NCBI GenBank assembly: GCA_019636795.1
Contig: JAHBWW010000004.1
Span: 124,001 to 188,000, forward strand
From: Phycisphaeraceae bacterium
GTDB taxonomy: Bacteria > Planctomycetota > Phycisphaerae > Phycisphaerales > UBA1924
Direction of reading: 5' to 3'
Length of the DNA: 64,000 nucleotides
This document shows positions 1 to 64,000 of this stretch, one piece after another; the first letter of the stretch is position 1, and each line of letters begins with the position of its first letter. The translations under genes were made by a program, and so were the position numbers. Below the pieces are notes generated by a model. That model was not told where the DNA came from. It ran no database searches and saw nothing but the letters and a program-made list of their open reading frames with translations.

Positions 1-26
1 ACACTTTACCCTCACCCGCTGGGTTT

Positions 27-572
27 ATGACCGACGCGGCCGCGGCAGTCCGGAGCCTAGCTGAACAGTTACACACCATCGCGGTGGCGCAGTTCGCCTT
101 GGAACGAGCAGGCCACACCCTGCAACCAACAGCCCTGGTGTCCGAAGCCTGGCTGCGACTGATGCGTACTCCGGGAGCCGAGTATCGCACCGAGGCCGAG
201 TTTCGGTCTCTGGCGGCGACGGTGGTGCGGAACATATTGGTGGATCACGCCCGCTCGCGACGTGCGACTCGACGAGGCGGAGGGATGGTGCGCGTGCCGG
301 CGGAACTCGATGAGATTCCCCAGTTCGATTCCCCGAGAGAAATCGAAGCCCTGCACGAGGCACTTGAGCGACTCGCGGCCAGGAAGCCGGACCTGGCCCG
401 CATCGTGGAACTCAAGTTTTTCGGCGGCCTGAGCGCGGCCCAGATCGCAGTGCAGATGGGCATGACCGAGCGGAACGTGCGCAAGGACTGGACGCTGGCG
501 CGCGTGCTGTTGCGGCGACTGATGGGCGCGGCGGGCGTCGGACCCGACGAGACACACACCCAGAGCGCATAG
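27..572 (+). CDS. ECF-family RNA polymerase sigma factor (planctomycete/acidobacterial type)
   Basis: 181 aa. The N-terminal half carries the sigma region 2 signature of this group (GHTLQPTALVSEAWLRL followed by FRSLAATVVRNILVDHAR). The C-terminal half has a region 4 helix-turn-helix (IVELKFFGGLSAAQIAVQMGM, then TERNVRKDW). It would direct RNA polymerase to a specific promoter set. The frame stays open to the left edge, so translation could begin before the window, but the ATG at 27 gives a product of normal length. The stop lies 18 bases before the next gene, a membrane Ser/Thr kinase. That sigma-kinase pairing is very common in planctomycetes and suggests the kinase controls this factor or its output, which is an inference. 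No anti-sigma factor is visible. Confidence 0.9.
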   Translation: MTDAAAAVRSLAEQLHTIAVAQFALERAGHTLQPTALVSEAWLRLMRTPGAEYRTEAEFRSLAATVVRNILVDHARSRRATRRGGGMVRVPAELDEIPQFDSPREIEALHEALERLAARKPDLARIVELKFFGGLSAAQIAVQMGMTERNVRKDWTLARVLLRRLMGAAGVGPDETHTQSA

Positions 573-590
573 CAGGAGACGGATCAGGCG

Positions 591-2990
591 ATGCGGCCAC
601 AGGCAGACGACAGGTTGGGCCAGCCCCACGCGACCGAGGAGAGCGGCGATGCCGTGGCCGCGAATAGTCCCGAAATCGAAGAACTCGTGTGCACCGATCG
701 CGTCTGCACCATCTTCGGGCAGGTCTTCGAAGCCCCGCCCGCCGATCGCGCCCGGCTGCTCGACGAACTGTCCTGCGGCGACGCGGTGCTCCAGGCCCAG
801 GTCAAGAGCCTGCTCGACGAAGCCGAAGTGATCGACCGCGAGGGGTTTCTCGATGCGCGCACGGGAACATGGGTCAGCAGAGTTTTGTCTGGCGATGAGC
901 CCGAGCCAAATCCGCCTATGCCCGAGGTCATCGGGCAGTACGCGATCACGGGCGTGCTGGGACAAGGAGGCACGGGCATCGTCTATCGCGGGCGCTCACC
1001 CGCTCCGCTCGAGCGCGACGTGGCGATCAAGGTGATGCGATCTGCCGGTTCGCCGCGCGACGCCCGGCGTTTCATGCGCGAGGTGAGCGTGATGGCGTCG
1101 ATGAGTCACCCCGCGGTGGCACAGGTGTACGACAGCGGACGACTGAGCGACGGGAGATGGTGGGCCGCCTGCGCTCTGGTCGAGGGCAAGCTCATCACGA
1201 CGGCGGCACTCGAAGGCAGGCTCGACTGGAGCCGGCGCGTGGATCTCGTGCGGCAGGCGGCCGAAGGCGTGCATCACGCCCATCAGCGAGGAATCATACA
1301 TCGCGACCTCAAGCCCTCGAACATCCTGGTGTCGAGTGACGATCACGGCCGGTCGCGGGCCACCGTCATCGACTTCGGCGTGGCCAGACTGGTCGGGGCG
1401 GGCAGCGCCAGGAGCGAACTGACCGAAGCGGGACTGGTGGTCGGGACGCTGGGGTACATGTCGCCCGAACAGATCGACGATCAGGATGTAGACGCGCGCT
1501 CGGACGTGTATGCACTGGGGCTGGTGCTCTCTGAAGTACTGACCGGCGCCCCCGCGCGGGCCCGCACGAGTCTGCGCCAGATGGCCAAGGCGGCAGCAGC
1601 GCCGGTGGACGTGCGACTCAGAGCCTGCGGCGGACGCGAGCACGATCTCGAAGCCATCATGGCACGCGCGACAGACCCGGATCCGGCCCGCCGCTATGCC
1701 TCGGCCCAGCACATGGCCGACGATCTCGAACGCGTCCTGACCGGCATGCCGGTGACGGCACGCAAGAACAACGCAGCCTATCACGCGCAGTTGCTGGCCC
1801 GGCGCCATCCGATGGCGTCGTTGGTGTCGCTGGCGTGCGCCGCATTGCTGGTGATACTGGTGATCAACATCGTGGCCTCGCGGAGCCGACTGGCGCGCGA
1901 GGTGCAGGACCAGCGCGAACTGATCGCCTCGCTCATCGTCGAGACGCTCGACCGCCTGAGCGTGCTCAGCGGGACAGCCGAATCGAGGGCAGCCATGGTC
2001 GAACTGCTCATGGAACGCGTCCAGAGGCTGCTGCCAGCGGATCCGGACAACCATGATCTGCAGGCCGCTCTGGCACGCTTGCTGCGCGAGCGCGGAGACT
2101 TGCGCTACCTCGACGGTGATCTGGCAGATGCGATGGGCGAGTTTGGTCGCTCGATGGCGCTCTACGAGGCTCTCCACCGCCGTGACCCGCGCAACATCGA
2201 ACTCGGGCGACGCTACGCCGAATCGGTGGTACGCATGGGCGACATGCAGCGGGTGCTGTTTGAAGGCCAGGAGTATCTGGCGACCTACGACGCGGCGATG
2301 CTCATTCAGAGGCAACTGCTGGAGATGGATCCATCGCACATAGGAGTGCGCGATGATCTGTGCTGGAGTTACGAACGGCTCAGGCTGCGGTACGAACAGC
2401 CCGAGCACTGGGCCGAGATGGAAGCCTGGCTCATCGAGCGACTCCATCTGGCCGAGGCATTGTTCAACGATTCACCCGGTCGGATTCTGAGCAAGTACAA
2501 TCTTTCGTCGGCACACTACCGTTTGGCCAACCACTACCGACAGACCAGGGACTTTGCGGCATGCGCGATGCATACCAGAGCAGCAATGGAGTTGGCCGAC
2601 CAACTCGTTCATCTGCAGCCCGATCGCTCGGCCTTCGTCGAGCATCTGGTGCTTGTCGGGCGCAATCAACTCCGGCTTGACACGACTGCCAACCGGACTG
2701 ATCAGGCCAGGTTCCAGCTTGACGACATGCTTGAACGAACGCGCCAGCACAGTCGTCTTCAGCCTGGAAACGCCTTTGCCGAAGGCCTGCTCGCCTTCAC
2801 GCTGAGCCTTGGTGCGGATATGGCACTGCAGTGGGGCGATACATCGCGTGCTCATTTGTTGGCCAGCGAGTGTCTGGAGGTGCTGGCGGGGCTAGACGCG
2901 AGAGGAATCAATACGGTCGAGAATGCCGTGTCGGCGCGGTCGATGATTCGCAAAACGCTGACTCACCTCGCCGAAGCGAGTAAGAACTAG
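591..2990 (+). CDS. membrane-anchored serine/threonine protein kinase with TPR-like C-terminal region
   Basis: 799 aa. A roughly 110-residue N-terminal region precedes a Hanks-type kinase domain with a glycine-rich loop (VLGQGGTGIVYRG), catalytic loop HRDLKPSN (His at about residue 237), DFG and the GYMSPEQ activation segment, so it should be an active kinase. One transmembrane helix lies near residues 407-430. The rest is alpha-helical with TPR-like character, typical of planctomycete kinases whose C-terminus binds partners or ligands. The kinase domain is on the N-terminal, cytoplasmic side. The gene follows the ECF sigma factor by 18 bases and is probably co-transcribed. The specific substrate cannot be read from sequence. 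Confidence 0.9.
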   Translation: MRPQADDRLGQPHATEESGDAVAANSPEIEELVCTDRVCTIFGQVFEAPPADRARLLDELSCGDAVLQAQVKSLLDEAEVIDREGFLDARTGTWVSRVLSGDEPEPNPPMPEVIGQYAITGVLGQGGTGIVYRGRSPAPLERDVAIKVMRSAGSPRDARRFMREVSVMASMSHPAVAQVYDSGRLSDGRWWAACALVEGKLITTAALEGRLDWSRRVDLVRQAAEGVHHAHQRGIIHRDLKPSNILVSSDDHGRSRATVIDFGVARLVGAGSARSELTEAGLVVGTLGYMSPEQIDDQDVDARSDVYALGLVLSEVLTGAPARARTSLRQMAKAAAAPVDVRLRACGGREHDLEAIMARATDPDPARRYASAQHMADDLERVLTGMPVTARKNNAAYHAQLLARRHPMASLVSLACAALLVILVINIVASRSRLAREVQDQRELIASLIVETLDRLSVLSGTAESRAAMVELLMERVQRLLPADPDNHDLQAALARLLRERGDLRYLDGDLADAMGEFGRSMALYEALHRRDPRNIELGRRYAESVVRMGDMQRVLFEGQEYLATYDAAMLIQRQLLEMDPSHIGVRDDLCWSYERLRLRYEQPEHWAEMEAWLIERLHLAEALFNDSPGRILSKYNLSSAHYRLANHYRQTRDFAACAMHTRAAMELADQLVHLQPDRSAFVEHLVLVGRNQLRLDTTANRTDQARFQLDDMLERTRQHSRLQPGNAFAEGLLAFTLSLGADMALQWGDTSRAHLLASECLEVLAGLDARGINTVENAVSARSMIRKTLTHLAEASKN

Positions 2991-3128
2991 TCGCGTGGGA
3001 GTAATGCAGGTTCGATACGACGTGCGGTACCCGCCGGGCCGCGCCAGCCGAGCGTGAAGCTTCAAGTCACAAAGCCGCTCCGCCGTCACTGGGGGGCGAC
3101 GGAGCAGTGGGGTGGCCAGTTGCATGTA

Positions 3129-4097
3129 TCAGGGGCAACCGGCGTTGAACATGTCCAGGAAGCGGGCGACATCAAAGAAGTCGAACAGGCCGTCGCCGTT
3201 GGTGTCGGCTGCGGGCAGCTGGGCCGAGAAGAGATTGAGAAACAACGCGACATCGAAGAAGTTCAGATCGCCCGAGATGTCGTAATCGGCCGGACACGAG
3301 ACAAGACCCTGCGCGGGCGCGATGCCGCGCACCGGAACCATGAGATCAAACGTGCGAAGGATCTGGCCGGTGCCTGCGTGCATCTCGTGGACGAGCCCGT
3401 CACTGCCGCCGACGTACAGCAGCCCGCGATGAGCCAGGATCGCTGCAGCGTCGTTGGGCACAGGGAACGTCGCAGTGTAACTGACCCCGCCGACGAACTT
3501 GTCAAAGGTGTAGACGGTGCCGGCGTCCTCGCTGAAGAACGTCGTGCCCGCCAGATACATGCGCTGGGGCCCGAAGGCCATGGCGTTGATCATCGAACCG
3601 CACGCGGCAAAGAACTGGAAGTCGTTCATGCCCACCGGCGACCGCAGGGCCAGCGAGTTTTGTCCACCGACGAACAGGCCCCCGGCGTCGATGCCGATCG
3701 CGCTGATGTCGCCGGTCGGGACAGATCGCGTCTCGATGACAGAGTGATCGGCCGGGTCGATCGTGATGATCGTGCTGCCCGTGTTGGCGATGAGCAGTTG
3801 TGCGCCGGTCCACGCCATGGCGTGCGCCTGGCCCGGAATCGTGAACGTGCCGGTGACCTGGTTGGTCGCCAGATCAAAGACATACACGTCGTCGAGCAGC
3901 CCGCCGAGATAGAGGGTGCCGTCGGCCACCGCCATCGACTGCACCGCGCCGGTGCAGACGCCGCGATGCCCGACAACACCGGTGTCCAGATCGATGGTTT
4001 GAACAAGTCCTGACAGGCCGGTGACAATGAGTTCTTCGGCCGATGCCCCGGTGGCCAGACCGCTGATCGCGAGCAGGCCGAGTGTAATGCGCTTCAT
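3129..4097 (-). CDS. secreted beta-propeller-like protein with C-terminal GC-type dockerin
   Basis: 322 aa. The N-terminus is a signal peptide (MKRITLGLLAISGLATGASA). The middle is a series of short beta-rich repeats (LYLGGLLDDVYVFDL, LLIANTGSTIITID, LFVGG, LYVGGSDGLVHEM) that resemble propeller blades. The last 50 residues hold two EF-hand-like calcium loops, each followed by FFDVAxFLxxF, ending NAGCP. This is the GC-type dockerin common in Phycisphaerae. Start chosen from the strong ribosome site CAGGAG upstream of ATG at 4097. The same tail occurs on the amylase at 41914-44664. Function unknown; probably extracellular or cell-surface. The first loop is less canonical than the second. Confidence 0.75.
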   Translation of the reverse strand: MKRITLGLLAISGLATGASAEELIVTGLSGLVQTIDLDTGVVGHRGVCTGAVQSMAVADGTLYLGGLLDDVYVFDLATNQVTGTFTIPGQAHAMAWTGAQLLIANTGSTIITIDPADHSVIETRSVPTGDISAIGIDAGGLFVGGQNSLALRSPVGMNDFQFFAACGSMINAMAFGPQRMYLAGTTFFSEDAGTVYTFDKFVGGVSYTATFPVPNDAAAILAHRGLLYVGGSDGLVHEMHAGTGQILRTFDLMVPVRGIAPAQGLVSCPADYDISGDLNFFDVALFLNLFSAQLPAADTNGDGLFDFFDVARFLDMFNAGCP

Positions 4098-4244
4098 GAA
4101 ACGTCTCCTGTGGATGATGCTGCTTGAAGTCGCCGCGAAGCACGTTGCTCGCTCGACACCAACATCTTCGCCTGTGAACAGGAATCACAGGCACCACTCT
4201 TTGGTGGGGTCGCTGTGGCACGCTGGCTGGGGGGAGCGACGCGA

Positions 4245-5054
4245 TCAGAGATGTTCGGTGTTCAGCGCGGGCCGGGCGCGGCCGATGAAACGGCTGAGCA
4301 GTTCGCCACGACTCGATACACCAAAGTGCCGGTGCAGGGCCAGCACATGGTCATGGACGGTCGCGCGACTCAGATCGAGCTCGTAGGCGATCTGTTTCTC
4401 GGCGTCGCCGCGCAGCAACCGGGACAGAACCTGCCTTTGGCGCTGGGTGAGTGTGGCAAGTCGCGGCTCATCGGCTCTGGCAAGAAAGGATCCGAACGCA
4501 CGCCCGACCTCGTCATGCACCAGCCCGATGATGGCGCGGTCGCGCGGCGTGAACCCGACATCGCCGACCTCGCGGTGGATCCAGATCGAGACGGACCTTC
4601 CGGGAATGTCGGTCGCGCGCACGCTCATGACATAGTCGTCGATGCCGCACGCCCGATGGACCTCGTTGAAGGTCCGCGAGCGATACCACGACGTGCGGCC
4701 CCAGATCTCGTCACGCGAGAGTGTCAGCCCCTGGCCGGTGAACCGGTTGATATACGGATACTCGGGCGTGTGTTCAACGGGCACGGACTGCGAGTACTCA
4801 CGCCATCGGGATTCGGACTGCTGGTCTGCCCAGCCGATGCGGTGCGTCGCAAGCGAGCGCATGGGACCATCGGCCGCTGGCCCGAGATTCACCAGTTCGG
4901 CCATGATGATCACACGCGCCCCGACCAGCGTCCGCAGACTTTCGATGAGTCGAACGCGCCAACCGTCGGTGTCTGCTCCAAGCTCGCGGCACTCGTCGAC
5001 GATGCGGTGGCAGTGATGCGTGTCATGACTGGAGAGATGATCGAGCAAGCGCAA
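4245..5054 (-). CDS. LuxR-family transcriptional regulator
   Basis: About 269 aa. The last 65 residues form a LuxR/GerE helix-turn-helix (LTQRQRQVLSRLLRGDAEKQ, then LSRATVHDHVLALHRHFGV), the usual DNA-binding end of this family. The upstream 180 residues look like a degenerate PAS/GAF sensory region and contain no recognisable acyl-homoserine-lactone domain. The start is uncertain: the longest form begins with TTG at 5054, and no good ATG exists before the sensory region. It stands alone on the minus strand with no obvious target operon beside it. Confidence 0.8.
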   Translation of the reverse strand: MRLLDHLSSHDTHHCHRIVDECRELGADTDGWRVRLIESLRTLVGARVIIMAELVNLGPAADGPMRSLATHRIGWADQQSESRWREYSQSVPVEHTPEYPYINRFTGQGLTLSRDEIWGRTSWYRSRTFNEVHRACGIDDYVMSVRATDIPGRSVSIWIHREVGDVGFTPRDRAIIGLVHDEVGRAFGSFLARADEPRLATLTQRQRQVLSRLLRGDAEKQIAYELDLSRATVHDHVLALHRHFGVSSRGELLSRFIGRARPALNTEHL

Positions 5055-5132
5055 CGGGCCTCCGCCACTGAGTATATCAGGCGTGTCAAGAGGCTCGGCC
5101 GATGCAATCGCGAGCCGCTGGGTAGCGATGCG

Positions 5133-5867
5133 TCAGAATGAATACGGATCGCGGATCTGCGGCCGCCTTCGAGGCGTTTCGGGTGTTGGCTGGCCGATGG
5201 CTTCGCGGGCAGTGGCAGCCAGAACCTGATGCAGTTTTTCGTGGAATGGCAGAGCATCGAGGCGTTCGAGGCAGTCATCGACGCGCCACGCCGGTGGCTC
5301 GCCGGTGTCGATCGCAGCGATGGCACTGTCGCCGAGCGTTTCGTACGTCGATTCAAACCACGCAACCGGGATCGGGCCGCTGAACTCGTCCTTTGACATC
5401 CGACTCTCGACGCGTTCGAGCGGCACGGGCGGCAGTACCTTGCAGCGGCAACTGATCTCACTGACCGCAACGATGGGCCACAAACCATCTCGAGTCAGCG
5501 GTTCGCGGGCCAGAGCCACGACCGCCACGCCGCGTCGCAATCCCGCCTCGCCGAGCGTGCGGGCATCCAGACCAATCAGCGGCGGCTGGACCAGATAGAA
5601 CCCCGGCGCGATCGGATCGGGCACATCGGCCGGTGCCGTGACCAGACGCACAGGCCCGGCCTCGGCTGCGAGCAGGCGCAGTTGCCGCCGCGCTTCCTGA
5701 AGCGGCAGCGCGATGCGGGCGATGCGTTCAAAATCGTCGGCACGCCGCGCCTTGACCAGTGCCCGGGCCGCCAGCGACTCGGCCTCGACGTACCGAGTCT
5801 CGGCCAGAGCCTGCGAGGCTCTTTCCATCAGCACATCAATCGGATTGGTTCGTGTCACGTCGGCCAT
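5133..5867 (-). CDS. conserved hypothetical protein
   Basis: 244 aa from ATG at 5867. I do not recognise the family. The N-terminal 60 residues are helical and alanine-rich (ASQALAETRYVEAESLAARA), reminiscent of one tetratricopeptide unit. The middle is a compact alpha/beta stretch (FYLVQPPLIGLDARTLGEAG). The C-terminus is charged and proline-rich. It lies 13 bases downstream of the next minus-strand gene (5881-6507), so the two probably form an operon. Soluble, with no signal peptide or membrane segment. Confidence 0.6.
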   Translation of the reverse strand: MADVTRTNPIDVLMERASQALAETRYVEAESLAARALVKARRADDFERIARIALPLQEARRQLRLLAAEAGPVRLVTAPADVPDPIAPGFYLVQPPLIGLDARTLGEAGLRRGVAVVALAREPLTRDGLWPIVAVSEISCRCKVLPPVPLERVESRMSKDEFSGPIPVAWFESTYETLGDSAIAAIDTGEPPAWRVDDCLERLDALPFHEKLHQVLAATAREAIGQPTPETPRRRPQIRDPYSF

Positions 5868-5880
5868 CAAACTACGTCGC

Positions 5881-6507
5881 TTACGCGCCGATCTGTCCCG
5901 CCTGATCGGCCAGCGCCTGAAGGAAGCGTTCCCACTGATTGGCCTCGAGGTTCATATCGATCTCCAGCACCTCGGCCAGGGCTGAAAAATCCTGAATCTG
6001 GAGCGCCCGTTTGATCTCGGTCAAGTTGTCGCTCAGCGTGTCGATGTGGGCTGGACCCGTGCGAACAGCACCGTCAGCCGCTTCGACCCGCACGCTCTCG
6101 GGATCGATCGCCCCGAGCGTCGCGCTCTTGTCCACCACGTCGCGCACGATCGCCCACGATGTCAGGGCCCGCTGGAGCGGTCCGAACGCCTCTTCGATAT
6201 GCCCCGACTGGAACAGACGCACCGCTTCGGCCTGATCCGTCCGCACCTGTCCCAGCAGATCCGCCGCGTCGAGCAGCGTTGTCTGAATGAACGGCCCGGG
6301 AAGGGTCGAGAGCAGCCGCAGTTCGCCGATGCCCGCGTCATGATCCGGCGGTTCATCGAGCATCGCAGCCGGCAGCGGCGAGCCATCGGCATGCACTTCG
6401 ATAATCAGCCGCCCCTGCTTTTCCGCAGCCCCCCGCCCCAGTTCGAGCGCTTCGGCCACCGATCGGGCTTCCATCTCCAGCAGCGTGTCGTCGAGTCGAA
6501 TCTTCAT
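5881..6507 (-). CDS. conserved hypothetical protein
   Basis: 208 aa, beginning MKIRLDDTLLEMEARSVAEA at an ATG near a possible promoter. The acidic, mostly helical sequence has no signal peptide, membrane helix or catalytic motif that I can identify. The N-terminal 60 residues look like a small beta-rich domain; the remainder is helical. It is the first gene of a likely two-gene unit with 5133-5867. I cannot assign a function. Confidence 0.6.
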   Translation of the reverse strand: MKIRLDDTLLEMEARSVAEALELGRGAAEKQGRLIIEVHADGSPLPAAMLDEPPDHDAGIGELRLLSTLPGPFIQTTLLDAADLLGQVRTDQAEAVRLFQSGHIEEAFGPLQRALTSWAIVRDVVDKSATLGAIDPESVRVEAADGAVRTGPAHIDTLSDNLTEIKRALQIQDFSALAEVLEIDMNLEANQWERFLQALADQAGQIGA

Positions 6508-6608
6508 CCCACCAGTCTACACGATCCGGCCGGGGTTGCGCAGCCCCTCGGCCGCTCATCATGATGATTTCACACCGCCCCCGACCGCAGGCTCTATATC
6601 CGCCGGCT

Positions 6609-7193
6609 TTATTGGCCGCCGCGGGCCAGCCTCCGCTTGTGCTTGTGGATCAGCCGCAGGTTGCGGGCATATATGACAATTCCCGTGCTTTGCCCGATCA
6701 CGCCGACGATATCCACACGCCAGACGAAATACGTAAACAGGCTCATCCCCCCAATCAGACTGAACCACCAGAAGATCTCGGGCACCTGACTCTGGCCGCT
6801 CCTTTCGCTGACAACCCACTGCACAAACATGCGGCCAAAGAACGCCGCCTGCCCAATCAGCCCGATCGCAATCCAGGCGAAGTTCGTCCAACTCGTGATG
6901 TTGAAGAATCCAAGCAGCGTTCGTTCGAGCCCGGGCTTCTGGTTGAGTACCTCGGCCTGTGCGTCGAGCACATTGAGCAGGTCAACCGCTGTCAGGCTCT
7001 CGTGCACAAGGTGCGGCGGCCCGACGATGCGATAGCGGACCGGCTGGCTCCCGACTTCAACCGCCACGCGCACGCGCTCGCCGCCGATACGGACTTCATA
7101 GTCGAAGGCTTCACGCGTCAGGGTCGGCTGCAACACGAGCCACACGCCGACCGCGATCAGCGCCACCATTGCGACCACCGGACCCGGCTTCAT
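6609..7193 (-). CDS. lipid A biosynthesis N-terminal (LABN) domain membrane protein
   Basis: 194 aa from ATG at 7193. One membrane helix at the N-terminus is followed by a periplasmic segment of about 70 residues. Then come three membrane helices with the family signature (FFGRMFVQWVVSERSGQSQVP, IFWWFSLIGG, YARNLRLIHKHKR). This matches the LABN domain found beside or fused to lipid-A-disaccharide synthase and glycosyltransferases. The start overlaps the stop of the upstream glycosyltransferase by four bases (ATGA), so the two are translationally coupled. A role in transfer or flipping of a lipid-linked sugar is inferred from this pairing. Confidence 0.8.
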   Translation of the reverse strand: MKPGPVVAMVALIAVGVWLVLQPTLTREAFDYEVRIGGERVRVAVEVGSQPVRYRIVGPPHLVHESLTAVDLLNVLDAQAEVLNQKPGLERTLLGFFNITSWTNFAWIAIGLIGQAAFFGRMFVQWVVSERSGQSQVPEIFWWFSLIGGMSLFTYFVWRVDIVGVIGQSTGIVIYARNLRLIHKHKRRLARGGQ

Positions 7194-7960
7194 GGGCGAG
7201 CCTCCGCAGCCGCGAGTTCGACCGCCTCGACCGGCGTGCGCCGCGAGCGCATGTAGCGCACGGCGAAACAATCGACCAGTCCCGGGATCGCTCGCTTGAG
7301 AATCCCCGCCTTGCCGTACTTCGTTTCGCCTGCCGAGCGCTGGCGATGGACGACCGGCATCTCGACGACGCGATAGCCAAGGTCGCGCGCCGTGACGGGG
7401 ATGAACCGGTGCATGCCGCGCAGGTTCAGCGGGAGAGCACGTGCGACTTCGCGTTTCATCACTCGCAGCGAACACCCCGTATCGCGCACGCGATCACCGA
7501 GAATCAACCGCCGGAACACCCGCCCAACCGCGCTGGTGCGCCGCCGCATCCAGTTGTCGCGCCGCGAGCGGCTTCGGTCGCCCTGCACCACATCGGCCCC
7601 CGAGCGTTCGAGCAGGTCGAGCATCGCCGGCAGGTCGGCCGGATCATTCTGCAGGTCGGCGTCCATGGTCGCGATGAGCCGCCCGCGCGCGACAGCGAAC
7701 CCGGCCGCAAACGCCGCGCTCTGCCCGCAGCCTCTGCCCGGCGGGGTGTTGCTCATGGCGATGACCCGCACCCAGTCGCGGCCGCTCGCAGCGTCGAGCG
7801 CTCGAGCCCGCGTGGCGTCGGTCGAGCCATCATCGACGATGATCAGTTCAAACAGAATACCCGCATGGGCGAAGGTACGTTCGATCTCGCCGACGAGCGC
7901 AGCGACATTGCCCTCCTCGTTGTGGGCCGGAGTGACGACGGACAGATCGATTGCCGGCAA
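7190..7960 (-). CDS. family 2 glycosyltransferase (dolichol-phosphate-mannose synthase type)
   Basis: About 256 aa. GT-A fold: SVVTPAHNEEGNVAALV at the N-terminus, ELIIVDDGSTD, the metal-binding MDADLQNDP motif, and the later GCSLRVMKREV segment typical of DPM1/ArnC-like enzymes that charge a polyprenyl phosphate with a sugar. It lacks the C-terminal membrane helices of many homologues; the coupled LABN gene downstream may supply the membrane part. The start is uncertain. I prefer TTG at 7960 because an AGGA lies 7 bases before it and the product then starts right at the catalytic domain. A longer form from TTG at 8038 is possible. Confidence 0.85.
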   Translation of the reverse strand: MPAIDLSVVTPAHNEEGNVAALVGEIERTFAHAGILFELIIVDDGSTDATRARALDAASGRDWVRVIAMSNTPPGRGCGQSAAFAAGFAVARGRLIATMDADLQNDPADLPAMLDLLERSGADVVQGDRSRSRRDNWMRRRTSAVGRVFRRLILGDRVRDTGCSLRVMKREVARALPLNLRGMHRFIPVTARDLGYRVVEMPVVHRQRSAGETKYGKAGILKRAIPGLVDCFAVRYMRSRRTPVEAVELAAAEARP

Positions 7961-8064
7961 TGAGACATCCTGCACGTCAGGAGGGTAGGGAGGACGTGCG
8001 CATGAGAAATGGCGCAGACCCGCGGGGGTTTGCGCCAATGGTGAGTCAGAACTGAAAGCAGGAT

Positions 8065-8670
8065 TCAGCGACGGCGGCGCAGCCCCGTGATTGCCCCGAG
8101 GCCCAGCAGTGCGACCGCACCGGGCGCGGGCACAGCATCAAACGCAACTTCCGCCAGGCCCGTGTACTGCGTCGAGCCGTTGTTGGCCAGGATCGTGATC
8201 TTGACGCTGCTGATGTTGTGCGTCAGGCCGAAATCAAAGGTCTGGGCCACATGCACATGAGGCAGCGCCGACACATTGAGCAGCGAACCGATGAGGTTGC
8301 TGTCGGCGTCGAAGAGTTCGAGGTTGAATCGTGTGATGGCGTAGCCCGGGTCGGCCGCGACGCCGTTGGACAGGTGGTTCCACATATGGAACCGGGCCAG
8401 CGACTGAGGATCATTGAAGGAAAACGTCGCCCAGGCGTTGCCCGCCTGAAGAGCGCCCGATGCGGTGGTCCAGTGGTTGAAAGTAGTGTATGTAGCATGG
8501 ACGCTGTCGAGGCCAAACCCGGCGGGCAGGCCGCTGCCGTTGATGGCGTTGGTCACAAGATACTGGTTGTTGAACTCACTGCCGGCGACGGCCGAGTCGG
8601 GCTGGATGAGCTGCGCGTGGGCGAAGCCGGAAGCGAGAGTAACAGCGGCAATCATTGCAGTGTATCGCAT
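8065..8670 (-). CDS. secreted protein with PEP-CTERM-like sorting tail
   Basis: 201 aa from ATG at 8670. Signal peptide MRYTAMIAAVTLASGFAHA. The beta-rich body (NLELFDADSNLIGSLLNVS, SSVKITILANN) resembles a galactose-binding/discoidin-like jelly roll. The C-terminus is VPAPGAVALLGLGAITGLRRRR, a PEP-CTERM variant with a short hydrophobic helix and arginine cluster, processed by exosortase-type systems in planctomycetes. No exosortase gene is in the window. Three further proteins with this tail are encoded at 29.9-32.3 kb. Confidence 0.75.
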   Translation of the reverse strand: MRYTAMIAAVTLASGFAHAQLIQPDSAVAGSEFNNQYLVTNAINGSGLPAGFGLDSVHATYTTFNHWTTASGALQAGNAWATFSFNDPQSLARFHMWNHLSNGVAADPGYAITRFNLELFDADSNLIGSLLNVSALPHVHVAQTFDFGLTHNISSVKITILANNGSTQYTGLAEVAFDAVPAPGAVALLGLGAITGLRRRR

Positions 8671-9120
8671 GGTCAAGATCCTCAGTTTGTTCCAGAATAC
8701 TCGTCTTGTTTCGGCCGAGCCAAGCCGCGCTCCCAGGAGCAGGACACACATGGACTCAATCGACCCGACAACGCATTGGGCCGACATGACTGGCAGCATC
8801 CGGCGAGCCGCCAGGTGGTGCGGGCAACCGGACTCGTTCAACGTTCCACGTCGAGCGTGGGGGCAGGGCAGGATGCCATTCGTGATCTCACCCCATCGTG
8901 CTATCACCCCAGGCGGCCGTGCCAGCGCGCAAAGCAGGACGAACTACTCTTCAAGTTACCTGCTGTTGTGCGAACTGCAAGGCAGAGAGGAAAATTATTT
9001 TGGCTCGTGGAGGCTGGCCCGATGCTGCCGGCGCATGAAAGTGGGGTTGATCCCGGAGGATCAACCCCATGCTGTGGCGTGATATGAACGCTGCGCGACG
9101 TGCGCTGCGTTTCGAGGGCT
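8671..9120. other. intergenic region, about 450 bp
   Basis: No convincing gene on either strand. The only clear structure is the hairpin at 9043-9068, listed separately. The left part presumably holds the promoter of the PEP-CTERM-like gene that starts at 8670. Confidence 0.5.
9043..9068 (-). terminator. hairpin terminator of the FN3 gene
   Basis: A perfect 11-bp stem, GGGGTTGATCC paired with GGATCAACCCC, encloses a 4-base loop. It lies 52 bases beyond the stop of the minus-strand gene at 9121-9804. The T-tract is weak (ACTTTC on the minus strand), so this is a probable rather than certain intrinsic terminator. Confidence 0.55.
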
Positions 9121-9804
9121 TTACGCTGCGAGCGTGAGGCCGCTGTTACCGTCTTCGGTCTCCTGCTGGTTGCCGGTGCCGAAGAAGATGGTGCTGACGT
9201 CGCTGGGCACGCTCGACCCGCCGGCCCGGCTGGCGATGACGCGGTAGGTCGCGCTCTCGAGGCCCACGGGCAGGGCGGTATCGATGAATCGCTGCACTTC
9301 GCTGGTGCCGATGAGTGTCCAGCCGCTGACGGGCTGAGTGGGGGCGGTGGTGCGGCGTGCGATGTTGAATGAAGTTCCGCCCTTGCGGGTGCACTTCCAG
9401 GTCAGCACCACCTGGCCCGCGGTGTTGAGGCGCGAGTTCAGATCGGTGGGCGTCGGCGGCGGGCCGAGCGGCGAGGGGTCGGCGGGCGGAGGGACCGAGG
9501 CCTGGGCGTAGATGGATGGGTCGTTGTTGATTTCGGCTCCGGCCTTGATGAGTGTGATCATGTCACCGCCAAAGGCACGAAGCAGATCGGCGTGCTGATG
9601 GAAGAGTAATGTTGCATCCTTCGATGCTATGCGTGCTGCAATTGCGGCAGTCTGGGCATTCTGAGCTTCATTGAGCAATGTTGCAAGCTGTGTCACCTGG
9701 GCCATGGTTAAGTTGATCGCCGTTGGACTTGAAGCCCACGAGGCGATACGGGCGGCGAACCACGCAATCATTTGTTCGCGCGACTGAGGCAGGACTGTTG
9801 CCAT
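9121..9804 (-). CDS. fibronectin type III domain protein
   Basis: 227 aa. ATG at 9804 is chosen because AAGGAG sits 7 bases upstream. The N-terminal 110 residues are alanine-rich and helical. A proline-rich linker (PPPADPSPLGPPPTPTD) then leads to one FN3-like domain with VVLTWKC, a central IARR strand and the closing YRVIASRAGG, followed by FFGTG. There is no signal peptide. The FN3 unit is related in pattern to the C-terminal domain of the HTH-HNH-AP2 protein at 19371-21494 and to the truncated fragment at 63568-63714, so it seems to be a mobile or often copied module. Function unknown. Confidence 0.7.
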   Translation of the reverse strand: MATVLPQSREQMIAWFAARIASWASSPTAINLTMAQVTQLATLLNEAQNAQTAAIAARIASKDATLLFHQHADLLRAFGGDMITLIKAGAEINNDPSIYAQASVPPPADPSPLGPPPTPTDLNSRLNTAGQVVLTWKCTRKGGTSFNIARRTTAPTQPVSGWTLIGTSEVQRFIDTALPVGLESATYRVIASRAGGSSVPSDVSTIFFGTGNQQETEDGNSGLTLAA

Positions 9805-10113
9805 AATAAAGCTCCTTCTGCGGCTCAGCGCAGAGTTGTCTTCGACAGGGCGCTGCGGCTGATGCCACATTCAAGACGCCCTGCCAATGTTGGAAGTGTG
9901 ATCGACGCATGCGGTCGGTGAATGAAATGGAATCTTCAAATTGTTGAAGTTTTTTTCATCGCCCCTGCTCAAAGGCATAGAGAAGGAGGATCGCGGCCCA
10001 TGACAAACCCGCAATGTGGGGGGAATCCTGTCGAAGTGGCACAACCGGGCGGGCTCATTCATAACGGAGCCATCGCTCCGCTGTCAGGTTCGTGACGTGC
10101 GAGTCCTGCCGAC
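9805..10113. other. intergenic region, about 310 bp
   Basis: No gene is supported here. A short palindrome (CTTCAA, 4-base loop, TTGAAG at 9934-9949) followed by a run of T on the + strand could be a weak terminator or an operator, but no + strand gene precedes it. A second small hairpin (CGGAGC/GCTCCG, 10065-10080) could end the small minus-strand gene at 10114-10242. Confidence 0.35.
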
Positions 10114-10242
10114 TCACCCATTGTTGAGGCTGATGAGCGCCATCAGACCCAGGACCGTGGCGATGCCGGAGAGAAACCCGAGCAGCCACCAGATGGGGCG
10201 TCCGAGCCGTAGGGGGAGCGGTGTGGTGAGTCGTCGTCGCAT
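10114..10242 (-). CDS. possible small single-pass membrane protein
   Basis: 42 aa from ATG at 10242. A basic N-terminus (MRRRLTTPLPLRLGRP) is followed by one strong membrane helix (IWWLLGFLSGIATVLGLMAL). No clear ribosome-binding site. Plausible because the hydrophobic run is uninterrupted and arginines precede it (positive-inside), but such short frames arise by chance. It lies between the FN3 gene and the CRISPR leader. No function assigned. Confidence 0.3.
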   Translation of the reverse strand: MRRRLTTPLPLRLGRPIWWLLGFLSGIATVLGLMALISLNNG

Positions 10243-10425
10243 GGTGGGCTGCGAGTGTAACAGATGTGGACGAGGCTCGAAAAAGCCGGAGCGAGGGTGA
10301 GTGAGTGTGTCTGTGGTTGAGCGAGCGTTTCTGAGGCATGAGCCTATTTCACATAGGGTCGGATAGCGCATCGTGCCCCTGTGGATGGCCCGCAACGAAG
10401 GGTCGGAGCGCAGCGACGGGCCTTC
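10243..10425 (+). promoter_or_regulatory. CRISPR leader
   Basis: Non-coding DNA directly 5' of the first repeat in the transcribed orientation. It contains a small hairpin (CCTAT/ATAGG near 10350). It also contains a 13-bp perfect inverted repeat, CCCGCAACGAAGG at 10389-10401 and CCTTCGTTGCGGG at 10421-10433; the second arm overlaps the first 8 bases of repeat 1. Assignment as leader rests on the tracrRNA, which pairs with the + strand repeat, and on spacer duplications clustered at this end. No strong conventional promoter is visible, consistent with promoters inside the repeats. Confidence 0.6.
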
Positions 10426-13293
10426 GTTGCGGGTTGCTCGCGGGCTGCGATCGATTACACTGCCTTTTCCTCTCGCGCCCTACCTCACTATGTTGCGGGT
10501 TGCTCGCGGGCTGCGATCGATTACACTTGCGGCCGCGATGGCCGCCGCGATCGAGCCGTTGCGGGTTGCTCGCGGGCTGCGATCGATTACACTGACCGCG
10601 GGCACGGGCCGCGTGCGCAGGCCGTTGCGGGTTGCTCGCGGGCTGCGATCGATTACACTAGCCATGGCGTGCTTATCATCGGCGCCTTTGTTGCGGGTTG
10701 CTCGCGGGCTGCGATCGATTACACTACGACGCGCAGCGTGTACGTGACATCGATCGTTGCGGGTTGCTCGCGGGCTGCGATCGATTACACTGACCGCGGG
10801 CACGGGCCGCGTGCGCAGGCCGTTGCGGGTTGCTCGCGGGCTGCGATCGATTACACTGCGGCCGCGATCGAGAGAGGAATCGTTCAGTTGCGGGTTGCTC
10901 GCGGGCTGCGATCGATTACACTGATTGAACCCGCTGTTGCCGTTCCATGCCCGTTGCGGGTTGCTCGCGGGCTGCGATCGATTACACTGCCTTTTCCTCT
11001 CGCGCCCTACCTCTCCATGTTGCGGGTTGCTCGCGGGCTGCGATCGATTACACTTGCCTCACGCAGGCGTGTGCGATTCTGCAGTTGCGGGTTGCTCGCG
11101 GGCTGCGATCGATTACACTGCGCGCGAACGTGATCACCGGCGTGCGGCTGTTGCGGGTTGCTCGCGGGCTGCGATCGATTACACTGGCCTTGCGGAGATT
11201 CACCTGTCGGTCATAGTTGCGGGTTGCTCGCGGGCTGCGATCGATTACACTGTTCGAGCGCAGCGGCGCGCCGTTGCTCATGTTGCGGGTTGCTCGCGGG
11301 CTGCGATCGATTACACTGGCCGAACTGTGGTATCTTCTTTGCCACTTGTTGCGGGTTGCTCGCGGGCTGCGATCGATTACACTGCTGAGTTCCGGCGCCA
11401 ACGTCGATTATCTGTTGCGGGTTGCTCGCGGGCTGCGATCGATTACACTGTCTGATCACACCCTGCCCTCCCCTTCCCCGTTGCGGGTTGCTCGCGGGCT
11501 GCGATCGATTACACTCCATGCCGACGACAGGCGCGACGAACTGCCGTTGCGGGTTGCTCGCGGGCTGCGATCGATTACACTGGAACGCGGCCGGCCAAGT
11601 GTGCGCCGTTTGTTGCGGGTTGCTCGCGGGCTGCGATCGATTACACTTGACACCATGCGGGCCACGATGATCGGCTGTTGCGGGTTGCTCGCGGGCTGCG
11701 ATCGATTACACTTGCTCTTCGATCGTGCGGCGGATCTTCGCTGTTGCGGGTTGCTCGCGGGCTGCGATCGATTACACTCTCGTTCGTCGTACCATGCGTG
11801 AGGTGCTGTTGCGGGTTGCTCGCGGGCTGCGATCGATTACACTGAGGCGCGGCGGTTCCTTGCAATCCTGCCCGTTGCGGGTTGCTCGCGGGCTGCGATC
11901 GATTACACTGCAGCACGCGGCCGCGAACCTGATGCGAGCGTTGCGGGTTGCTCGCGGGCTGCGATCGATTACACTGTCCGAGGCGATACAGCCACACATC
12001 ATTCCGTTGCGGGTTGCTCGCGGGCTGCGATCGATTACACTATACGCCGAAAACATGCGTTGTGCGTTGTGTTGCGGGTTGCTCGCGGGCTGCGATCGAT
12101 TACACTGCTGCGGTTCGTCAAGACCGACGCGAGCAAGTTGCGGGTTGCTCGCGGGCTGCGATCGATTACACTCCTGCCCCGCGTCGGGCGTCGCGTCCGC
12201 GTGTTGCGGGTTGCTCGCGGGCTGCGATCGATTACACTGCAGTCAGTGTGGGCTACACCACGCGCGAGTTGCGGGTTGCTCGCGGGCTGCGATCGATTAC
12301 ACTCGACGACGCGATTGCGTCCGCGTGGCACTGTTGCGGGTTGCTCGCGGGCTGCGATCGATTACACTTATGAGCACCACGAGCACCACGAGCACCATGT
12401 TGCGGGTTGCTCGCGGGCTGCGATCGATTACACTCTGGGCTTGGTCTCTGTGTTGGTGTTCCATGTTGCGGGTTGCTCGCGGGCTGCGATCGATTACACT
12501 GAGACGCGTGATGAGCGTGATGAGCGCGACGTTGCGGGTTGCTCGCGGGCTGCGATCGATTACACTACCCGCGCCGCGCTCCGCGCTTGACCGACTGTTG
12601 CGGGTTGCTCGCGGGCTGCGATCGATTACACTGCGAATGCCGCGCTCACGCGCCCGCCGCACGTTGCGGGTTGCTCGCGGGCTGCGATCGATTACACTAG
12701 CGCGGCCAGCGCGCCCTCATCGCCCCGGGGTTGCGGGTTGCTCGCGGGCTGCGATCGATTACACTCATCACGTCTTTGACACAACTGGCGTCGTGGTTGC
12801 GGGTTGCTCGCGGGCTGCGATCGATTACACTCGTGCCGTCGGCCTTGTTGGGCAGCAGGATGTTGCGGGTTGCTCGCGGGCTGCGATCGATTACACTCTT
12901 CGCAGCCGACTGGCTCGAAGGACTCATGTTGCGGGTTGCTCGCGGGCTGCGATCGATTACACTGCCAACGCGCGTGCGATCTGATGGGCGTCGGTTGCGG
13001 GTTGCTCGCGGGCTGCGATCGATTACACTTCCAGCCACGCGCTGGGTCGCGACCTCATCGTTGCGGGTTGCTCGCGGGCTGCGATCGATTACACTTGGGC
13101 AATCCAGACCCAATCAAGCCACCCCGTTGCGGGTTGCTCGCGGGCTGCGATCGATTACACTTGGTCGCGGGCCCGATCTCGATCTCGGTCAGTTGCGGGT
13201 TGCTCGCGGGCTGCGATCGATTACACTGATTCGACGCTGAACGAGCGAACGATCGCAGTTGCGGGTTGCTCGCGGGCTGCGATCGATTACACT
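10426..13293 (+). CRISPR. CRISPR array: 44 repeats, 43 spacers (type II)
   Basis: 44 copies of a 36-bp repeat, apparently all identical, beginning GTTGCGGGTTGC and ending GATCGATTACACT. Spacers: 35 of 30 nt, seven of 29 nt (numbers 7, 10, 19, 21, 25, 28, 29) and one of 31 nt (number 35). Transcription is on the + strand because the tracrRNA anti-repeat at 18983-19017 is complementary to this strand of the repeat. The repeat ends in TACACT, a -10-like hexamer, with TTGCTC 16 bases before it, so each repeat may carry its own promoter as in neisserial II-C arrays. Spacer 3 (10594-10623) and spacer 6 (10792-10821) are identical. Spacers 1 (10462-10491) and 9 (10989-11018) match at 28 of 30 positions. 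The absence of a degenerate terminal repeat suggests an active, well-maintained array. Confidence 0.99.
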
Positions 13294-13342
13294 AGACCCG
13301 CCGCAAATATCGCCCTGACAGGCACTTGCACGCGAGTCGCCG

Positions 13343-13672
13343 TCAGAAAAGTTCCAGTTGAGCCGGGGCCGGCTCTGGTTTCTGTCGCTTTTTTCCCCAA
13401 AATACTCGCATCCTCTCGAACTGCTTGTCCGTGATCGTGATGACCCGCACTTCCCCATCGGGCGGCACCGCTGCCTCGACCCGTTTCATGTGGACTTCCG
13501 CGTTTTCGCGGCTGGCTGCATGACGAATGTACACGCTGAACTGCATCATGGCAAACCCATTCTTGAGCAAGGCTTTGCGAAACTGCGCATACTCCTTGCG
13601 AGCCTTCTTCGAGTCCACCGGCAGGTCAAACATTGCCACTACCCACATGAATCGGTACCCGCTCAGGTGCAT
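13343..13672 (-). CDS. cas2: CRISPR-associated endonuclease Cas2
   Basis: 109 aa, normal Cas2 length. Ferredoxin-like fold with MWVVAMFDLPV (Asp16, the conserved metal-site acid), the FRKALLKNGFAMMQFSVYIRH segment, and VITITDKQFERM near the end. With Cas1 it captures and integrates new spacers. Its start overlaps the end of cas1 by 10 bases, so the two are co-translated. It is the last gene of the minus-strand cas operon, 49 bases from the distal end of the array, and converges with the + strand array transcript. Confidence 0.97.
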   Translation of the reverse strand: MHLSGYRFMWVVAMFDLPVDSKKARKEYAQFRKALLKNGFAMMQFSVYIRHAASRENAEVHMKRVEAAVPPDGEVRVITITDKQFERMRVFWGKKRQKPEPAPAQLELF

Positions 13673-14772
13673 GGCCGGTCATCCTCGACTTCCGGCGGTT
13701 TCTGCCCGGTCTGGCTTCGACGGCGGGACTCGTGCCACCCTTCCGGGCGTTCTTCGTTGGTGCCGATGAGTGTGGATAACTCCGGATCATCATCGAATTC
13801 CGTCAGCCTTTCATCGCCTGTCTGGCCGTACCACGGCACGGGCACCTCGAGCGCATCCTGCTCGCCCAGCAGCACGCGGACGAACGACGCGATATATCGA
13901 CCGATGGCAACCTGTGCCGGCCCGAAGCCGTCGCCGACGCGGACCGGGGCCGAGAGTTGCAACAGCAGTTCGGCCTTGGTGGGCTGATCGAGCCCGAGCG
14001 CGCCGCGCTGGGCCAGCGCCCGCACCTTCCAGTCGATCATCGGCCGCAGAGGTTCGACAAGGTCGTCGGCCAGGCAGAACGGGTTGTCGCGGCGTCGGTG
14101 CTTGATGCCCAGAGCGGGCAGGAGTCCGGCGGCGATGATGGCTCGCGCGACGGCCGCCCGCAGCACCGCGTAGCCGTAATCGAGCAGGTTGTTGGGCGGG
14201 GCCGCGTCGCGGTCGCCGGGCCTGCGGCGGAAGGGCTGGCCCACGCGCTCGATACCCGCAAACAAGGCGGGCCAGTAGCGCTGGGCAGCGGTGGCTTCGG
14301 CGTTGTCGGGGTCGCCGCTGCGTACGCGGGCGGCCAGGGCCCGCAGCCGCGACTGCGACGCCGGATCGTGCGACAGATTCTCGGCCTGAGCCTTGATTTT
14401 GGCGGTGACGATGGCCTGCCACAGGCGCTTGAGGCACGGCTTGCTTGCGCTCAACTGGGCGTCGAGCCGATCGAGCAGTTGCGTGTTGGTGCTCAGCGGC
14501 AGGTACAAGCCGCAGGGCTGATGATCGCGGCCGCACACAACCAGGGCTGAGCCGTGCTCGGCGAGTTTGACCAGCGCTGCGTGCGAATAGGTCGTGTCGC
14601 GTTCATCGACGACCAGCACGCCCAGATCCTCGATCGGGATCGAGCCCGCGAGGTTGGCCGGGCGTGCGGGCAGTCGCTGCGGCTCGCGCTCGCAGCGCAG
14701 GATGAGCAGTTGCTCATCGCGCGTAGCGAGGTGGGCGGGCTCACGGCTGATCTCGACGGTGCGGCGGATCAC
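13663..14772 (-). CDS. cas1: CRISPR-associated endonuclease Cas1 (type II)
   Basis: 369 aa from a GTG start at 14772, chosen because GGAGG lies 4 bases before it and the product then begins VIRRTVEIS, the usual type II Cas1 N-terminus. Catalytic residues are present: Glu159 in DPDNAEATAAQRYW, His225 in LGIKHRRR, and Asp236/237 in FCLADDLVEPLRP. It integrates protospacers together with Cas2. The length exceeds the typical 290-310 aa because of an acidic/basic C-terminal tail of roughly 50 residues after VPWYGQ (LTEFDDDPELSTLIGTNEE), which looks disordered. cas9 ends 78 bases upstream. No csn2 or cas4 is present. Confidence 0.97.
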   Translation of the reverse strand: MIRRTVEISREPAHLATRDEQLLILRCEREPQRLPARPANLAGSIPIEDLGVLVVDERDTTYSHAALVKLAEHGSALVVCGRDHQPCGLYLPLSTNTQLLDRLDAQLSASKPCLKRLWQAIVTAKIKAQAENLSHDPASQSRLRALAARVRSGDPDNAEATAAQRYWPALFAGIERVGQPFRRRPGDRDAAPPNNLLDYGYAVLRAAVARAIIAAGLLPALGIKHRRRDNPFCLADDLVEPLRPMIDWKVRALAQRGALGLDQPTKAELLLQLSAPVRVGDGFGPAQVAIGRYIASFVRVLLGEQDALEVPVPWYGQTGDERLTEFDDDPELSTLIGTNEERPEGWHESRRRSQTGQKPPEVEDDRPCT

Positions 14773-14850
14773 CGGTCCTCCAGACGGGCAGGACGGCTCA
14801 CCACAGGAGAACAAAGCGCACTGCCGCAAAGCTAGCGAAAAATATGGAAC

Positions 14851-17800
14851 TCAATCACGTTCGAGCACGGTGACCGTGCCCAGCGGGCTGATGCGAACCT
14901 TGACCGCGTGCGGATGACCGGGCGGGGCCAGGGATTTGAGGACGTTTGGTGAGACTTCAAACTGTTCTCTGACAGAGTCGCTGACCTTTCTGCCCTCTGA
15001 GTCCTTTCTGCCGGTGGCGGCTCTCGCATCCCAGTGTGGCACCAGAATGATTCTGCTCGTGCCGAAAATCATGGCAACCACGAAGTATCCTGGAATTCCT
15101 GAGGTTTTGTCTGCCATGTACAGCGTTTCACCCTCACTCAGGCTCATCAGGAACGCGCCGCCCTTCTTGTCGTTGTCGCGACGATCGACGATCGGGTGGG
15201 CCTGCTCAATTTGACGGATAATGGGTCGCCAGCGATTCTTTTCGGCAGCAGGCAAATCGCGATAAACCTTTGGCTTGGGCACACCCGCCGCGCGAAAGGC
15301 TCCCAAACGAGCGAGATTGCGCTGCGCTGCTTCAAAGGCTGACACAATTTCGCCAGTCCACACCGCCTGCCCCGTCTTGTCGGGTGCGACGCGGATCTCA
15401 ACATGATGGTTGTTGCCACCAAGATATGCACGCTTTGATGCGGGGTCGTCATCGCGAATCATGCGACCAGTAGAGTAATCCATCTTCTTACGGTCAATGA
15501 GCACCGGGTCGGACATGGTGCGCAACAGGACGACGGACTTGATGGGCACGCCCGATGCGTGGCGAATCTTGCCCGCCTCGACCAGCTTTTTGAGTTCGTT
15601 AGCCTTGAAGTTGTCGGGATCGAGGCCGTTCTCATAAAGGCACAGGCGCAAGCGGCGACGCAGATCAGCATCGCGCACGATTCCGCTGATCTCAGGCGGG
15701 GGGTCAATCGTTGCTGGCGTATATGCGGGGGACTTGATCAACTCGCGAGCCCATTTGCGGGCAGCTTTCGCTTCAATGCCCTTTTCCTTGATGCGGCGGT
15801 CGGCTAACCGATCGATGGCCTCCTTGGAATTTTCCAAGCGAGGGAGCCGCAAATGGTTTGGTGTCAGTGCCAACACACTTTTCTTGGCCGTGTACAAATT
15901 GGTCAGGTTTCCTTCTCGATCCAGGACCGGCCCATGGAGCGTCTTCTGATGCAGCGCCCCGATGAGTTTGCGCTTTACTGGCCGGTGGCACACCGGCACG
16001 ATCGAGCCGCGCTCGCCATAGACCGATTCCTCGACAGCCGCGCGGAACGCGTCGCGCGACGTGAACGGAGCGGGCACTGGCAGCGGGTTGGCCCGACGGT
16101 AGTTGGCCATCTGTTCTTCGTCGGCCGTGTTGATGCCGTCGATGTCGGCCTGCTTTTCTCGAGCGTCCCACGCCCGCTGGATCTCGGGCGTGCACAGCGC
16201 AATGACGATCGCATCGATCGCGTGGTGGCGGTGATCGCCGCGATCCTTCTCCTGGCGGATGTGCTTTTCCGTGTCGCTCAGATCATGGGACCGCTTGTCG
16301 TGCGGATCGAAAAACAGGCCCCATTCGCGGCGAAGCCGGCTTGTCCACAGGCCATCGGTCGCGTAGATGCGGCGCGTGCCGCCGCGTTCGGGCAGGCCGG
16401 TGCCGTCATAGAGCGCGTCAGCCAGATACGCCATGACCTGCCGCGCGGCGTACTTGGTCGCGGCCTCCTGCCGGTTGGTCATGTCCTGAATGTCTTTGAT
16501 GTCCTTCTTGAACTGCTCGAGTTTGGCGCGGTCCTCGCGCTCGATGAAGTACGCGCTCCACAGCGGCTCACCGGTGGCGCTCTTGAGCTCCGACGGCTTA
16601 GGCCGCGCGCGATCCACATAGATCCCTTCAACGAAGCGCAGACCTTCATCAAAACCGCCGGGCAACTTCTCGTTGAAATACTGCCGCGGCGTGCGGCGAC
16701 CCATCTCCCGATTGCACTTGGTGTGCGACAGGACGATGTTCGACAGGCCGTTGTGTCCGCCACTGGCGCGGGGGATGATGTGCGCGACTTCGCAGCCTTC
16801 TCCGTTTGCCGCGTTTCTGGTCGTCAATCCGCCCTGCCCGCACAACGGGCAGACACCGCCCTGCTGCACGCACAGGATGACGCGATCGACGGCGGCCCGC
16901 TGCTGCGTGCTCGTCACGCCCGGAGCATCAAGTTTGAAGTCCCGCACAATCTCGTTGCGGATGCGGTTGCGCAGCCGGTTCTTGAAGAGCAGTTTGTCCG
17001 CGTCTTTCGCGCCCATCTTCGCTTCGCGCGCCAGTTCGATGGTGATGGTGTCGGGCTTGCGGCCGAACGCGGTCATGTACTCAACAAGGTGCCGCCGCAC
17101 TTCGTGGATCGCCTTGCGCACGACCGGGTTCGAGATGAGCGGCGCGGGCGGCGGCTCGGCGAGGGGGTGGCCATCGGGGCCGATGACCGCCGAGCCGTCG
17201 GGCTTGCGCAGGGTGTGCTTGCCCATGTAATAGCGGTCACGAGCGGTCGCGCCCTTGGCCCCGGTCGCGTAGCGGCGGCGGGTCAGGTCATCGAGTTTCC
17301 GCCCGCTCTGCACGTCAAGAGAATCGTCATCGGCCGCGATCACTTTGCGGACCTCGATCTGGGTGATCCAACGCGCTGTCCCTGCTTCATCGGTCCACGC
17401 CTGCTCCATCACACTCAGGATGTTGCGCACCGCGCGGCGGCTCATGTTCAGGCGCCTGGCATCGGGTCGCGGGCGCGTCTTCCACGCTTCGATGAGTCGA
17501 TCAGCACGCTCTTCGTCGAGGCCGCCCCATGACATGACTCCTGCCTTGAGTTTCTTCGCGTCGTCTGGTTCATCGGGATCGAAGCGCAGGATCGCGCGAT
17601 TGAAGCCATCCTTCATGCGCTCGCTCATCGCGTCCCACGCTTCAGCCCCGATCGCCCCGTGCACGATCTCGCGGCTGAACCAGTCGGTGTTGATCGTGCG
17701 GTCATCGTCGCTTTCGATGTTGAAGCGGTAGTGCGAGGTTTTGCTTGCGCGTCCCCAGCCTTCGGCGCTGGTTCCCATCAGGTTGCGCAGGTCCGTCACG

Positions 17801-18906
17801 CTGACCGTGCGTTTGGGTCGCTCGGGCGTGATCTTAACTTCACCCGTCTTGCGGTCCTTCTTTTCTGACGCCGCAATCATGCCCAGAGGCCCACTCAGGT
17901 ACGCGATGATCTTTTCGCGCTCGTCGGGCGTGAGCGGGCGTGCGGATTGGCCGCGTTCGATGATGCGCAGGTTGTTGACCGTCTCGATGACCAGAAAGCG
18001 GCTGGCGTAGCGGTCGGCGTGCGCGATGCAGCGCTCTTCGGGGTGCAGCACGCAGCGGCCCAGCGTGCCCAGATCCCACGTCGCGCGGCGCTGGCCGAAG
18101 AGCAGACCCTTGTGTTTCCACACACTGTCGCCCTGTTCGTTGTCGAGCAGTTCACAGAGTGTGCCGGTGAGCAGTGGGGCGAGCGCACCGCCGAACTTTT
18201 TCTGTGCAGTCCAGAGATGTTTGAACTCATCGCGGATCATCGGGCGATCGGCGCAGCGCTCGTAACTGCCCGCCTTGTTGCGTACAGGGTTGCAATACTC
18301 GCGTGGGCCGCCTTTGGCGCCGGTAGTTCGCCCGTTGCTTGCTTGAATCGGCGTTCGACGCTCATCGCGCAGCATCGCGATGAACTCGCCAAAAGTCCGG
18401 ACCTTGCGCACAATCATCTCGGCCCGCACGGCACCGATGGCAGCCTTGACTTTGCCGTCTTCGCTCTCGCTCGCTTCCTCGCCGTCTTCCGGGTCCGCGA
18501 TGGACAGGCCGAGGGCACCGCGTCGCTGCGCCAGATGCAGCAGTACGCGTCCGAACTCATATGGCGAGAGAGCCTCGCTCAAGCCGCGGCGGCGCAAGTC
18601 CCACGGGTCGGTGGTTTCAAGGAGTTTCTTGAACTCTTCTTTCGTGGGCGGCAGCAGATCCGCGTCGATCAGGGCCAGACGCAGTTCGCGTTTGCGCTGG
18701 GCGCGGCGGGCGAGCGTGATGCGCGTGCGGCGTGCATTGCGGCGATTGGCGTTCTTCGGGTCGCCGCGCTTGTCGTCGGTCTCATCAACCCCGGCGGGGA
18801 AGATGGAGATGCCGCGCGTGATGGTGCCGGTCTTCGCGTCGATCCACGCGGACCCGACGGAGTTGGACCCGATGTCGAGGCCGAGGACGGTTGTTTGTTG
18901 GGGCAT
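14851..18906 (-). CDS. cas9: CRISPR RNA-guided endonuclease Cas9 (long, II-C-like locus)
   Basis: 1351 aa. RuvC-I is GLDIGSNSVGSAW (Asp11). An arginine-rich bridge helix follows (NANRRNARRTRITLARRAQR). RuvC-II is ITIELAREAKM (Glu624). The HNH domain is zinc-stabilised (CPLC ... C) with His709 in CEVAHIIPR and asparagines in LSNIVL and CNREMG. RuvC-III is DHRHHAIDAIVIAL (His895, Asp898). Both nuclease sites look intact, but the residue before the HNH histidine is Ala708 where most Cas9 proteins have Asp. Start ATG at 18906 follows AAGGAG. The protein is larger than most II-C Cas9 (about 1000-1100 aa); the extra length is in the recognition lobe and C-terminal PAM-interacting half. It is the first gene of the cas9-cas1-cas2 operon, divergent from the tracrRNA. 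Confidence 0.98.
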   Translation of the reverse strand: MPQQTTVLGLDIGSNSVGSAWIDAKTGTITRGISIFPAGVDETDDKRGDPKNANRRNARRTRITLARRAQRKRELRLALIDADLLPPTKEEFKKLLETTDPWDLRRRGLSEALSPYEFGRVLLHLAQRRGALGLSIADPEDGEEASESEDGKVKAAIGAVRAEMIVRKVRTFGEFIAMLRDERRTPIQASNGRTTGAKGGPREYCNPVRNKAGSYERCADRPMIRDEFKHLWTAQKKFGGALAPLLTGTLCELLDNEQGDSVWKHKGLLFGQRRATWDLGTLGRCVLHPEERCIAHADRYASRFLVIETVNNLRIIERGQSARPLTPDEREKIIAYLSGPLGMIAASEKKDRKTGEVKITPERPKRTVSVTDLRNLMGTSAEGWGRASKTSHYRFNIESDDDRTINTDWFSREIVHGAIGAEAWDAMSERMKDGFNRAILRFDPDEPDDAKKLKAGVMSWGGLDEERADRLIEAWKTRPRPDARRLNMSRRAVRNILSVMEQAWTDEAGTARWITQIEVRKVIAADDDSLDVQSGRKLDDLTRRRYATGAKGATARDRYYMGKHTLRKPDGSAVIGPDGHPLAEPPPAPLISNPVVRKAIHEVRRHLVEYMTAFGRKPDTITIELAREAKMGAKDADKLLFKNRLRNRIRNEIVRDFKLDAPGVTSTQQRAAVDRVILCVQQGGVCPLCGQGGLTTRNAANGEGCEVAHIIPRASGGHNGLSNIVLSHTKCNREMGRRTPRQYFNEKLPGGFDEGLRFVEGIYVDRARPKPSELKSATGEPLWSAYFIEREDRAKLEQFKKDIKDIQDMTNRQEAATKYAARQVMAYLADALYDGTGLPERGGTRRIYATDGLWTSRLRREWGLFFDPHDKRSHDLSDTEKHIRQEKDRGDHRHHAIDAIVIALCTPEIQRAWDAREKQADIDGINTADEEQMANYRRANPLPVPAPFTSRDAFRAAVEESVYGERGSIVPVCHRPVKRKLIGALHQKTLHGPVLDREGNLTNLYTAKKSVLALTPNHLRLPRLENSKEAIDRLADRRIKEKGIEAKAARKWARELIKSPAYTPATIDPPPEISGIVRDADLRRRLRLCLYENGLDPDNFKANELKKLVEAGKIRHASGVPIKSVVLLRTMSDPVLIDRKKMDYSTGRMIRDDDPASKRAYLGGNNHHVEIRVAPDKTGQAVWTGEIVSAFEAAQRNLARLGAFRAAGVPKPKVYRDLPAAEKNRWRPIIRQIEQAHPIVDRRDNDKKGGAFLMSLSEGETLYMADKTSGIPGYFVVAMIFGTSRIILVPHWDARAATGRKDSEGRKVSDSVREQFEVSPNVLKSLAPPGHPHAVKVRISPLGTVTVLERD

Positions 18907-18947
18907 GCGGTGTCTCCTTGACGATCAGTTCCCTGACAATCACATTC

Positions 18948-18976
18948 TTGACAGGCAATGTATAGGCCGTTATACT
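18948..18976 (+). promoter_or_regulatory. sigma-70-type promoter of the tracrRNA
   Basis: TTGACA at 18948-18953, a 17-base spacer, and TATACT at 18971-18976. This near-consensus promoter predicts a start close to 18983, exactly where the anti-repeat begins. Confidence 0.85.
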
Positions 18977-18982
18977 TCCGTC

Positions 18983-19100
18983 AGTGTAATCGATCGCGGC
19001 CCGCGGTTTCACGCAACAAGAGAAATCGCAGGCACCGCCCCCTGGTCAAACAGGGTGCGACCGCCGCAGCCCGAGTCACCCTCGGCCTTCGGCTTTTTTT
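18983..19100 (+). ncRNA. tracrRNA
   Basis: About 118 nt. The 5' end is an anti-repeat (18983-19017). Its first 15 bases, AGTGTAATCGATCGC, pair perfectly with the repeat 3' half. One G-U pair follows, then GCCCGCG, an internal bulge, and CGCAAC pairing with the repeat 5' end. Downstream is a stem-loop (about 19032-19058, GCAC..CCTG/CAGG..GTGC) and a terminal hairpin with seven T residues. It guides repeat processing and docks crRNA into Cas9. Position just upstream of cas9 and divergent from it is common in type II systems. The anti-repeat orientation fixes the array as + strand transcribed. Confidence 0.93.
19063..19100 (+). terminator. intrinsic terminator of the tracrRNA
   Basis: An interrupted stem is formed by GCCG/CGGC (19063-19066 with 19090-19093) and CCGAG/CTCGG (19071-19075 with 19081-19085), with a 5-base loop, followed by seven T residues (19094-19100). 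This hairpin is likely also a functional 3' stem of the tracrRNA. Confidence 0.85.
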
Positions 19101-19370
19101 ATGGGCCTGATCGATCCTTCGATGGCTCGAAAGCCTCGAAGCGGTGCAGACACCCCGCCGCGACTCCGCTTACAGATTGCGGGCGACCCAGGCAGCCACA
19201 TCCGCAGAAAAACCGCCTTCCTGCCCGCTGCCTTCACCAGTGCCTAGTGCCTAGTGCCCCGTACCTAGTGCCTGATTCCCGGTGCCTGTTGGCACCAACT
19301 TCACCAGCACCTCGGCTTCACCCACTCTCCGCTCCACCAACACCGCGGCTTCCTCTTGCTTCTTCGCTTT
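19101..19370. other. intergenic region with short GTGCCTA direct repeats
   Basis: No gene. Around 19240-19290 the motif AGTGCCTAGTGCC and related forms (GTACCTAGTGCCT, GGTGCCTGTTGGC) recur five times or so, a small degenerate tandem repeat just beyond the 3' end of the HTH-HNH-AP2 gene. Confidence 0.5.
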
Positions 19371-21494
19371 TTACGCCGCCTTTCCCTGCCGTGTGCGTTT
19401 CCCGGCGGCTTGTCCTTCGTGCGTGTCCAGCGTGAGCACGTCGCTGACTTCGCCCTGGTCTGTGCCGCGGGAGGCTTGGATGGTGTACTGCGGGCTGGCA
19501 GCGTTGCCGAGCACGTCTGCAGTGGGGTCTGCGGTGGGGGCGGTGGGGACGGTGGCGTCGGTGAAGGTTGCGACGCGTGACTGGTGCGTGGTGCCGGCCA
19601 CCGTGCCGATGATGGCGAACTCACGCTGGCCGGGGAGCCTTCGCGACACCGTGAAGGTCACGCCCGCGCCGGCGGCCGCGTTGACGCAGCGCCACGAAAG
19701 AGTCACGCTCCCGTCGTCGTGGCGGGCGAGTGTGCACTCGCGCGGCTTGCCGGGGAGTCGCGCGGCCGAGTACGGCGCGTCCTTTGAGAGTTCGGCGGGA
19801 TTGACGGGCGCGGCCGCGCTGGGCAGTTCGCCCGCGCGCGGGAAGTTCACCCGTGCCTCTTGGCCCCAGGCCTCGCGGGCGGCGTCGTCGTACGCCAGCG
19901 CCGCATCTTCTTCGTCATCGAAATGGCCCAGCACGCGGTGCACATCGTCCACGCGGATATTCGCCGCCCACGCTTCGTCGCGCGTGGTCCAAAAGACGCC
20001 CTTGAAGCGCGAGGTGGTCGGCCGCCCCGAGCGGTGCAGGAGTTTGAACGCGGCGCGGGTGCCCTTGGCGAACGTGCTCAACACGAGGTTGGCGCGGCGG
20101 CAGTCGAGAGAGTTGCCGTTGGCGTGGACGACGTGCTCGCCGGGCCTGTCACTGGTCAGGCCCATGATCAGACGGTTGAGTTGCACGCGTTCGATGTCGC
20201 GCGGGCCGACGAGGAAGACCACGCCCTTGCCGGCCCTGTCGCCTTTACGCATGGCGAAGTTCCACTTCCTGCCCTGCACGTGGTGGAGGTCCGCCTCGTC
20301 GATGAGCGCCTCGAGGTATCCATCGAGTGTGCGCAGCGGCACGCGCCATACGCCCGCCCGCGCGGGGTGCGGATCGGGGTAGGGCTGGCCCACCTTGTCG
20401 AGTTCATCGCGCAGGCGCGTGATGTCGGCGGCGGCGTAGAAGATTGGGTTGCCGGTCGTGTCCTTGACGCGGTAGCGGGGGATGGAGATGTGCCCGGCTT
20501 TTTCCCAGCCACAGAGGGTGGTCGTGCTGATGAGCAGAATCTCGGCGGCTTCGTGACGCGAAAGCATGGGCACGCCCGGCGGGGGCGCGGGCAGCCCGCG
20601 CGGCACGCGGTACGCGTTCATCTCGCGCACGGGCTTGCCCTCGGGATCGAGGTACGTCGGCGCGGGGATGTTCCCGTCGGGGAAGTTGAGCAGGGCCGCA
20701 TCGCCGTACATCTCTCGCGCGGCGGCGTCGTAGGCCGCGGCGGCTTGCGCTTCGTCGCGGAATCGGCCGACGACGCGGTGGGTCTCGCGCGAGCCAATCT
20801 GCACCTTCCAGAGGCACCGCTGCGTATCCCATCCGACGCCCTTGTAGGCCGATGCGGCTTCGCTCCCGCCGCGACCCTTCGTTTTGGGGCGGCGGCGGAT
20901 CACTTCGGATCGGGTTGTGATGACGAGGTTGGCGCGGCGGCAGTCGAGCGGGTCGCTGTTGATGAAGTCCACGATCTGATCCCGGCATTCCGGGGCGTCC
21001 ACGCCCATGATGACGCGCTTGAGGGGGACCATGCGCTCCGTGACCGTCGAGAGGATCACGTCCAGGTCTTTGCCGCCTTTGCTGTATGAGACGTTCCAGT
21101 GCTTGCCTTCGACCTTGGGCAGATCCTCGGCATCGATGAGGGCGACGAGCCGGTACTTGTCGCTGCGGATCGGCACGCGGTAGACGCCGGGGCGCTGCGG
21201 ATCGGGATGGGGCTCTTCGAGTTTTCGCAGCTCCTCACGCAGGCGCGTCAGGTCCTCGACAGCGTACAGGACCGTGAGCCCGGGTCCCGCCGGCGCGCGG
21301 TAGCGGGGGATCGTGACGCGCCCGTCGCGCTCCCAGATCCCGAAAGTCCCGAGGCTCACGCCCATGAACGCGGCGGCCTCGGGCCGCGACAAGACGGCCA
21401 CGCCCGGGGGCGGCGGCGGGAGTTTGCCGGGCGATCGGCGCGGGCGTTTGGGCGAGTCGGGTGTGGGCGATTCTGAGGTGCGTTTGGTTCTCAT
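19371..21494 (-). CDS. tandem HTH-HNH-AP2 DNA-binding/endonuclease-like protein with FN3 tail
   Basis: 707 aa from ATG at 21494 (AAAGG upstream). The protein is a direct duplication. Copy A has a MerR/excisionase-like HTH (about 35-90, LSRPEAAAFMGVSLGTFGIW), an HNH-like region (115-195) ending LDCRRANLVI, and an AP2 domain (214-272, YKGVGWDTQRCLWKVQI). Copy B repeats this order: HTH 310-365, HNH-like 395-475, AP2 494-552. An FN3-like domain follows (585-690). In homing-type HNH enzymes the motif is DHxNGNxLDNRxxNL. Copy B keeps the histidine (VHANGNSLDCRRANL) while copy A has Phe in its place, so only copy B might cut. Bacterial AP2 domains mostly occur in such mobile HNH proteins. Possible roles are a homing-type element or a sequence-specific regulator. 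It sits beside the CRISPR locus. Confidence 0.8.
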   Translation of the reverse strand: MRTKRTSESPTPDSPKRPRRSPGKLPPPPPGVAVLSRPEAAAFMGVSLGTFGIWERDGRVTIPRYRAPAGPGLTVLYAVEDLTRLREELRKLEEPHPDPQRPGVYRVPIRSDKYRLVALIDAEDLPKVEGKHWNVSYSKGGKDLDVILSTVTERMVPLKRVIMGVDAPECRDQIVDFINSDPLDCRRANLVITTRSEVIRRRPKTKGRGGSEAASAYKGVGWDTQRCLWKVQIGSRETHRVVGRFRDEAQAAAAYDAAAREMYGDAALLNFPDGNIPAPTYLDPEGKPVREMNAYRVPRGLPAPPPGVPMLSRHEAAEILLISTTTLCGWEKAGHISIPRYRVKDTTGNPIFYAAADITRLRDELDKVGQPYPDPHPARAGVWRVPLRTLDGYLEALIDEADLHHVQGRKWNFAMRKGDRAGKGVVFLVGPRDIERVQLNRLIMGLTSDRPGEHVVHANGNSLDCRRANLVLSTFAKGTRAAFKLLHRSGRPTTSRFKGVFWTTRDEAWAANIRVDDVHRVLGHFDDEEDAALAYDDAAREAWGQEARVNFPRAGELPSAAAPVNPAELSKDAPYSAARLPGKPRECTLARHDDGSVTLSWRCVNAAAGAGVTFTVSRRLPGQREFAIIGTVAGTTHQSRVATFTDATVPTAPTADPTADVLGNAASPQYTIQASRGTDQGEVSDVLTLDTHEGQAAGKRTRQGKAA

Positions 21495-21955
21495 GACACA
21501 GTGCCTTTGGGTTTGCGGGTCCATCGTGCGTGTCGGCCATCGGCCTGCCAGAGATCACACGGCCACTGTGGCCGCGTTCGTTGCGCTCCACGGCCCGCGC
21601 GCTCCGCTGGTGCTCACCCGGCGCGCGAGGTCATGGACCTGCATGCCGCCGGTATCGTCGTGATGGAGCGATCAGCACCAGAATTCGCGTGCGTGTTCGT
21701 CGGCAACATCCCATGATTGGGCGTGGTGCGTCTCGGCCTGCTTGGTGCCCGCTTGGTGCCCGCGATTAAATGCACGAACCCGTGCCACCGTTCGCCGGTT
21801 CCTCCGGCGAGCGGTGCGGATGATCTGGGATCATCGGGCTTCGCTCTCATCGGGGGCGTGTCTCGCATGGCTGCATGCACAGGCTCTCAGGTGCGATCAG
21901 CGGCATCGGGCGAGAGTGGAATCCAGGCCGACCCTTTACTCATCTGCCGCTGGTA
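21495..21955. other. intergenic region, about 460 bp, with one copy of a structured repeat
   Basis: No convincing gene. The right part (21780-21912) is copy 1 of a repeat that recurs at 23057-23209. The left part presumably carries the promoter of the HTH-HNH-AP2 gene. Confidence 0.45.
21780..21912. repeat. structured direct repeat, copy 1
   Basis: About 133 bp, nearly identical to 23057-23209. It contains two hairpins: CCGtTCGCCGG/CCGGCGAgCGG with a 5-base loop, and GATGATC/GATCATC around TGG. The second copy carries an extra 20 bp or so. The pair brackets the two minus-strand genes at 21956-22922. Confidence 0.8.
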
Positions 21956-22387
21956 TCACCGGTGAACTGCGGCCGTTGGTGAGCGGTCTAGATCTCGGCG
22001 TTCGAGCAGAAGTCGATTGCGAGGAGCGGCGACTTCATCAAAGTAGAAGGCCAGCGTGCCGGGGATGCAACACAGGATCGAGGCGAACGCACACTTCTCA
22101 GCAGCATCCACGGCTGCTCGCAGCGTGAGTTCGCGGCCGTCCAGTTCCGGGTTGTCCGAGATGAGGCGACACGTCACTGGCGCGCCCGCCTTATTGAGCA
22201 GATCGAAGACATCGGCAGAGGATGGCAGTGAACGGCAATAGCGACGGTCCCAGTCGGTGAAGTGGTTCAAGTCATCCAAAGCCTGGCGGCGTCGTGTGCG
22301 ACTGCCGAGCAGCGCAATGTAGCGATCACGCTTCGCCGGTACGACAAAACTGCGGATGGTGGCTTCCTCATCGGGATGGAGCGTCAT
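21956..22387 (-). CDS. conserved hypothetical protein
   Basis: 143 aa from ATG at 22387. Basic N-terminal half (FVVPAKRDRYIALLGSRTRR, then RQALDDLNHFTDWD) and a C-terminal part with CRLISDNPELDGRELTL, a cluster of cysteines (CAFASILCCIPG) and TLAFYFDEV. The pattern recalls a widespread soluble family of unknown function, but I cannot name it. The start overlaps the end of the SRPBCC gene by 20 bases, so the two are co-expressed. The pair is bracketed by the structured repeats. Confidence 0.6.
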   Translation of the reverse strand: MTLHPDEEATIRSFVVPAKRDRYIALLGSRTRRRQALDDLNHFTDWDRRYCRSLPSSADVFDLLNKAGAPVTCRLISDNPELDGRELTLRAAVDAAEKCAFASILCCIPGTLAFYFDEVAAPRNRLLLERRDLDRSPTAAVHR

Positions 22388-22922
22388 AGGAACCCTCACG
22401 ACTCGCATCGCGGATCAACGGTTGTTCGGCATCGCATTGTTCTCCCGCGCTTGTGATGTAGCGGCGCCATTCGTCTGACTCCGCCATGGACTTGAGTTCG
22501 GCGGCGCGCTTGGCAAGAAATCTCTTCATGTAGCCGGTCAAGAACATACATTCTGCAATTCGGCCGAGCATTCCATATGGAGCGCGAAAGTGAAACTCAT
22601 CCTTCATCACCGTTCCTACACGGGACTCGGCAAACCGATGGAAATGCTTCATTGAGGCGAAGGTGCCGCGTATCATCTCGTCTGCGAACAGATGGGGTCG
22701 AACGAAGGCCGTGATCTGGACGGAGAGTTTCTGCCTGATGCAAAAATGAGTCGCTTCCCATGTGACGGTCTCACCGAGTTCGATGAGGCCCGATGTGCGT
22801 CCAGCGACGGGCCTCTCGCGAGATCCTGTCGTGCTGGCCATGTGAGCGTCGATGCTCCGAGCGAGATCGAACACGCGTTCAATGGGTGCAGCGATCTGAG
22901 TTTCGAGTTCGATCAGGGGCAT
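22368..22922 (-). CDS. SRPBCC-family ligand-binding protein
   Basis: 184 aa from ATG at 22922. The sequence begins MPLIELETQIAAPIERVFDL, the typical first strand and helix of the START/Bet v 1-like fold. It continues with GRTSGLIELGETVTWEATHF, VGTVMKDEFHFRAPYG and a long final helix (MKRFLAKRAAELKSMAE). Such proteins bind hydrophobic ligands or act as cyclases; no catalytic residues can be named. Co-transcribed with the overlapping gene downstream. Another SRPBCC protein is encoded at 35010-35528 but belongs to a different subfamily. Confidence 0.75.
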   Translation of the reverse strand: MPLIELETQIAAPIERVFDLARSIDAHMASTTGSRERPVAGRTSGLIELGETVTWEATHFCIRQKLSVQITAFVRPHLFADEMIRGTFASMKHFHRFAESRVGTVMKDEFHFRAPYGMLGRIAECMFLTGYMKRFLAKRAAELKSMAESDEWRRYITSAGEQCDAEQPLIRDASREGSYDAPSR

Positions 22923-23449
22923 TTCAGTTGTCGGAGAACAGCTGATTGAATGGAATCTCGTGCAGCCATGGTAGTCGGGCATGCCATGCGTGAAACAGTG
23001 TAGCGCTGTACACAACAAGAACAGGCTGGTGGCATCGATCGCGCAGACATCCTCTGCCGTGCCACCGTTGGCCGGTTCCTCCGGCGAGCGGTGCGGATGA
23101 TCTGGGATCATCGGGCATCGCTGCCAACCCATTGCCATCGCTCTCATCGGGGGCGTGTCTCGCAGGGCTGCATGCACAGGCTCTCGGTGCGATCAGCGGC
23201 ATCGGGCGTGATGGAGCGATCGAAACGACGCGGGCATGGTGTGGCCACAGATCCCGCGCAGCCCGGAAGCGTGCCGCCCGCGTATCCAAGTCGCCCCCGC
23301 TCGCTCCGAGTGAAAAAGGGGAAACGCTCACCACGCTCATCCTGCGCTGCAAGGTGCCTTGAGCGGGGGTGCCGGGGGCGGCAGCCCCGGCAGTGTTGTC
23401 ACGCGACACTCCTCGTACACTTACCCAATCTGTACTCAGGGGCCAACAC
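22923..23449. other. intergenic region, about 530 bp, with second repeat copy and a hairpin
   Basis: No gene supported. It holds copy 2 of the structured repeat (23057-23209). A GC-rich hairpin (GCCGGGG/CCCCGGC, near 23371-23391) lies 60 bases before the DUF2130 gene and could insulate that operon from upstream transcription. Confidence 0.45.
23057..23209. repeat. structured direct repeat, copy 2
   Basis: About 153 bp. It matches 21780-21912 almost base for base except for an internal insertion near 23117 (CATCGCTGCCAACCCATTGC). Both hairpins of copy 1 are kept, with one changed base in the first (TTGGCCGG instead of TTCGCCGG). Confidence 0.8.
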
Positions 23450-24769
23450 ATGACCGACGTGAAAATCGAGTGCCCACACTGCCACAAGTCTTTCAAGCTC
23501 AATGAGACGTTGGCCGCGCCGCTCGTAGAGGAGACTCGCCGCAAACTCGAAAAGGAGTTTGAGAGCAAGGAAGAGGACTTGGACGCCAAGCGCAAGGCGT
23601 TTGCTGACGAGCAGACGGCCGCCGAGAAGGTACGCAAGGACATTGAGAAGGAAAGAGCGGCGCTGGCAATGGAGCGGGAGAAGATCGACGAGCAGGTTGC
23701 CGAACAAGTCGCTGAGCAGCGAGCCACGATCGAGCGCGACGCCGCAAAGAAGGCCAAGCAGAAGTACGATGAGAAAATTGCCGAGCGTGATGCGGAAAAG
23801 GAAGAACTCGAAGAGGCGATGAAGGAGAAGGACATGAAACTCGCCGAGGCTCAGCAAGCGCAGAAGGATGCCATCCGCAAGCAGCGAGAACTCGACGAGA
23901 AGATACGCGAACTGGACCTTGCCGCGGAGAAGAAAGCCGCGGAACTGGTCGCGCCCCAACTGGAAAAGGCCAAGAAGGATGCCGAGGAGGCCGCCCGGCT
24001 GCGCATCGCCGAGAAGGACAAGGTCATCGAAGCCCAGAAGGAGCAACTTGCTGAGGCTCAGCGAAAACTCGAACAAGGCTCTCAGCAGTTGCAGGGCGAG
24101 ATTCAGGAACTCGATCTTGAAAAGCGGCTCGCTGACGCATTCCGTCGCGACACCTTTGAGGAGGTGGCGAAGGGGCAGCGTGGGGCGGACATGCTGCATC
24201 GCGTGCTCAGCGAAACAGGCCAAGCCTGCGGCTCGATCCTCTGGGAGTCCAAACGTACCAAGAACTGGGACGGCAAGTGGCTGGACAAACTGAAACAGGA
24301 CCAACGGGCGGCTAAGGCCGACCTCGCCGTGATCGTGACACAGACGATGCCCCCGGGTTTGGACACCTTCGCCGAGATCGAGGGGGTGTGGGTCACGACG
24401 CCCGCGCTTACGATCGCGCTCGCGGCGGCGTTGCGGCACGCGCTCACCGAAGCGGCGCTGGCTCGGCGGGCGACCGAAGGCCAGCAGGACAAGATGGCGA
24501 TCCTCTACCAATACCTGACCGGCCCGCAGTTCCGGCAGCGCGTCGAAGCGATCAAGGAAGCCTTCACGGCGATGCAGGCCGACCTTATCACCGAGCGCAC
24601 GGTCTACGAGCGGCACTGGGCAAAGCGGCAGAAGCAGATCGACCGCGTAATGGCATCGACCGTTGGCATGTGGGGCGAATTGCAGGCGATCGCGGGGGCA
24701 TCGCTGCAGCAGATTGAGGGATTGGAGATGAAGGCGCTTGAAACAAGCACTCAGGAAGGGGAGCAGTAA
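23450..24769 (+). CDS. DUF2130-family coiled-coil protein with PD-(D/E)XK-like nuclease core
   Basis: 439 aa from ATG at 23450. The N-terminus has a half zinc-ribbon (CPHC, residues 8-11). Residues 25-230 are a very charged coiled coil rich in E, K, A and R. The C-terminal 200 residues contain GADMLHRVLSETGQACGSIL followed by WESKRTKNWDGKWLDKLKQD and KADLAVIVTQTMP. Asp247, Glu266 and Lys268 fit a PD-(D/E)XK active site like that of RmuC, to which this family is similar in plan. The stop is 3 bases before the OLD-type gene, so they form one operon. A DNA-end or DNA-processing role is inferred. An anti-phage role is suggested by the neighbourhood only. Confidence 0.8.
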   Translation: MTDVKIECPHCHKSFKLNETLAAPLVEETRRKLEKEFESKEEDLDAKRKAFADEQTAAEKVRKDIEKERAALAMEREKIDEQVAEQVAEQRATIERDAAKKAKQKYDEKIAERDAEKEELEEAMKEKDMKLAEAQQAQKDAIRKQRELDEKIRELDLAAEKKAAELVAPQLEKAKKDAEEAARLRIAEKDKVIEAQKEQLAEAQRKLEQGSQQLQGEIQELDLEKRLADAFRRDTFEEVAKGQRGADMLHRVLSETGQACGSILWESKRTKNWDGKWLDKLKQDQRAAKADLAVIVTQTMPPGLDTFAEIEGVWVTTPALTIALAAALRHALTEAALARRATEGQQDKMAILYQYLTGPQFRQRVEAIKEAFTAMQADLITERTVYERHWAKRQKQIDRVMASTVGMWGELQAIAGASLQQIEGLEMKALETSTQEGEQ

Positions 24770-24772
24770 GTC

Positions 24773-26551
24773 ATGCAAACACTCTCAAAAGTCTCGATCT
24801 ATAACTTCAAGTCCTGCAGGAATCTCGAAGATGTCGAGTTCGCCGACTTCACTCCGCTCGTCGGCTACAACAACGCAGGCAAGTCGAATGTGCTCGCGGC
24901 CCTTCAATGGGTGCTGAAAAAATCCGTTCTGCCGGAATCCGCCTTCTTTGACCCGGCGTCGGCTGTTCGGGTCGAAGCCCGCATCACCGGCCTGACCCAG
25001 AAGATCATCGACAACCTGGGCACGACCCACAAACCGAAGATCGAACCCTTCGTCAAAGACGGCGTCGTCGAGATTCAGCGTGAACAGCCCAGGCCCGGTG
25101 GATCAGCCAGCGACATCAAGCTCAAAGTCAGAGATCTGTCGAAGCCCGCTGGCGATGCTGCCGCTTGGAAGGAGAATCCGTCCGGCATCGACAACGCGAT
25201 TTCCGCTCTCTTTCCGGAGCCGATCTCAATCGCTGCGATGGACGATGCCGGAAAGGACATCGGCAAGTTTGAGACAGGCTCAACAATCGGCAAACTCATC
25301 GCCAAGTTGATGACCGCGATGAAGGAGACTCAGGGCAAGGAAATCGCGAGGCGATTGGACGAATTGCGAAAGTTGCTCGATGCCGAGGGTGACGAGCGTG
25401 CGATTGAACTTGAGAATTTTGACAGGAAGGCCAATGGAATCGTAGCGGAGTTTTTTCCAGGCGTCGAAGTAAGAGTCCACGTTCCTGCCCCGGAACTCAC
25501 CACCATGTTCAAGGCTGGCACGATTAAGGTCTATGAGACGAATGGAGCCGGTCCGGTTGATCCGAACGGACGCGATGTGTCATCGCTTGGGCACGGCGCT
25601 CAGCGCGCCATTCAGATGGCGCTGATCCGACAACTCGCGGAGTCAGCGGAAGCCAGCAAGGGCGGTCGGACGCTTCTTCTGATCGATGAACCCGAACTCT
25701 ACATGCACCCGCAGGCCGTTGCAAAGGTGCGCAGCGCGCTTCGCAAACTCTCGTCCGGGCCCTATCAGGTCATCTTCACGACTCATTCTCCGCTCATGAT
25801 CGGGCGGGACGAGATCGGTGCGGTTCTGGTACTGTGTAAGAACGACGCGAACGGCACGACGAAGCGCAAGCGTCTCGCGCAGGCCATTGCGGCATTGGAG
25901 AAAGAAGCACAGGCGCAGCTGGACGAACTCTTCAGCGTCGAGGGCGCGGGCCAAGTTCTCTTCTCTGACCGTGTTATTCTCGCAGAAGGAAAGACGGAGC
26001 GGGAGTTGGTTCCCGATCTGTTTGAAGCCCTGTACGGTGCTCCGCCTGCCGACCACCGCATAGGTTTCGTTGCGTTGGATGGCTCCGGCAACACAGCCAA
26101 ATGCCTGAAAGTCCTGGGTCAGATGGGCATCCCGACGCGAGCGGTCGTGGACTTGGACTATGCGTTTAGAGGAGCCGTGTCGTCGAAGGTGCTCGACGTG
26201 AACGATGAGGACATTGCGGCATGCAAGGCACTGTGTCCGGCGATCGCAGATGCGATGGGCGTTGCTTTGGGAGACGACGGTTTCTTCAGCAAGCACAAGC
26301 GGAGGGAGTGCTTTGAGATACTTGCTGCGGACGTAACTGCAGAGAAGTACATCTCGTCGTTGCACACCAAGCTCAAAGACAAAGACATCTGGCTATGGAC
26401 GAAAGGCGCGATCGAGCCGCATGTGGGCCTTACGTCGAAAGACTACAAGGCTTGGCACGCGATGCGAAAGGCTCTGCAACAGAAGAAGCTTGGTGCCGTC
26501 GCCGATTCTACAGGGGTGGAAGCATGCCTGCGGTGGCTGGCCGGTGAGTAA
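24773..26551 (+). CDS. OLD-family ATPase with TOPRIM nuclease domain
   Basis: 592 aa. The ABC-type ATPase half has Walker A GYNNAGKSN (residues 31-39), a signature region around VSSLGHGAQRAIQMALI, and Walker B TLLLIDEPELYMHP (Asp305, Glu306), then the THSP switch histidine. The C-terminal half is a TOPRIM nuclease with ILAEGKTERELVPDL (Glu405) and VVDLDYAF (Asp460, Asp462). This is the architecture of the OLD nucleases and of GajA of the Gabija defence system. No UvrD-like helicase is adjacent; the partner is instead the DUF2130 protein 3 bases upstream. Predicted to be an ATP-regulated DNA nickase or endonuclease. Role in phage defence is inferred from the family. Confidence 0.88.
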   Translation: MQTLSKVSIYNFKSCRNLEDVEFADFTPLVGYNNAGKSNVLAALQWVLKKSVLPESAFFDPASAVRVEARITGLTQKIIDNLGTTHKPKIEPFVKDGVVEIQREQPRPGGSASDIKLKVRDLSKPAGDAAAWKENPSGIDNAISALFPEPISIAAMDDAGKDIGKFETGSTIGKLIAKLMTAMKETQGKEIARRLDELRKLLDAEGDERAIELENFDRKANGIVAEFFPGVEVRVHVPAPELTTMFKAGTIKVYETNGAGPVDPNGRDVSSLGHGAQRAIQMALIRQLAESAEASKGGRTLLLIDEPELYMHPQAVAKVRSALRKLSSGPYQVIFTTHSPLMIGRDEIGAVLVLCKNDANGTTKRKRLAQAIAALEKEAQAQLDELFSVEGAGQVLFSDRVILAEGKTERELVPDLFEALYGAPPADHRIGFVALDGSGNTAKCLKVLGQMGIPTRAVVDLDYAFRGAVSSKVLDVNDEDIAACKALCPAIADAMGVALGDDGFFSKHKRRECFEILAADVTAEKYISSLHTKLKDKDIWLWTKGAIEPHVGLTSKDYKAWHAMRKALQQKKLGAVADSTGVEACLRWLAGE

Positions 26552-26908
26552 TACCTGTAGTATTTTGCAATTCGATCGCTGCGCATTCTGATCGCTTCCT
26601 CTGCCCCACCGGAGTAGGATCAAGTGAACTCGACCGATTTCATGGGTTGCGCTGCGATCTAACCGTGGCTACAACCCCGCGCCCTGTCGGGGCGACGACG
26701 TCACACATCGGCGGCGGGTGCGCGGCCCGCACTGTTTGTCACCGCAGTGTCTGCTGGCCAGCATTGGCCAGAGGCTTGATCGGGCCAGCACTGGTCATTG
26801 GACTGACCATAAAACTGGCCATAAAACTGGCCTCAGGTCGGGCATGTGCCCCGGTCCGCGATAAAAACGCCGCGTGCGAGCGATGCGGGCGGGGCCGGAG
26901 CGGTTGCG
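26552..26908. other. intergenic region, about 360 bp
   Basis: No gene supported. Around 26810-26835 the string CCATAAAACTGGCC is repeated twice in tandem, and GGCCAGCA/TGGCCAG motifs recur between 26755 and 26790. The region leads into the 21-bp tandem array. Confidence 0.4.
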
Positions 26909-27160
26909 GGGCCGAGAACAGCGGTTTTGTCTTCGAGAAGAGGCCTTTTGTCTTTCAGAAGATCGCTCTTCGGTTCCAGAAGAGCGACATTCTGTTATAG
27001 AAGAGCGACATTCTGTTCCAGAAGATCGCTCTTCTGCTTCACAAAAGGCCTCTTCTGCTTTGCAAGAGCGACATTCTGCTTGGGAAGATCGCTCTTCGGC
27101 TCTACAAAAGCGATCTTCGGCTCTACAAAAGGCCTCTTCTGCTTTACAAAAGCGATCGTC
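26909..27160. repeat. 21-bp tandem repeat array, 12 units
   Basis: Twelve degenerate units in exact 21-bp register. The anchor AGAAG or its variant starts at 26915, 26936, 26957, 26978, 26999, 27020, 27041, 27062, 27083, 27104, 27125 and 27146. Each unit joins a variable lead to one of a few cores: GATCGCTCTTC, GAGCGACATTC, AGGCCTCTTC or AGCGATCTTC. Many cores are imperfect palindromes (GAAGA ... TCTTC). Because 21 is a multiple of 3, two + strand frames and nearly the whole of one minus frame read as heptapeptide repeats, but none has a convincing start. It lies between the convergent OLD-type and OPT genes. Confidence 0.9.
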
Positions 27161-27184
27161 TCTCCCGTGAGTGTTCTGTTCGGC

Positions 27185-29188
27185 TCAGCCGCTCAGCCAC
27201 TCCTTGGCCAGGCTCCATACCGCGACGATGACATTCATCACGCCTTCGCCGGCGATCAGGCCCGACGCGACCGCAAACACCAGCGCCTTGCACTGCACCG
27301 GCCTCAGTTTGCGCCACACCACCAGCACCATCGACCCCAGGAACATCATGACCGGGTACGCCGGCGGGACGATGAACGCGATGCCCATCGCCAGCGCGCT
27401 GGGCGTGTACGGAGCCGCCTTCGGGAAGATCTTGCGCACGATCGGCACCAGCGCGCCGAAGATCAGCCCGATCACGATCGCTGTCGGTGCATACGGCGGG
27501 AGCGAACCAAAGCCCGTCGCCAGCACCTCGGCCACGCCGCGCCACGCATGCGCCGCCGGGGCCGGATACTCGCCGCCCGCCTCGCCGATCGTGTAGACCT
27601 TCGAGAACACCCAGTACACCGGCACGACGATCAGAATCCCCGCGGTGATGCCGATGCACTGAGCGATGATCTGCTTGCGCGGCGACGCGCCGAGCATGCG
27701 CCCCGTCTTGAGATCGTGCATCATGTCGCCGGCCTGCGATGCGCCCGAGCCCGTCACCGCCGCCGCCATCAGGTTCGTCGGGATCTGCCCCGGCGCAACG
27801 CCCGCAAACGCCAGCTGCGTCACCTTGCCCATGCCCCCGACCGGGTTGATGTCCGTCTCGCCCGTCGAACGCACCGCGATCGCGGCCAGCACCGCCGAGA
27901 GCGCCACTGCGATGAGTGTCATCCAGAACGGAATGCCGAAGACAAGCTCCATCACCACCACCGCCGCGATCGTGCCCAGCGCCAGCCCGCCGATCCACCA
28001 CGAGTTGGGCACGCGCTGCTCGGGCGTCTCAAACTGCGTCGACGGGTCTGCAGTGGTGGTGCGCCGGAAGGTATTGAGAATCGTGCGCCACGAAAGAGCG
28101 AGCGACATGAGCGCATCGCCGACCATGATCGCCACGCCCGGCCACAGGATCCAGCCCTGCACGCCAAAGCGCGAGTCCATGATGACCTGCCGCTCTGTCC
28201 ACCCGTCATGCCCGCCGAACAGCGCGCCCAGCAGCCCGCCGCCCGACATCACGTACGGCCCGAGCAACCCCCAGCCGATGAGCGCGCCGGCCAGGATCGA
28301 CAAGCCGATCCGCGGGCCGACGATCAGCCCCGCCCCCGTCATCGCCGGCGTCGCGATCGGAAAGAAACCCCACTTGATCATGATCGCAGCCATGCCGATG
28401 ATGAGCGGCGTCGAGGGATCGTCGATCAGCGACTGCGCGGACTGGCCGCCGAGCAGCACCGACAGCGGGTTGTTGACGTATCCCGCGATCTGTGCATACC
28501 CATCGAACCACGCGGTCTTGAGCGCGATCACAAACAACCCCACAAGCGCAAAGATCAGCAGCACCTTGGCCTTGCGGATCGCCTCGGCTCCCTCGGCAAA
28601 GATCGACACGATCGTCTGCGCCGTCGCCGTGCCGGTCGGGAATCGCAGCTTCTCGACCACGACCATCTGATTGCGCAGCGGGACCGCGAAGAACACGCCG
28701 AGATAGCCAACCGCCAGCGACCAGAGCGTCAACTGGACATAAGACAATCGCATGGCGTTGTCGCCGTCGAGCATCGCCAGCGCCGGAATCGGCGCGAGCA
28801 GACCAGCCGCCGACGCCATCGCCCCCGCAGCCGAGCCGGTGGTCTGCGCGATATTGGTTTCGAGCACCCCGAAGCGCCGCACCTGAAACATCTGATGCAA
28901 AAACGCCCACAGCGAGAAGCCGAGAATCGCCGCGATGATCGATCCGCCGAAACTCCAGCCGATCTTGAGCCCCAGCGACACATTCATCGACCCGACCACG
29001 CCGCCGATCAGACACCCGGTCAGCACCGCCCGCAGCGTCAGTTGCCGCTCGCCCGGCTCGGGGACATAGATCTGATCGTCGTTGGTGAACCCGGCAGCCG
29101 CGCGTGCTGCCCGATCGAGCCCCGCTGCTCCGGCGGCAGAAGTCTCGGCGTTCGAGGCAGCGGATGTCGGGTCGTTGGGGTTGGTCAT
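27185..29188 (-). CDS. OPT-family oligopeptide transporter
   Basis: 667 aa from ATG at 29188. About 14-16 hydrophobic segments occur throughout. Family features are the early GCLIGGVVGSMNVSLGLKIG segment, NIAQTTGSAAGAMASA, FPTGTATAQT and the late AVTGSGASQAGDMMHDLKTG. This matches the bacterial OPT family of proton-coupled peptide or metal-chelate importers in the inner membrane; the actual substrate is not predictable. Monocistronic on the minus strand, converging with the 21-bp repeat array. Confidence 0.9.
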   Translation of the reverse strand: MTNPNDPTSAASNAETSAAGAAGLDRAARAAAGFTNDDQIYVPEPGERQLTLRAVLTGCLIGGVVGSMNVSLGLKIGWSFGGSIIAAILGFSLWAFLHQMFQVRRFGVLETNIAQTTGSAAGAMASAAGLLAPIPALAMLDGDNAMRLSYVQLTLWSLAVGYLGVFFAVPLRNQMVVVEKLRFPTGTATAQTIVSIFAEGAEAIRKAKVLLIFALVGLFVIALKTAWFDGYAQIAGYVNNPLSVLLGGQSAQSLIDDPSTPLIIGMAAIMIKWGFFPIATPAMTGAGLIVGPRIGLSILAGALIGWGLLGPYVMSGGGLLGALFGGHDGWTERQVIMDSRFGVQGWILWPGVAIMVGDALMSLALSWRTILNTFRRTTTADPSTQFETPEQRVPNSWWIGGLALGTIAAVVVMELVFGIPFWMTLIAVALSAVLAAIAVRSTGETDINPVGGMGKVTQLAFAGVAPGQIPTNLMAAAVTGSGASQAGDMMHDLKTGRMLGASPRKQIIAQCIGITAGILIVVPVYWVFSKVYTIGEAGGEYPAPAAHAWRGVAEVLATGFGSLPPYAPTAIVIGLIFGALVPIVRKIFPKAAPYTPSALAMGIAFIVPPAYPVMMFLGSMVLVVWRKLRPVQCKALVFAVASGLIAGEGVMNVIVAVWSLAKEWLSG

Positions 29189-29330
29189 GGCGTTCCTCGT
29201 CAGACAGGTTCGGCCGCGAGGGTGCACACCGTTCCCCGCGAGCCGCACACTGTAACGGATGACGCCATGACACGCCACCCAATGTCAGCATCACACCAGC
29301 AGACCCCAAACATCACCCTTGCCCGGCGCG

Positions 29331-29642
29331 TCAGACGTACTTGGTGGACAAATGCTTCATGGTCTTGGACATGGTTCGAAGGTCGCTCGGGCTCATCGGT
29401 GAATCTTCTTTATCCTTGCACTCGCGCGTGACCTCCTGTGTCACATAGGCGATGCATTCATCCACACTGTTTTCCTCGATCTTGCCGTGCCGTACTCCCT
29501 TGTCGCACGCCCGCTTCCAGGCCGCCTGTCCCGCGCTGCGGCCCTCCTGGCAATAGGTCTCGATCACGTCGGTGAGATCGCGGCGGTTGAGTTTGACAGT
29601 CTTCGAGTGCTTGAGTTTCGGGTTGTACTTCGCAGTTGACAT
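29331..29642 (-). CDS. small conserved hypothetical protein
   Basis: 103 aa from ATG at 29642, with AAAGGA 8 bases upstream. Strongly basic N-terminus (YNPKLKHSKTVKLNRRDLT), then helical, with YCQEGRSAGQAAWKRACDKG, three cysteines, and a C-terminal MSPSDLRTMSKTMKHLSTKY. No signal peptide or membrane segment. Base composition is like that of its neighbours. Function unknown. Confidence 0.55.
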   Translation of the reverse strand: MSTAKYNPKLKHSKTVKLNRRDLTDVIETYCQEGRSAGQAAWKRACDKGVRHGKIEENSVDECIAYVTQEVTRECKDKEDSPMSPSDLRTMSKTMKHLSTKYV

Positions 29643-29878
29643 GCATTGGATCCTTTGAAGGAGTTTGAGTGAACAGCGGGGTTTACTCCAGCAGCCCGAT
29701 CGCCTGTGGCAAGTGTACACGGTTGCGCCGCCATGTGCTGGCTGCGGAACTCTGCCCTTGCAGAACCCGGTTCGCCCATGCGACAAACCGCGGCCTCGGC
29801 CGAACTGTGTCGACCGAGATCACGGCTTGTGCACAGACGTGCACGAGATGGGAGCTTGGCTCTCCCGAAGCTCGATGT

Positions 29879-30481
29879 TCACCGGCGACGACGCACAGCG
29901 CATGCCGCGCCAAAGCCAAGCAGCGCGATCGAGCCGGGTGATGGCGTATTGATCGTCCACACACTGAACTCACCAAGGTTGATCACATGCTGCGCGATGC
30001 GCAAGCCGCCAATCGCATTGGGTTGCACCGCAGCCAGCACATCAGCAAATGAACCGACCAGCGTGAATCGGACTGTCAGTGTTTCGCCGGGATCAATGCC
30101 ATTCATCGAGGGCGGAGGATTCGCACTGGCGCTGTACAGATTGCCGCCCCACGCACCGCCGAACAGGAACCCAGGCTGAGCCGGATTCGGTGGTGAACCG
30201 CCATCAGTGAAACTTACACCCGCCGACTGTCCGACAATCGACCCGCCTGACATCAGGCTGTTCGCCTCGAAGTACACGTTCGCAACTGTGGCCGATCCAG
30301 TCGAATCGTTATGAAATGTGAAATCAACATACGTTCCACCATCGACCAGATTGACCCAGAGATCCAGGATCGACACGTCGGCGTTGTCGGCGTTCTCATA
30401 CACGATCAGATCCACGCGCACCCCAGCGCCTGCAAGAGCAGCGATTCCTACAACTGTCAAGAATCCAATCATCCGTTGCAT
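29879..30481 (-). CDS. secreted protein with PEP-CTERM-like tail
   Basis: 200 aa. Start ATG at 30481 follows AGGAG. The signal peptide (MQRMIGFLTVVGIAALAGAG) is followed by a beta-sandwich-like body (YVDFTFHNDSTGSATVANVY, LTVRFTLVGSFADVL). The tail is TPSPGSIALLGFGAACAVRRRR, a variant with Ser where PAPG is usual. First of three such genes in a row. The 5' untranslated region resembles that of 31616-32275 (CCTCAxCAGGAGTT), pointing to paralogy and shared control. Confidence 0.75.
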   Translation of the reverse strand: MQRMIGFLTVVGIAALAGAGVRVDLIVYENADNADVSILDLWVNLVDGGTYVDFTFHNDSTGSATVANVYFEANSLMSGGSIVGQSAGVSFTDGGSPPNPAQPGFLFGGAWGGNLYSASANPPPSMNGIDPGETLTVRFTLVGSFADVLAAVQPNAIGGLRIAQHVINLGEFSVWTINTPSPGSIALLGFGAACAVRRRR

Positions 30482-30577
30482 GTTCAAACTCCTGTTGAGG
30501 CTGAGCATGAGGACTGACGGCGCTGCCTCATAGCACCGCTTCTCGCCTGATGCATCACATCGGCATCATGGCTCATA

Positions 30578-30697
30578 TGGAAACCCTCCGCCTGCGCTTT
30601 CGCGCTGGCGGGAGTTCCTCTCGCTCGCTGTCTGTTGATGCGAGAGGCATCAGAGCGAGAGGGTGTGGTCAGAGTGCTCAGCGGCGACGACGCACAG
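30578..30697. repeat. 120-bp duplicated 3' region, copy 1, with nested hairpin
   Basis: It differs from 31516-31635 by one base in 120. It spans the last codons (RRRR) and stop of the gene at 30678 plus its 3' flank. A 10-bp outer stem (CCTCTCGCTC at 30617-30626 with GAGCGAGAGG at 30653-30662) encloses an inner TGATGC/GCATCA stem (30636-30641 with 30647-30652). It probably serves as a terminator or mRNA-stabilising element. Confidence 0.85.
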
Positions 30698-31376
30698 TTG
30701 CCAGCCCGCCAAGGCCCAGCAGAGCCAAAGCGCCCGGAGCCGGCACCGCATTCGCGCGGATCATCCAGTTGCCAGGGAATCCGAAGGAATCGATGACTCC
30801 CCAGATGGTCCATGTCGAGATGTCATTCGGGTCGGAGCCCGCCATAGCCCATGACATTCCTTGTGATGCAGTCTGGTCGATTGCGCCAAGGAAGTCTCCA
30901 TCAAGACTGTTAACCCAGAACCCGACCATGAACTCATCTCCTGCATTGCCCAGGAAGACGTTTGGGCCACCGACGTTGAACTTCTGGAAGTCATCGGACC
31001 GCGGTCCCTCCAGAACGGCATCTGCCTTGTAGATGTTCTGCAGGTTGGCGGGATTGCTGGGATCACCATTCACGCGGAAAACCTTGAGGATGATGTCCCG
31101 TGCATTGCCGCTTCCAAACAGTCCTGGTGCAATGCTGATGCCCGTGAGGTACTCGCGACCCGCCGTCACGGTGAACCGGTTGAGATACATGATAGCGCCG
31201 CCTCCAATAAGCCCAATCGCTTCATCCTGCGTCCCGTCATCGAGCAGGTAATCATGGCTGAAACGGGATGTTCCACCATTGACTGGCCCGATTCCGTACG
31301 CAGCGAGTTGTGCGCTGGCAGAAGGGGCGACACCGAGGAGAGCAACAACACCGAGCGAGAGAAGTTGAGTACGCAT
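30678..31376 (-). CDS. secreted protein with PEP-CTERM-like tail
   Basis: 232 aa from ATG at 31376. Signal peptide MRTQLLSLGVVALLGVAPSASA. The body is beta-rich (IMYLNRFTVTAGREYLTGIS, DIILKVFRVNGDPSN, FMVGFWVNSLDGDFLGAID). The tail is VPAPGALALLGLGGLATVRRRR. Its last codons lie inside the duplicated 120-bp element. Surface-located or released protein of unknown function. Confidence 0.78.
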   Translation of the reverse strand: MRTQLLSLGVVALLGVAPSASAQLAAYGIGPVNGGTSRFSHDYLLDDGTQDEAIGLIGGGAIMYLNRFTVTAGREYLTGISIAPGLFGSGNARDIILKVFRVNGDPSNPANLQNIYKADAVLEGPRSDDFQKFNVGGPNVFLGNAGDEFMVGFWVNSLDGDFLGAIDQTASQGMSWAMAGSDPNDISTWTIWGVIDSFGFPGNWMIRANAVPAPGALALLGLGGLATVRRRR

Positions 31377-31515
31377 AAACACTCCAATCGTGGCCAAATT
31401 CGAATTGCATGCAGTCCTGGCCGACGCAAACCGCACACACCATCGGGCGCAATATGCCCAATGAAACCCGCTATGCGCCGCCGGGCGCAGAGCGAGGAGA
31501 GAAGAGAGGTTCGTC

Positions 31516-31635
31516 TGGAAACCCTCCGCCTGCGCTTTCGCGCCGGCGGGAGTTCCTCTCGCTCGCTGTCTGTTGATGCGAGAGGCATCAGAGCGAGAGG
31601 GTGTGGTCAGAGTGCTCAGCGGCGACGACGCACAG
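31516..31635. repeat. 120-bp duplicated 3' region, copy 2
   Basis: Copy of 30578-30697 with a single T-to-C difference in the GC-rich part (CGCCGGCGGG). It again covers the terminal RRRR codons and the stop of a PEP-CTERM-like gene (31616) plus the nested hairpin downstream. Confidence 0.85.
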
Positions 31636-32275
31636 CCGCCAACCCGCCGATGCCGAGCAGGGCAAGTGATCCCGGCGCGGGGATGATCTTCAGGCCCAGT
31701 GAGATCGTGCTTCCGGCGTGAATGAATCCGTCGCGGTTAGGAAAGTTGTCGTTGAAGGTGTCCCAGAAGCGGAAACGCAGAATCCCGTTGTACAGCGTGA
31801 AGTCAAGCCCGAGCCCAACCAGATCCACCTTCGAACCGCCAGAGTTGTTGTTCTCAGTCCCTGGAGCGCTTGTGCCACTCGGTGTCAGCTCGACATAGTC
31901 AACCCCGAGGTCATCGCCGAACCGAAAGATCAGCTCGTTGAGCCACGATGGACTGTTGGCAGTATGTGTAATGTCCCAGCCGATACTGTGCACATACACG
32001 GGTGATCCCGGAGTCTTGCCGACAACTGTGGGGATGTCGTAGAGAGCAACAAAGGCATTGGCCTCGCCAGCGAAGTAGTTGAAGTCCGTTTGGAATGTGA
32101 TCGTCACGTTCCATTCGTTGTTGCGGAGGTGGCTCGCAGTGGTCGACACTCCGTCGAGCGTGTTCACCGGGTTGGTCGGCGAGTAGTCGCCAGCCGGCGC
32201 CCGCAGAATTGGATTCGCCATCGCGCACGTGGCAAGCCCTGCTGCAATTGAAATCACCATGAGACTGCGTTGCAT
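31616..32275 (-). CDS. secreted protein with PEP-CTERM-like tail
   Basis: 219 aa from ATG at 32275, AGGAG upstream. Signal peptide MQRSLMVISIAAGLATCAMA. The beta-rich body includes WNVTITFQTDFNYFAGEANA, LNELIFRFGDDLGVDYVELT and a low-complexity NNNSGG loop. The tail is IPAPGSLALLGIGGLAAVRRRR. The 5' region is similar to that of 29879-30481. Function unknown; likely envelope-associated. Confidence 0.78.
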   Translation of the reverse strand: MQRSLMVISIAAGLATCAMANPILRAPAGDYSPTNPVNTLDGVSTTASHLRNNEWNVTITFQTDFNYFAGEANAFVALYDIPTVVGKTPGSPVYVHSIGWDITHTANSPSWLNELIFRFGDDLGVDYVELTPSGTSAPGTENNNSGGSKVDLVGLGLDFTLYNGILRFRFWDTFNDNFPNRDGFIHAGSTISLGLKIIPAPGSLALLGIGGLAAVRRRR

Positions 32276-32379
32276 ATCTGAACTCCTGATGAGGCTTGGC
32301 GAGCGTGCATCCGATGCCGCCTCATGGCATCAAGCACGACCTTCAAAGCGAACATCCCGCAATGAAGGGTCAAGGAAAC

Positions 32380-32572
32380 CCGCTGAGCGTCGAGACTCGC
32401 CCAGCGAGAAGAGAGGAGACTGACAAGCCTGCTGAACACCGGGGGGAGTTCAGCAAGCGAGAGAAGAGAGTGGGAAACCCGCTGCACGCCGCGAAGCGCC
32501 CAGCGAGGAGAGAGGAGACTGAGAACCCCGCTGCGCACCGTCGAGCGCCCAGCGAGCAGCAAGCGAAAGAAA
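32380..32572. repeat. REP-like hairpin repeats
   Basis: Four degenerate units of about 45-50 bp in tandem, each built as AACCCGCTG ... (C)GCCCAGCGAG ... AGAGGAGACTGA. Complementary arms (for example CGCTGCGC with GCGCCCAGCG) would form imperfect hairpins. A related single unit lies at about 31462-31510 (CGCTATGCGCC/GGGCGCAGAGCG). They are extragenic, upstream of the PEP-CTERM-like gene at 32275. Confidence 0.65.
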
Positions 32573-32576
32573 CTCA

Positions 32577-32861
32577 TCAGGCACGCAGACGCACAGCCTC
32601 AGTGCCAGTCAATCGAGGACTCACGCGTGTTGGATACCGAGTGTCATCCACCGAAGGCCGCGTGTGCGGGCTCAGCCAGTCGAGCAGCGAGCCGCGATGA
32701 CGCTCGCTATCACCAGGGCATCCCCCAGCCAAGGCGCGACGATCAAGTTCAAGCCCGATCACTGCCCCGACATGTCGATCACGGCAATGCTCGATGGCCA
32801 TCAGCAGCAGTTGTTCGTTGGTCATGGCGATCACTTGCGAATGCACGATGTCGAGTTTCAT
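32577..32861 (-). CDS. possible small hypothetical protein
   Basis: 94 aa from ATG at 32861, with AGAGGG 6 bases before it. The N-terminal half is sensible (MKLDIVHSQVIAMTNEQLLL, AIEHC). The C-terminal half is arginine- and proline-rich and less protein-like. It lies 26 bases after the gene at 32888-33382 and could be its operon partner. Weak case; a chance frame is not excluded. Confidence 0.35.
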   Translation of the reverse strand: MKLDIVHSQVIAMTNEQLLLMAIEHCRDRHVGAVIGLELDRRALAGGCPGDSERHRGSLLDWLSPHTRPSVDDTRYPTRVSPRLTGTEAVRLRA

Positions 32862-32887
32862 GTGAATCCCTCTCGTATCAACCTGCT

Positions 32888-33382
32888 TCAATGAACTGCA
32901 AACCGTGTGCCACTCCAGGGATTCCTCGATGGCGCAGAACTCGATGAGTTCAACGGAAACGGCATCAGGATTCCCAGCGACGCAGCAAAATGCTCGACCG
33001 AAGTGAAGAGGTCGATGCCTGCACTGGCAGCCTCTCGTTCAGCATGCAAAGCAGAACTCGGAAGAATGCACGCGACCCGATCAATGGTGTCGAGCCCCGC
33101 AAGCGAACGAACAAGGTGAGATAGCACGCTGCTCTGCTCAGCGAGCTCGACAGCAACGCACGATGTACCCATGAAAATGGCGGCATTCAGCCCTCGATCA
33201 CGTGTGACAAACTCAATCATGGGCCAACGCTGCGACTGGCAAAGATCATGGAGCGAATCGGAACATCGACCCTCCGAAATCACAAGCCATATCGGGTTGT
33301 TGTCTGAAGGTCTCATGAAGTGAAGAGCATTGCAAGCCGCGTGCCAATGCTGCCAACGGCGAGGGATTGACTCGTTCATCAT
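32888..33382 (-). CDS. hypothetical protein, possibly a degenerate receiver-like domain
   Basis: 164 aa from one of two adjacent ATGs (33382 or 33379). Contains alternating hydrophobic strands and helices (PIWLVISEGR, WPMIEFVTRDRGLNAAIFMG, VACILPSSALHAEREAASAG) that could be an alpha/beta receiver-like fold, but the phospho-acceptor aspartate cannot be placed with confidence. Upstream DNA holds the phased TGTGACAT sites, so its expression may be controlled by a dedicated regulator, perhaps the sigma-54 activator at 33703-34629. Confidence 0.5.
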   Translation of the reverse strand: MMNESIPRRWQHWHAACNALHFMRPSDNNPIWLVISEGRCSDSLHDLCQSQRWPMIEFVTRDRGLNAAIFMGTSCVAVELAEQSSVLSHLVRSLAGLDTIDRVACILPSSALHAEREAASAGIDLFTSVEHFAASLGILMPFPLNSSSSAPSRNPWSGTRFAVH

Positions 33383-33429
33383 GGCAAATGCTTTTTACGG
33401 CCTCTCCATGGCACCGCATGAGCGACATC

Positions 33430-33563
33430 GCGTCACAAATTGACATCCACAATCGGCTATGTCACGTGCAAAGCGCGCTCAGAAGCTGGACGTGTCTCGT
33501 TCTGACGACTCGATGTCACACAAGAGCCTTCTTCATGTCACACCGCTATGACGCAATGTCACA
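33430..33563. promoter_or_regulatory. phased TGTGACAT operator-like array
   Basis: On the minus strand TGTGACAT occurs at 33556-33563, 33535-33542 and 33513-33520, spaced 21 and 22 bp. A variant lies at 33459-33466 and a partial match near 33430-33437. Spacing near two helical turns places the three perfect sites on one face of the DNA. They lie 130-180 bp upstream of the minus-strand gene at 33382, as expected for enhancer-type sites. The rest of the 320-bp gap (33383-33702) shows no gene. Confidence 0.5.
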
Positions 33564-33702
33564 CATTGGATGCTCGATGAGCACCGCGCCTGTTCCTTAA
33601 TTGCATGTGGTGGTTGCGCCGGATACGAAGAATTGCGACCGAGCCGTCTCGAGAAGGAATTCCGATCCTGCCAAATACTTCAGTGTCAGACCGCCATCGA
33701 GA

Positions 33703-34629
33703 TCATGCGGTCTCGTTGAGCAGGCGATACAGATGACGCCTGCTGATCCCCAGCTTCCGCGCTGCTTCGGCCTTATTGCCCGCAGTCGCCTTGAGCACTC
33801 CTGCGATATGCTCTGGTCGCCGCATTGCTTCGGACATGAGCCGACCGTGACCATGTGGATGCTCTCGCCAGTGGCTGACCACCCGCGGCGGAAGAGCGTC
33901 CAGTTCAAGCCAGTCGCCACGCGACATGACCAGCGCCCGTTCTATGGCATGCCCAAGTTCGCGTACATTGCCAGGCCACGGATAATCCAGCAGCGCCATG
34001 TAGCACTCCGCCGAAGCCCGCTTGGGCTCGATACCCAGCAGTTTCGCCTTCCGCTCGATCAGTTCATCGATGAGCATCGGCACTTCGTCACGCCTTTCAC
34101 GCAGTGGAGCAACGCTCAGTTCAACAACCGCCAATCGATAGTACAAGTCTTCGCGGAACGCGCCAGCTTTCACCATCGCTGGCAAATCCCGATGCGTAGC
34201 GGCTATCAGACGAAAATTTACATTCAACCGCCGTTCCGAACCGACCGGCAGCACTGTTCGCTCCTCAATGAGTGTCAGAAGCTTTGCCTGCGACTCGAGC
34301 GCAAGCTCACCAACTTCATCAAGGAAGAGTGTGCCCCCATCCGCCGCCCGCACGAGCCCCAGCCGGTCAGAACTGGCTCCAGTGAATGCACCCTTGACAT
34401 GCCCGAACATCTGCGACTCGAAGAGCGAGACTGTCAAGGCAGAACAATCCGCGATGACATACGGCTCGCCCGATCGTCGGCTCAGGGCGTGAAGTTGTCG
34501 AGCCAGGAGTCCTTTGCCGGATCCCGTCTCGCCCCCAATCAATACCGTCACATCGCTCTGGGCGAGCATCTCAAGCCTTCCCATGGAAGGCGCAGTTCTA
34601 CCAGCGCACGTAAGGCTCAACGATGCCAT
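33703..34629 (-). CDS. sigma-54-dependent transcriptional activator (AAA+ and Fis-type HTH, no sensor domain)
   Basis: 308 aa from ATG at 34629, chosen because GGAG lies 6 bases upstream. AAA+ domain: Walker A GGETGSGKG, the sigma-54 contact loop GAFTGA, Walker B GGTLFLDEVGEL, and the arginine-finger region FREDLYYRL. The C-terminus is a Fis-type HTH (AEAARKLGISRRHLYRLLNE). Unlike most members it has no N-terminal receiver, PAS or GAF domain, so activity must be set by expression or by a partner protein, like PspF. It would activate sigma-54 promoters from upstream enhancer sites. The phased TGTGACAT array next to it is a candidate target. Confidence 0.9.
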   Translation of the reverse strand: MASLSLTCAGRTAPSMGRLEMLAQSDVTVLIGGETGSGKGLLARQLHALSRRSGEPYVIADCSALTVSLFESQMFGHVKGAFTGASSDRLGLVRAADGGTLFLDEVGELALESQAKLLTLIEERTVLPVGSERRLNVNFRLIAATHRDLPAMVKAGAFREDLYYRLAVVELSVAPLRERRDEVPMLIDELIERKAKLLGIEPKRASAECYMALLDYPWPGNVRELGHAIERALVMSRGDWLELDALPPRVVSHWREHPHGHGRLMSEAMRRPEHIAGVLKATAGNKAEAARKLGISRRHLYRLLNETA

Positions 34630-35009
34630 CTCTGTCTCCTCATTTCGCCGACGTGCGTAGAACCGCACGATCGAGTCCCAGCCAACTCGGTCAAGAACAC
34701 CGAGCAAATTCATCTATCTGGGTGAGAGCCCAAGTGGATGATCGGGTAACCCACGATGAAGTGGATCTCCCTTATAGTACCGAAAAAAAGAACATCACTG
34801 ACACACAAAAATCAGCAAATAGGTTGACAAACCCAAAATCTGTATTCTGACTAGGCATAGTGCTCGCACACCGACGCCGAATGACGGGCAGATCCAGGCC
34901 TCTCGCTCAAAATCTCGCCGTTTTGCGAAAGTTATGCACATGGCGAATGTTGGCTCCGTCGCGGATCATCTTGAATCGATCGCGGATCATGCGTCGAACT
35001 TCATCACCG

Positions 35010-35528
35010 ATGACCTTGTTGACTCGTTACTCATCTTCTACCTGCACGATCGTCCGGAACTCGTTCGGCTGGAGACTCGAAGCGTCTATCACGCTCATGG
35101 CGTCACTCGATGTCGTGTTTGACTTCTTTTCGAGAGCCAGAAACCTCCAAGAGCTCACTCCGCCCTGGCTGAAGTTCGACGTGCTCACTCCCGAACCCAT
35201 TGTCATGCAGCCCGGCACGCTGATTGACTATCGCATCATCATCCACGGAATCCCGATTCGATGGCGTACAGAAATCACGCGATATGAACCGCCTGCCATT
35301 TTTACAGATCGCCAGCTCCGCGGGCCCTACAGCCTCTGGGATCACACGCACACCTTCGAGGCCATCTCGCCCGAAGTCACTCAGGCACGCGATATCGTCG
35401 TATACCGCCCCCGCGGAGGTGTGCTTGCGCCGTTGCTCAACTCCCTATTCGTCCAGCGCGATGTGGAGCGCATTTTTGCTTTTCGACATGCAATGTTGGC
35501 TGAGCGCTTCGGCATCGCGGGCGACTAG
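35010..35528 (+). CDS. SRPBCC-family protein (ligand-binding, COG4276-like)
   Basis: About 172 aa. The diagnostic segments are VFDFFSRARNLQELTPPWLKF, LIDYRIIIHGIPIRWRTEIT, RGPYSLWDHTHTFE and a terminal VERIFAFRHAMLAERFG, all typical of this SRPBCC subfamily. The start is uncertain: ATG at 35010 is in frame, but the frame is open further up to 34860. Residues before the conserved part do not look like the family. The stop overlaps the end of the convergent gene at 35525-36457 by 4 bases. Ligand unknown. Confidence 0.75.
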   Translation: MTLLTRYSSSTCTIVRNSFGWRLEASITLMASLDVVFDFFSRARNLQELTPPWLKFDVLTPEPIVMQPGTLIDYRIIIHGIPIRWRTEITRYEPPAIFTDRQLRGPYSLWDHTHTFEAISPEVTQARDIVVYRPRGGVLAPLLNSLFVQRDVERIFAFRHAMLAERFGIAGD

Positions 35529-36457
35529 AGCGCGGTACGAGGCTGTGGACGGCTGAGCCGGTGCATGAACCGTTCGAGCCGGGTCAATCGGGCATCACGA
35601 GGTGGACACAGGTTCGCCGCACGCGGGCACCACGCATAAAACGCCCGCCCGCTCGACACCACCACACTGCTCATCACTGCCGAAAAGAACCCCGCGAAGG
35701 CAAAATCAGTGTTGACCTCGTGTGCTACTGCTTCGAGGCGAGGCTCGATGTACGTATCGAGGTGCCGACGCATCTCGGCGAGCGCCGTTTCTTCGTTGGC
35801 CACGCGAGCAAGCCTCGGCGCAGGGGGCAGTGCCGACGTGATCTCGAAGATGATGATGCCCGGCAGACGAAGTTCGCGAAGCGCTTCCTCGCCAGCCTTT
35901 GCTGCTTCGGTAAGCCCGTCACCATGCGCGACGACGACGGCCGCAGCGCCGCACTTCCACCCTTCGAGGTCGAGCGATGCTCGCGCCGCACCATGGGGCG
36001 CGATTTTCACCTTCGCTCCCCGACAGGCGGCCGCAAACTCAAGCAGCGCCAGCCGAGCGTCGATGTCGTCCGCGTCCGCCTCAATGGATTCGAGCAACGA
36101 GGCAAGAGCATTGAACCACGCCTCAGGCGCATGTGCAAATGCACGCGTCAGGCGAGACAACCGCGAAATGAGCAGACCAGCCGCGTATACCTCGGCATTA
36201 GTTGGCGGCGCAACCTCGGCCGCAGGATCATGCAGCAATCGCACCGCCGCGTTGATCACGCCGCGCGGAGTCTTGAGCGCATCGAGTCCACGTGTCAACC
36301 CGGCGCTCTTGAGCGCAGCCGTCGAGTCGTCGGCCTGCTGACGCAAATACTCGTAATCGCCCGTCGAGAATCCCGATGCAGCGTACTCTTCGCGCAGACG
36401 CTGGCGTTCGCTGGAAACTGCAGTTGATAGGGGAGATTCGCCTCGGGTCGTAGCCAC
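35525..36457 (-). CDS. hypothetical protein
   Basis: 310 aa from a GTG start at 36457 with GGAG 7 bases upstream. Alanine- and arginine-rich, mostly helical. It includes DIDARLALLEFAAACRGAKV, CGAAAVVVAHGDGLTEAAKA and a possible C-terminal membrane-proximal segment (FAFAGFFSAVMSSVVVSSG). I do not recognise a family. It lies 19 bases beyond the stop of ogt on the same strand, so it is probably co-transcribed with it. Confidence 0.5.
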   Translation of the reverse strand: MATTRGESPLSTAVSSERQRLREEYAASGFSTGDYEYLRQQADDSTAALKSAGLTRGLDALKTPRGVINAAVRLLHDPAAEVAPPTNAEVYAAGLLISRLSRLTRAFAHAPEAWFNALASLLESIEADADDIDARLALLEFAAACRGAKVKIAPHGAARASLDLEGWKCGAAAVVVAHGDGLTEAAKAGEEALRELRLPGIIIFEITSALPPAPRLARVANEETALAEMRRHLDTYIEPRLEAVAHEVNTDFAFAGFFSAVMSSVVVSSGRAFYAWCPRAANLCPPRDARLTRLERFMHRLSRPQPRTAL

Positions 36458-36476
36458 AGAATTGCTCCTCCGCGCG

Positions 36477-37043
36477 TCAGACCGCTCGTGCGAACAGACC
36501 CGCGTTCTCAATCATAACTCCCTCGCGTTCGAGCAGGGCAGCCTTGCGAGCAAGCCCGCCCGCGTAGCCGTGCAGCGAACCTCGCGCATCGAGCACGCGA
36601 TGGCAGGGAATGAAAATCGCAATCGGATTGCGCCCGCATGCGCCGCCGACAGCCTGCGCCCCGCCGGGTTTGCCAAGGCTCCGCGCAAGCTCGCCGTAGG
36701 TGCGTGTGCTGCCGCGCTCGATCGAGCATAGAAGCGACCAGACTTCCCGGTCAAAAGCCGTGCCGCGCGGTGCGAGCGGCAGCGTGGTGTCAATCTCGCC
36801 ACTGGCCAAATACCTCTCCAGCGCACTGTGCGCGCGATCCAGCACATCTTTCAACTCGAGGTCCGCTGCTGGACAAACCAGGGCAATGCTCTCTGGCCCT
36901 TTGGATTCGAGCATCTCGCAGCAGTCGTCCGAATCGCCGAAGATCAGCGCCGCAAGCGCTACCCGATCCCCTTCGCGCGAAGCGCACAGTGAAACAGCCC
37001 CGAACGGTTCAGAATACTGGTGTGTAGTGATGGCGATATTCAT
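36477..37043 (-). CDS. ogt: methylated-DNA-[protein]-cysteine S-methyltransferase
   Basis: 188 aa. The C-terminal domain has the HTH region (FDREVWSLLCSIERGSTRTY), the arginine-finger stretch (QAVGGACGRNPIAIFI) and the active site PCHRVLDARGSLHGYAGGL, with Cys in PCHRV as the methyl acceptor. It repairs O6-alkylguanine by irreversible transfer to that cysteine. The N-terminal ~85 residues are the variable domain of this family, without the Ada zinc site, hence Ogt/MGMT type. ATG at 37043. Confidence 0.95.
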   Translation of the reverse strand: MNIAITTHQYSEPFGAVSLCASREGDRVALAALIFGDSDDCCEMLESKGPESIALVCPAADLELKDVLDRAHSALERYLASGEIDTTLPLAPRGTAFDREVWSLLCSIERGSTRTYGELARSLGKPGGAQAVGGACGRNPIAIFIPCHRVLDARGSLHGYAGGLARKAALLEREGVMIENAGLFARAV

Positions 37044-37100
37044 GTTGCAAGTGTATGAGGCTACAGCAACCCCCGCTCAGCAGCCATCATTCTCTTGCAC

Positions 37101-38201
37101 TTACAGCGCCGCCAGCCTACGGGCAGTTTCCTGTTCGATCAGTGCTTCGAACATCGGCCCAAGTTCCGCCTCATCAATGATCTTCGTCTTGCTGAGCTTC
37201 TCTTCGAGCCTCTGGTCAGCGACGATATTGTCCTGATAGCGGTACACCCGGATTTTTTCACTTCGACCGCCGCTGCCGATCTGTTCGCGCCGCTCCGCCG
37301 CACGTTGCTGCTCGATCTTGTTTCGTTCGATCTCGTACACCCGGGCCGCCAGAAGCCGCCTGGCCTTGTCGCGGTTCTGGGCCTGACTCTTGGTTTCCTG
37401 CATCCGCACTTCGACGCCCGTGGGCACATGCACCAGATGCACAGCCGTGGCCACCTTGTTGACGTTCTGGCCGCCCGGCCCCTGCGCGGTGGTCACGTGC
37501 TCCTGCACATCCTTCGCCCAGTCGATCGACACCTGTACCTCGGTCGGCTCGGGCAGCACCGCCACCGTCGCCGTACTCGTATGAATCCGCCCCTGCGTCT
37601 CGGTCGCAGGCACACGCTTGACCGAATGTACCCCAGCCTCGAACGACAACTCCAACCACACCCCTTCGCCGCGCACGTTGATCACCGCGTGACGGATCCC
37701 CCCGACCGAAGGATCAGTCGTCAGATCCAACTCTTCAAAAGCCCACCCCTTGCGCTCCGCATAGCGACGGTACACATCGATCAGGTCACGAGCCCACAGC
37801 CCCGCTTCATCGCCCCCCGTCCCGGCCCGCACTTCAAGCATGACTGACCCCACCTGCCGGTCGTCGCTGCTCACCAGCGAAGCCTTCACATTCTCGATCG
37901 TCGCAGCTGCATCGGCCTCCAGTCGCGGCAGTTCCTCCTCCGCCATCGCCACCAGATCCGCATCGGCATCGCCACCCTCGATCATGCCCCGCAGGTCCGC
38001 AATTTCCCGGACAAGCGCCACATACCGCCGATACCCCTCGACCACCGGCAGCAAAGCCGCCCGCTTGATCGAATACTCGCGCACCCGAATGTGATCGCCC
38101 AGCACCGCCGGATCCTCGAGGCTGCGCTCCAGCCCCGCGAACTGCTCTGAAAGAGCATCAAGCCTTTTCCGGACACTGTCTGTGAGAACGCCGCTGGCCA
38201 T
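37101..38201 (-). CDS. prfA: peptide chain release factor 1
   Basis: 366 aa from ATG at 38201, the usual RF1 length. Contains the ribosome-acting GGQ motif in TTAQGPGGQNVNKVATAVHL, the codon-recognition region RVPATETQGRIHTSTATVAV and SVMLEVRAGTGGDEAGLWA, all RF1-like. It releases nascent chains at UAA and UAG stops. prmC, often next to prfA, is not adjacent here. Divergent from the ABC exporter genes starting at 38257. Confidence 0.97.
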   Translation of the reverse strand: MASGVLTDSVRKRLDALSEQFAGLERSLEDPAVLGDHIRVREYSIKRAALLPVVEGYRRYVALVREIADLRGMIEGGDADADLVAMAEEELPRLEADAAATIENVKASLVSSDDRQVGSVMLEVRAGTGGDEAGLWARDLIDVYRRYAERKGWAFEELDLTTDPSVGGIRHAVINVRGEGVWLELSFEAGVHSVKRVPATETQGRIHTSTATVAVLPEPTEVQVSIDWAKDVQEHVTTAQGPGGQNVNKVATAVHLVHVPTGVEVRMQETKSQAQNRDKARRLLAARVYEIERNKIEQQRAAERREQIGSGGRSEKIRVYRYQDNIVADQRLEEKLSKTKIIDEAELGPMFEALIEQETARRLAAL

Positions 38202-38256
38202 GAACCTACGGTATGTCTCGATTTCACGCCGTGCAGCACCCCCGGGGAGGGCAGAC

Positions 38257-39246
38257 TTGAACGCCATCGAACTCACCAGCGTCCGCAAGTCCTTCGGCCC
38301 GATGATCGCCGTCGCCAACATGAACCTGACCATTCCCGCACACGGGATTTATGGCTTCATCGGCCCAAACGGTGCGGGCAAGTCAACCACCATCCGCATG
38401 ATCATGGGGATTCTCTTCCCCGACGAGGGCGAAATCGCTGTTCTTGGCAAACGCAACGCCGTCGAAGCACGCGAACGTGTTGGCTACCTGCCCGAAGAAC
38501 GCGGGGTCTACAAAAAGATGAAAGTCGGGGCGTTCCTGCGCTATATCGGTCGCCTCAAAGGCCTCGGTGGGCCCGACCTCGACAAACGCATCGGTGCCTG
38601 GCTCGAACGCGTCGAACTCGGGCAGACCGTCGGCAAGAAGTGCGAGGAACTCTCCAAGGGCATGCAGCAGAAGGTACAGTTCGTTGCCGCTGTCATCAAC
38701 GAGCCCGAACTGCTCATCCTCGACGAACCATTCAGTGGTCTTGATCCGGTCAACATGCGGCTCTTGCGCGAACTCATACTCGAACAGCACAACATGGGAA
38801 AGACGATCATCTTCTCCACCCACGTCATGGCCCAGGCCGAGCAGATCTGCGAACACATTGTCATGATCAACCACGGACAGAAAGTGCTCGACGATTCGAT
38901 TTCATCCATCAAGGCCAAGCACGACCCACGCACCATCATCTTCAGCCCATTCGATCCGCAAGGCGATCTCAGTCCGCTGCACGCCGTCGAAGGTGTGCGG
39001 CATGTCTCGGCCTACGAACCCGGCGCACCCCGCGAAATCGAAATCAAGGATGGCGCAAATGCCGCTGATGTGATGCAACGAATCGCCGCCGCTGTCGCGC
39101 CTTCCAGACTCGAACTCCGTCGCCCTTCGCTCGAAGACGTCTTCATCGAAATTGTTCTCTCAGGCCCAGGCCGCGATGCTGTGCAGGTCGAGCGGCTGCG
39201 GGCCGCAATTCGCACCGAATCCACCCGCACGGAGACCTCCGAATGA
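38257..39246 (+). CDS. ABC transporter ATP-binding protein (NatA-like exporter)
   Basis: 329 aa from TTG at 38257, supported by GGGGAGG 6 bases upstream and by the product beginning LNAIELTSVRKSFG. Walker A GPNGAGKST, signature LSKGMQQKVQF, Walker B LLILDEPFSGLDP and the switch histidine STHVM are all present. The C-terminal extension (DVFIEIVLSG) is typical of NatA/CcmA-type exporters. The stop overlaps the start of the permease gene by four bases (ATGA). Together they probably export an ion or small molecule across the inner membrane. Confidence 0.92.
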   Translation: MNAIELTSVRKSFGPMIAVANMNLTIPAHGIYGFIGPNGAGKSTTIRMIMGILFPDEGEIAVLGKRNAVEARERVGYLPEERGVYKKMKVGAFLRYIGRLKGLGGPDLDKRIGAWLERVELGQTVGKKCEELSKGMQQKVQFVAAVINEPELLILDEPFSGLDPVNMRLLRELILEQHNMGKTIIFSTHVMAQAEQICEHIVMINHGQKVLDDSISSIKAKHDPRTIIFSPFDPQGDLSPLHAVEGVRHVSAYEPGAPREIEIKDGANAADVMQRIAAAVAPSRLELRRPSLEDVFIEIVLSGPGRDAVQVERLRAAIRTESTRTETSE

Positions 39247-40622
39247 AGCGCGTCGCCCACATTGCACTGCGTGAGTTCACCGCGACCGCTCTGACCAAGG
39301 GCTTCATCATCGGCGGGATCATCGTCCCGATTGTGCTCGTGGCCGTCATGGCCATCGGCATGCCACTGCTCATGAAGGATCGCGCTCCGCGCGTCACTGG
39401 CTCTATCGCATTTCTCGACGGTACCGGAACGCTCGGCGAAGAACTCACTCGCCGCTTCACCCCCGAAGCCCTCTCCGCAGCCGGCAAGCAACGCGTCGAG
39501 CAAGCCGTGCAATCTGCTTCCGATCTCGCCGGAGGCCCACCCGGCGTGGGCTCGACAATCGCCTCCGCTGCAAACACCGATATCCCGACCGATCTCACCA
39601 TCGAACTGCTCGCAGCCGACGCAGACATCGAAGCCGAGAAGCAACCGCTCACCGAAGGAAAGGGCAGCCAGGATGGCGGCCGACTCGCCCTCGTCATCAT
39701 CGATCCCGACTCTGTCGAACCCGCAGCAGGTTCCGAGACCTACGGCTCATTCCAGATCTTTGTCAGGCCAAAACTCGATGATCGTGTCGGCGGGCTTGTG
39801 CGCGATCAGGTGCGATCCACCATCCGCGAAGCCCGGATTCGCAATGCCGGATTCTCTCCCGAACGGCTCACCGCGCTGACCAGCGTTGACCCAAGACCAA
39901 CACGAGAGGTCACAGTGACCGGCGAGCGCGGCTCCCTCGGCGAACTCAATGTCCTCTTCCAGTTCGCGTTCATGTTCCTGCTCATGATGGCCGTATTCAT
40001 CGGCGGCCAATATCTCCTCACAACCACCATCGAAGAAAAATCCAGCCGCGTCATCGAACTCCTCCTCGCCGCGGCCTCACCCATGAACCTCATGGCCGGC
40101 AAAATCTTCGGGCAGATGGGCGTCGGAATGTTCCTCATCATCGTCTACGGCGCCATCGGATGGACCGGCCTGCTTGTCGCCGCTCGCGCCGATCTCGTCA
40201 GCCCCATGATGATCGTCTGGTTCTTCTGCTACTTCTTCATTTCCTACACCATCATCGCCTCGCTCATGGCCGCCATCGGCAGCGCCGTCAACGACCTGCG
40301 CGAAGCCCAATCCCTCATGACTCCAGTCATGATGATCGTCATGATTCCTTACCTCCTCTGGCTCCCCATCGCACGCGACCCCAACTCCACCTTCTCCACC
40401 ATCACCAGTTTCGTCCCCGGCATCAGTCCCTTCGTCATGGTCATCCGCCTCACCTCCACCGAGCCGCCGCCGCTCTGGCAGGTCTTCGCAACCATCCTCC
40501 TCGGTCTCCTCACCGCATACGCCGCTGTCTGGTTCGCCGCCAAGATTTTCCGCGTCGGCCTTCTCATGTTCGGCAAGCCGCCAGACCTCAAAACATTGCT
40601 CCGATGGGTGCGCATGGCCTGA
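39243..40622 (+). CDS. ABC transporter permease (NatB-like)
   Basis: 459 aa. One N-terminal membrane helix (GFIIGGIIVPIVLVAVMAIG), a large extracytoplasmic domain of about 230 residues, then five or so helices. Signature KSSRVIELLLAAASPMNLMAGKI marks the ABC-2/NatB permease family. Partner of the overlapping ATPase gene. Substrate not determinable; sodium or antibiotic export is usual for the family. Confidence 0.9.
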   Translation: MKRVAHIALREFTATALTKGFIIGGIIVPIVLVAVMAIGMPLLMKDRAPRVTGSIAFLDGTGTLGEELTRRFTPEALSAAGKQRVEQAVQSASDLAGGPPGVGSTIASAANTDIPTDLTIELLAADADIEAEKQPLTEGKGSQDGGRLALVIIDPDSVEPAAGSETYGSFQIFVRPKLDDRVGGLVRDQVRSTIREARIRNAGFSPERLTALTSVDPRPTREVTVTGERGSLGELNVLFQFAFMFLLMMAVFIGGQYLLTTTIEEKSSRVIELLLAAASPMNLMAGKIFGQMGVGMFLIIVYGAIGWTGLLVAARADLVSPMMIVWFFCYFFISYTIIASLMAAIGSAVNDLREAQSLMTPVMMIVMIPYLLWLPIARDPNSTFSTITSFVPGISPFVMVIRLTSTEPPPLWQVFATILLGLLTAYAAVWFAAKIFRVGLLMFGKPPDLKTLLRWVRMA

Positions 40623-40683
40623 CGATCTTCCTGCACTACAGCACGCCTCCTGATAAACTCTCTGAACTCGGAGAATCTCATTC

Positions 40684-41103
40684 ATGGCCGAAGATCTCCC
40701 ACCTTCGCTACCACAAGCCAAGCCCGGCGTCCGATGCGCCTCGTGCGGCTTCGATCTTGTAGGCGTGACCCTCGGACAGCGATGCCCGGAGTGCGGCACG
40801 CCTGTCATGCAGTTCGCCGCGAGCAATCAGGCGTCAGGAAAGGCTGTCACCGCACTAGTACTCGGCATTGTCGGCCTTGCAACTTGCTTTTCCTATGGCG
40901 TGATCGGTATGCCGTGCTCTATTCTTGCCATCGTCTTCGCACGCAAAGCCGAACTCGATGTTCAAGCTGGTTTCGCGCCCGTCACTTCGCTCGGCATCGC
41001 CAAAGGCGGACGCATCTGCGGTTGGGTCGGTGTAGCCCTCAATGCCATCGGCCTCCTCATCGGGCTCGTCTACCTCTTCTTCATCCTTATTGCGATCTTC
41101 TGA
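40684..41103 (+). CDS. zinc-ribbon and DUF4190-like membrane protein
   Basis: 139 aa. The N-terminus has a four-cysteine zinc ribbon (CASCGFDLVGVTLGQRCPEC). Two hydrophobic helices follow with the DUF4190 pattern (AVTALVLGIVGLATCFSYGV, GGRICGWVGVALNAIGLLIG). Small membrane proteins of this plan are common in planctomycetes; function unknown. Confidence 0.75.
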   Translation: MAEDLPPSLPQAKPGVRCASCGFDLVGVTLGQRCPECGTPVMQFAASNQASGKAVTALVLGIVGLATCFSYGVIGMPCSILAIVFARKAELDVQAGFAPVTSLGIAKGGRICGWVGVALNAIGLLIGLVYLFFILIAIF

Positions 41104-41130
41104 TACCGCTCGGCGTACCCTTTGCCCGTC

Positions 41131-41892
41131 ATGGATAAGCACGACCTCTACGAACTCTGTGTGCAATCCCCCAGGCATCTTGTGCCCTTGCTGCGCGCGG
41201 TTCATAGCCGCAATCCGCTCACGCTCGGCGAAGACTTCTCCGGCACCGCCTCACTCTCCCAAGCCTGGGTCGATGCCGCCCCCGATCGCCTTGCTATCGC
41301 TACAGATATCGACCCGTCTGTTCTGGCACGCAGGCCCGAACACCCACGACTCATCAAACGCCCAAACGACATCCGTCAGACCTGCGACAATGCCGACCTC
41401 ATCTTCGCTGGCAACTTCTCCATCGGCTACATGCACACCCGCGCAGAACTCATCGGCTATCTCCAGCACGTCCGCTCACGATTGCTCCCCGGAGGGTGCT
41501 TCTGCTGCGACACCTACGGCGGCGAAAGCGCATTCCTCACCGGCAGCGTACAACGCGATCACTTCGCACCCGACGGCTCCCGCATCCTCTACATCTGGGA
41601 ACAACGCCAGGCCAATCCACTCACCGGACGCGTTGTCGATGTCCTGCATTTTCATATCGAGCGCGATGGCATCATCGAAGAAGAGTTCCCCGACGCGTTC
41701 ATCTACGACTGGCGATTGTGGTCAGTCCCCGAGTTGCGCGATGCCATGCGCGAAGCCGGATTCCGCGATACCGCCGTCTACCTGAATCTTCCAGACGCCG
41801 AAGATGAGGCCGGTGAGCAATACGCATTTCCCATCGACGATCCCGATGAACTCGAGGATAGTTTCATCGTGATCGTTGCCGCACGAGTGTAA
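41131..41892 (+). CDS. class I SAM-dependent methyltransferase
   Basis: 253 aa from ATG at 41131. Rossmann-type methyltransferase pattern: LGEDFSGTASLSQAWVDAAP for the SAM-binding loop, AIATDIDPSVLAR for the acidic ribose-binding position, then LIFAGNFSIGYMHTR and LPGGCFCCDTYGGES. Substrate unknown. A similar family in other planctomycetes is annotated only as methyltransferase. Converges with the amylase gene. Confidence 0.82.
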   Translation: MDKHDLYELCVQSPRHLVPLLRAVHSRNPLTLGEDFSGTASLSQAWVDAAPDRLAIATDIDPSVLARRPEHPRLIKRPNDIRQTCDNADLIFAGNFSIGYMHTRAELIGYLQHVRSRLLPGGCFCCDTYGGESAFLTGSVQRDHFAPDGSRILYIWEQRQANPLTGRVVDVLHFHIERDGIIEEEFPDAFIYDWRLWSVPELRDAMREAGFRDTAVYLNLPDAEDEAGEQYAFPIDDPDELEDSFIVIVAARV

Positions 41893-41913
41893 TGGCTCTT
41901 GCTTTGCGCGTTC

Positions 41914-44664
41914 TCACGGGCAGCCCGCGCTGAACGCCGACAGGAAAGCCGATACATCGAAGAAATCGAACACTCCGTCGTTGTTCAGGTCTGCTGCCGG
42001 ATTCTGCGCCGAGAACGCAGCCAGAAACGCCGAGACATCAAAGAAATCGAGTACCCCGAATGGCGGCGAGAAGTCCGCAAGGCACTGTCCCACGCTGAAC
42101 GGGATATGCACAACCGTCGCTCGCCCCGAGTGCTCGAAGGCCACGACGGTCAGCACATGCGCGCCGTTCGACATCGGTGCATCGAACGCACGCCGCCATT
42201 CCAGCCGATCCCAGCGCGTCGCAGCATTGAAGACACTCGTGAGCGGCACCGGGTCCGTTCCCGCCGGCAGATCCAGGAAGGTGTGCACCGCTGTCACCGT
42301 GCGATCAGGATTGACGATTCGGAACTCATGGCTCGGGTTGTCCAGTGGCACGTCAAGCCCCGGAACTTCGATCACCGCATCAAGCCGATCAACATACACC
42401 ACCGTCCGCCACTCCGTGAAGATCGGGCTCGTAGCCGGGTTGGCGCGCCGACGAAACGCAATGACCGAGATATACGCGAATCCCTCTTCGATCAGCGAAG
42501 TATCAATCTCCTGCGAATACACACCGGTCGTTCCACCCGAGCCAAAAGTGGGGGAGTTGATCGTGATGAACTGCTCATACCCTCCAAGCACCGGGTTCGT
42601 TGGCGCTATGTCGATGATGCCGTTCCCGTTGTAGTCGCGCGTCCCCGCGCCGATCTTGAACAGCGCGTTGTCATCGGTGTCCGGGTCGAGTGGGTCCGTC
42701 TGCGACGTGTTGAGCGTAATCCGAAACGTCGGCCCAGACACCACCGGAATCGGGTTCAATCTGCGAAAGAACGCTGGCAACTGCGGCGGGTCGGCCGGAA
42801 TCACCCCCGATTGATTCGTGATCGTCAGCGAACCCGTGGGCAACGCTTCAGAATACACCACATACCCGCGCGCGTGTTCCGTTCCTGTGCTCGATACATT
42901 CCGCGGCACCACCAGCGACACCGTCCCGCCCACACCGACCGTGATGATCTCAGGAATCTGATTCTGCGGGTCGATTGTCGGATTCGCAGCATTTCCGGTT
43001 TGTTCGTGCAGCCGCGTGCCTTGTGCATATTGCGTTGTCACCTGCACCGTATCGACGCCAGCGTCGTAACGGTCATTGACACCAACCAAACAGTTGGCCT
43101 GCCCATTGGCCGCACGCTCGAACACCAGCACATCGCTGATGTTCGCGTTGAGTTGAAAGTACTGTCCGATCGCCAGTTGATTGTGCAGCCGCACCAGTCG
43201 CGTCATCGTGCTGTCCAGCACATTGGCCGCGGGGTCAAGCCCGAGCGCCAGTGGCGAGCCCTCGCGAGGATAAAACCCGGATATCCGAGACACCCCTCGC
43301 CCGTGGTGATACACCAGCGAACGCCCAGGCCTCATCAACAGATACGCGTGCTGTGGAAACCCCTGCTGCTTGGCAGTCGGCAGCGGCGGGAGCGAGTTCC
43401 CTGTGCCCACTGACCCGTTGTCATGGCTGAACACATGATTGATGCCCATCGAACCATCCGTCACGCCGTTGTCCGCGATATCCAGGTGTCCGCTATCCCC
43501 GTTCGAGAACAGACCCGCCCATGATCCGAGTCCGTTCGCGTTGATGATCTCACGGAGCCTCCCTGCTCCTTGCAGATCCAGCGCATCGCGATTCGCGAAA
43601 CTGTCCTTTCGGATGTAGTTGTTGAGCATGTCAAAGTTACCCGTAACATTCTCACCGAATGTCAGCGGATTGACCCTGTTCCCCCACGGATCCGTGCGTG
43701 TCATGTGGACTGAAGCATCAAAATACGTATCCCAGAACCACGTCGGCGCGTGCTTGAGCGCATCAAGCCGAAACCCGTCAATCCGCTGCACTTCCATCAT
43801 CCACTGCGCCCACCGCATCAGCAGACCGGTCGTGTTTTCAGTGACTGCATCGCCCGCGAGCGGGTCCGCTTCGTTGAACGGATGCCGGTTGTAACTGAAA
43901 TTGCCCGGATGGCGCGATGTCCCCGGATTGCTGATCGCGGTCGGTGCGAGCGATTGATCCTGATAGAACCTCGCGTTGTTCGGGTCCGGCTTGTTGTACA
44001 AAGTCCCAGCGGGGATGTTCAGCGGGTCGCCCTCTGCGACCGGCTGACGAATGTACTGGTGGTTCGTTTCCTGCGCGATATCGATCAGCGCAACCAGATC
44101 GCCACGCACCAGGTCGTAGTTCGATCCCCCGGGGTTCTCCGACTGCAAATACCCTTGTGCATTCCCCGCATGGAAGTCACCCCAGTTATCAGTCGGCAAC
44201 TTATTTCGCGGCGGATTCTCGCGCGGAATCCAGAACCCCGGCCATCCACCTTGCGCCAGAAAGGCATCCGAAGTCGTGCGCCCGGAATTGTGATTGAATA
44301 TGCCATCGACATACACCAGCCCATTGGCGCGGTGCAACTCGTCAACCATCGAACGGAACGATTGCTCAGTGCCATAGGTTGTGCGCGCGCGCCCGGAGTG
44401 TGTCGCATTGATCGGAGGCTTGCCCAGATCAAACCGATCAAACGGGTCATACCCCGGCGATTGGAAAGACGCTTTGGACGGTGGGGGGAGCCACACCGCG
44501 TTGTATCCGGCGATGAAGAAATCCGGCGTGCGGCGTTCGATGTCGATCCACTGTGTCTCGAACCACTGCAGGAAGACCGGGCTCAGTTGCCCCTTGGCCG
44601 AGCTTGTCGCGAGCATAATCCCGACAGCCACAAGCAGCCAAACGGTACGATGATGTCGCGTCAT
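41914..44664 (-). CDS. secreted GH13 alpha-amylase-family glycosidase with GC-type dockerin
   Basis: 916 aa, signal peptide about residues 1-25. GH13 regions are visible: DGIFNHNSG (region I), GFRLDALKH with nucleophile Asp301 (II), FGENVTG with acid/base Glu338 (III) and FSHDNGS with Asp415 (IV). The catalytic barrel is followed by beta-rich domains of 350 residues or so that are not assignable, and then by the paired EF-hand tail (LDFFDVSAFLAAFSAQNPAA and a second loop DLNNDGVFDFFDVSAF, ending SAGCP). It should hydrolyse alpha-glucans outside the cytoplasm. ATG at 44664 has GGAGAGGG upstream. Divergent from the GH31 glucosidase. Confidence 0.9.
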   Translation of the reverse strand: MTRHHRTVWLLVAVGIMLATSSAKGQLSPVFLQWFETQWIDIERRTPDFFIAGYNAVWLPPPSKASFQSPGYDPFDRFDLGKPPINATHSGRARTTYGTEQSFRSMVDELHRANGLVYVDGIFNHNSGRTTSDAFLAQGGWPGFWIPRENPPRNKLPTDNWGDFHAGNAQGYLQSENPGGSNYDLVRGDLVALIDIAQETNHQYIRQPVAEGDPLNIPAGTLYNKPDPNNARFYQDQSLAPTAISNPGTSRHPGNFSYNRHPFNEADPLAGDAVTENTTGLLMRWAQWMMEVQRIDGFRLDALKHAPTWFWDTYFDASVHMTRTDPWGNRVNPLTFGENVTGNFDMLNNYIRKDSFANRDALDLQGAGRLREIINANGLGSWAGLFSNGDSGHLDIADNGVTDGSMGINHVFSHDNGSVGTGNSLPPLPTAKQQGFPQHAYLLMRPGRSLVYHHGRGVSRISGFYPREGSPLALGLDPAANVLDSTMTRLVRLHNQLAIGQYFQLNANISDVLVFERAANGQANCLVGVNDRYDAGVDTVQVTTQYAQGTRLHEQTGNAANPTIDPQNQIPEIITVGVGGTVSLVVPRNVSSTGTEHARGYVVYSEALPTGSLTITNQSGVIPADPPQLPAFFRRLNPIPVVSGPTFRITLNTSQTDPLDPDTDDNALFKIGAGTRDYNGNGIIDIAPTNPVLGGYEQFITINSPTFGSGGTTGVYSQEIDTSLIEEGFAYISVIAFRRRANPATSPIFTEWRTVVYVDRLDAVIEVPGLDVPLDNPSHEFRIVNPDRTVTAVHTFLDLPAGTDPVPLTSVFNAATRWDRLEWRRAFDAPMSNGAHVLTVVAFEHSGRATVVHIPFSVGQCLADFSPPFGVLDFFDVSAFLAAFSAQNPAADLNNDGVFDFFDVSAFLSAFSAGCP

Positions 44665-44866
44665 AAAACATCCCTCTCCTGGCGAACCCCAATGGACTTC
44701 GACCGCACAACAATCCCGATACTTTTATAGACGAATTTCGCTTTCCAGAATAGCCCATTGTCAATAATCTGCGTTGAAACAACGTCCTTGAGCCATTTTG
44801 GCAGGACCATACCTCGTCCGAAAACGAATCACGCCCGGAGTGGCACAAGTGCATCGAGTTCACACC
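44665..44866. promoter_or_regulatory. divergent promoter region between amylase and glucosidase
   Basis: 202 bp between the divergent starts, distinctly AT-rich compared with the surroundings (for example ATACTTTTATAGACGAATTT near 44720). Shared control of the two glycosidases is likely. I could not pick out a palindromic operator with confidence. Confidence 0.45.
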
Positions 44867-47047
44867 ATGACCCACAAAACCCTCCTCATTTCGATTCATT
44901 GGGCGTTGACTGGCGTTTTCGCAGCACCATCCGTTACAGCACAGGTCGTGGCCGAGTCCATCGCGGAGCGAACCGTCCGGTTTCATGCTGATTCGGAGGC
45001 ACGCGACGCCGCCTTCCCCTCCATGGCCCTTCACAAGCCATTCCCCGCTCTTGAAGCCGGCATCACCGACTTCCCGGTGCTCGTCGACTTCGGCCAAAGT
45101 GACGATCGGTGGACCGCGACCGTCGTAATCGAACCTGGCACCACGCTCTATGGCACAGGACAGGCTGCCGGGCCGCTCCGCCGCAACGGCCGAATCATCG
45201 AGACATGGAACACCGACGCCTATGGCTATCAGGATGGCGATCAGAGTCTGTACACCGCGCATCCCTGGGTGCTGGCCGTACGGGCCGACGGCACGGCGTT
45301 CGGGGTTCTTGCCGACACCACATACCGATGCCAAGTCGATCTGACGACAAACATTGTCTTTCGTGCTGCAGGGCCTGCGCAGCCCGTGATCGTGATGGAT
45401 GGCGATTCGCCGCACGATGTCATGCGGCGCCTCGGCGAACTCACAGGCACCATCACGATGCCCCCCAAATGGGCCATCGGCTATCACCAGTGTCGTTATT
45501 CCTATGAGCCTGAATCGCGCGTTCTTGAAATCGCAGAAGAATTTCGTTCTCGCAATATCCCAGCCGACGTCATCTGGATGGACATCGACTACATGGATGG
45601 CTATCGCTGTTTCACCTTTGACCCCGTCAAGTTCCCCAACCCCGCAAGGCTCAATGCCAAACTCGCTGAGCAAGGCTTTCACAACGTCTGGATGATCGAT
45701 CCGGGTCTCAAGAGGGAACAAGGCTACAGCGTCTACGACTCCGGCGCAGCCATAGACGCTTGGGTCAAGACAAGCACCGGGCAGGTCTACATCGGAGAGG
45801 TCTGGCCGGGTGTCTGTGTTTTCCCTGACTACACCAACGTCTCGGTCCGCGACTGGTGGGCCTCGTTATACAAGCCATTCATGGCTCACGGAATTTCCGG
45901 CGTCTGGAACGACATGAACGAACCCGCCGTCTTCAACACACCCACCAAGACCATGCCCGAGACCAACTGGCATAACGCCGACGAGGCTCTTGGAGGCCCC
46001 GGCCCGCACGCACGCTTTCACAACGTCTACGGCATGCTCATGGTCAAGGCAACGCGCGAGGGGGTCATGGCAGCCAACCCCGAAGTTCGTCCCTTCGTCC
46101 TCAGCCGCGCCAACTTCATGGGTGGCCATCGCTACGCTGCGACATGGACCGGTGACAACAGCGCCAACTGGTACCATGTGGACGTCTCAATTCCCATGAC
46201 ACTCAATCTCGGCTTGAGCGGGCAACCCTTCTGTGGCCCGGACATCGGTGGGTTCGCAGGCAACGGCGATGGAGACATGTTCGCCCGTTGGATCGGGTAC
46301 GGTGCTCTCCTTCCCTTTGCCCGAGGCCATACCGGCAAAGGCAACATTGACAAGGAGCCATGGGCGTTTGGCGAAGCCGTGGAGGCAACCTCACGCCGCG
46401 CCCTCGAACGTCGATACCGTCTCATGCCGTACTTCTACACGCTCTTCCGCGAAGCGTCGCTCACCGGCATGCCGATCGCACGACCCACGTTCTTTGCCGA
46501 TCCGACAGATCCCGCGCTTCGCTCCGAGGATGATTCGTTTCTGCTCGGCGATGCCTTGCTTGTCGTGGCGCAGATCCAGCCCGCACGCGATCGAGTCAGC
46601 GTGCTCCCCTCTCCTGTTGCCGGCGTTGCGTGGCGCGAGTTTGACTTTGAAAGTTTCGATGGCGGACGCGACTCGAAGGATCCCGATCAACCACGCCTTC
46701 TGCTTCGGCCAGGATCGATCATTCCCGCCGGCCCCGTCATGAACTACGTCGATGAGGTTCCACTCGATCCCTTGACGCTCATCATTTATCTTGACGCCGA
46801 AAGCTCTGCCCGCGGCGAACTCTACGAAGACAAAGGCGACGGCTGGGAGTACCTCGACGGGCAGTTCCTCCATTCGATCTACGAAGCGGAATCAGATGGC
46901 TCGCAGGTCACGATTCGCCTTGTCAACGCTGAAGGCGACATGCCGCGCCCTGCGCGCACGCTCCACGTTCGCCTGCTCATGCCCGACGGCACCGAACGCA
47001 CCGCAGTCGGTCGCGATGGAAGCAACGTCACGATCCTGCTGGACTGA
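44867..47047 (+). CDS. GH31-family alpha-glucosidase
   Basis: 726 aa from ATG at 44867, with a probable signal peptide (MTHKTLLISIHWALTGVFAA). N-terminal GH31 beta-sandwich with LYGTGQAAGPLRRNGRIIET and WNTDAYGYQDGDQSLYTAHP; catalytic barrel with IWMDIDYMDGYRCFTFD, the nucleophile motif GVWNDMNEPAVF (Asp349) and ATWTGDNSANW (acid/base Asp430); then the proximal and distal beta domains. It would release glucose from oligosaccharides made by the divergent amylase, outside the cytoplasm. Slightly short but complete. Confidence 0.93.
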   Translation: MTHKTLLISIHWALTGVFAAPSVTAQVVAESIAERTVRFHADSEARDAAFPSMALHKPFPALEAGITDFPVLVDFGQSDDRWTATVVIEPGTTLYGTGQAAGPLRRNGRIIETWNTDAYGYQDGDQSLYTAHPWVLAVRADGTAFGVLADTTYRCQVDLTTNIVFRAAGPAQPVIVMDGDSPHDVMRRLGELTGTITMPPKWAIGYHQCRYSYEPESRVLEIAEEFRSRNIPADVIWMDIDYMDGYRCFTFDPVKFPNPARLNAKLAEQGFHNVWMIDPGLKREQGYSVYDSGAAIDAWVKTSTGQVYIGEVWPGVCVFPDYTNVSVRDWWASLYKPFMAHGISGVWNDMNEPAVFNTPTKTMPETNWHNADEALGGPGPHARFHNVYGMLMVKATREGVMAANPEVRPFVLSRANFMGGHRYAATWTGDNSANWYHVDVSIPMTLNLGLSGQPFCGPDIGGFAGNGDGDMFARWIGYGALLPFARGHTGKGNIDKEPWAFGEAVEATSRRALERRYRLMPYFYTLFREASLTGMPIARPTFFADPTDPALRSEDDSFLLGDALLVVAQIQPARDRVSVLPSPVAGVAWREFDFESFDGGRDSKDPDQPRLLLRPGSIIPAGPVMNYVDEVPLDPLTLIIYLDAESSARGELYEDKGDGWEYLDGQFLHSIYEAESDGSQVTIRLVNAEGDMPRPARTLHVRLLMPDGTERTAVGRDGSNVTILLD

Positions 47048-47049
47048 GT

Positions 47050-48660
47050 TCATCCCGCAGCCATGGCAGGTCGGGCCTCACGTGTCGCGAGCGTGAGGAT
47101 GTTGCGTTGCGTCATCTCGTCGCCCGTCAGTTCGCCACGAACTGTTCCTTCAGCCATCACCAACACACGATCGGAAAGGGCCAGCAACTCGGGCATTTCC
47201 GACGACACCAGCACAATCGCAACGCCCCGGTCGGCCGCAGCGTGAATGAGTCGATAGATCTCGGCCTTGGTGCCAATATCGATGCCGCGTGTTGGTTCAT
47301 CAAGAAGCAAGACTTTGGCATCCTTCTGCATCCACCGCGCGATCAGCAATTTCTGCTGGTTGCCGCCCGAGAGTTCATTGGGCAGCGACGATGGTGAAGC
47401 GGACTTGACGCGAAACTCATCAAGGCACTGCGTCACGAGCGTGCGTTCCTTCGGCAGGCTTCTCATACCGATTGCGGCTGCCAGTCTCTGCATGTAAGGC
47501 ACAACAATGTTCTCCGCCACACCAAGGTCGAAGAACAAGCCCTGCACACGGCGATCCTCCGGCACATAGCCGACACCCGCAGCGATCAGTTTTTGCGGCG
47601 TGCGAGTGTCAATCTCAACCCCCTCAAGGCGAATGACACCCGATCGCTGAGAATCGAGCGCAAAGATCGCATTGAGAAGTTCAGACCGACCCGATCCAAC
47701 AAGCCCTCCGATGCCAAGCACCTCGCCAGCCCGCACCGAAAACGACACATCCCTGAGTTTTCCCGGCGAGTTCATGCCGATCACTTCGAAGGTGCGTGGC
47801 GCATCGTGCGGCACGTCCTGCCTCGGCCCGCTTCCACCCATCGCACGAAGCGTCGCCGCTTCGCCGCCAGGCGTGCGAATCCTGCCCGTTGGTGTCTCCA
47901 GCCGACGACCGATCATCTGCTCCACAAGATCCGGCTCGGGTGTCGAACTCACATCGCTCGTCGCGACAAACGCCCCATCGCGCAGCACCGTCACCCGATC
48001 ACAGCACGCATAAATCTCGCCCATTCGGTGCGAGACATAAATAATCGTCAGCCCCTCTCGCGCCAGGGACCGCACGATTTCGAGCAACTTCTCCGTCTCA
48101 GCGATCGAAAGCGAACTGGTAGGCTCATCGAACACAATCACGCGCGCCTTCTCGCACCCGGGTCGAACCTCTTCTTCGAGAGCCGACGCGATCTGACAAA
48201 TCTGCCGCAACCCTGGCGAGAGTGTGCCCAACTCCGCATCCACATCAATCGAAGGTTCAAGCCGATGCACAAGTTTCGCGGCACGCTCGCGCATGCGCGC
48301 ACGATCAACCGTGCCAAACCGCAACCGTGGCAGATCATGCAGGCACAAGTTCTCCGCCACCGAAAGGTTCGGGCACTGCGCGAGTTCCTGATGGACGATG
48401 CGCACGCCCGCAGAAAATGCATCATCAATCGACCCGGGCTTGAGCACGCGCCCGGCGATGGTCACGACCCCTTCGTCCTGCTTGTGCAATCCGGCAATGA
48501 CCTTGCCCAGCGTGCTCTTGCCGGCGCCATTCTCACCCATGAGGGCGTGCACTTCGCCGTTGCGAAATGACACCGAAACATTGTTCAGCGCCTGCGTGAT
48601 CCCGAATCGTTTCGAGATGCGCTCGGCCGTCAGCAGAATGTTGTGGTCCTGAGCCATCAT
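47050..48660 (-). CDS. sugar ABC transporter ATP-binding protein (RbsA/XylG type)
   Basis: 536 aa with two ABC domains in tandem, as in RbsA. First: GENGAGKST Walker A, LSPGLRQICQIASAL signature, VIVFDEPTSSL Walker B. Second: degenerate Walker A (GLVGSGRSE), LSGGNQQKLLIARWM signature, LLLDEPTRGID. Start taken at ATG 48660. It powers import of a sugar through the permease at 49831-51084 with the binding protein at 48708-49724. It is the last gene of this minus-strand operon and is convergent with the glucosidase gene, 2 bases apart. Confidence 0.93.
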   Translation of the reverse strand: MMAQDHNILLTAERISKRFGITQALNNVSVSFRNGEVHALMGENGAGKSTLGKVIAGLHKQDEGVVTIAGRVLKPGSIDDAFSAGVRIVHQELAQCPNLSVAENLCLHDLPRLRFGTVDRARMRERAAKLVHRLEPSIDVDAELGTLSPGLRQICQIASALEEEVRPGCEKARVIVFDEPTSSLSIAETEKLLEIVRSLAREGLTIIYVSHRMGEIYACCDRVTVLRDGAFVATSDVSSTPEPDLVEQMIGRRLETPTGRIRTPGGEAATLRAMGGSGPRQDVPHDAPRTFEVIGMNSPGKLRDVSFSVRAGEVLGIGGLVGSGRSELLNAIFALDSQRSGVIRLEGVEIDTRTPQKLIAAGVGYVPEDRRVQGLFFDLGVAENIVVPYMQRLAAAIGMRSLPKERTLVTQCLDEFRVKSASPSSLPNELSGGNQQKLLIARWMQKDAKVLLLDEPTRGIDIGTKAEIYRLIHAAADRGVAIVLVSSEMPELLALSDRVLVMAEGTVRGELTGDEMTQRNILTLATREARPAMAAG

Positions 48661-48707
48661 CTCGCCGTGCGATGCTTGCCGAGCCTGTTGCTCGCGTGCC
48701 ACGAGTT

Positions 48708-49724
48708 TTAATCGCGGTTCCACACGCTCCACTTGGCTTCAAATTCCTCGACATTCTCGCTCGTCACGACATCAAAATCCGCATAGATGAATTCGGCTGG
48801 GGGCGCAACAGCATTGTGCAGCCGCTCGACGATGTGCGTCACAGACTCATACCCCCACCCGTGATATGGCTGCCCGATCAACACCTGCACCTGCCCCTTC
48901 TTGAGATATCCCAATGGCAGAGGCAGCGGGTCGAGCGAAACCACCTTCGCACGTTCGTGAATCCCGTCCAGCGCATTGTCCGTATACAACGGCCAACCAC
49001 CGACCAGGGCCCAGCCGGAAATCTCCGGGTTCGCGTTCTGCACCGACTGCATTCGCGCAGCCGCGTCGTTGGCTGTCTCAACGTGGTAGTACACATCGAT
49101 GATTCGAATTCCCGAATATTTTGCTGCTTCCTCGCGGACTCCTGCGACTCGCGATTGGAGGTTGGTCGCGGCCTGATTTCCTGCCAGCACGGCGACGACC
49201 CCGTTCTCTCCCATTTCCTGCGCAAGCGACTTCATCACCGCCGCGCCCGCAGCCCTGTCATCCACGCCGTAGTACGCCATGCGCCCCGAGTTCGGTGCAT
49301 CAGAGTCAAACGTCATCACCGTGATGCCCTTCGACACGGCATCGCGCAGCACGGATGTCAGCAGATTCGCATCAATGCACGACACGGCGATTCCATTGAC
49401 GCCAGCCGCCACAAGTTGCTCGATGTACTGTGCCTGCTGCTGCGCATTTTCGGTGTCCGGCGTCTGCCAGCGGATCTGCACATCGATGCCGTACTTCTCG
49501 CTCAGATCCCGCGCAGCGTCCTCGGCCCCGACACGTGCAGCCTTGAACACCGGGTTGTTCTGGCTCTTGGCGACCACGCCGATCACATAACGCTCTGGGC
49601 TCGGTGAACCGGATTGCCCGCTCTGATTCGGCGTCGGTGACTTCTTCTCCGAGCATCCCGCGAGCGTCAGTGTTGCTGCTGCCAACGCAACCGTTACACC
49701 TCGAAACATTCGCTGCATGTTCAT
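48708..49724 (-). CDS. sugar ABC transporter substrate-binding lipoprotein (ribose-type)
   Basis: 338 aa from ATG at 49724 (GGAG 6 bases upstream). Lipoprotein signal peptide ending LTLAGC, then a low-complexity linker (SGQSGSPSPER). Periplasmic-binding-protein type 1 fold: YVIGVVAKSQNNPVFKAARV, VNGIAVSCIDANLLTSVLRD, TVMTFDSDAPNSGRMAYYGV and GWGYESVTHIVERL. It captures the sugar outside the inner membrane. Substrate not certain; family members bind ribose, xylose, galactose or allose. Confidence 0.9.
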   Translation of the reverse strand: MNMQRMFRGVTVALAAATLTLAGCSEKKSPTPNQSGQSGSPSPERYVIGVVAKSQNNPVFKAARVGAEDAARDLSEKYGIDVQIRWQTPDTENAQQQAQYIEQLVAAGVNGIAVSCIDANLLTSVLRDAVSKGITVMTFDSDAPNSGRMAYYGVDDRAAGAAVMKSLAQEMGENGVVAVLAGNQAATNLQSRVAGVREEAAKYSGIRIIDVYYHVETANDAAARMQSVQNANPEISGWALVGGWPLYTDNALDGIHERAKVVSLDPLPLPLGYLKKGQVQVLIGQPYHGWGYESVTHIVERLHNAVAPPAEFIYADFDVVTSENVEEFEAKWSVWNRD

Positions 49725-49830
49725 TGCATTCTCCATTTGCGCTGCCGGGTGCAGCGCAGACTTGTGATTCGATCGCTGTGAAGACTTCCGACATCGCCGA
49801 GCACGAACGTAGGCGAGAACTTCATTCTAT

Positions 49831-51084
49831 CTATCCTCGGGCCGCCGAAAATTTCCGCTTGGCTTGATCGATCACCACCGCCACGATGATGGCCCCGCCC
49901 ATCACCACGCGGTTCCAGCTCTGATCGATGTTGAAGATGATCATGGCGTTATCGATTAACTGGATAATGATCGCACCAAGCACAGCCCCAAGCGCCGACC
50001 CGCGCCCACCCATCAGCGACGCGCCACCAATTACCGCCGCTGCGATCACCTGAAGTTCGTACGCCGAGCCTGAACCAGTCTCGGCCGAGCCGTAGTACCC
50101 CAGCGCCATGCACGCGCTCAACCCCGCCAGCATTCCCATCAGCAGATACACCCAGATCTTGACACGCCCGACCGGAATTCCCGCATATCGAGCAGCGGTT
50201 TCATTCCCTCCGACGGCAAACACACGCCGTCCAAGCACGGTCCGCGTGAGCATGAACCAACCTGCCAGCGCCACCGCGATCATGAACATCACAGGCACCG
50301 GATACACCCCGAAGAACTCTTTCTTGAAGAATCCGCGTGTAAATGCCTCCGAGAATCCTGCGACAGACTGCTCTCCAAGCACACGCTGCGGAATGATGAT
50401 CGTGATGCCGCGCAGTGCAGCCATCATCCCCAATGTGATGACAAAGGGATGAACACGCAACCCCACGATCATCACGCCATTGGCAAGCCCGCACACTGCG
50501 CCCACACCCACACAGACCAGCAGACCCACTCCGATCGCTGTCAGCCCGCTCGCGCCAACGCCAAGCTTGTTGAGCGCAAGAGCGCCAAGAATTCCTGCCA
50601 GTGCATAGATCGACCCCACCGAGAGATCAATGCCCGCGAGAATGATCACCGCAGTCATGCCCACAGCCATCACCGCGATAAAACTCGCGTCCTTGGCCAC
50701 CAGTGTCAGATTTGTTTTCTCGAAGAACTTGTTGGCCTTTTTCGTCGTCAGTAAGGCACGCGATCCAGAGGCTTCGACATACGACCACGTCGCGTCAAAC
50801 TCACGTTCCCCACCATCCGCATCCCGCACGATCGTGTGTGAAACCAGTCGCTGTGGCACAGTTCCGGGCCTTGACTCGTTTCCTTCGCTGTCAATGACTA
50901 CCACCACACTGCCCGACCCGATCTCAAACCGCTTCGTCACTGACTTGGACCCGCCAAAGACAGTCAGCGCGATCATCATCAGGACGATCACGATGGCCAG
51001 GCCCGATTCCTGAGCCGAAGCCGCGTGCGCCAGAATCGAACGCTTGTGACTGCCAGTTTTCTTGAGTTCAGATGCATTTGCCAT
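49831..51084 (-). CDS. sugar ABC transporter permease (RbsC-like)
   Basis: 417 aa from ATG at 51084. The core has the RbsC pattern (IAVMAVGMTAVIILAGIDLS, VHPFVITLGMMAALRGITII, FAVGGNETAARYAGIPVGRV, LMGGRGSALGAVLGAIIIQL) with about 8-10 helices. It is longer than typical RbsC (about 320 aa) because about 80 extra hydrophilic residues lie between the first and second helices (EIGSGSVVVVIDSEGNESRP, then FDATWSYVEAS). First gene of the transporter operon. Confidence 0.9.
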   Translation of the reverse strand: MANASELKKTGSHKRSILAHAASAQESGLAIVIVLMMIALTVFGGSKSVTKRFEIGSGSVVVVIDSEGNESRPGTVPQRLVSHTIVRDADGGEREFDATWSYVEASGSRALLTTKKANKFFEKTNLTLVAKDASFIAVMAVGMTAVIILAGIDLSVGSIYALAGILGALALNKLGVGASGLTAIGVGLLVCVGVGAVCGLANGVMIVGLRVHPFVITLGMMAALRGITIIIPQRVLGEQSVAGFSEAFTRGFFKKEFFGVYPVPVMFMIAVALAGWFMLTRTVLGRRVFAVGGNETAARYAGIPVGRVKIWVYLLMGMLAGLSACMALGYYGSAETGSGSAYELQVIAAAVIGGASLMGGRGSALGAVLGAIIIQLIDNAMIIFNIDQSWNRVVMGGAIIVAVVIDQAKRKFSAARG

Positions 51085-51146
51085 GGGGCCAAAGTGTAGC
51101 GAGTACACCCGGACCTATGGATTGCTGCTAGCCGCCGACGGCTCGC

Positions 51147-52118
51147 TCAGGCTGCCACGCGCTGCTGCATCGCCTTCATGCACACGCCGATCTGTTCGAG
51201 CACAAACGCCCGATGGCTCGGATTGTGCGAGAAATCGAATGCAAAACCAGCGTGGACCGTCCCCATCGCGTCGCAGTACGAATGTGCCAGCCTCGCCGTC
51301 ACGCTCAGAGGCGATGGAAGCCATGGCCGAAGATCGAGCCTCAGCCAGTACACGCTTCGAGAATCTAGATCCGGGCACTGCCCCTTCTCGAACTGCAACC
51401 CGACGCCGCCGCCCCCGATGTTCGCAAGCAGGCACTTGGATTCCGGCCCGACCGCAGGCAGCAACACGGCTTCCAACTGCACCGAGGCCGGTTGTGAACA
51501 CTTGGTCTTGTGCAACTCGTGCATGCGTGCCTGATTCGCAACCTCAGCCGGTATCGCGCTCTCTGGATCAAGCAGAGTCCAGCACCTGACCTCAGGCAGC
51601 AACACCTCCGATGTCGACAAACGCTCCATCACACGCCTGCGGCACCGCTGCACATTCTCAGGCAGTCCGATCATGAGTGCCGGAAACTCGCGTCGCCCCG
51701 CATGAGTGGCAGCGATGCCCACGACCTTGCTCTCGAAGCGCCACCGATTCTGCCCAATAGCCATGACACCGATCAGCGATGTTCCGATGTCGATGCTGTA
51801 ACTCTGCCCCATAGCGCCCGGCATCTCGACGGTCATGCTCTCGGCTTCTATGGCAAACAGTCGAACGCGCCAGAGCAGATCCGAAGACTCTGCGCCCTGG
51901 TTGTTTTCTGTGCCACCGCCACGCACCGCGATCTCGATTCCGCCGCCACGGTCAAGAATTTGCTCGAGGCACTCGCGCCAACGTGCTGTTCGCGAACGAT
52001 TTGCTCCCACAGCCGGTCTCCGGTCAAAAGGTGAACCGAGTCGAAGTCTGATTCGACCAGCCCAATCCCTCACTTGAAACAGACGGCTGCGAAGTACAGT
52101 TCTGCGGGCACTTTGCAC
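51147..52118 (-). CDS. YcgR/PilZ-like protein
   Basis: Up to 323 aa; the start is uncertain (GTG at 52118 is the longest). A beta-rich N-terminal region (SIDIGTSLIGVMAIGQNRWR) is followed by RCRRRVMERLSTSEVLLPEV and, later, LLANIGGGGVGLQFEKGQCP, which resembles the RxxxR ... DxSxxG pattern of c-di-GMP-binding PilZ domains. The D/NxSxxG part is changed here to NIGGGG, so nucleotide binding is doubtful. A role in motility or adhesion control is possible only by analogy. Confidence 0.5.
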   Translation of the reverse strand: MQSARRTVLRSRLFQVRDWAGRIRLRLGSPFDRRPAVGANRSRTARWRECLEQILDRGGGIEIAVRGGGTENNQGAESSDLLWRVRLFAIEAESMTVEMPGAMGQSYSIDIGTSLIGVMAIGQNRWRFESKVVGIAATHAGRREFPALMIGLPENVQRCRRRVMERLSTSEVLLPEVRCWTLLDPESAIPAEVANQARMHELHKTKCSQPASVQLEAVLLPAVGPESKCLLANIGGGGVGLQFEKGQCPDLDSRSVYWLRLDLRPWLPSPLSVTARLAHSYCDAMGTVHAGFAFDFSHNPSHRAFVLEQIGVCMKAMQQRVAA

Positions 52119-52166
52119 GCTCCATTCATATCTGCCACCATTTATCGGAACCTGTCACCATTGCGA

Positions 52167-54329
52167 TCACATCTTCCGCAGTCGCTTCAGTCTCACAGAG
52201 ACCTCGCGAATGACCGAGCTTTGCGACTCACGGAATTTGAGGCTATACAAAAGGACCGCAATGGCCTCAGCCTCACGGCCCCCTTCGAGGCTCCACACTT
52301 CACGCTTCTCGATCACGTGTGTGAGCAAGGGCACATGAGCCGGCTTGGCCGCACCTCGCCGACGCAGCTCTCGCAGAAACCTGGCATTCAAACCGGCAGT
52401 CGCATCCACCGAAGACCACGAGAGCGACAACCACAAATCGCGTACGAGCCGCGCGAGCGCATGCCTCGACCGCACCAGCATGACCAGCAGCAGCGTGGCT
52501 CCGGCCACCATCATCATGAACACAATCACAAGCCCAGCGATCTCACGCGGGTCTTTCCTTCTCAGCCGTTCAGCGAACTGGTCAAACTGTCTGTCCGGGC
52601 TCCACTCAAACCCGAATGCCGATCGCACAAACGACGTCTGTTTTTCCGCATCAAAACTGACCACCGCGCGAATCCACGCAAACTCCACAGCGTCAAACAT
52701 CCGCTGCGCACGTGCTAGCCATGACTGCGAAACTTCATGCACTCTCTGAAAATCGGAAGGCGGAGTCGGATCAAATGTCCTCCAGACCCCCGGGCCGATC
52801 TCCACCTCAACCCACGCGTGGGCATTCGATTGCCGCACGAGGTAGTGCCCCGTCGCTTCGTTGTACTCCGTAGCCACAAACCCGGTGATCACGCGCGCAT
52901 TAATCCCCACGCTCCGGCACAACACCGCCATGGCCGACGCAAAGTACTCGCAATGCCCCGCACGATGGGTGAACAGGAACCACTCCGTCGGATCTTGCCT
53001 GCGCGGCACCACCTCTGCTTCGAGCGTGTACACAAAGCCATCAAGAAAGTACTGCTCCATCGCCACCGCGCCGCGCTCAAAGTCACCGATCTCACGCAAT
53101 CCCGGATCCACCGGAACATCAGCGCGGCCGAGTATTTCCGACGCCAGTTCAGCAAATCGCGACATATCCAGCGAAGGCGAATCGAGCGGAGTGATTTCTC
53201 CCCAAGTCTGCCGACCCACATATCGCGTCGGCGATTCTCGATCGATCGAGTACACCGTGTACTCGAACTTTCCGCTTTCGCTCTCACGCAAAATTGTACC
53301 GTCAGGTGCTGTGTGAATGAATGTCGGCTGATGCGCCGTCAATCGCACAGGTCTCCAGGACGCAAACAAGTGCGATCTCGAAGCCCCGGCATTGCGCACG
53401 GTCACACGCTGCTCGATATTCCAACGCCGTGGCTCGTCGGCAAGCAACATCGGCGAAAGCAGATGATCCGTCCGCTGCCGAAATCCCCGGTCTCCGCTCT
53501 CACGAGAACGCAGCCATCGCCCATTCTCATAGCTGTCCAGCACCGCGCCGCGCAGATAATGCACCACGCCAGTACCACCCAGTGAAACCCCGCGATCGTT
53601 GAACACCTGCAAATCGAGCACTGGAACTGCCGATTGCGAGATCAACCCCGGCGTCCCCAGCTCAACCTCGTCCGCAAATCCCGTCACCTGCCCGACCGCT
53701 GCATTTCCCCATTCTCCGAACAGCCCCGCGCCAAGCCGTCTAGGCACCACCAGAAACACACCAATGCTGATCAGCAGCCCGACGACCGTGGAGCAGAAAA
53801 CCAATCGACGCACATCCCGTCGGAAGTGGCGTCCCATCGGCACCCGAGCAGGCATTACGCCGGCCGAAATCTCCACATGCCTCGCTATCTGATGCAAAAT
53901 CGTCGCACCAGCAAGCAGCAGCAGGCTCATCACCAGCAGCACGCCAACTCCAAGCCCGTTGCTTGTCAAGATCGTTCCGACCAGCAAAAATGCAGAGATC
54001 GAAACCACTTGCCCAAAGTCCCGCTGCGAACGTCGATCCAGAATCTTTGCCATCAAGATGAACGTGATGACTTCGCACACGGTGGACACCGAGAAACCTC
54101 GAGCCGTCATCGACACCAGCGTGTACCCCAGAATCACCAGCAGAATCAGATTGATGATGATGCGAGGCAAAGGCCGGCCGCGCGGCGCCATCGTAAACAC
54201 CCATCCCACCACAGCCCCAGGAACCGCAAGCAGAAACAGCACCAGATTCCCGTCCGCAAGGCAGTACGACGTGATCGCAGCCATCGCAAGCAGCAACCCG
54301 ACCCAGCGCTGGGCGCGAATGGCATTCAT
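52167..54329 (-). CDS. transglutaminase-like membrane protein (TgpA/DUF3488 type)
   Basis: 720 aa from ATG at 54329. Five or six N-terminal membrane helices, a periplasmic transglutaminase core with HRAGHCEYFASAMAVLCRSV (catalytic Cys), VATEYNEATGHYLVRQSNAH followed by AWVEVE (catalytic His) and WRTFDPTPP (Asp), and a final membrane helix near residue 625. The start overlaps the stop of the DUF58 gene (ATGA). DUF58, transglutaminase and MoxR genes usually occur together; no MoxR ATPase is next to this pair. Confidence 0.9.
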   Translation of the reverse strand: MNAIRAQRWVGLLLAMAAITSYCLADGNLVLFLLAVPGAVVGWVFTMAPRGRPLPRIIINLILLVILGYTLVSMTARGFSVSTVCEVITFILMAKILDRRSQRDFGQVVSISAFLLVGTILTSNGLGVGVLLVMSLLLLAGATILHQIARHVEISAGVMPARVPMGRHFRRDVRRLVFCSTVVGLLISIGVFLVVPRRLGAGLFGEWGNAAVGQVTGFADEVELGTPGLISQSAVPVLDLQVFNDRGVSLGGTGVVHYLRGAVLDSYENGRWLRSRESGDRGFRQRTDHLLSPMLLADEPRRWNIEQRVTVRNAGASRSHLFASWRPVRLTAHQPTFIHTAPDGTILRESESGKFEYTVYSIDRESPTRYVGRQTWGEITPLDSPSLDMSRFAELASEILGRADVPVDPGLREIGDFERGAVAMEQYFLDGFVYTLEAEVVPRRQDPTEWFLFTHRAGHCEYFASAMAVLCRSVGINARVITGFVATEYNEATGHYLVRQSNAHAWVEVEIGPGVWRTFDPTPPSDFQRVHEVSQSWLARAQRMFDAVEFAWIRAVVSFDAEKQTSFVRSAFGFEWSPDRQFDQFAERLRRKDPREIAGLVIVFMMMVAGATLLLVMLVRSRHALARLVRDLWLSLSWSSVDATAGLNARFLRELRRRGAAKPAHVPLLTHVIEKREVWSLEGGREAEAIAVLLYSLKFRESQSSVIREVSVRLKRLRKM

Positions 54330-55504
54330 GCTTTGGCCCCTGCCCTGCGCATCAATCGGCGCCATCCAGTGCGCTTTGTCACCTCAGGCACAAACACCGT
54401 GATCTCATCTGCCGCCCAGTCACTTGGATCCGACCCATCAATGCGCTGTTCACTGCCTCCCGAGCCGAAGCCAACCGTGACATCTGCCAAGCCGTGCTTC
54501 GTTGGTTCATTCGCATCGGTATCAGGATCAAGTTGCGCCAGCGCGTCGAGCAGTCTCCCAATCGCGCCCGAAGCCTCCGCAGGTTCCGACTCGAAACCGG
54601 CCCACCCGATCACAACCCCCGGGCTGAGCCCGATTCGATCGGCGTGCATTGCCAGACTCGCCACAAGCGAAATCGCACTTTCCATCGAGAAAGCACTCAC
54701 ACTTTCATTCGGCTTGTCCAGTCCAATCCATATTCGAGGCGGCGCGGGCGTCATCGTCTGCCGCACCACAAGCGTTTCTGTCCGGGCCGATGCCTTCCAC
54801 GCAATCGTGCGTATCGGATCTCCGGGGGCATACTCGCGCAATCCGAAGAACTCATCGCCCGAACCCGCGACATTTCGGCTGCGCAGGCTTTGCAGCCCAG
54901 GGCTCATCAACACCTGTGAGACCTCGCGACGCAGTCCCGCAACCGCAGGCCGCACCAACAGCACCCCGGGCAGCTCAAACACCAACGACTTGCGAATCAA
55001 CCCAAAAGGAAACGTCGTCGAAACCACCACGGTCGAAAGCGCATAACGCCCGCGATTGAGCCCATGCACTGTTGCGCTTGCAACCAGCACCTCGCCGGGT
55101 CCTGCGTGCGCGATGCCCGTCCGCGCGCGAACAGACTTGCGCCCATTGGCTCCGGTCTCGAACTTTTCCTCGATTGTCAGTGCAAACACCGGCCACGATC
55201 GGCTTCCATTTTCGACCCGATACGCAAGTGTCGTCGCGTGTCCGCCCTGCCCGCGCCCGATTGGTTCACGCGCCAGACGCACCGACATCAAGGGCATGCC
55301 GCTGACCACTCCCGAGATCACAACGGCGCCCACGGCGAGCCCGAACGCCCAGAACAACAGGTTGTTCTGACTGTTGAACGCTCCGATCGCAAGGAACACA
55401 GCCGTAAACACAAACATCAAACCCGGCGGATGCAGGTCATACCGCCGGCGCACCGGCTTTGCCAGCAGACTACTCCCGGATTCCGTTGGTCCTCGGGCAA
55501 TCAT
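54326..55504 (-). CDS. DUF58 domain protein
   Basis: 392 aa from ATG at 55504. Two membrane helices near the N-terminus (LMFVFTAVFLAIGAFNS, FGLAVGAVVISGVVSG). A beta-rich region follows, then the DUF58 signature (GSGDEFFGLREYAPGDPIRT, then IAWKASART). The family has a von Willebrand factor A-like fold and works with transglutaminase-like and MoxR proteins in envelope assembly, with the details unknown. Coupled to the downstream gene by a 4-base overlap. Confidence 0.88.
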   Translation of the reverse strand: MIARGPTESGSSLLAKPVRRRYDLHPPGLMFVFTAVFLAIGAFNSQNNLLFWAFGLAVGAVVISGVVSGMPLMSVRLAREPIGRGQGGHATTLAYRVENGSRSWPVFALTIEEKFETGANGRKSVRARTGIAHAGPGEVLVASATVHGLNRGRYALSTVVVSTTFPFGLIRKSLVFELPGVLLVRPAVAGLRREVSQVLMSPGLQSLRSRNVAGSGDEFFGLREYAPGDPIRTIAWKASARTETLVVRQTMTPAPPRIWIGLDKPNESVSAFSMESAISLVASLAMHADRIGLSPGVVIGWAGFESEPAEASGAIGRLLDALAQLDPDTDANEPTKHGLADVTVGFGSGGSEQRIDGSDPSDWAADEITVFVPEVTKRTGWRRLMRRAGAKA

Positions 55505-55544
55505 GCACGATCCGTTCGCTTGCACACGAAAGGCAGTACGCCTC

Positions 55545-55949
55545 TTAGTCGCTCGCGGTTCTTTCCATCAGGATCAGCAACTTCTGCCCGTCGCGAGGAA
55601 GATACACGACCCCACGGGCAGTTCTGTACTGCTCGGAGATCGATCGCACCACCACACGATCCGTCGGCCAGACGTCCTTTGACATCTTGATCGAGAACTG
55701 CCCGTCAGGACCGCTCGTTCCAGTCGCTATCGCGCGGCTCTGCCCGCTCGCCTCCGAATGTTCGATCATGATTTTCGCCGGTCCGATTCCCGCGTTCGAG
55801 AGCCGCTCGTCCGTATCTGACACAACGCCGACATAGCTGATCGTCCCCGGGATAACACGCCCCGTGACTTTCATTGTCGAGCATCCGCCTGCGCCCGCCA
55901 GCAGCAAGCCTGCCGCCACGCTTCCAACGATTTGTCGTGCCTTCATCAT
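55545..55949 (-). CDS. lipoprotein with carboxypeptidase-regulatory-like domain
   Basis: 134 aa from ATG at 55949. Lipoprotein signal peptide ending LLLAGAGGC. The remainder looks like a small beta-sandwich (IGPAKIMIEHSEASGQ, GTSGPDGQFSIKMSKDV, WPTDRVVVRS), similar to carboxypeptidase regulatory or transthyretin-like domains. Its start overlaps the scpB stop by 4 bases. Function unknown; envelope-bound. Confidence 0.65.
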   Translation of the reverse strand: MMKARQIVGSVAAGLLLAGAGGCSTMKVTGRVIPGTISYVGVVSDTDERLSNAGIGPAKIMIEHSEASGQSRAIATGTSGPDGQFSIKMSKDVWPTDRVVVRSISEQYRTARGVVYLPRDGQKLLILMERTASD

Positions 55950-56545
55950 GCGCTTTCTCCGTGCCATTCGCCTTGCCGCAGTTCATCCATGCTCGGCAGA
56001 TCCTTCGTCGACGCCAGCCCGAACGCATCGAGAAACTGCTTGGTCGTTCCATACAACATCGGCCGACCCAATTCCTCGGCTCGACCCTTGATCGTGATGA
56101 ACTTTCGTTCGATCAGTGACCGCAGAATCTCTCCGCACGCGACGCCTCGAATCGCCTCGAGCCGCGCACGAGTCATCGGTTGCTCATAGGCAATGATCGA
56201 CAGGGTCTCGAGCGCCGCCCGGCTCAGCCGCCCCGACGCGCGCGCTTGTCGAAACGCCGCGATCACGCTCGCATGCTCAGGCAGCGTCATCAACCGATGG
56301 CCTCCCGCAACATGCTCAATGCGGAACGACCTTCCGCTCTGCGCGTATTGCTCGTTGAGTTCGGCGATCGCGCGTTCAACCGACTCTTCGCTCGCTTCCC
56401 CGATGCCCGCCGCCGCGAGCCCTTCCGCGATCCGCACAGAAGGCACCGGGCGATCCAGACTCAGCACGATCGCTTCCACTGATGCGAGAAAACGCTGCCC
56501 ATCAATCGACGAAACGACCGGGTTCTCTGTTGACGCAGCACTCAT
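55946..56545 (-). CDS. scpB: segregation and condensation protein ScpB
   Basis: 199 aa. Two winged-helix domains with the family pattern: FLASVEAIVLSLDRPVPSVR, RSFRIEHVAGGHRLMT, LSRAALETLSIIAYEQPMTR and IRGVACGEILRSLIERKFI. Part of the SMC-ScpA-ScpB condensin. scpA is not adjacent. Co-translated with the small lipoprotein gene that follows. Confidence 0.95.
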   Translation of the reverse strand: MSAASTENPVVSSIDGQRFLASVEAIVLSLDRPVPSVRIAEGLAAAGIGEASEESVERAIAELNEQYAQSGRSFRIEHVAGGHRLMTLPEHASVIAAFRQARASGRLSRAALETLSIIAYEQPMTRARLEAIRGVACGEILRSLIERKFITIKGRAEELGRPMLYGTTKQFLDAFGLASTKDLPSMDELRQGEWHGESA

Positions 56546-56606
56546 GCCACGATCCTAGCGCGGGCCTTCCCTGACCGCCCGCGCCCGGTCTGGTATCCTT
56601 TTCACC

Positions 56607-57491
56607 ATGCTCAGCCCACTCCCCAGCCAGCAATACAAGTATGAAGGGCTCTCGCGGCTCGATGAACCAACCCTTCACCGCCGGCGAGAAGGCGTGTTTC
56701 TCATTTGCGCCGGGTTCTTCCTGGGCACCCTCACGATGCTCAACATCCTCGGCATCACACGCTTTATCAAACTCTTCGAAATCAATCATGATGGCGACCC
56801 ATCCACTCCAGCGATCGTTTTCGCCGTCGCTGTGGGTGTCCTTCCGTATCCGCTGACTTTCCTCTGCACCGACTTCATCAGCGAGCTCTTTGGAAGGCGT
56901 CGCGCGAGTCTCGTCGTCTGGGTTGGGTTTCTCCTGAATCTCTGGGTCGTCGCCATCCTCTGGATCGGGGGCTCCCTGCCCGGCTTCGGCGAGCTCGATC
57001 CGGTGACCAACATGCCGCCTCTCCCGCAATGGGATCCGGTCAAGTCCGCCTACATCGAAACCGGCTGGACGTTCTTCCAGGTCCGCAATCTCGCCTTCGG
57101 CGCTGTCGCCGCATCCATGATCGCCTACCTCATCGCCCAACTCGTCGATGTTCACGTCTTCCACTTCTGGAAGCGTGTCACCAAAGGCAGGCATCTCTGG
57201 TTGCGCAACAATGGCTCAACGCTCGTGAGTCAACTCGTCGATACCTTCGCCGTCATCCTTATCACACACTTCTACGCGCATGCTCTCCCCATCAACGATG
57301 CTCAGGCCCTCTGGCCTCAACTCTTTCTCTTCATCGTTACCGGCTACGCCTTCAAGTTCGCAGCTGCGCTCTTCGATACCATTCCCTTCTACATCGGGTC
57401 GCGCGCTCTTGCACGCTTCCTGCGTCTCCCGCCGCCCAATGTCATCGCAGAGCATGCGCCCGGAGCGGAAGTCGAAGCAGGTGTCGGTTAA
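56607..57491 (+). CDS. queuosine precursor transporter (YhhQ/VUT family)
   Basis: 294 aa, six or so membrane helices. Family motifs: PYPLTFLCTDFISELFGRRR, RNLAFGAVAASMIAYLIAQL, DVHVFHFWKRVT and LRNNGSTLVSQLVDTFAVIL. It imports 7-cyano- or 7-aminomethyl-7-deazaguanine for tRNA queuosine synthesis. The N-terminal 35 residues (QQYKYEGLSRLDEPTLHRRR) and the C-terminal tail are longer than in E. coli YhhQ. Confidence 0.9.
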   Translation: MLSPLPSQQYKYEGLSRLDEPTLHRRREGVFLICAGFFLGTLTMLNILGITRFIKLFEINHDGDPSTPAIVFAVAVGVLPYPLTFLCTDFISELFGRRRASLVVWVGFLLNLWVVAILWIGGSLPGFGELDPVTNMPPLPQWDPVKSAYIETGWTFFQVRNLAFGAVAASMIAYLIAQLVDVHVFHFWKRVTKGRHLWLRNNGSTLVSQLVDTFAVILITHFYAHALPINDAQALWPQLFLFIVTGYAFKFAAALFDTIPFYIGSRALARFLRLPPPNVIAEHAPGAEVEAGVG

Positions 57492-57510
57492 TCAGGTTCG
57501 ATGCGGGCAC

Positions 57511-57957
57511 TCAGGCCGGTTTTTCTGTGAATGTCGCGCCAGCCTTGACATCAAAACTCACCAGTTGGCCCGGCTCGAATCCGACCGCACGCTGCCGTGC
57601 ATCAGACAGCCTGCACACGATCGGAAACCCGGCATGAACCGTGATCGTGTTGCTCGTGTTATTCGCTGCGATGATCCGCCCCTGCACGCGCCGAGGCCGA
57701 CCAAGCACAGGTTCAACATATCGCCCGCCCGAATCCACCACATCGACCCGCCGCGCATCGGCACGGATGCTGCCGATCACTTTCTTGCCAACTTTCGCCT
57801 TGATTTCACCGATCAGGGCCAGCCGCACGCGGTAACTGGTGTTGGCAAAACCGATCTCCACCATCGCCGGCTCATCGCCCATCGCGGGGTGAATCGCAAG
57901 CAGAGTTCCTCGAGCCAGTTCCGGGTCAATCTTCGTCGTCGGTGCGGGTTGCAGCAT
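57511..57957 (-). CDS. conserved hypothetical protein
   Basis: 148 aa from ATG at 57957. Beta-rich, with VEIGFANTSYRVRLALIGEI, RRVQGRIIAANNTSNTITVH and FEPGQLVSFDVKAG. The strand pattern suggests two small barrels (OB- or PilZ-like), but no binding motif is recognisable. Soluble. Function unknown. Confidence 0.55.
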   Translation of the reverse strand: MLQPAPTTKIDPELARGTLLAIHPAMGDEPAMVEIGFANTSYRVRLALIGEIKAKVGKKVIGSIRADARRVDVVDSGGRYVEPVLGRPRRVQGRIIAANNTSNTITVHAGFPIVCRLSDARQRAVGFEPGQLVSFDVKAGATFTEKPA

Positions 57958-58005
57958 GGGTCAAGCGTAGTCCGCAACCAATCGCATGGCGATCACGCTC
58001 CGCAC

Positions 58006-58962
58006 TCACCGACCGTCCCACGCCCACCCCAATGACCGATCCAGCACATCCACCCGCGTCGTTTCCACCAAATGCCGCGCCAGCCGTTCCATCGCCACCC
58101 GCTCACGCTGCACCCGCAGCTCAGCCTCCAGACGCTTGCTCGCATCCTCAGGCACGATCGATCGCGGCTCCACCGCTTCAAGGTACAAAACCGCCGCACC
58201 CGCCGGCAACGGAAGAATCGGACTCACCTGCCCCGGAGACAGTTCTCCCAACGCCGAACGCACCACAACCGGGTACGCCGGATCCACCGGGCTGATCAGA
58301 GGCAGCACGCCCCCCGTCCGCGCCGATGGATCAATCGAATACCGTTCTGCCAACCTCGCCACATCCGCAGGCGTCGGCCTTGTGCCCAGTTGGTTCAGCG
58401 CCTCTCCGGCTTCACGCTCGGTCCCGGCCAGAATCACTCGCGCCCGATACTTCGGCCCGTATGCGATTTCCGCCGCCAGACTCACTTCCTCAGGTTCAAC
58501 CCTTACTTCATCTCGCGTCAGAAGCCGAAGCCCCGCATTGCGCCGGATCATCGCCTCCCGCCGAACGGGACCGAGGTTGCGCTCTCTGAGCACCTGTTCC
58601 GTCAACCCCGCCCCGCTTTGGAGTCTTTCCCCGCTTGCGGTTCGTTCTACCAGAAGCGCGCGCTCAGCACGCAGCATGTCCGGCGTGATGGCCAAACCCC
58701 GAGCCTCGATCTCCCGCTGGAGCGCCCGGTCAAGCACCCACTCGCGCAGCGCTTCGCGGCCCGCGATCTCGTAGAGAGATGGCGCCAGATCTTCAGCCAG
58801 GACTGCTTCATGGCCCACTGTCGCGATGACCCGTGCGGGCAGTCCCTCGGAACCATCAGCAGTCGCACGGCCTCGCGATGTGGTCGTCTGCGAACACCCC
58901 CCAAGGACCAGAATCAGCACTCCCAAACTGGCAGTCACACCATGCTTGCGGTCGATATTCAT
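58006..58962 (-). CDS. PpiC/SurA-type peptidyl-prolyl isomerase lipoprotein
   Basis: 318 aa from ATG at 58962. Lipoprotein signal ending LILVLGGC. The N-terminal SurA-like helical region (REWVLDRALQREIEARGLAI) is followed by a parvulin-like domain (RARVILAGTEREAGEALNQL, VARLAERYSIDPSARTGGVL, GELSPGQVSPI). It should assist folding of secreted or outer-membrane proteins. The parvulin domain is divergent, so chaperone activity may dominate. Confidence 0.75.
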   Translation of the reverse strand: MNIDRKHGVTASLGVLILVLGGCSQTTTSRGRATADGSEGLPARVIATVGHEAVLAEDLAPSLYEIAGREALREWVLDRALQREIEARGLAITPDMLRAERALLVERTASGERLQSGAGLTEQVLRERNLGPVRREAMIRRNAGLRLLTRDEVRVEPEEVSLAAEIAYGPKYRARVILAGTEREAGEALNQLGTRPTPADVARLAERYSIDPSARTGGVLPLISPVDPAYPVVVRSALGELSPGQVSPILPLPAGAAVLYLEAVEPRSIVPEDASKRLEAELRVQRERVAMERLARHLVETTRVDVLDRSLGWAWDGR

Positions 58963-59028
58963 GTGCGAGCAAAGCCCGAGCAAGCCCCAAGGTCAACCGA
59001 AACCCCTCGCCGGGCGTAAGGCAATACT

Positions 59029-60165
59029 GTGACTAACCTCTCATCAATGGACGAGACATCCGCAATTCGGCACCCCATGCCTACTCCCCAGCCACGGGGA
59101 GTGCTCTGCCCATATTGCGGGTCCATCAGCAGCAACACACAGCGTTGCGAAACCTGCGGGGGCCATCTCGACGCCCTGAGTCGCCAGGCGACTCAGAATG
59201 GAATGGGGCCTTGGTACATCCGCGAAGTCGGGCGTCCGTTCCGCCCGGGGTGTTCTCTTGAGACGATTCAGAAACTGGCCCAATCCGGAAAGATCGGTCC
59301 GGATTCGGTGATTCGAGGCCCAAGCACTGCCCAATTCTGGGTACTTGCCAAGCGAGCACCGGGGGTCGCGCATATCTTTGGTTTGTGCCCGGGATGCCAG
59401 GGTTCAGTCAAACGCGATGAGTACGCCTGCCGATCGTGCGGAGCCGTACTCGACGCCGACCGCGATCGACAACATCTCGGGCTTGGCCCGGTCCGCCCCC
59501 TCCCGGGGCAGGAGCCTGCCGAGCTGGTTGCTGCGAAATTGTCGAACTTCTCACCGTCGGAACCCTCCAAACGACCAGCGGCTGAAGTTCGGAGACCGAC
59601 CGAAGCGCCAGTGCCTACGGGAGTTGATCCGTCGCGTGTGCGCGCGCTGGAAAAAAGAGTCGTAGCAGCGCGCTCTCGTCTTGTGGCATCGATGTGCGGC
59701 AATGTGATCCTTCTGTGCGCGCTGCTCGTGGGGGTGATTGTCCTGGGCAAGTGGGGAAGTCCGAATACGGTCCCCGAGAGCACGCCAGTCCCAAATTCGC
59801 TTCGCACTCCCGGGGTCGTCGGCCCCGCACTCGGCGAGCCCGGCGATCCGATCGACGTGCCGGTTGAAGAACCAATGATCGATGATGAACCGGATCTGTG
59901 GGACGACGAGGGTGACCTGCCTGCACCCGAAGAAACCGCAGCACCAGTTCTGGAGCGCGACTTTGACATCACGCTTCTCGAGTGGTCCGACGCCCATGCC
60001 CATCTGCTCGCGACCACCGACGAATCCGCTATGGCTTCAGTTTCACGAGCGATCGAAATGCTCCGACAGTACGAAGCGGCACGCGGACTTCCGGATCAGG
60101 GTCACGCGTTGCTCAACGCTTATGTCGCACGTCTTGAACAACTGCGTCTGGGAGGCATGCCATAG
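59029..60165 (+). CDS. zinc-ribbon/GYF_2-like membrane protein
   Basis: Up to 378 aa (GTG at 59029; ATG at 59047 also possible). Two zinc ribbons (CPYCGS ... CETCGG and CPGCQG ... CRSCGA) flank a GYF_2-like domain (WYIREVGRPFRPGCSLETIQ, SGKIGPDSVIRGPS). One membrane helix (NVILLCALLVGVIVLGKW, about residue 230) separates this cytoplasmic part from an acidic linker and a helical C-terminal domain. 13 bases before the prepilin-like gene, so probably co-transcribed. Function unknown. Confidence 0.7.
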   Translation: MTNLSSMDETSAIRHPMPTPQPRGVLCPYCGSISSNTQRCETCGGHLDALSRQATQNGMGPWYIREVGRPFRPGCSLETIQKLAQSGKIGPDSVIRGPSTAQFWVLAKRAPGVAHIFGLCPGCQGSVKRDEYACRSCGAVLDADRDRQHLGLGPVRPLPGQEPAELVAAKLSNFSPSEPSKRPAAEVRRPTEAPVPTGVDPSRVRALEKRVVAARSRLVASMCGNVILLCALLVGVIVLGKWGSPNTVPESTPVPNSLRTPGVVGPALGEPGDPIDVPVEEPMIDDEPDLWDDEGDLPAPEETAAPVLERDFDITLLEWSDAHAHLLATTDESAMASVSRAIEMLRQYEAARGLPDQGHALLNAYVARLEQLRLGGMP

Positions 60166-60178
60166 GGAGGGGTGATCT

Positions 60179-61174
60179 ATGCGTACCGCCGATCGAGGAA
60201 CACGAGTCGGGTTCACGCTGGTTGAATTGCTGGTGGTGATCGCCATCATCGCGCTCCTGATCGGCATCCTGCTCCCCGCGCTGTCCAAAGCCAGGCGTGC
60301 CGCCCGCACGAGTGTCTGCACGAGCAACCTGCGTCAGCTCGGAGTGGGGACGGCTTCATTCGCGGCGTCGCGTAGCGACAGGTTCCCGGCGCTTTCCTGG
60401 AGAGGTAGTTCCAGCCCCCAGCCTACGCCCGACGCCGATCTGCGCTTTGCGGGCAGTGATCGTGATGCAGTGCGCTTCGAAGCCGTGCACATCATGCGAC
60501 AGCAGGTGCCCGGCGTGCTCATATCACCGTCAAGTGGCGGGACCAACTGGTATCCGCACCTCTGGTTCACTCATCTGACGATGCTCGATGAGATCGGAGC
60601 AGAGCGGGGAGAGGCTCTGGTGGCAATCTGCCCCGACGACCGGGACCAGTGGGAGCGACTCGACACGCCGTGGGAGTCGATGGGATTGACAACCCGCTTT
60701 CGTCGCTTCGAGAGTACCTACGAAACAGCCTCCGTGACGTTCTCTGTCGATCAAAGCGGGGGCGCCCTCGATCCCATTCATCAGCACATGGATAATCCGT
60801 GGACATTCCAGCGCGAGCCTCGATACCTGACAACGCGCCGCTTGAGCGACGTGGTCTTTGCCAGCCAGAAGGCTCACATGTTCGATTCATACGATCGACA
60901 CTCTTCGAGCAAGATCATGTTCTACGCCGATGCTCGCGCGTCTCAGCCGATTCTTTTCGTCGATGGCTCGGTTCGTACCGTGGCAACATCCGAGACCAAT
61001 CCCGGGTTCCAGCCTCGAACCCCCGCTTCCCCCGGGCCGACGATCATGCGCGAGATCACTCCCGGCGTCGGGACCCAGGAGTTCATCGGGCACTACCGCT
61101 GGACGCGAGGGGGCCTGCGCGGGCTCGATATCGGGGGGCAGGAGATCGACACCGGACAGGGCACGCAGCCCTGA
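60179..61174 (+). CDS. prepilin-type N-terminal cleavage/methylation domain protein
   Basis: 331 aa. The type IV pilin-like leader is textbook: a basic stretch, then [20 protein letters not shown], with cleavage after the Gly and Glu at position +5. The first helix continues into [20 protein letters not shown], as in the expanded planctomycete pilin-like (DUF1559-type) proteins. The globular part is beta-rich. Probably a pseudopilin or secretion-related surface protein. Confidence 0.85.
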
Positions 61175-61303
61175 CTTGTGCCTCTGACACCAACCGGGAC
61201 CGAAACCACTGAATCCTGCGAACGGTCGCTCAATGAGCAAAGACGTCTGGCTCCCGACGCTCTAGAATCTCTGCGGGCGCTCGCTGGCCCGCCGGAGGCG
61301 ACG

Positions 61304-62293
61304 ATGCACATTCTGATCGCGGATAAGTTCGAAGCAGCTGGTATTGCGGGTCTCGAACGGCTGGGGGCCACGGTCACCGTCGAGCCCGATCTTCAGCCCG
61401 ACACCCTGCCCGCGGCGCTCAACCGCACGGGGGCGAAGGTCCTGGTCGTGCGATCGACCAAGGTTCCGGCGGCGGTGCTCGATGCGGCTCCGACCCTCGA
61501 GGCCGTGATCCGCGCGGGGGCCGGCTACGACAACATCGACTGCGACCACGCGGCCGAGCGGGGCATCGCCGTCTGCAACACGCCGGGCATGAACGCAGTG
61601 GCGGTGGCCGAACTGACGATGGGGCACCTGATCAATCTCGATCGGCGCTTGCCCGAGCAGGACGCGGAAATCAAGGCCGGGCACTGGAACAAGAAGGAGT
61701 ACGCCAAGTCGCGCGGCCTCAAGGGCATGACCATGCTCGTGATCGGCACCGGCGCGATCGGCACGGAAGTGATCAAGCGGGCCCAGGCTTTCGGCATCGA
61801 GATCTGGGCGCAGTCGCGCAGCCTCGGCGACGACACTGCCCGCGCGCTGGGCATCCGTCCGCTTCCGTACACGCGCGACGCCCTCTACGAAGCCCTGCCG
61901 CGCATGGACGCGGTGACGATTCACCTGGCCGCGACCGATGACACGCGCGGGCTGTGCGATGAGCGATTCTTTGCCGCCATGAAACCAGGCGCGTACTTCA
62001 TCAACACCAGCCGCGGCGAAGTAGTGGTCGAAGAGGCGCTCATCGAGGCGGTCAAGACCAAAGGCATCCGCGCCGCGCTCGATGTCTATCACAATCAGCC
62101 CAAGGAACCGGCCGCACCGTGGACCTCGAAGGTCGCTCAGACCAGTGGCGTGTACGGTTCGCATCACTGCGGTGCGTCCACCGATCAGGCGCAGTTCGCC
62201 GTGGCTGAGGAAGTCGTGCGCATTGTCAGCGAGCACATGTCAGGCGGCGAGTGGCTGCATCAGGTCAACGCGGCGAGCACGGCTCGTCGGTGA
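61304..62293 (+). CDS. serA: D-3-phosphoglycerate dehydrogenase-like oxidoreductase
   Basis: 329 aa from ATG at 61304 (GGAGG 5 bases upstream). D-2-hydroxyacid dehydrogenase fold: LVIGTGAIGTEVIKRAQAFG for NAD binding, MKPGAYFINTSRGEVVVEEA with the catalytic Arg region, ALDVYHNQPKEP with Glu/Asp region and GSHHCGASTDQAQ with the catalytic His. It makes 3-phosphohydroxypyruvate, the first step of serine synthesis. It lacks the C-terminal ACT/regulatory domain of long SerA forms. 69 bases before serC. Confidence 0.88.
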   Translation: MHILIADKFEAAGIAGLERLGATVTVEPDLQPDTLPAALNRTGAKVLVVRSTKVPAAVLDAAPTLEAVIRAGAGYDNIDCDHAAERGIAVCNTPGMNAVAVAELTMGHLINLDRRLPEQDAEIKAGHWNKKEYAKSRGLKGMTMLVIGTGAIGTEVIKRAQAFGIEIWAQSRSLGDDTARALGIRPLPYTRDALYEALPRMDAVTIHLAATDDTRGLCDERFFAAMKPGAYFINTSRGEVVVEEALIEAVKTKGIRAALDVYHNQPKEPAAPWTSKVAQTSGVYGSHHCGASTDQAQFAVAEEVVRIVSEHMSGGEWLHQVNAASTARR

Positions 62294-62362
62294 GTGGGGC
62301 GGATTCGAGCGACAACAACGACGCAGGCCGCGGCGCGGCGTCAGCATTCAGGGAGTGATTTC

Positions 62363-63466
62363 ATGAGCAAGCGTGTGTTCAACTTCTCGGCCGGCCCCGC
62401 GTGTCTGCCGCCCAGCGTCATCAAGCAGGCCCAGGCCGACATTGTCGATATCTTCGGCTCGGGCATCGGCATTCTCGAGCACAGCCATCGCGGCAAGGTC
62501 TTCGATCGCATCACGCACGAGACCGAGGCCGCCTGCCGCCAGATCGCCAATATCCCCGACTCCTACGCGGTGTTCTGGATGCAGGGCGGCGCGACGAGCC
62601 AGTGCTACTTTGTGCCCGCCAATCTGCTCCCGGCCGATCGCACGGCCGACTATTTCGAGACCGGCAAGTGGGCGGAAGACTCGATCGCCGAGGCGCCGCT
62701 CTATGGCACCTGCCACATCTGCGCTTCGAGCAAGGCGAGCAAGTACGACCACATCCCGGGCACCGCCGAGACGAAGTATTCGTCGAACCCTGCGTATGTT
62801 CATTTCACCGCCAACAACACGATCATGGGCACGGAGTTCCGGTCCGAGCCTGCGGTGCCCGCGGGTTCGTTCCTGGTGTGCGATGCGTCGAGCAATATCT
62901 TCAGCAGGCCGATCGATGTCACGAAGTACGGCCTGATCTACGCCGGAGCGCAGAAGAACCTGGGCCCGGCGGGCATCACGCTGGTCATTGCCCGCAAGGA
63001 TCTGATCGCCAGCCCCCCCCGCGAGCTGCCGAAGATGATGCAATATCGCCTGCATGCCGAAAAGGAAGGCCGCTACAACACGCCCCCGACCTTTGCGGTG
63101 TATCTCATGGGTCAGGTCTTCAAGTGGATCCTGGCCGAGGGCGGTCTGAAGGCGATGGAGGAGATCAACCGCGAGAAGGCGGCGGTTCTCTACGACTTCC
63201 TCGACAGCCAGGACTTTTATATCCCGCACGCCCGCAAGGATTCGCGCAGCATGATGAATTTTACATTCAAGTGCCCGACCCCGGAGCTTGACGCATTGTT
63301 CACCAGGCAGGCCGAGGCCCGCGGGCTTGACAGTCTTTCCGGGCATCGCTTCATCGGCGGCATGCGCGCGAGCATGTACAACGCCTTCCCGAAAGAAGGC
63401 GCGGTCGCGCTGGTCGAGTTCATGAAAGAGTTCGCGCGCCAGCACGCGGCAACGGCCAGCCGCTAG
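62363..63466 (+). CDS. serC: phosphoserine aminotransferase
   Basis: 367 aa from ATG at 62363 (GGGAGTG upstream). Starts VFNFSAGPACLPPSVIKQAQ, the SerC hallmark. The PLP lysine is in YGLIYAGAQKNLGPAGITLV. It converts 3-phosphohydroxypyruvate, the product of the upstream gene, to phosphoserine. The serA-serC order supports both calls. Confidence 0.96.
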   Translation: MSKRVFNFSAGPACLPPSVIKQAQADIVDIFGSGIGILEHSHRGKVFDRITHETEAACRQIANIPDSYAVFWMQGGATSQCYFVPANLLPADRTADYFETGKWAEDSIAEAPLYGTCHICASSKASKYDHIPGTAETKYSSNPAYVHFTANNTIMGTEFRSEPAVPAGSFLVCDASSNIFSRPIDVTKYGLIYAGAQKNLGPAGITLVIARKDLIASPPRELPKMMQYRLHAEKEGRYNTPPTFAVYLMGQVFKWILAEGGLKAMEEINREKAAVLYDFLDSQDFYIPHARKDSRSMMNFTFKCPTPELDALFTRQAEARGLDSLSGHRFIGGMRASMYNAFPKEGAVALVEFMKEFARQHAATASR

Positions 63467-63510
63467 GGCCAGCAACTGATCGCGCCGCGTCCGGCGAACC
63501 CCGCGCGCAA

Positions 63511-63537
63511 CGCGGGCCGGATCGAGTCCGGCCCGCG
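63511..63537. terminator. hairpin between serC and the FN3 remnant
   Basis: Perfect 11-bp stem CGCGGGCCGGA/TCCGGCCCGCG with a 5-base loop, 44 bases after the serC stop. No T-run, so it may act as a bidirectional, Rho-assisted or mRNA-protecting structure. Confidence 0.55.
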
Positions 63538-63567
63538 CTAACACGACTCAGGTTGGTTGCGGCGATG

Positions 63568-63714
63568 TCAGGCCGCGTAGGTCAGCCCGGGCAGGTTGGG
63601 CGTCGTGCTGCTGGCGCTGCTGGTGAATGTGCTGGCGCCGGTGCCGAAGTAAACGACGGTGGGGTCGCTCGGGCTGCTGGCTCCGCCCGAGCGGATGGCC
63701 ACGACGTGATACAC
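63568..63714 (-). pseudogene. truncated FN3-domain gene fragment
   Basis: A 48-codon frame reads VYHVVAIRSGGASSPSDPTV, then VYFGTG and a serine/threonine-rich end closing GLTYAA. It matches the C-terminal end of the FN3 protein at 9121-9804 (YRVIASRAGGSSVPSD ... FFGTG ... GLTLAA). Five codons before the first matching residues the frame hits TAA, so the 5' part of the gene is missing. AAGGAG stands 8 bases before a GTG (63714), so a short peptide could be made, but remnant status is more likely. Confidence 0.7.
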
Positions 63715-63926
63715 GGCGTTGGCTCCTTACGGAAAAAAGGTTGTCGTCCGCAGTGATGTCGTCGGCTTTCCGGCCCGACTTGAGCGTGCACAGCGTGCAA
63801 TTGGTACTCTCCGGCGCGGCCTGAGCGGCCTTCCCCCCGGTTGCAGCGGCGGGCGGGCGCAAAAATATGTGCGTCTGCTGCGTACAGCAACAGGAAATCT
63901 CGCTTGATCGAATAGACTGGAACGTG
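63715..63926. other. intergenic region
   Basis: No gene supported. This stretch is less GC-rich than its surroundings and probably includes the promoter of the + strand gene that starts at 63927. Confidence 0.4.
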
Positions 63927-64000
63927 ATGACCGAGCACGACCCCAACCCGATGCAAGCCCCCGAGACCGGCGCAACGTCTGCCGAGAGGCAGCAGGTCCC
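63927..64000 (+). CDS. start of an unidentified gene, cut by the window edge
   Basis: From ATG at 63927 the frame is open to the edge (MTEHDPNPMQAPETGATSAE and onward). A proline- and acid-rich N-terminus of this kind often precedes a membrane or signalling domain. Nothing further can be said. Confidence 0.35.
   Translation, partial: MTEHDPNPMQAPETGATSAERQQV

What the first reader, a model, noticed from the sequence alone, without database searches (positions are those of the whole stretch)
10426..19100. Complete type II CRISPR-Cas9 locus with II-C layout but an unusually long Cas9
Seen: 44 perfect repeats, cas2, cas1, a 1351-aa cas9 with all RuvC and HNH catalytic residues, and a tracrRNA; no csn2 and no cas4. 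Known: loci with only cas9, cas1 and cas2 are classed II-C, whose Cas9 is usually about 1000-1100 aa. Inferred: a divergent planctomycete Cas9 lineage, possibly with distinct PAM and recognition-lobe architecture.
Basis: partly seen in the sequence, partly recalled or inferred. Interest (0 to 1): 0.7.

Follow-up and report, generated by a model that had tools for sequence, protein, structure and literature searches.

The report
Long planctomycete Cas9, altered cutting site
This is a complete bacterial CRISPR-Cas9 immune locus from a planctomycete whose unusually long Cas9 belongs to a small family that has been swapped between related bacteria and has changed two normally constant residues in one of its two DNA-cutting centres, so it may cut DNA differently from known Cas9s.

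Summary
The locus is real: 44 identical 36-nt repeats, cas2, cas1, a 1351-aa cas9 and a tracrRNA with a promoter; no cas4 found, no room for csn2. By gene content it is type II-C. Length alone is not new. (1) The Cas9 lies in a strongly supported clade of long Cas9s (about 1190-1415 aa; nearest shorter relatives 1020-1123), 14 of 15 members from one planctomycete order; extra length is mainly in REC2/3 and the C-terminal third. (2) That clade is single on the Cas9 tree, but its Cas1 partners largely follow host taxonomy and reject being one clade. In one genus two genomes share about 89% identical flanks and cas1 around entirely different tracrRNA-cas9 cassettes. (3) 'All HNH catalytic residues' is wrong: in 19 of 19 examined close members the Mg-binding Asp/Glu before the HNH histidine is Ala and the active-site Lys is Met, while His, Asn, a likely zinc ribbon and RuvC residues remain and the HNH is under purifying selection. 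So either an HNH with a rebuilt metal site (favoured) or a natural nickase. Structure models were poor and no convincing protospacer was found, so the PAM is unknown.

The parts
10426..13293 (+). CRISPR array, 44 identical 36-nt repeats and 43 spacers; crRNA strand is + (inferred)
   Evidence: strand inferred from the repeat start GTTG and from the tracrRNA strand
13294..13342 (+). 49-bp cas2-proximal flank of the array; perhaps the side where spacers are added (inferred)
   Evidence: by eye: this flank looks alike in several of 12 loci, the distal flanks of the window and L002 do not, several distal flanks are cut by contig ends, and in L066 the distal repeat has 3 mismatches
13343..13672 (-). 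cas2, 109 aa
   Evidence: TIGR01573 72.9 bits
13663..14829 (-). cas1, 388 aa from the first TTG; the true start is probably further in, since most relatives are about 294-345 aa as called
   Evidence: TIGR03639 216.6 bits
14851..18906 (-). cas9, 1351 aa
   Evidence: TIGR01865 364 bits
16672..16851 (-). HNH region (residues 686-745) with likely zinc ribbon C686, C689, H728, C731; H709 and N732 kept
16783..16785 (-). codon of A708, where the 62 other Cas9 rows have Asp or Glu (SpCas9 D839)
16702..16704 (-). codon of M735, where 61 of 62 other Cas9 rows have Lys (SpCas9 K866)
18948..18976 (+). tracrRNA promoter-like site TTGACA-17-TATACT
   Evidence: 11 of 12 matches, one found where 0.1 is expected; TTGACA near the same place in 7 of 10 loci, TTGACG in 2, a variant in 1 (read by eye)
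18983..19100 (+). tracrRNA: anti-repeat, nexus hairpin, terminator hairpin and T-run; ends are predicted
   Evidence: the simple terminator scan did not list this hairpin

Best explanation
A working type II-C CRISPR-Cas9 immune locus of a Phycisphaerales planctomycete. The tracrRNA starts at the anti-repeat from its own promoter, pairs with crRNA repeats and loads Cas9, as in other type II systems (inferred from anatomy). The Cas9 belongs to a long lineage inherited as a tracrRNA-cas9 cassette that has been exchanged between loci keeping their resident cas1-cas2 (shown by trees and by one genus-level replacement). RuvC is intact and should cut the non-target strand. The HNH most likely still cuts the target strand with a rebuilt metal site: Asn732 stays as a metal ligand, His709 as general base, the Asp ligand is lost and a nearby Arg may take over the Lys role (inferred, not tested).
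For: Gene content and family scores. tracrRNA beside cas9 in 11 of 12 long-clade loci that have an array, a shared -35 box, a strong duplex, and 19 consensus pairs of which 5 have compensatory changes. Cas9 tree: 15 long rows form one clade with 100/100 support and one long/short change, and holding host family f1 together is rejected, p-AU 4e-107. Cas1 tree: holding those 15 rows together is rejected, p-AU 5e-48, with 9 changes of long/short. G209 against G261, same genus: flank 89.2% identical over 3840 bases and cas1 side 88.8% over 1228 bases, nothing aligned across tracrRNA-cas9. HNH: H709 and N732 kept in 73 of 73 rows and in 8 of 8 further members; dN/dS 0.12, 0.22 and 0.15 in three pairs, a fourth saturated; 43% of its sites invariant in 10 core rows, the same as RuvC-III, RuvC-I and II a little higher. 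An HNH family whose residue before the histidine is not acidic exists in these genomes: Ser, Ala or Gly in 11 of 11 readable HNH_2 members, of 14 found.
Against: D839A in SpCas9 substantially compromised editing, and D839 with N863 are its modelled Mg ligands (PMC6706240, passages); a Lys/Arg in the catalytic core 'seemed to be required'. So loss of both could mean a dead HNH. HNH_2 lacks the Asn-x-x-Lys end of the Cas9 HNH, and whether its members cut DNA was not checked. No protospacer shows that the array targets anything known. No expression data. Only one exchange was seen at DNA level with both flanks preserved, and in that genome no array fitting the anti-repeat was found. The compared dS values are high, so dN/dS is rough.
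Confidence: 0.6

Rival explanations
1. Natural nickase: the HNH of the core clade is catalytically dead or very weak, kept as a zinc-stabilised checkpoint or structural domain, and only RuvC cuts, nicking the non-target strand.
For: Both the acidic Mg ligand and the active-site Lys are replaced (A708, M735) in 19 of 19 close members: 11 tree rows and 8 further relatives at 60-71% identity that were not placed in a tree. The acid is present in 62 of 62 other Cas9 rows and the Lys in 61 of 62. 14 of 14 stand-alone HNH relatives keep D-H and K. Prime editors with D839A keep the editing that needs non-target-strand cleavage (PMC10063541, passages).
Against: His709 and Asn732 are kept in all 19, and the HNH is as conserved as RuvC-III; a domain freed from catalysis would be expected to lose them.
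Confidence: 0.3
2. An ordinary II-C Cas9 with a long but otherwise unremarkable effector; the HNH changes are neutral and compensated, and all behaviour is standard.
For: Locus layout, RNA anatomy and family scores are standard.
Against: Two near-invariant active-site residues changed together throughout a clade under strong constraint do not look neutral.
Confidence: 0.08
3. A decayed or silent locus.
For: No convincing protospacer found.
Against: 44 perfect repeats and open genes, dN/dS well under 1, promoter-like site and tracrRNA shared by relatives.
Confidence: 0.02

Closest known systems
Type II-C CRISPR-Cas9 (e.g. Neisseria meningitidis; best PDB hits 6jdq and 9ar4; organism and subtype of these chains by recall)
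   Same: cas9-cas1-cas2 only, array next to cas2, tracrRNA, split RuvC around HNH, HNH His and Asn
   Different: About 260-270 aa longer than those chains (1082-1092 aa); HNH D-H-N is A-H-N, K is M, zinc ribbon; in the 60 of 75 PDB matches shown, no best stretch reaches past profile position 1025, so the C-terminal third has no seen relative by sequence
Shorter Cas9s next to it in the tree (1020-1123 aa once over-long ORF starts are trimmed)
   Same: Nearest relatives outside the long clade; related Cas1-Cas2, repeats and tracrRNA core
   Different: Standard D-H-N-K HNH, shorter REC2/3 and C-terminal region
Long Cas9s of Bacteroidota (Prevotella 1506, Phocaeicola 1504; CbCas9 1442 in the PDB)
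   Same: Long Cas9s apart from II-A in the tree
   Different: Separate branch of the tree; Glu before the HNH histidine and Lys kept in the Prevotella and Phocaeicola rows; CbCas9 itself was not in the tree
IsrB, the HNH-less IscB relative that nicks (recalled)
   Same: Would act alike if the HNH here is dead
   Different: IsrB lacks the HNH; here the domain is kept and conserved

Membership tests
Type II CRISPR-Cas | cas9 with split RuvC and an HNH, plus tracrRNA | tested here: met
Type II-C | only cas9, cas1, cas2 in the operon | tested here: met
   gaps between the genes too small for another gene
Type II-C | Cas9 groups away from II-A and II-B | tested here: inconclusive
   Away from two II-A rows at 100%; no II-B reference was in the tree
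Type II-A | csn2 | tested here: not met
   No room in the locus; genome search empty, but its control did not ring
Type II-B | cas4 | tested here: not met
   control rang in 8 of 14
Type II-D (Cas9d) | NF049971 above cut-off | tested here: not met
   118.8 bits against a cut-off of 375
Standard Cas9 HNH | D/E-H...N catalytic set with active-site Lys | tested here: not met
   A708-H709...N732, M735
Standard Cas9 RuvC | D, E, H, D | tested here: met
   D11, E624, H895, D898
Known PAM class | PAM | tested here: inconclusive
   No convincing protospacer

The most novel reading that the evidence does not exclude
A clade of natural Cas9 nickases: CRISPR immunity in which RuvC alone nicks the non-target strand while a zinc-ribbon HNH, stripped of its metal acid and lysine but still conserved, acts as a non-cutting checkpoint; the enzyme spreads as a tracrRNA-cas9 cassette onto resident adaptation genes.
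Probability: 0.3. Interest if true: 0.85.

Novelty: new variant of a known kind. Interest (0 to 1): 0.62.

Why it matters
The D-H-N set and the active-site lysine of HNH are treated as fixed in Cas9. A conserved natural clade without two of them makes it testable whether HNH can cut with another metal site, or whether Cas9 immunity can work by nicking. It would also be a source of natural nickases or of an HNH with unusual metal needs. The cassette exchange shows at DNA level, in one case, what the unit of Cas9 replacement can be: tracrRNA plus cas9, with cas1-cas2 left in place.

Tried and rejected
Structure: AlphaFold2 on residues 55-600 and 905-1351, each with only L002 as second row, gave mean pLDDT 37.9 and 46.5; not used, no fold search run. 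PAM: the whole array against phages (10 records, best E 0.9); the 42 distinct spacers against plasmids (one record, E 0.03, to the low-complexity spacer 30) and 251 genomes of the order (best outside hit again spacer 30, E 7.5e-6; next spacer 42, E 6.5e-4, 93% over 28 bases; neither followed up); the array against its own genome (itself, the anti-repeat at E 3.8e-4 and weaker hits); and 21-25 nt cores against IMG/VR (none). The IMG/VR scans were 5 patterns covering 6 of 42 distinct spacers, with 3 of 8 scans unused. Self-targeting: no full-length spacer match. Accessory gene: beyond cas1, cas2 and cas9 the clusters over 11 core loci are mostly antisense frames; one real-looking family, the window ORF 9121-9870, lies near 3 of 11 core loci (window, L060, L068) and near L070; some flanks were short. 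L071's repeat: the only match in its genome is its own anti-repeat, so whether the new cassette fits its array is open. HNH replaced whole from another protein: not supported, since L066 looks intermediate (zinc ribbon with D and K). Papers: full-text searches listed none that names this clade or a natural HNH-altered Cas9 in title or abstract start; passages were read of three papers only, and the library holds open-licence PMC papers only.

Rows dropped: L038 (partial), L075 (split) and L076 (window duplicate) were left out of the trees; loci without a cas1 hit (L086, L087) could not enter the Cas1 tree; the careful trees used 33 (Cas1) and 32 (Cas9) rows chosen from the 64 and 73. Alignment A1 leaves out L068 and L038; one search used 10 of the 11 core rows (no L068); the tracrRNA alignment used 11 rows, without L059, L063, L066 and L068. 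Several ORFs were called too long at the start; lengths were recounted.

Full report
What is there. The window holds a complete type II CRISPR-Cas locus: 44 identical 36-nt repeats at 10426-13293 with 43 spacers of 29-31 nt, cas2, cas1 and cas9 on the minus strand, and a tracrRNA on the plus strand beside the cas9 start. Spacers 3 and 6 are identical, 1 and 9 differ at 2 of 30 bases. The window is G000:C4:124001-188000 of a 3.49-Mb assembly. A named Phycisphaerales MAG carries an 82% identical Cas9; it appears to be G571, which has a contig of the same length and is listed as the same family as the window's genome. This places the host in that order.

Guide RNA. The anti-repeat at 18983-19018 pairs with the repeat at -58.8 kcal/mol against -22.4 on average for 200 shuffles. 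A TTGACA-17-TATACT site ends 6 bases before it, and a -35 box lies near the same place in relatives: TTGACA in 7 of 10 loci, TTGACG in 2, a variant in 1. Eleven aligned rows share a nexus hairpin and a terminator hairpin: 19 consensus pairs, 5 with compensatory changes; 5 of the 19 join the anti-repeat to the nexus and would compete with crRNA pairing, and the covariation term is small, -1.17. Rfam listed nothing in the window. Among 12 long-clade loci with an array, the anti-repeat was found next to cas9 in 11; in L066 the best hit was a degenerate repeat beside the array. Outside the long clade the same search also failed to point to a tracrRNA beside cas9 in some loci (for example L072, L075, L082). 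crRNA orientation, loading and processing are inferred from known type II systems.

Lineage. A tree of 73 Cas9s (940 columns) puts the window in a 15-row clade with 100% support, apart from the two II-A references and from the long Bacteroidota Cas9s. The careful tree of 32 rows gives 100/100 for the clade, 100/99 for its 11-row core, and one change of long/short. Counted from ten residues before the first RuvC Asp, members are 1186-1416 aa and the 13 shorter neighbours 1020-1123 aa; the longer ORF of L070 (1244 aa) is an over-long start. The window's REC2/3 is 281 aa (median of the 13: 194), the stretch from residue 980 to the end 372 (278), the HNH to RuvC-III part 87 (58). 14 of the 15 rows come from the window's order, L071 from its class. 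No II-B reference was in the tree. Searches beyond the phylum were limited: one scan of 84,980 species for close relatives found only L002, and plasmids gave only distant Cas9s. Inside it, 57 of 392 phylum genomes (some through the HNH alone), 28 of 251 order genomes, 22 of 163 family genomes and 8 of 51 genomes of G185's family matched at the thresholds used.

Cassette exchange. The Cas1 tree largely follows host taxonomy: window, L002, L060-L063 and L065 group within family f1; L058, L059, L066 and L069 lie with family f3, L064 with f4, L071 with f8, mixed with loci that have short Cas9s; L068 and L089 are unresolved or out of place. Holding the 15 long-Cas9 loci together on Cas1 is rejected (p-AU 5e-48; for 14 without L071 3e-46; for 10 of the core 1e-6), and long/short needs 9 changes there. 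Holding family f1 together on Cas9 is rejected too (p-AU 4e-107). The groups were named after seeing quick trees, so the p values are not strict. In one genus, G209 (long-type, 1186 aa trimmed) and G261 (1053 aa as called) share 3840 bases of flank at 89.2% identity up to just behind the tracrRNA terminator, and again 1228 bases from about the cas1 start at 88.8%; the tracrRNA-cas9 stretch between does not align. In L058 against L080 and L066 against L080, 2 of the 10 pairs compared, DNA similarity covers cas2-cas1 and stops at the cas9 end apart from a short patch within cas9; with Cas9s this different that is weak evidence by itself. So tracrRNA-cas9 can be replaced as a cassette. No array fitting L071's anti-repeat was found in G209, so whether its repeats fit is open.

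HNH. All rows keep the HNH histidine and asparagine (73 of 73), and the RuvC residues are kept in 73 of 73 rows apart from one gap at D11. In the 11 core rows the residue before the histidine is Ala (D 34 and E 28 in the 62 others) and the residue equivalent to SpCas9 K866 is Met (K in 61 of 62 others, one Q). Eight further relatives at 60-71% identity, not placed in a tree, all show Ala and Met: 19 of 19. One of them, L038, is partial and lacks the D11 end. Four rows at the base of the long clade (L066, L067, L069, L071) keep D and K. The core also has C686, C689, H728 and C731 in 11 of 11 rows, a likely zinc ribbon. Fourteen of 14 stand-alone HNH relatives keep D-H and K. The domain is not decaying: dN/dS 0.12, 0.22 and 0.15 in three pairs (a fourth was saturated), 43% of its sites invariant in 10 core rows, equal to RuvC-III. 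In SpCas9, D839 and N863 hold the Mg ion in the model, D839A substantially compromised editing, and an invariant Lys at K866 is described for II-A and II-C (PMC6706240, passages read).

Reading. Two explanations fit. HNH may still cut, with Asn as the main protein ligand, as in some other beta-beta-alpha metal nucleases (recalled). Kept His and Asn speak for this, and so does HNH_2, a family in these genomes with Ser, Ala or Gly before the histidine in 11 of 11 readable members of 14 found, though it lacks the Asn-x-x-Lys end and its activity was not checked. Or HNH is dead and the enzyme is a nickase. I give about 0.6 to the first and 0.3 to the second.

What could not be shown. No protospacer was convincing, so the PAM is unknown. 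Structure models failed. The side of spacer addition is a guess from the cas2-proximal flank and the degenerate distal repeat of L066. Searches of open papers listed no report of this clade; subscription literature was not searched. Great length variation of Cas9, 984 to 1648 aa, is in print (PMC3936727, passages).

Noticed in passing
window 19371-21524 (-): 717-aa protein with two HNH_3 stretches and a weak AP2 match just upstream of the locus, like a homing-endonuclease protein; no relative in the other loci searched.
   Followed up: partly
window 9121-9870 (-): 249-aa protein without family match; relatives lie near Cas9 loci L070, L060 and L068.
   Followed up: partly
window 12369-12398: Spacer 30 is a repeat of nine bases (GAGCACCAC) and gives the best but unconvincing outside hits.
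   Followed up: partly
L110, L112: Two other planctomycete Cas9s of about 1283 and 1342 aa (trimmed) that are not in the long clade: length was probably gained more than once.
   Followed up: no
L059 and L073 (same genome G111): One genome carries both a long-Cas9 and a short-Cas9 type II locus on different contigs.
   Followed up: partly
L169, L173, L174 (genome G677): A Cas9 of the core kind matched in three pieces, with extra sequence in the C-terminal half.
   Followed up: no
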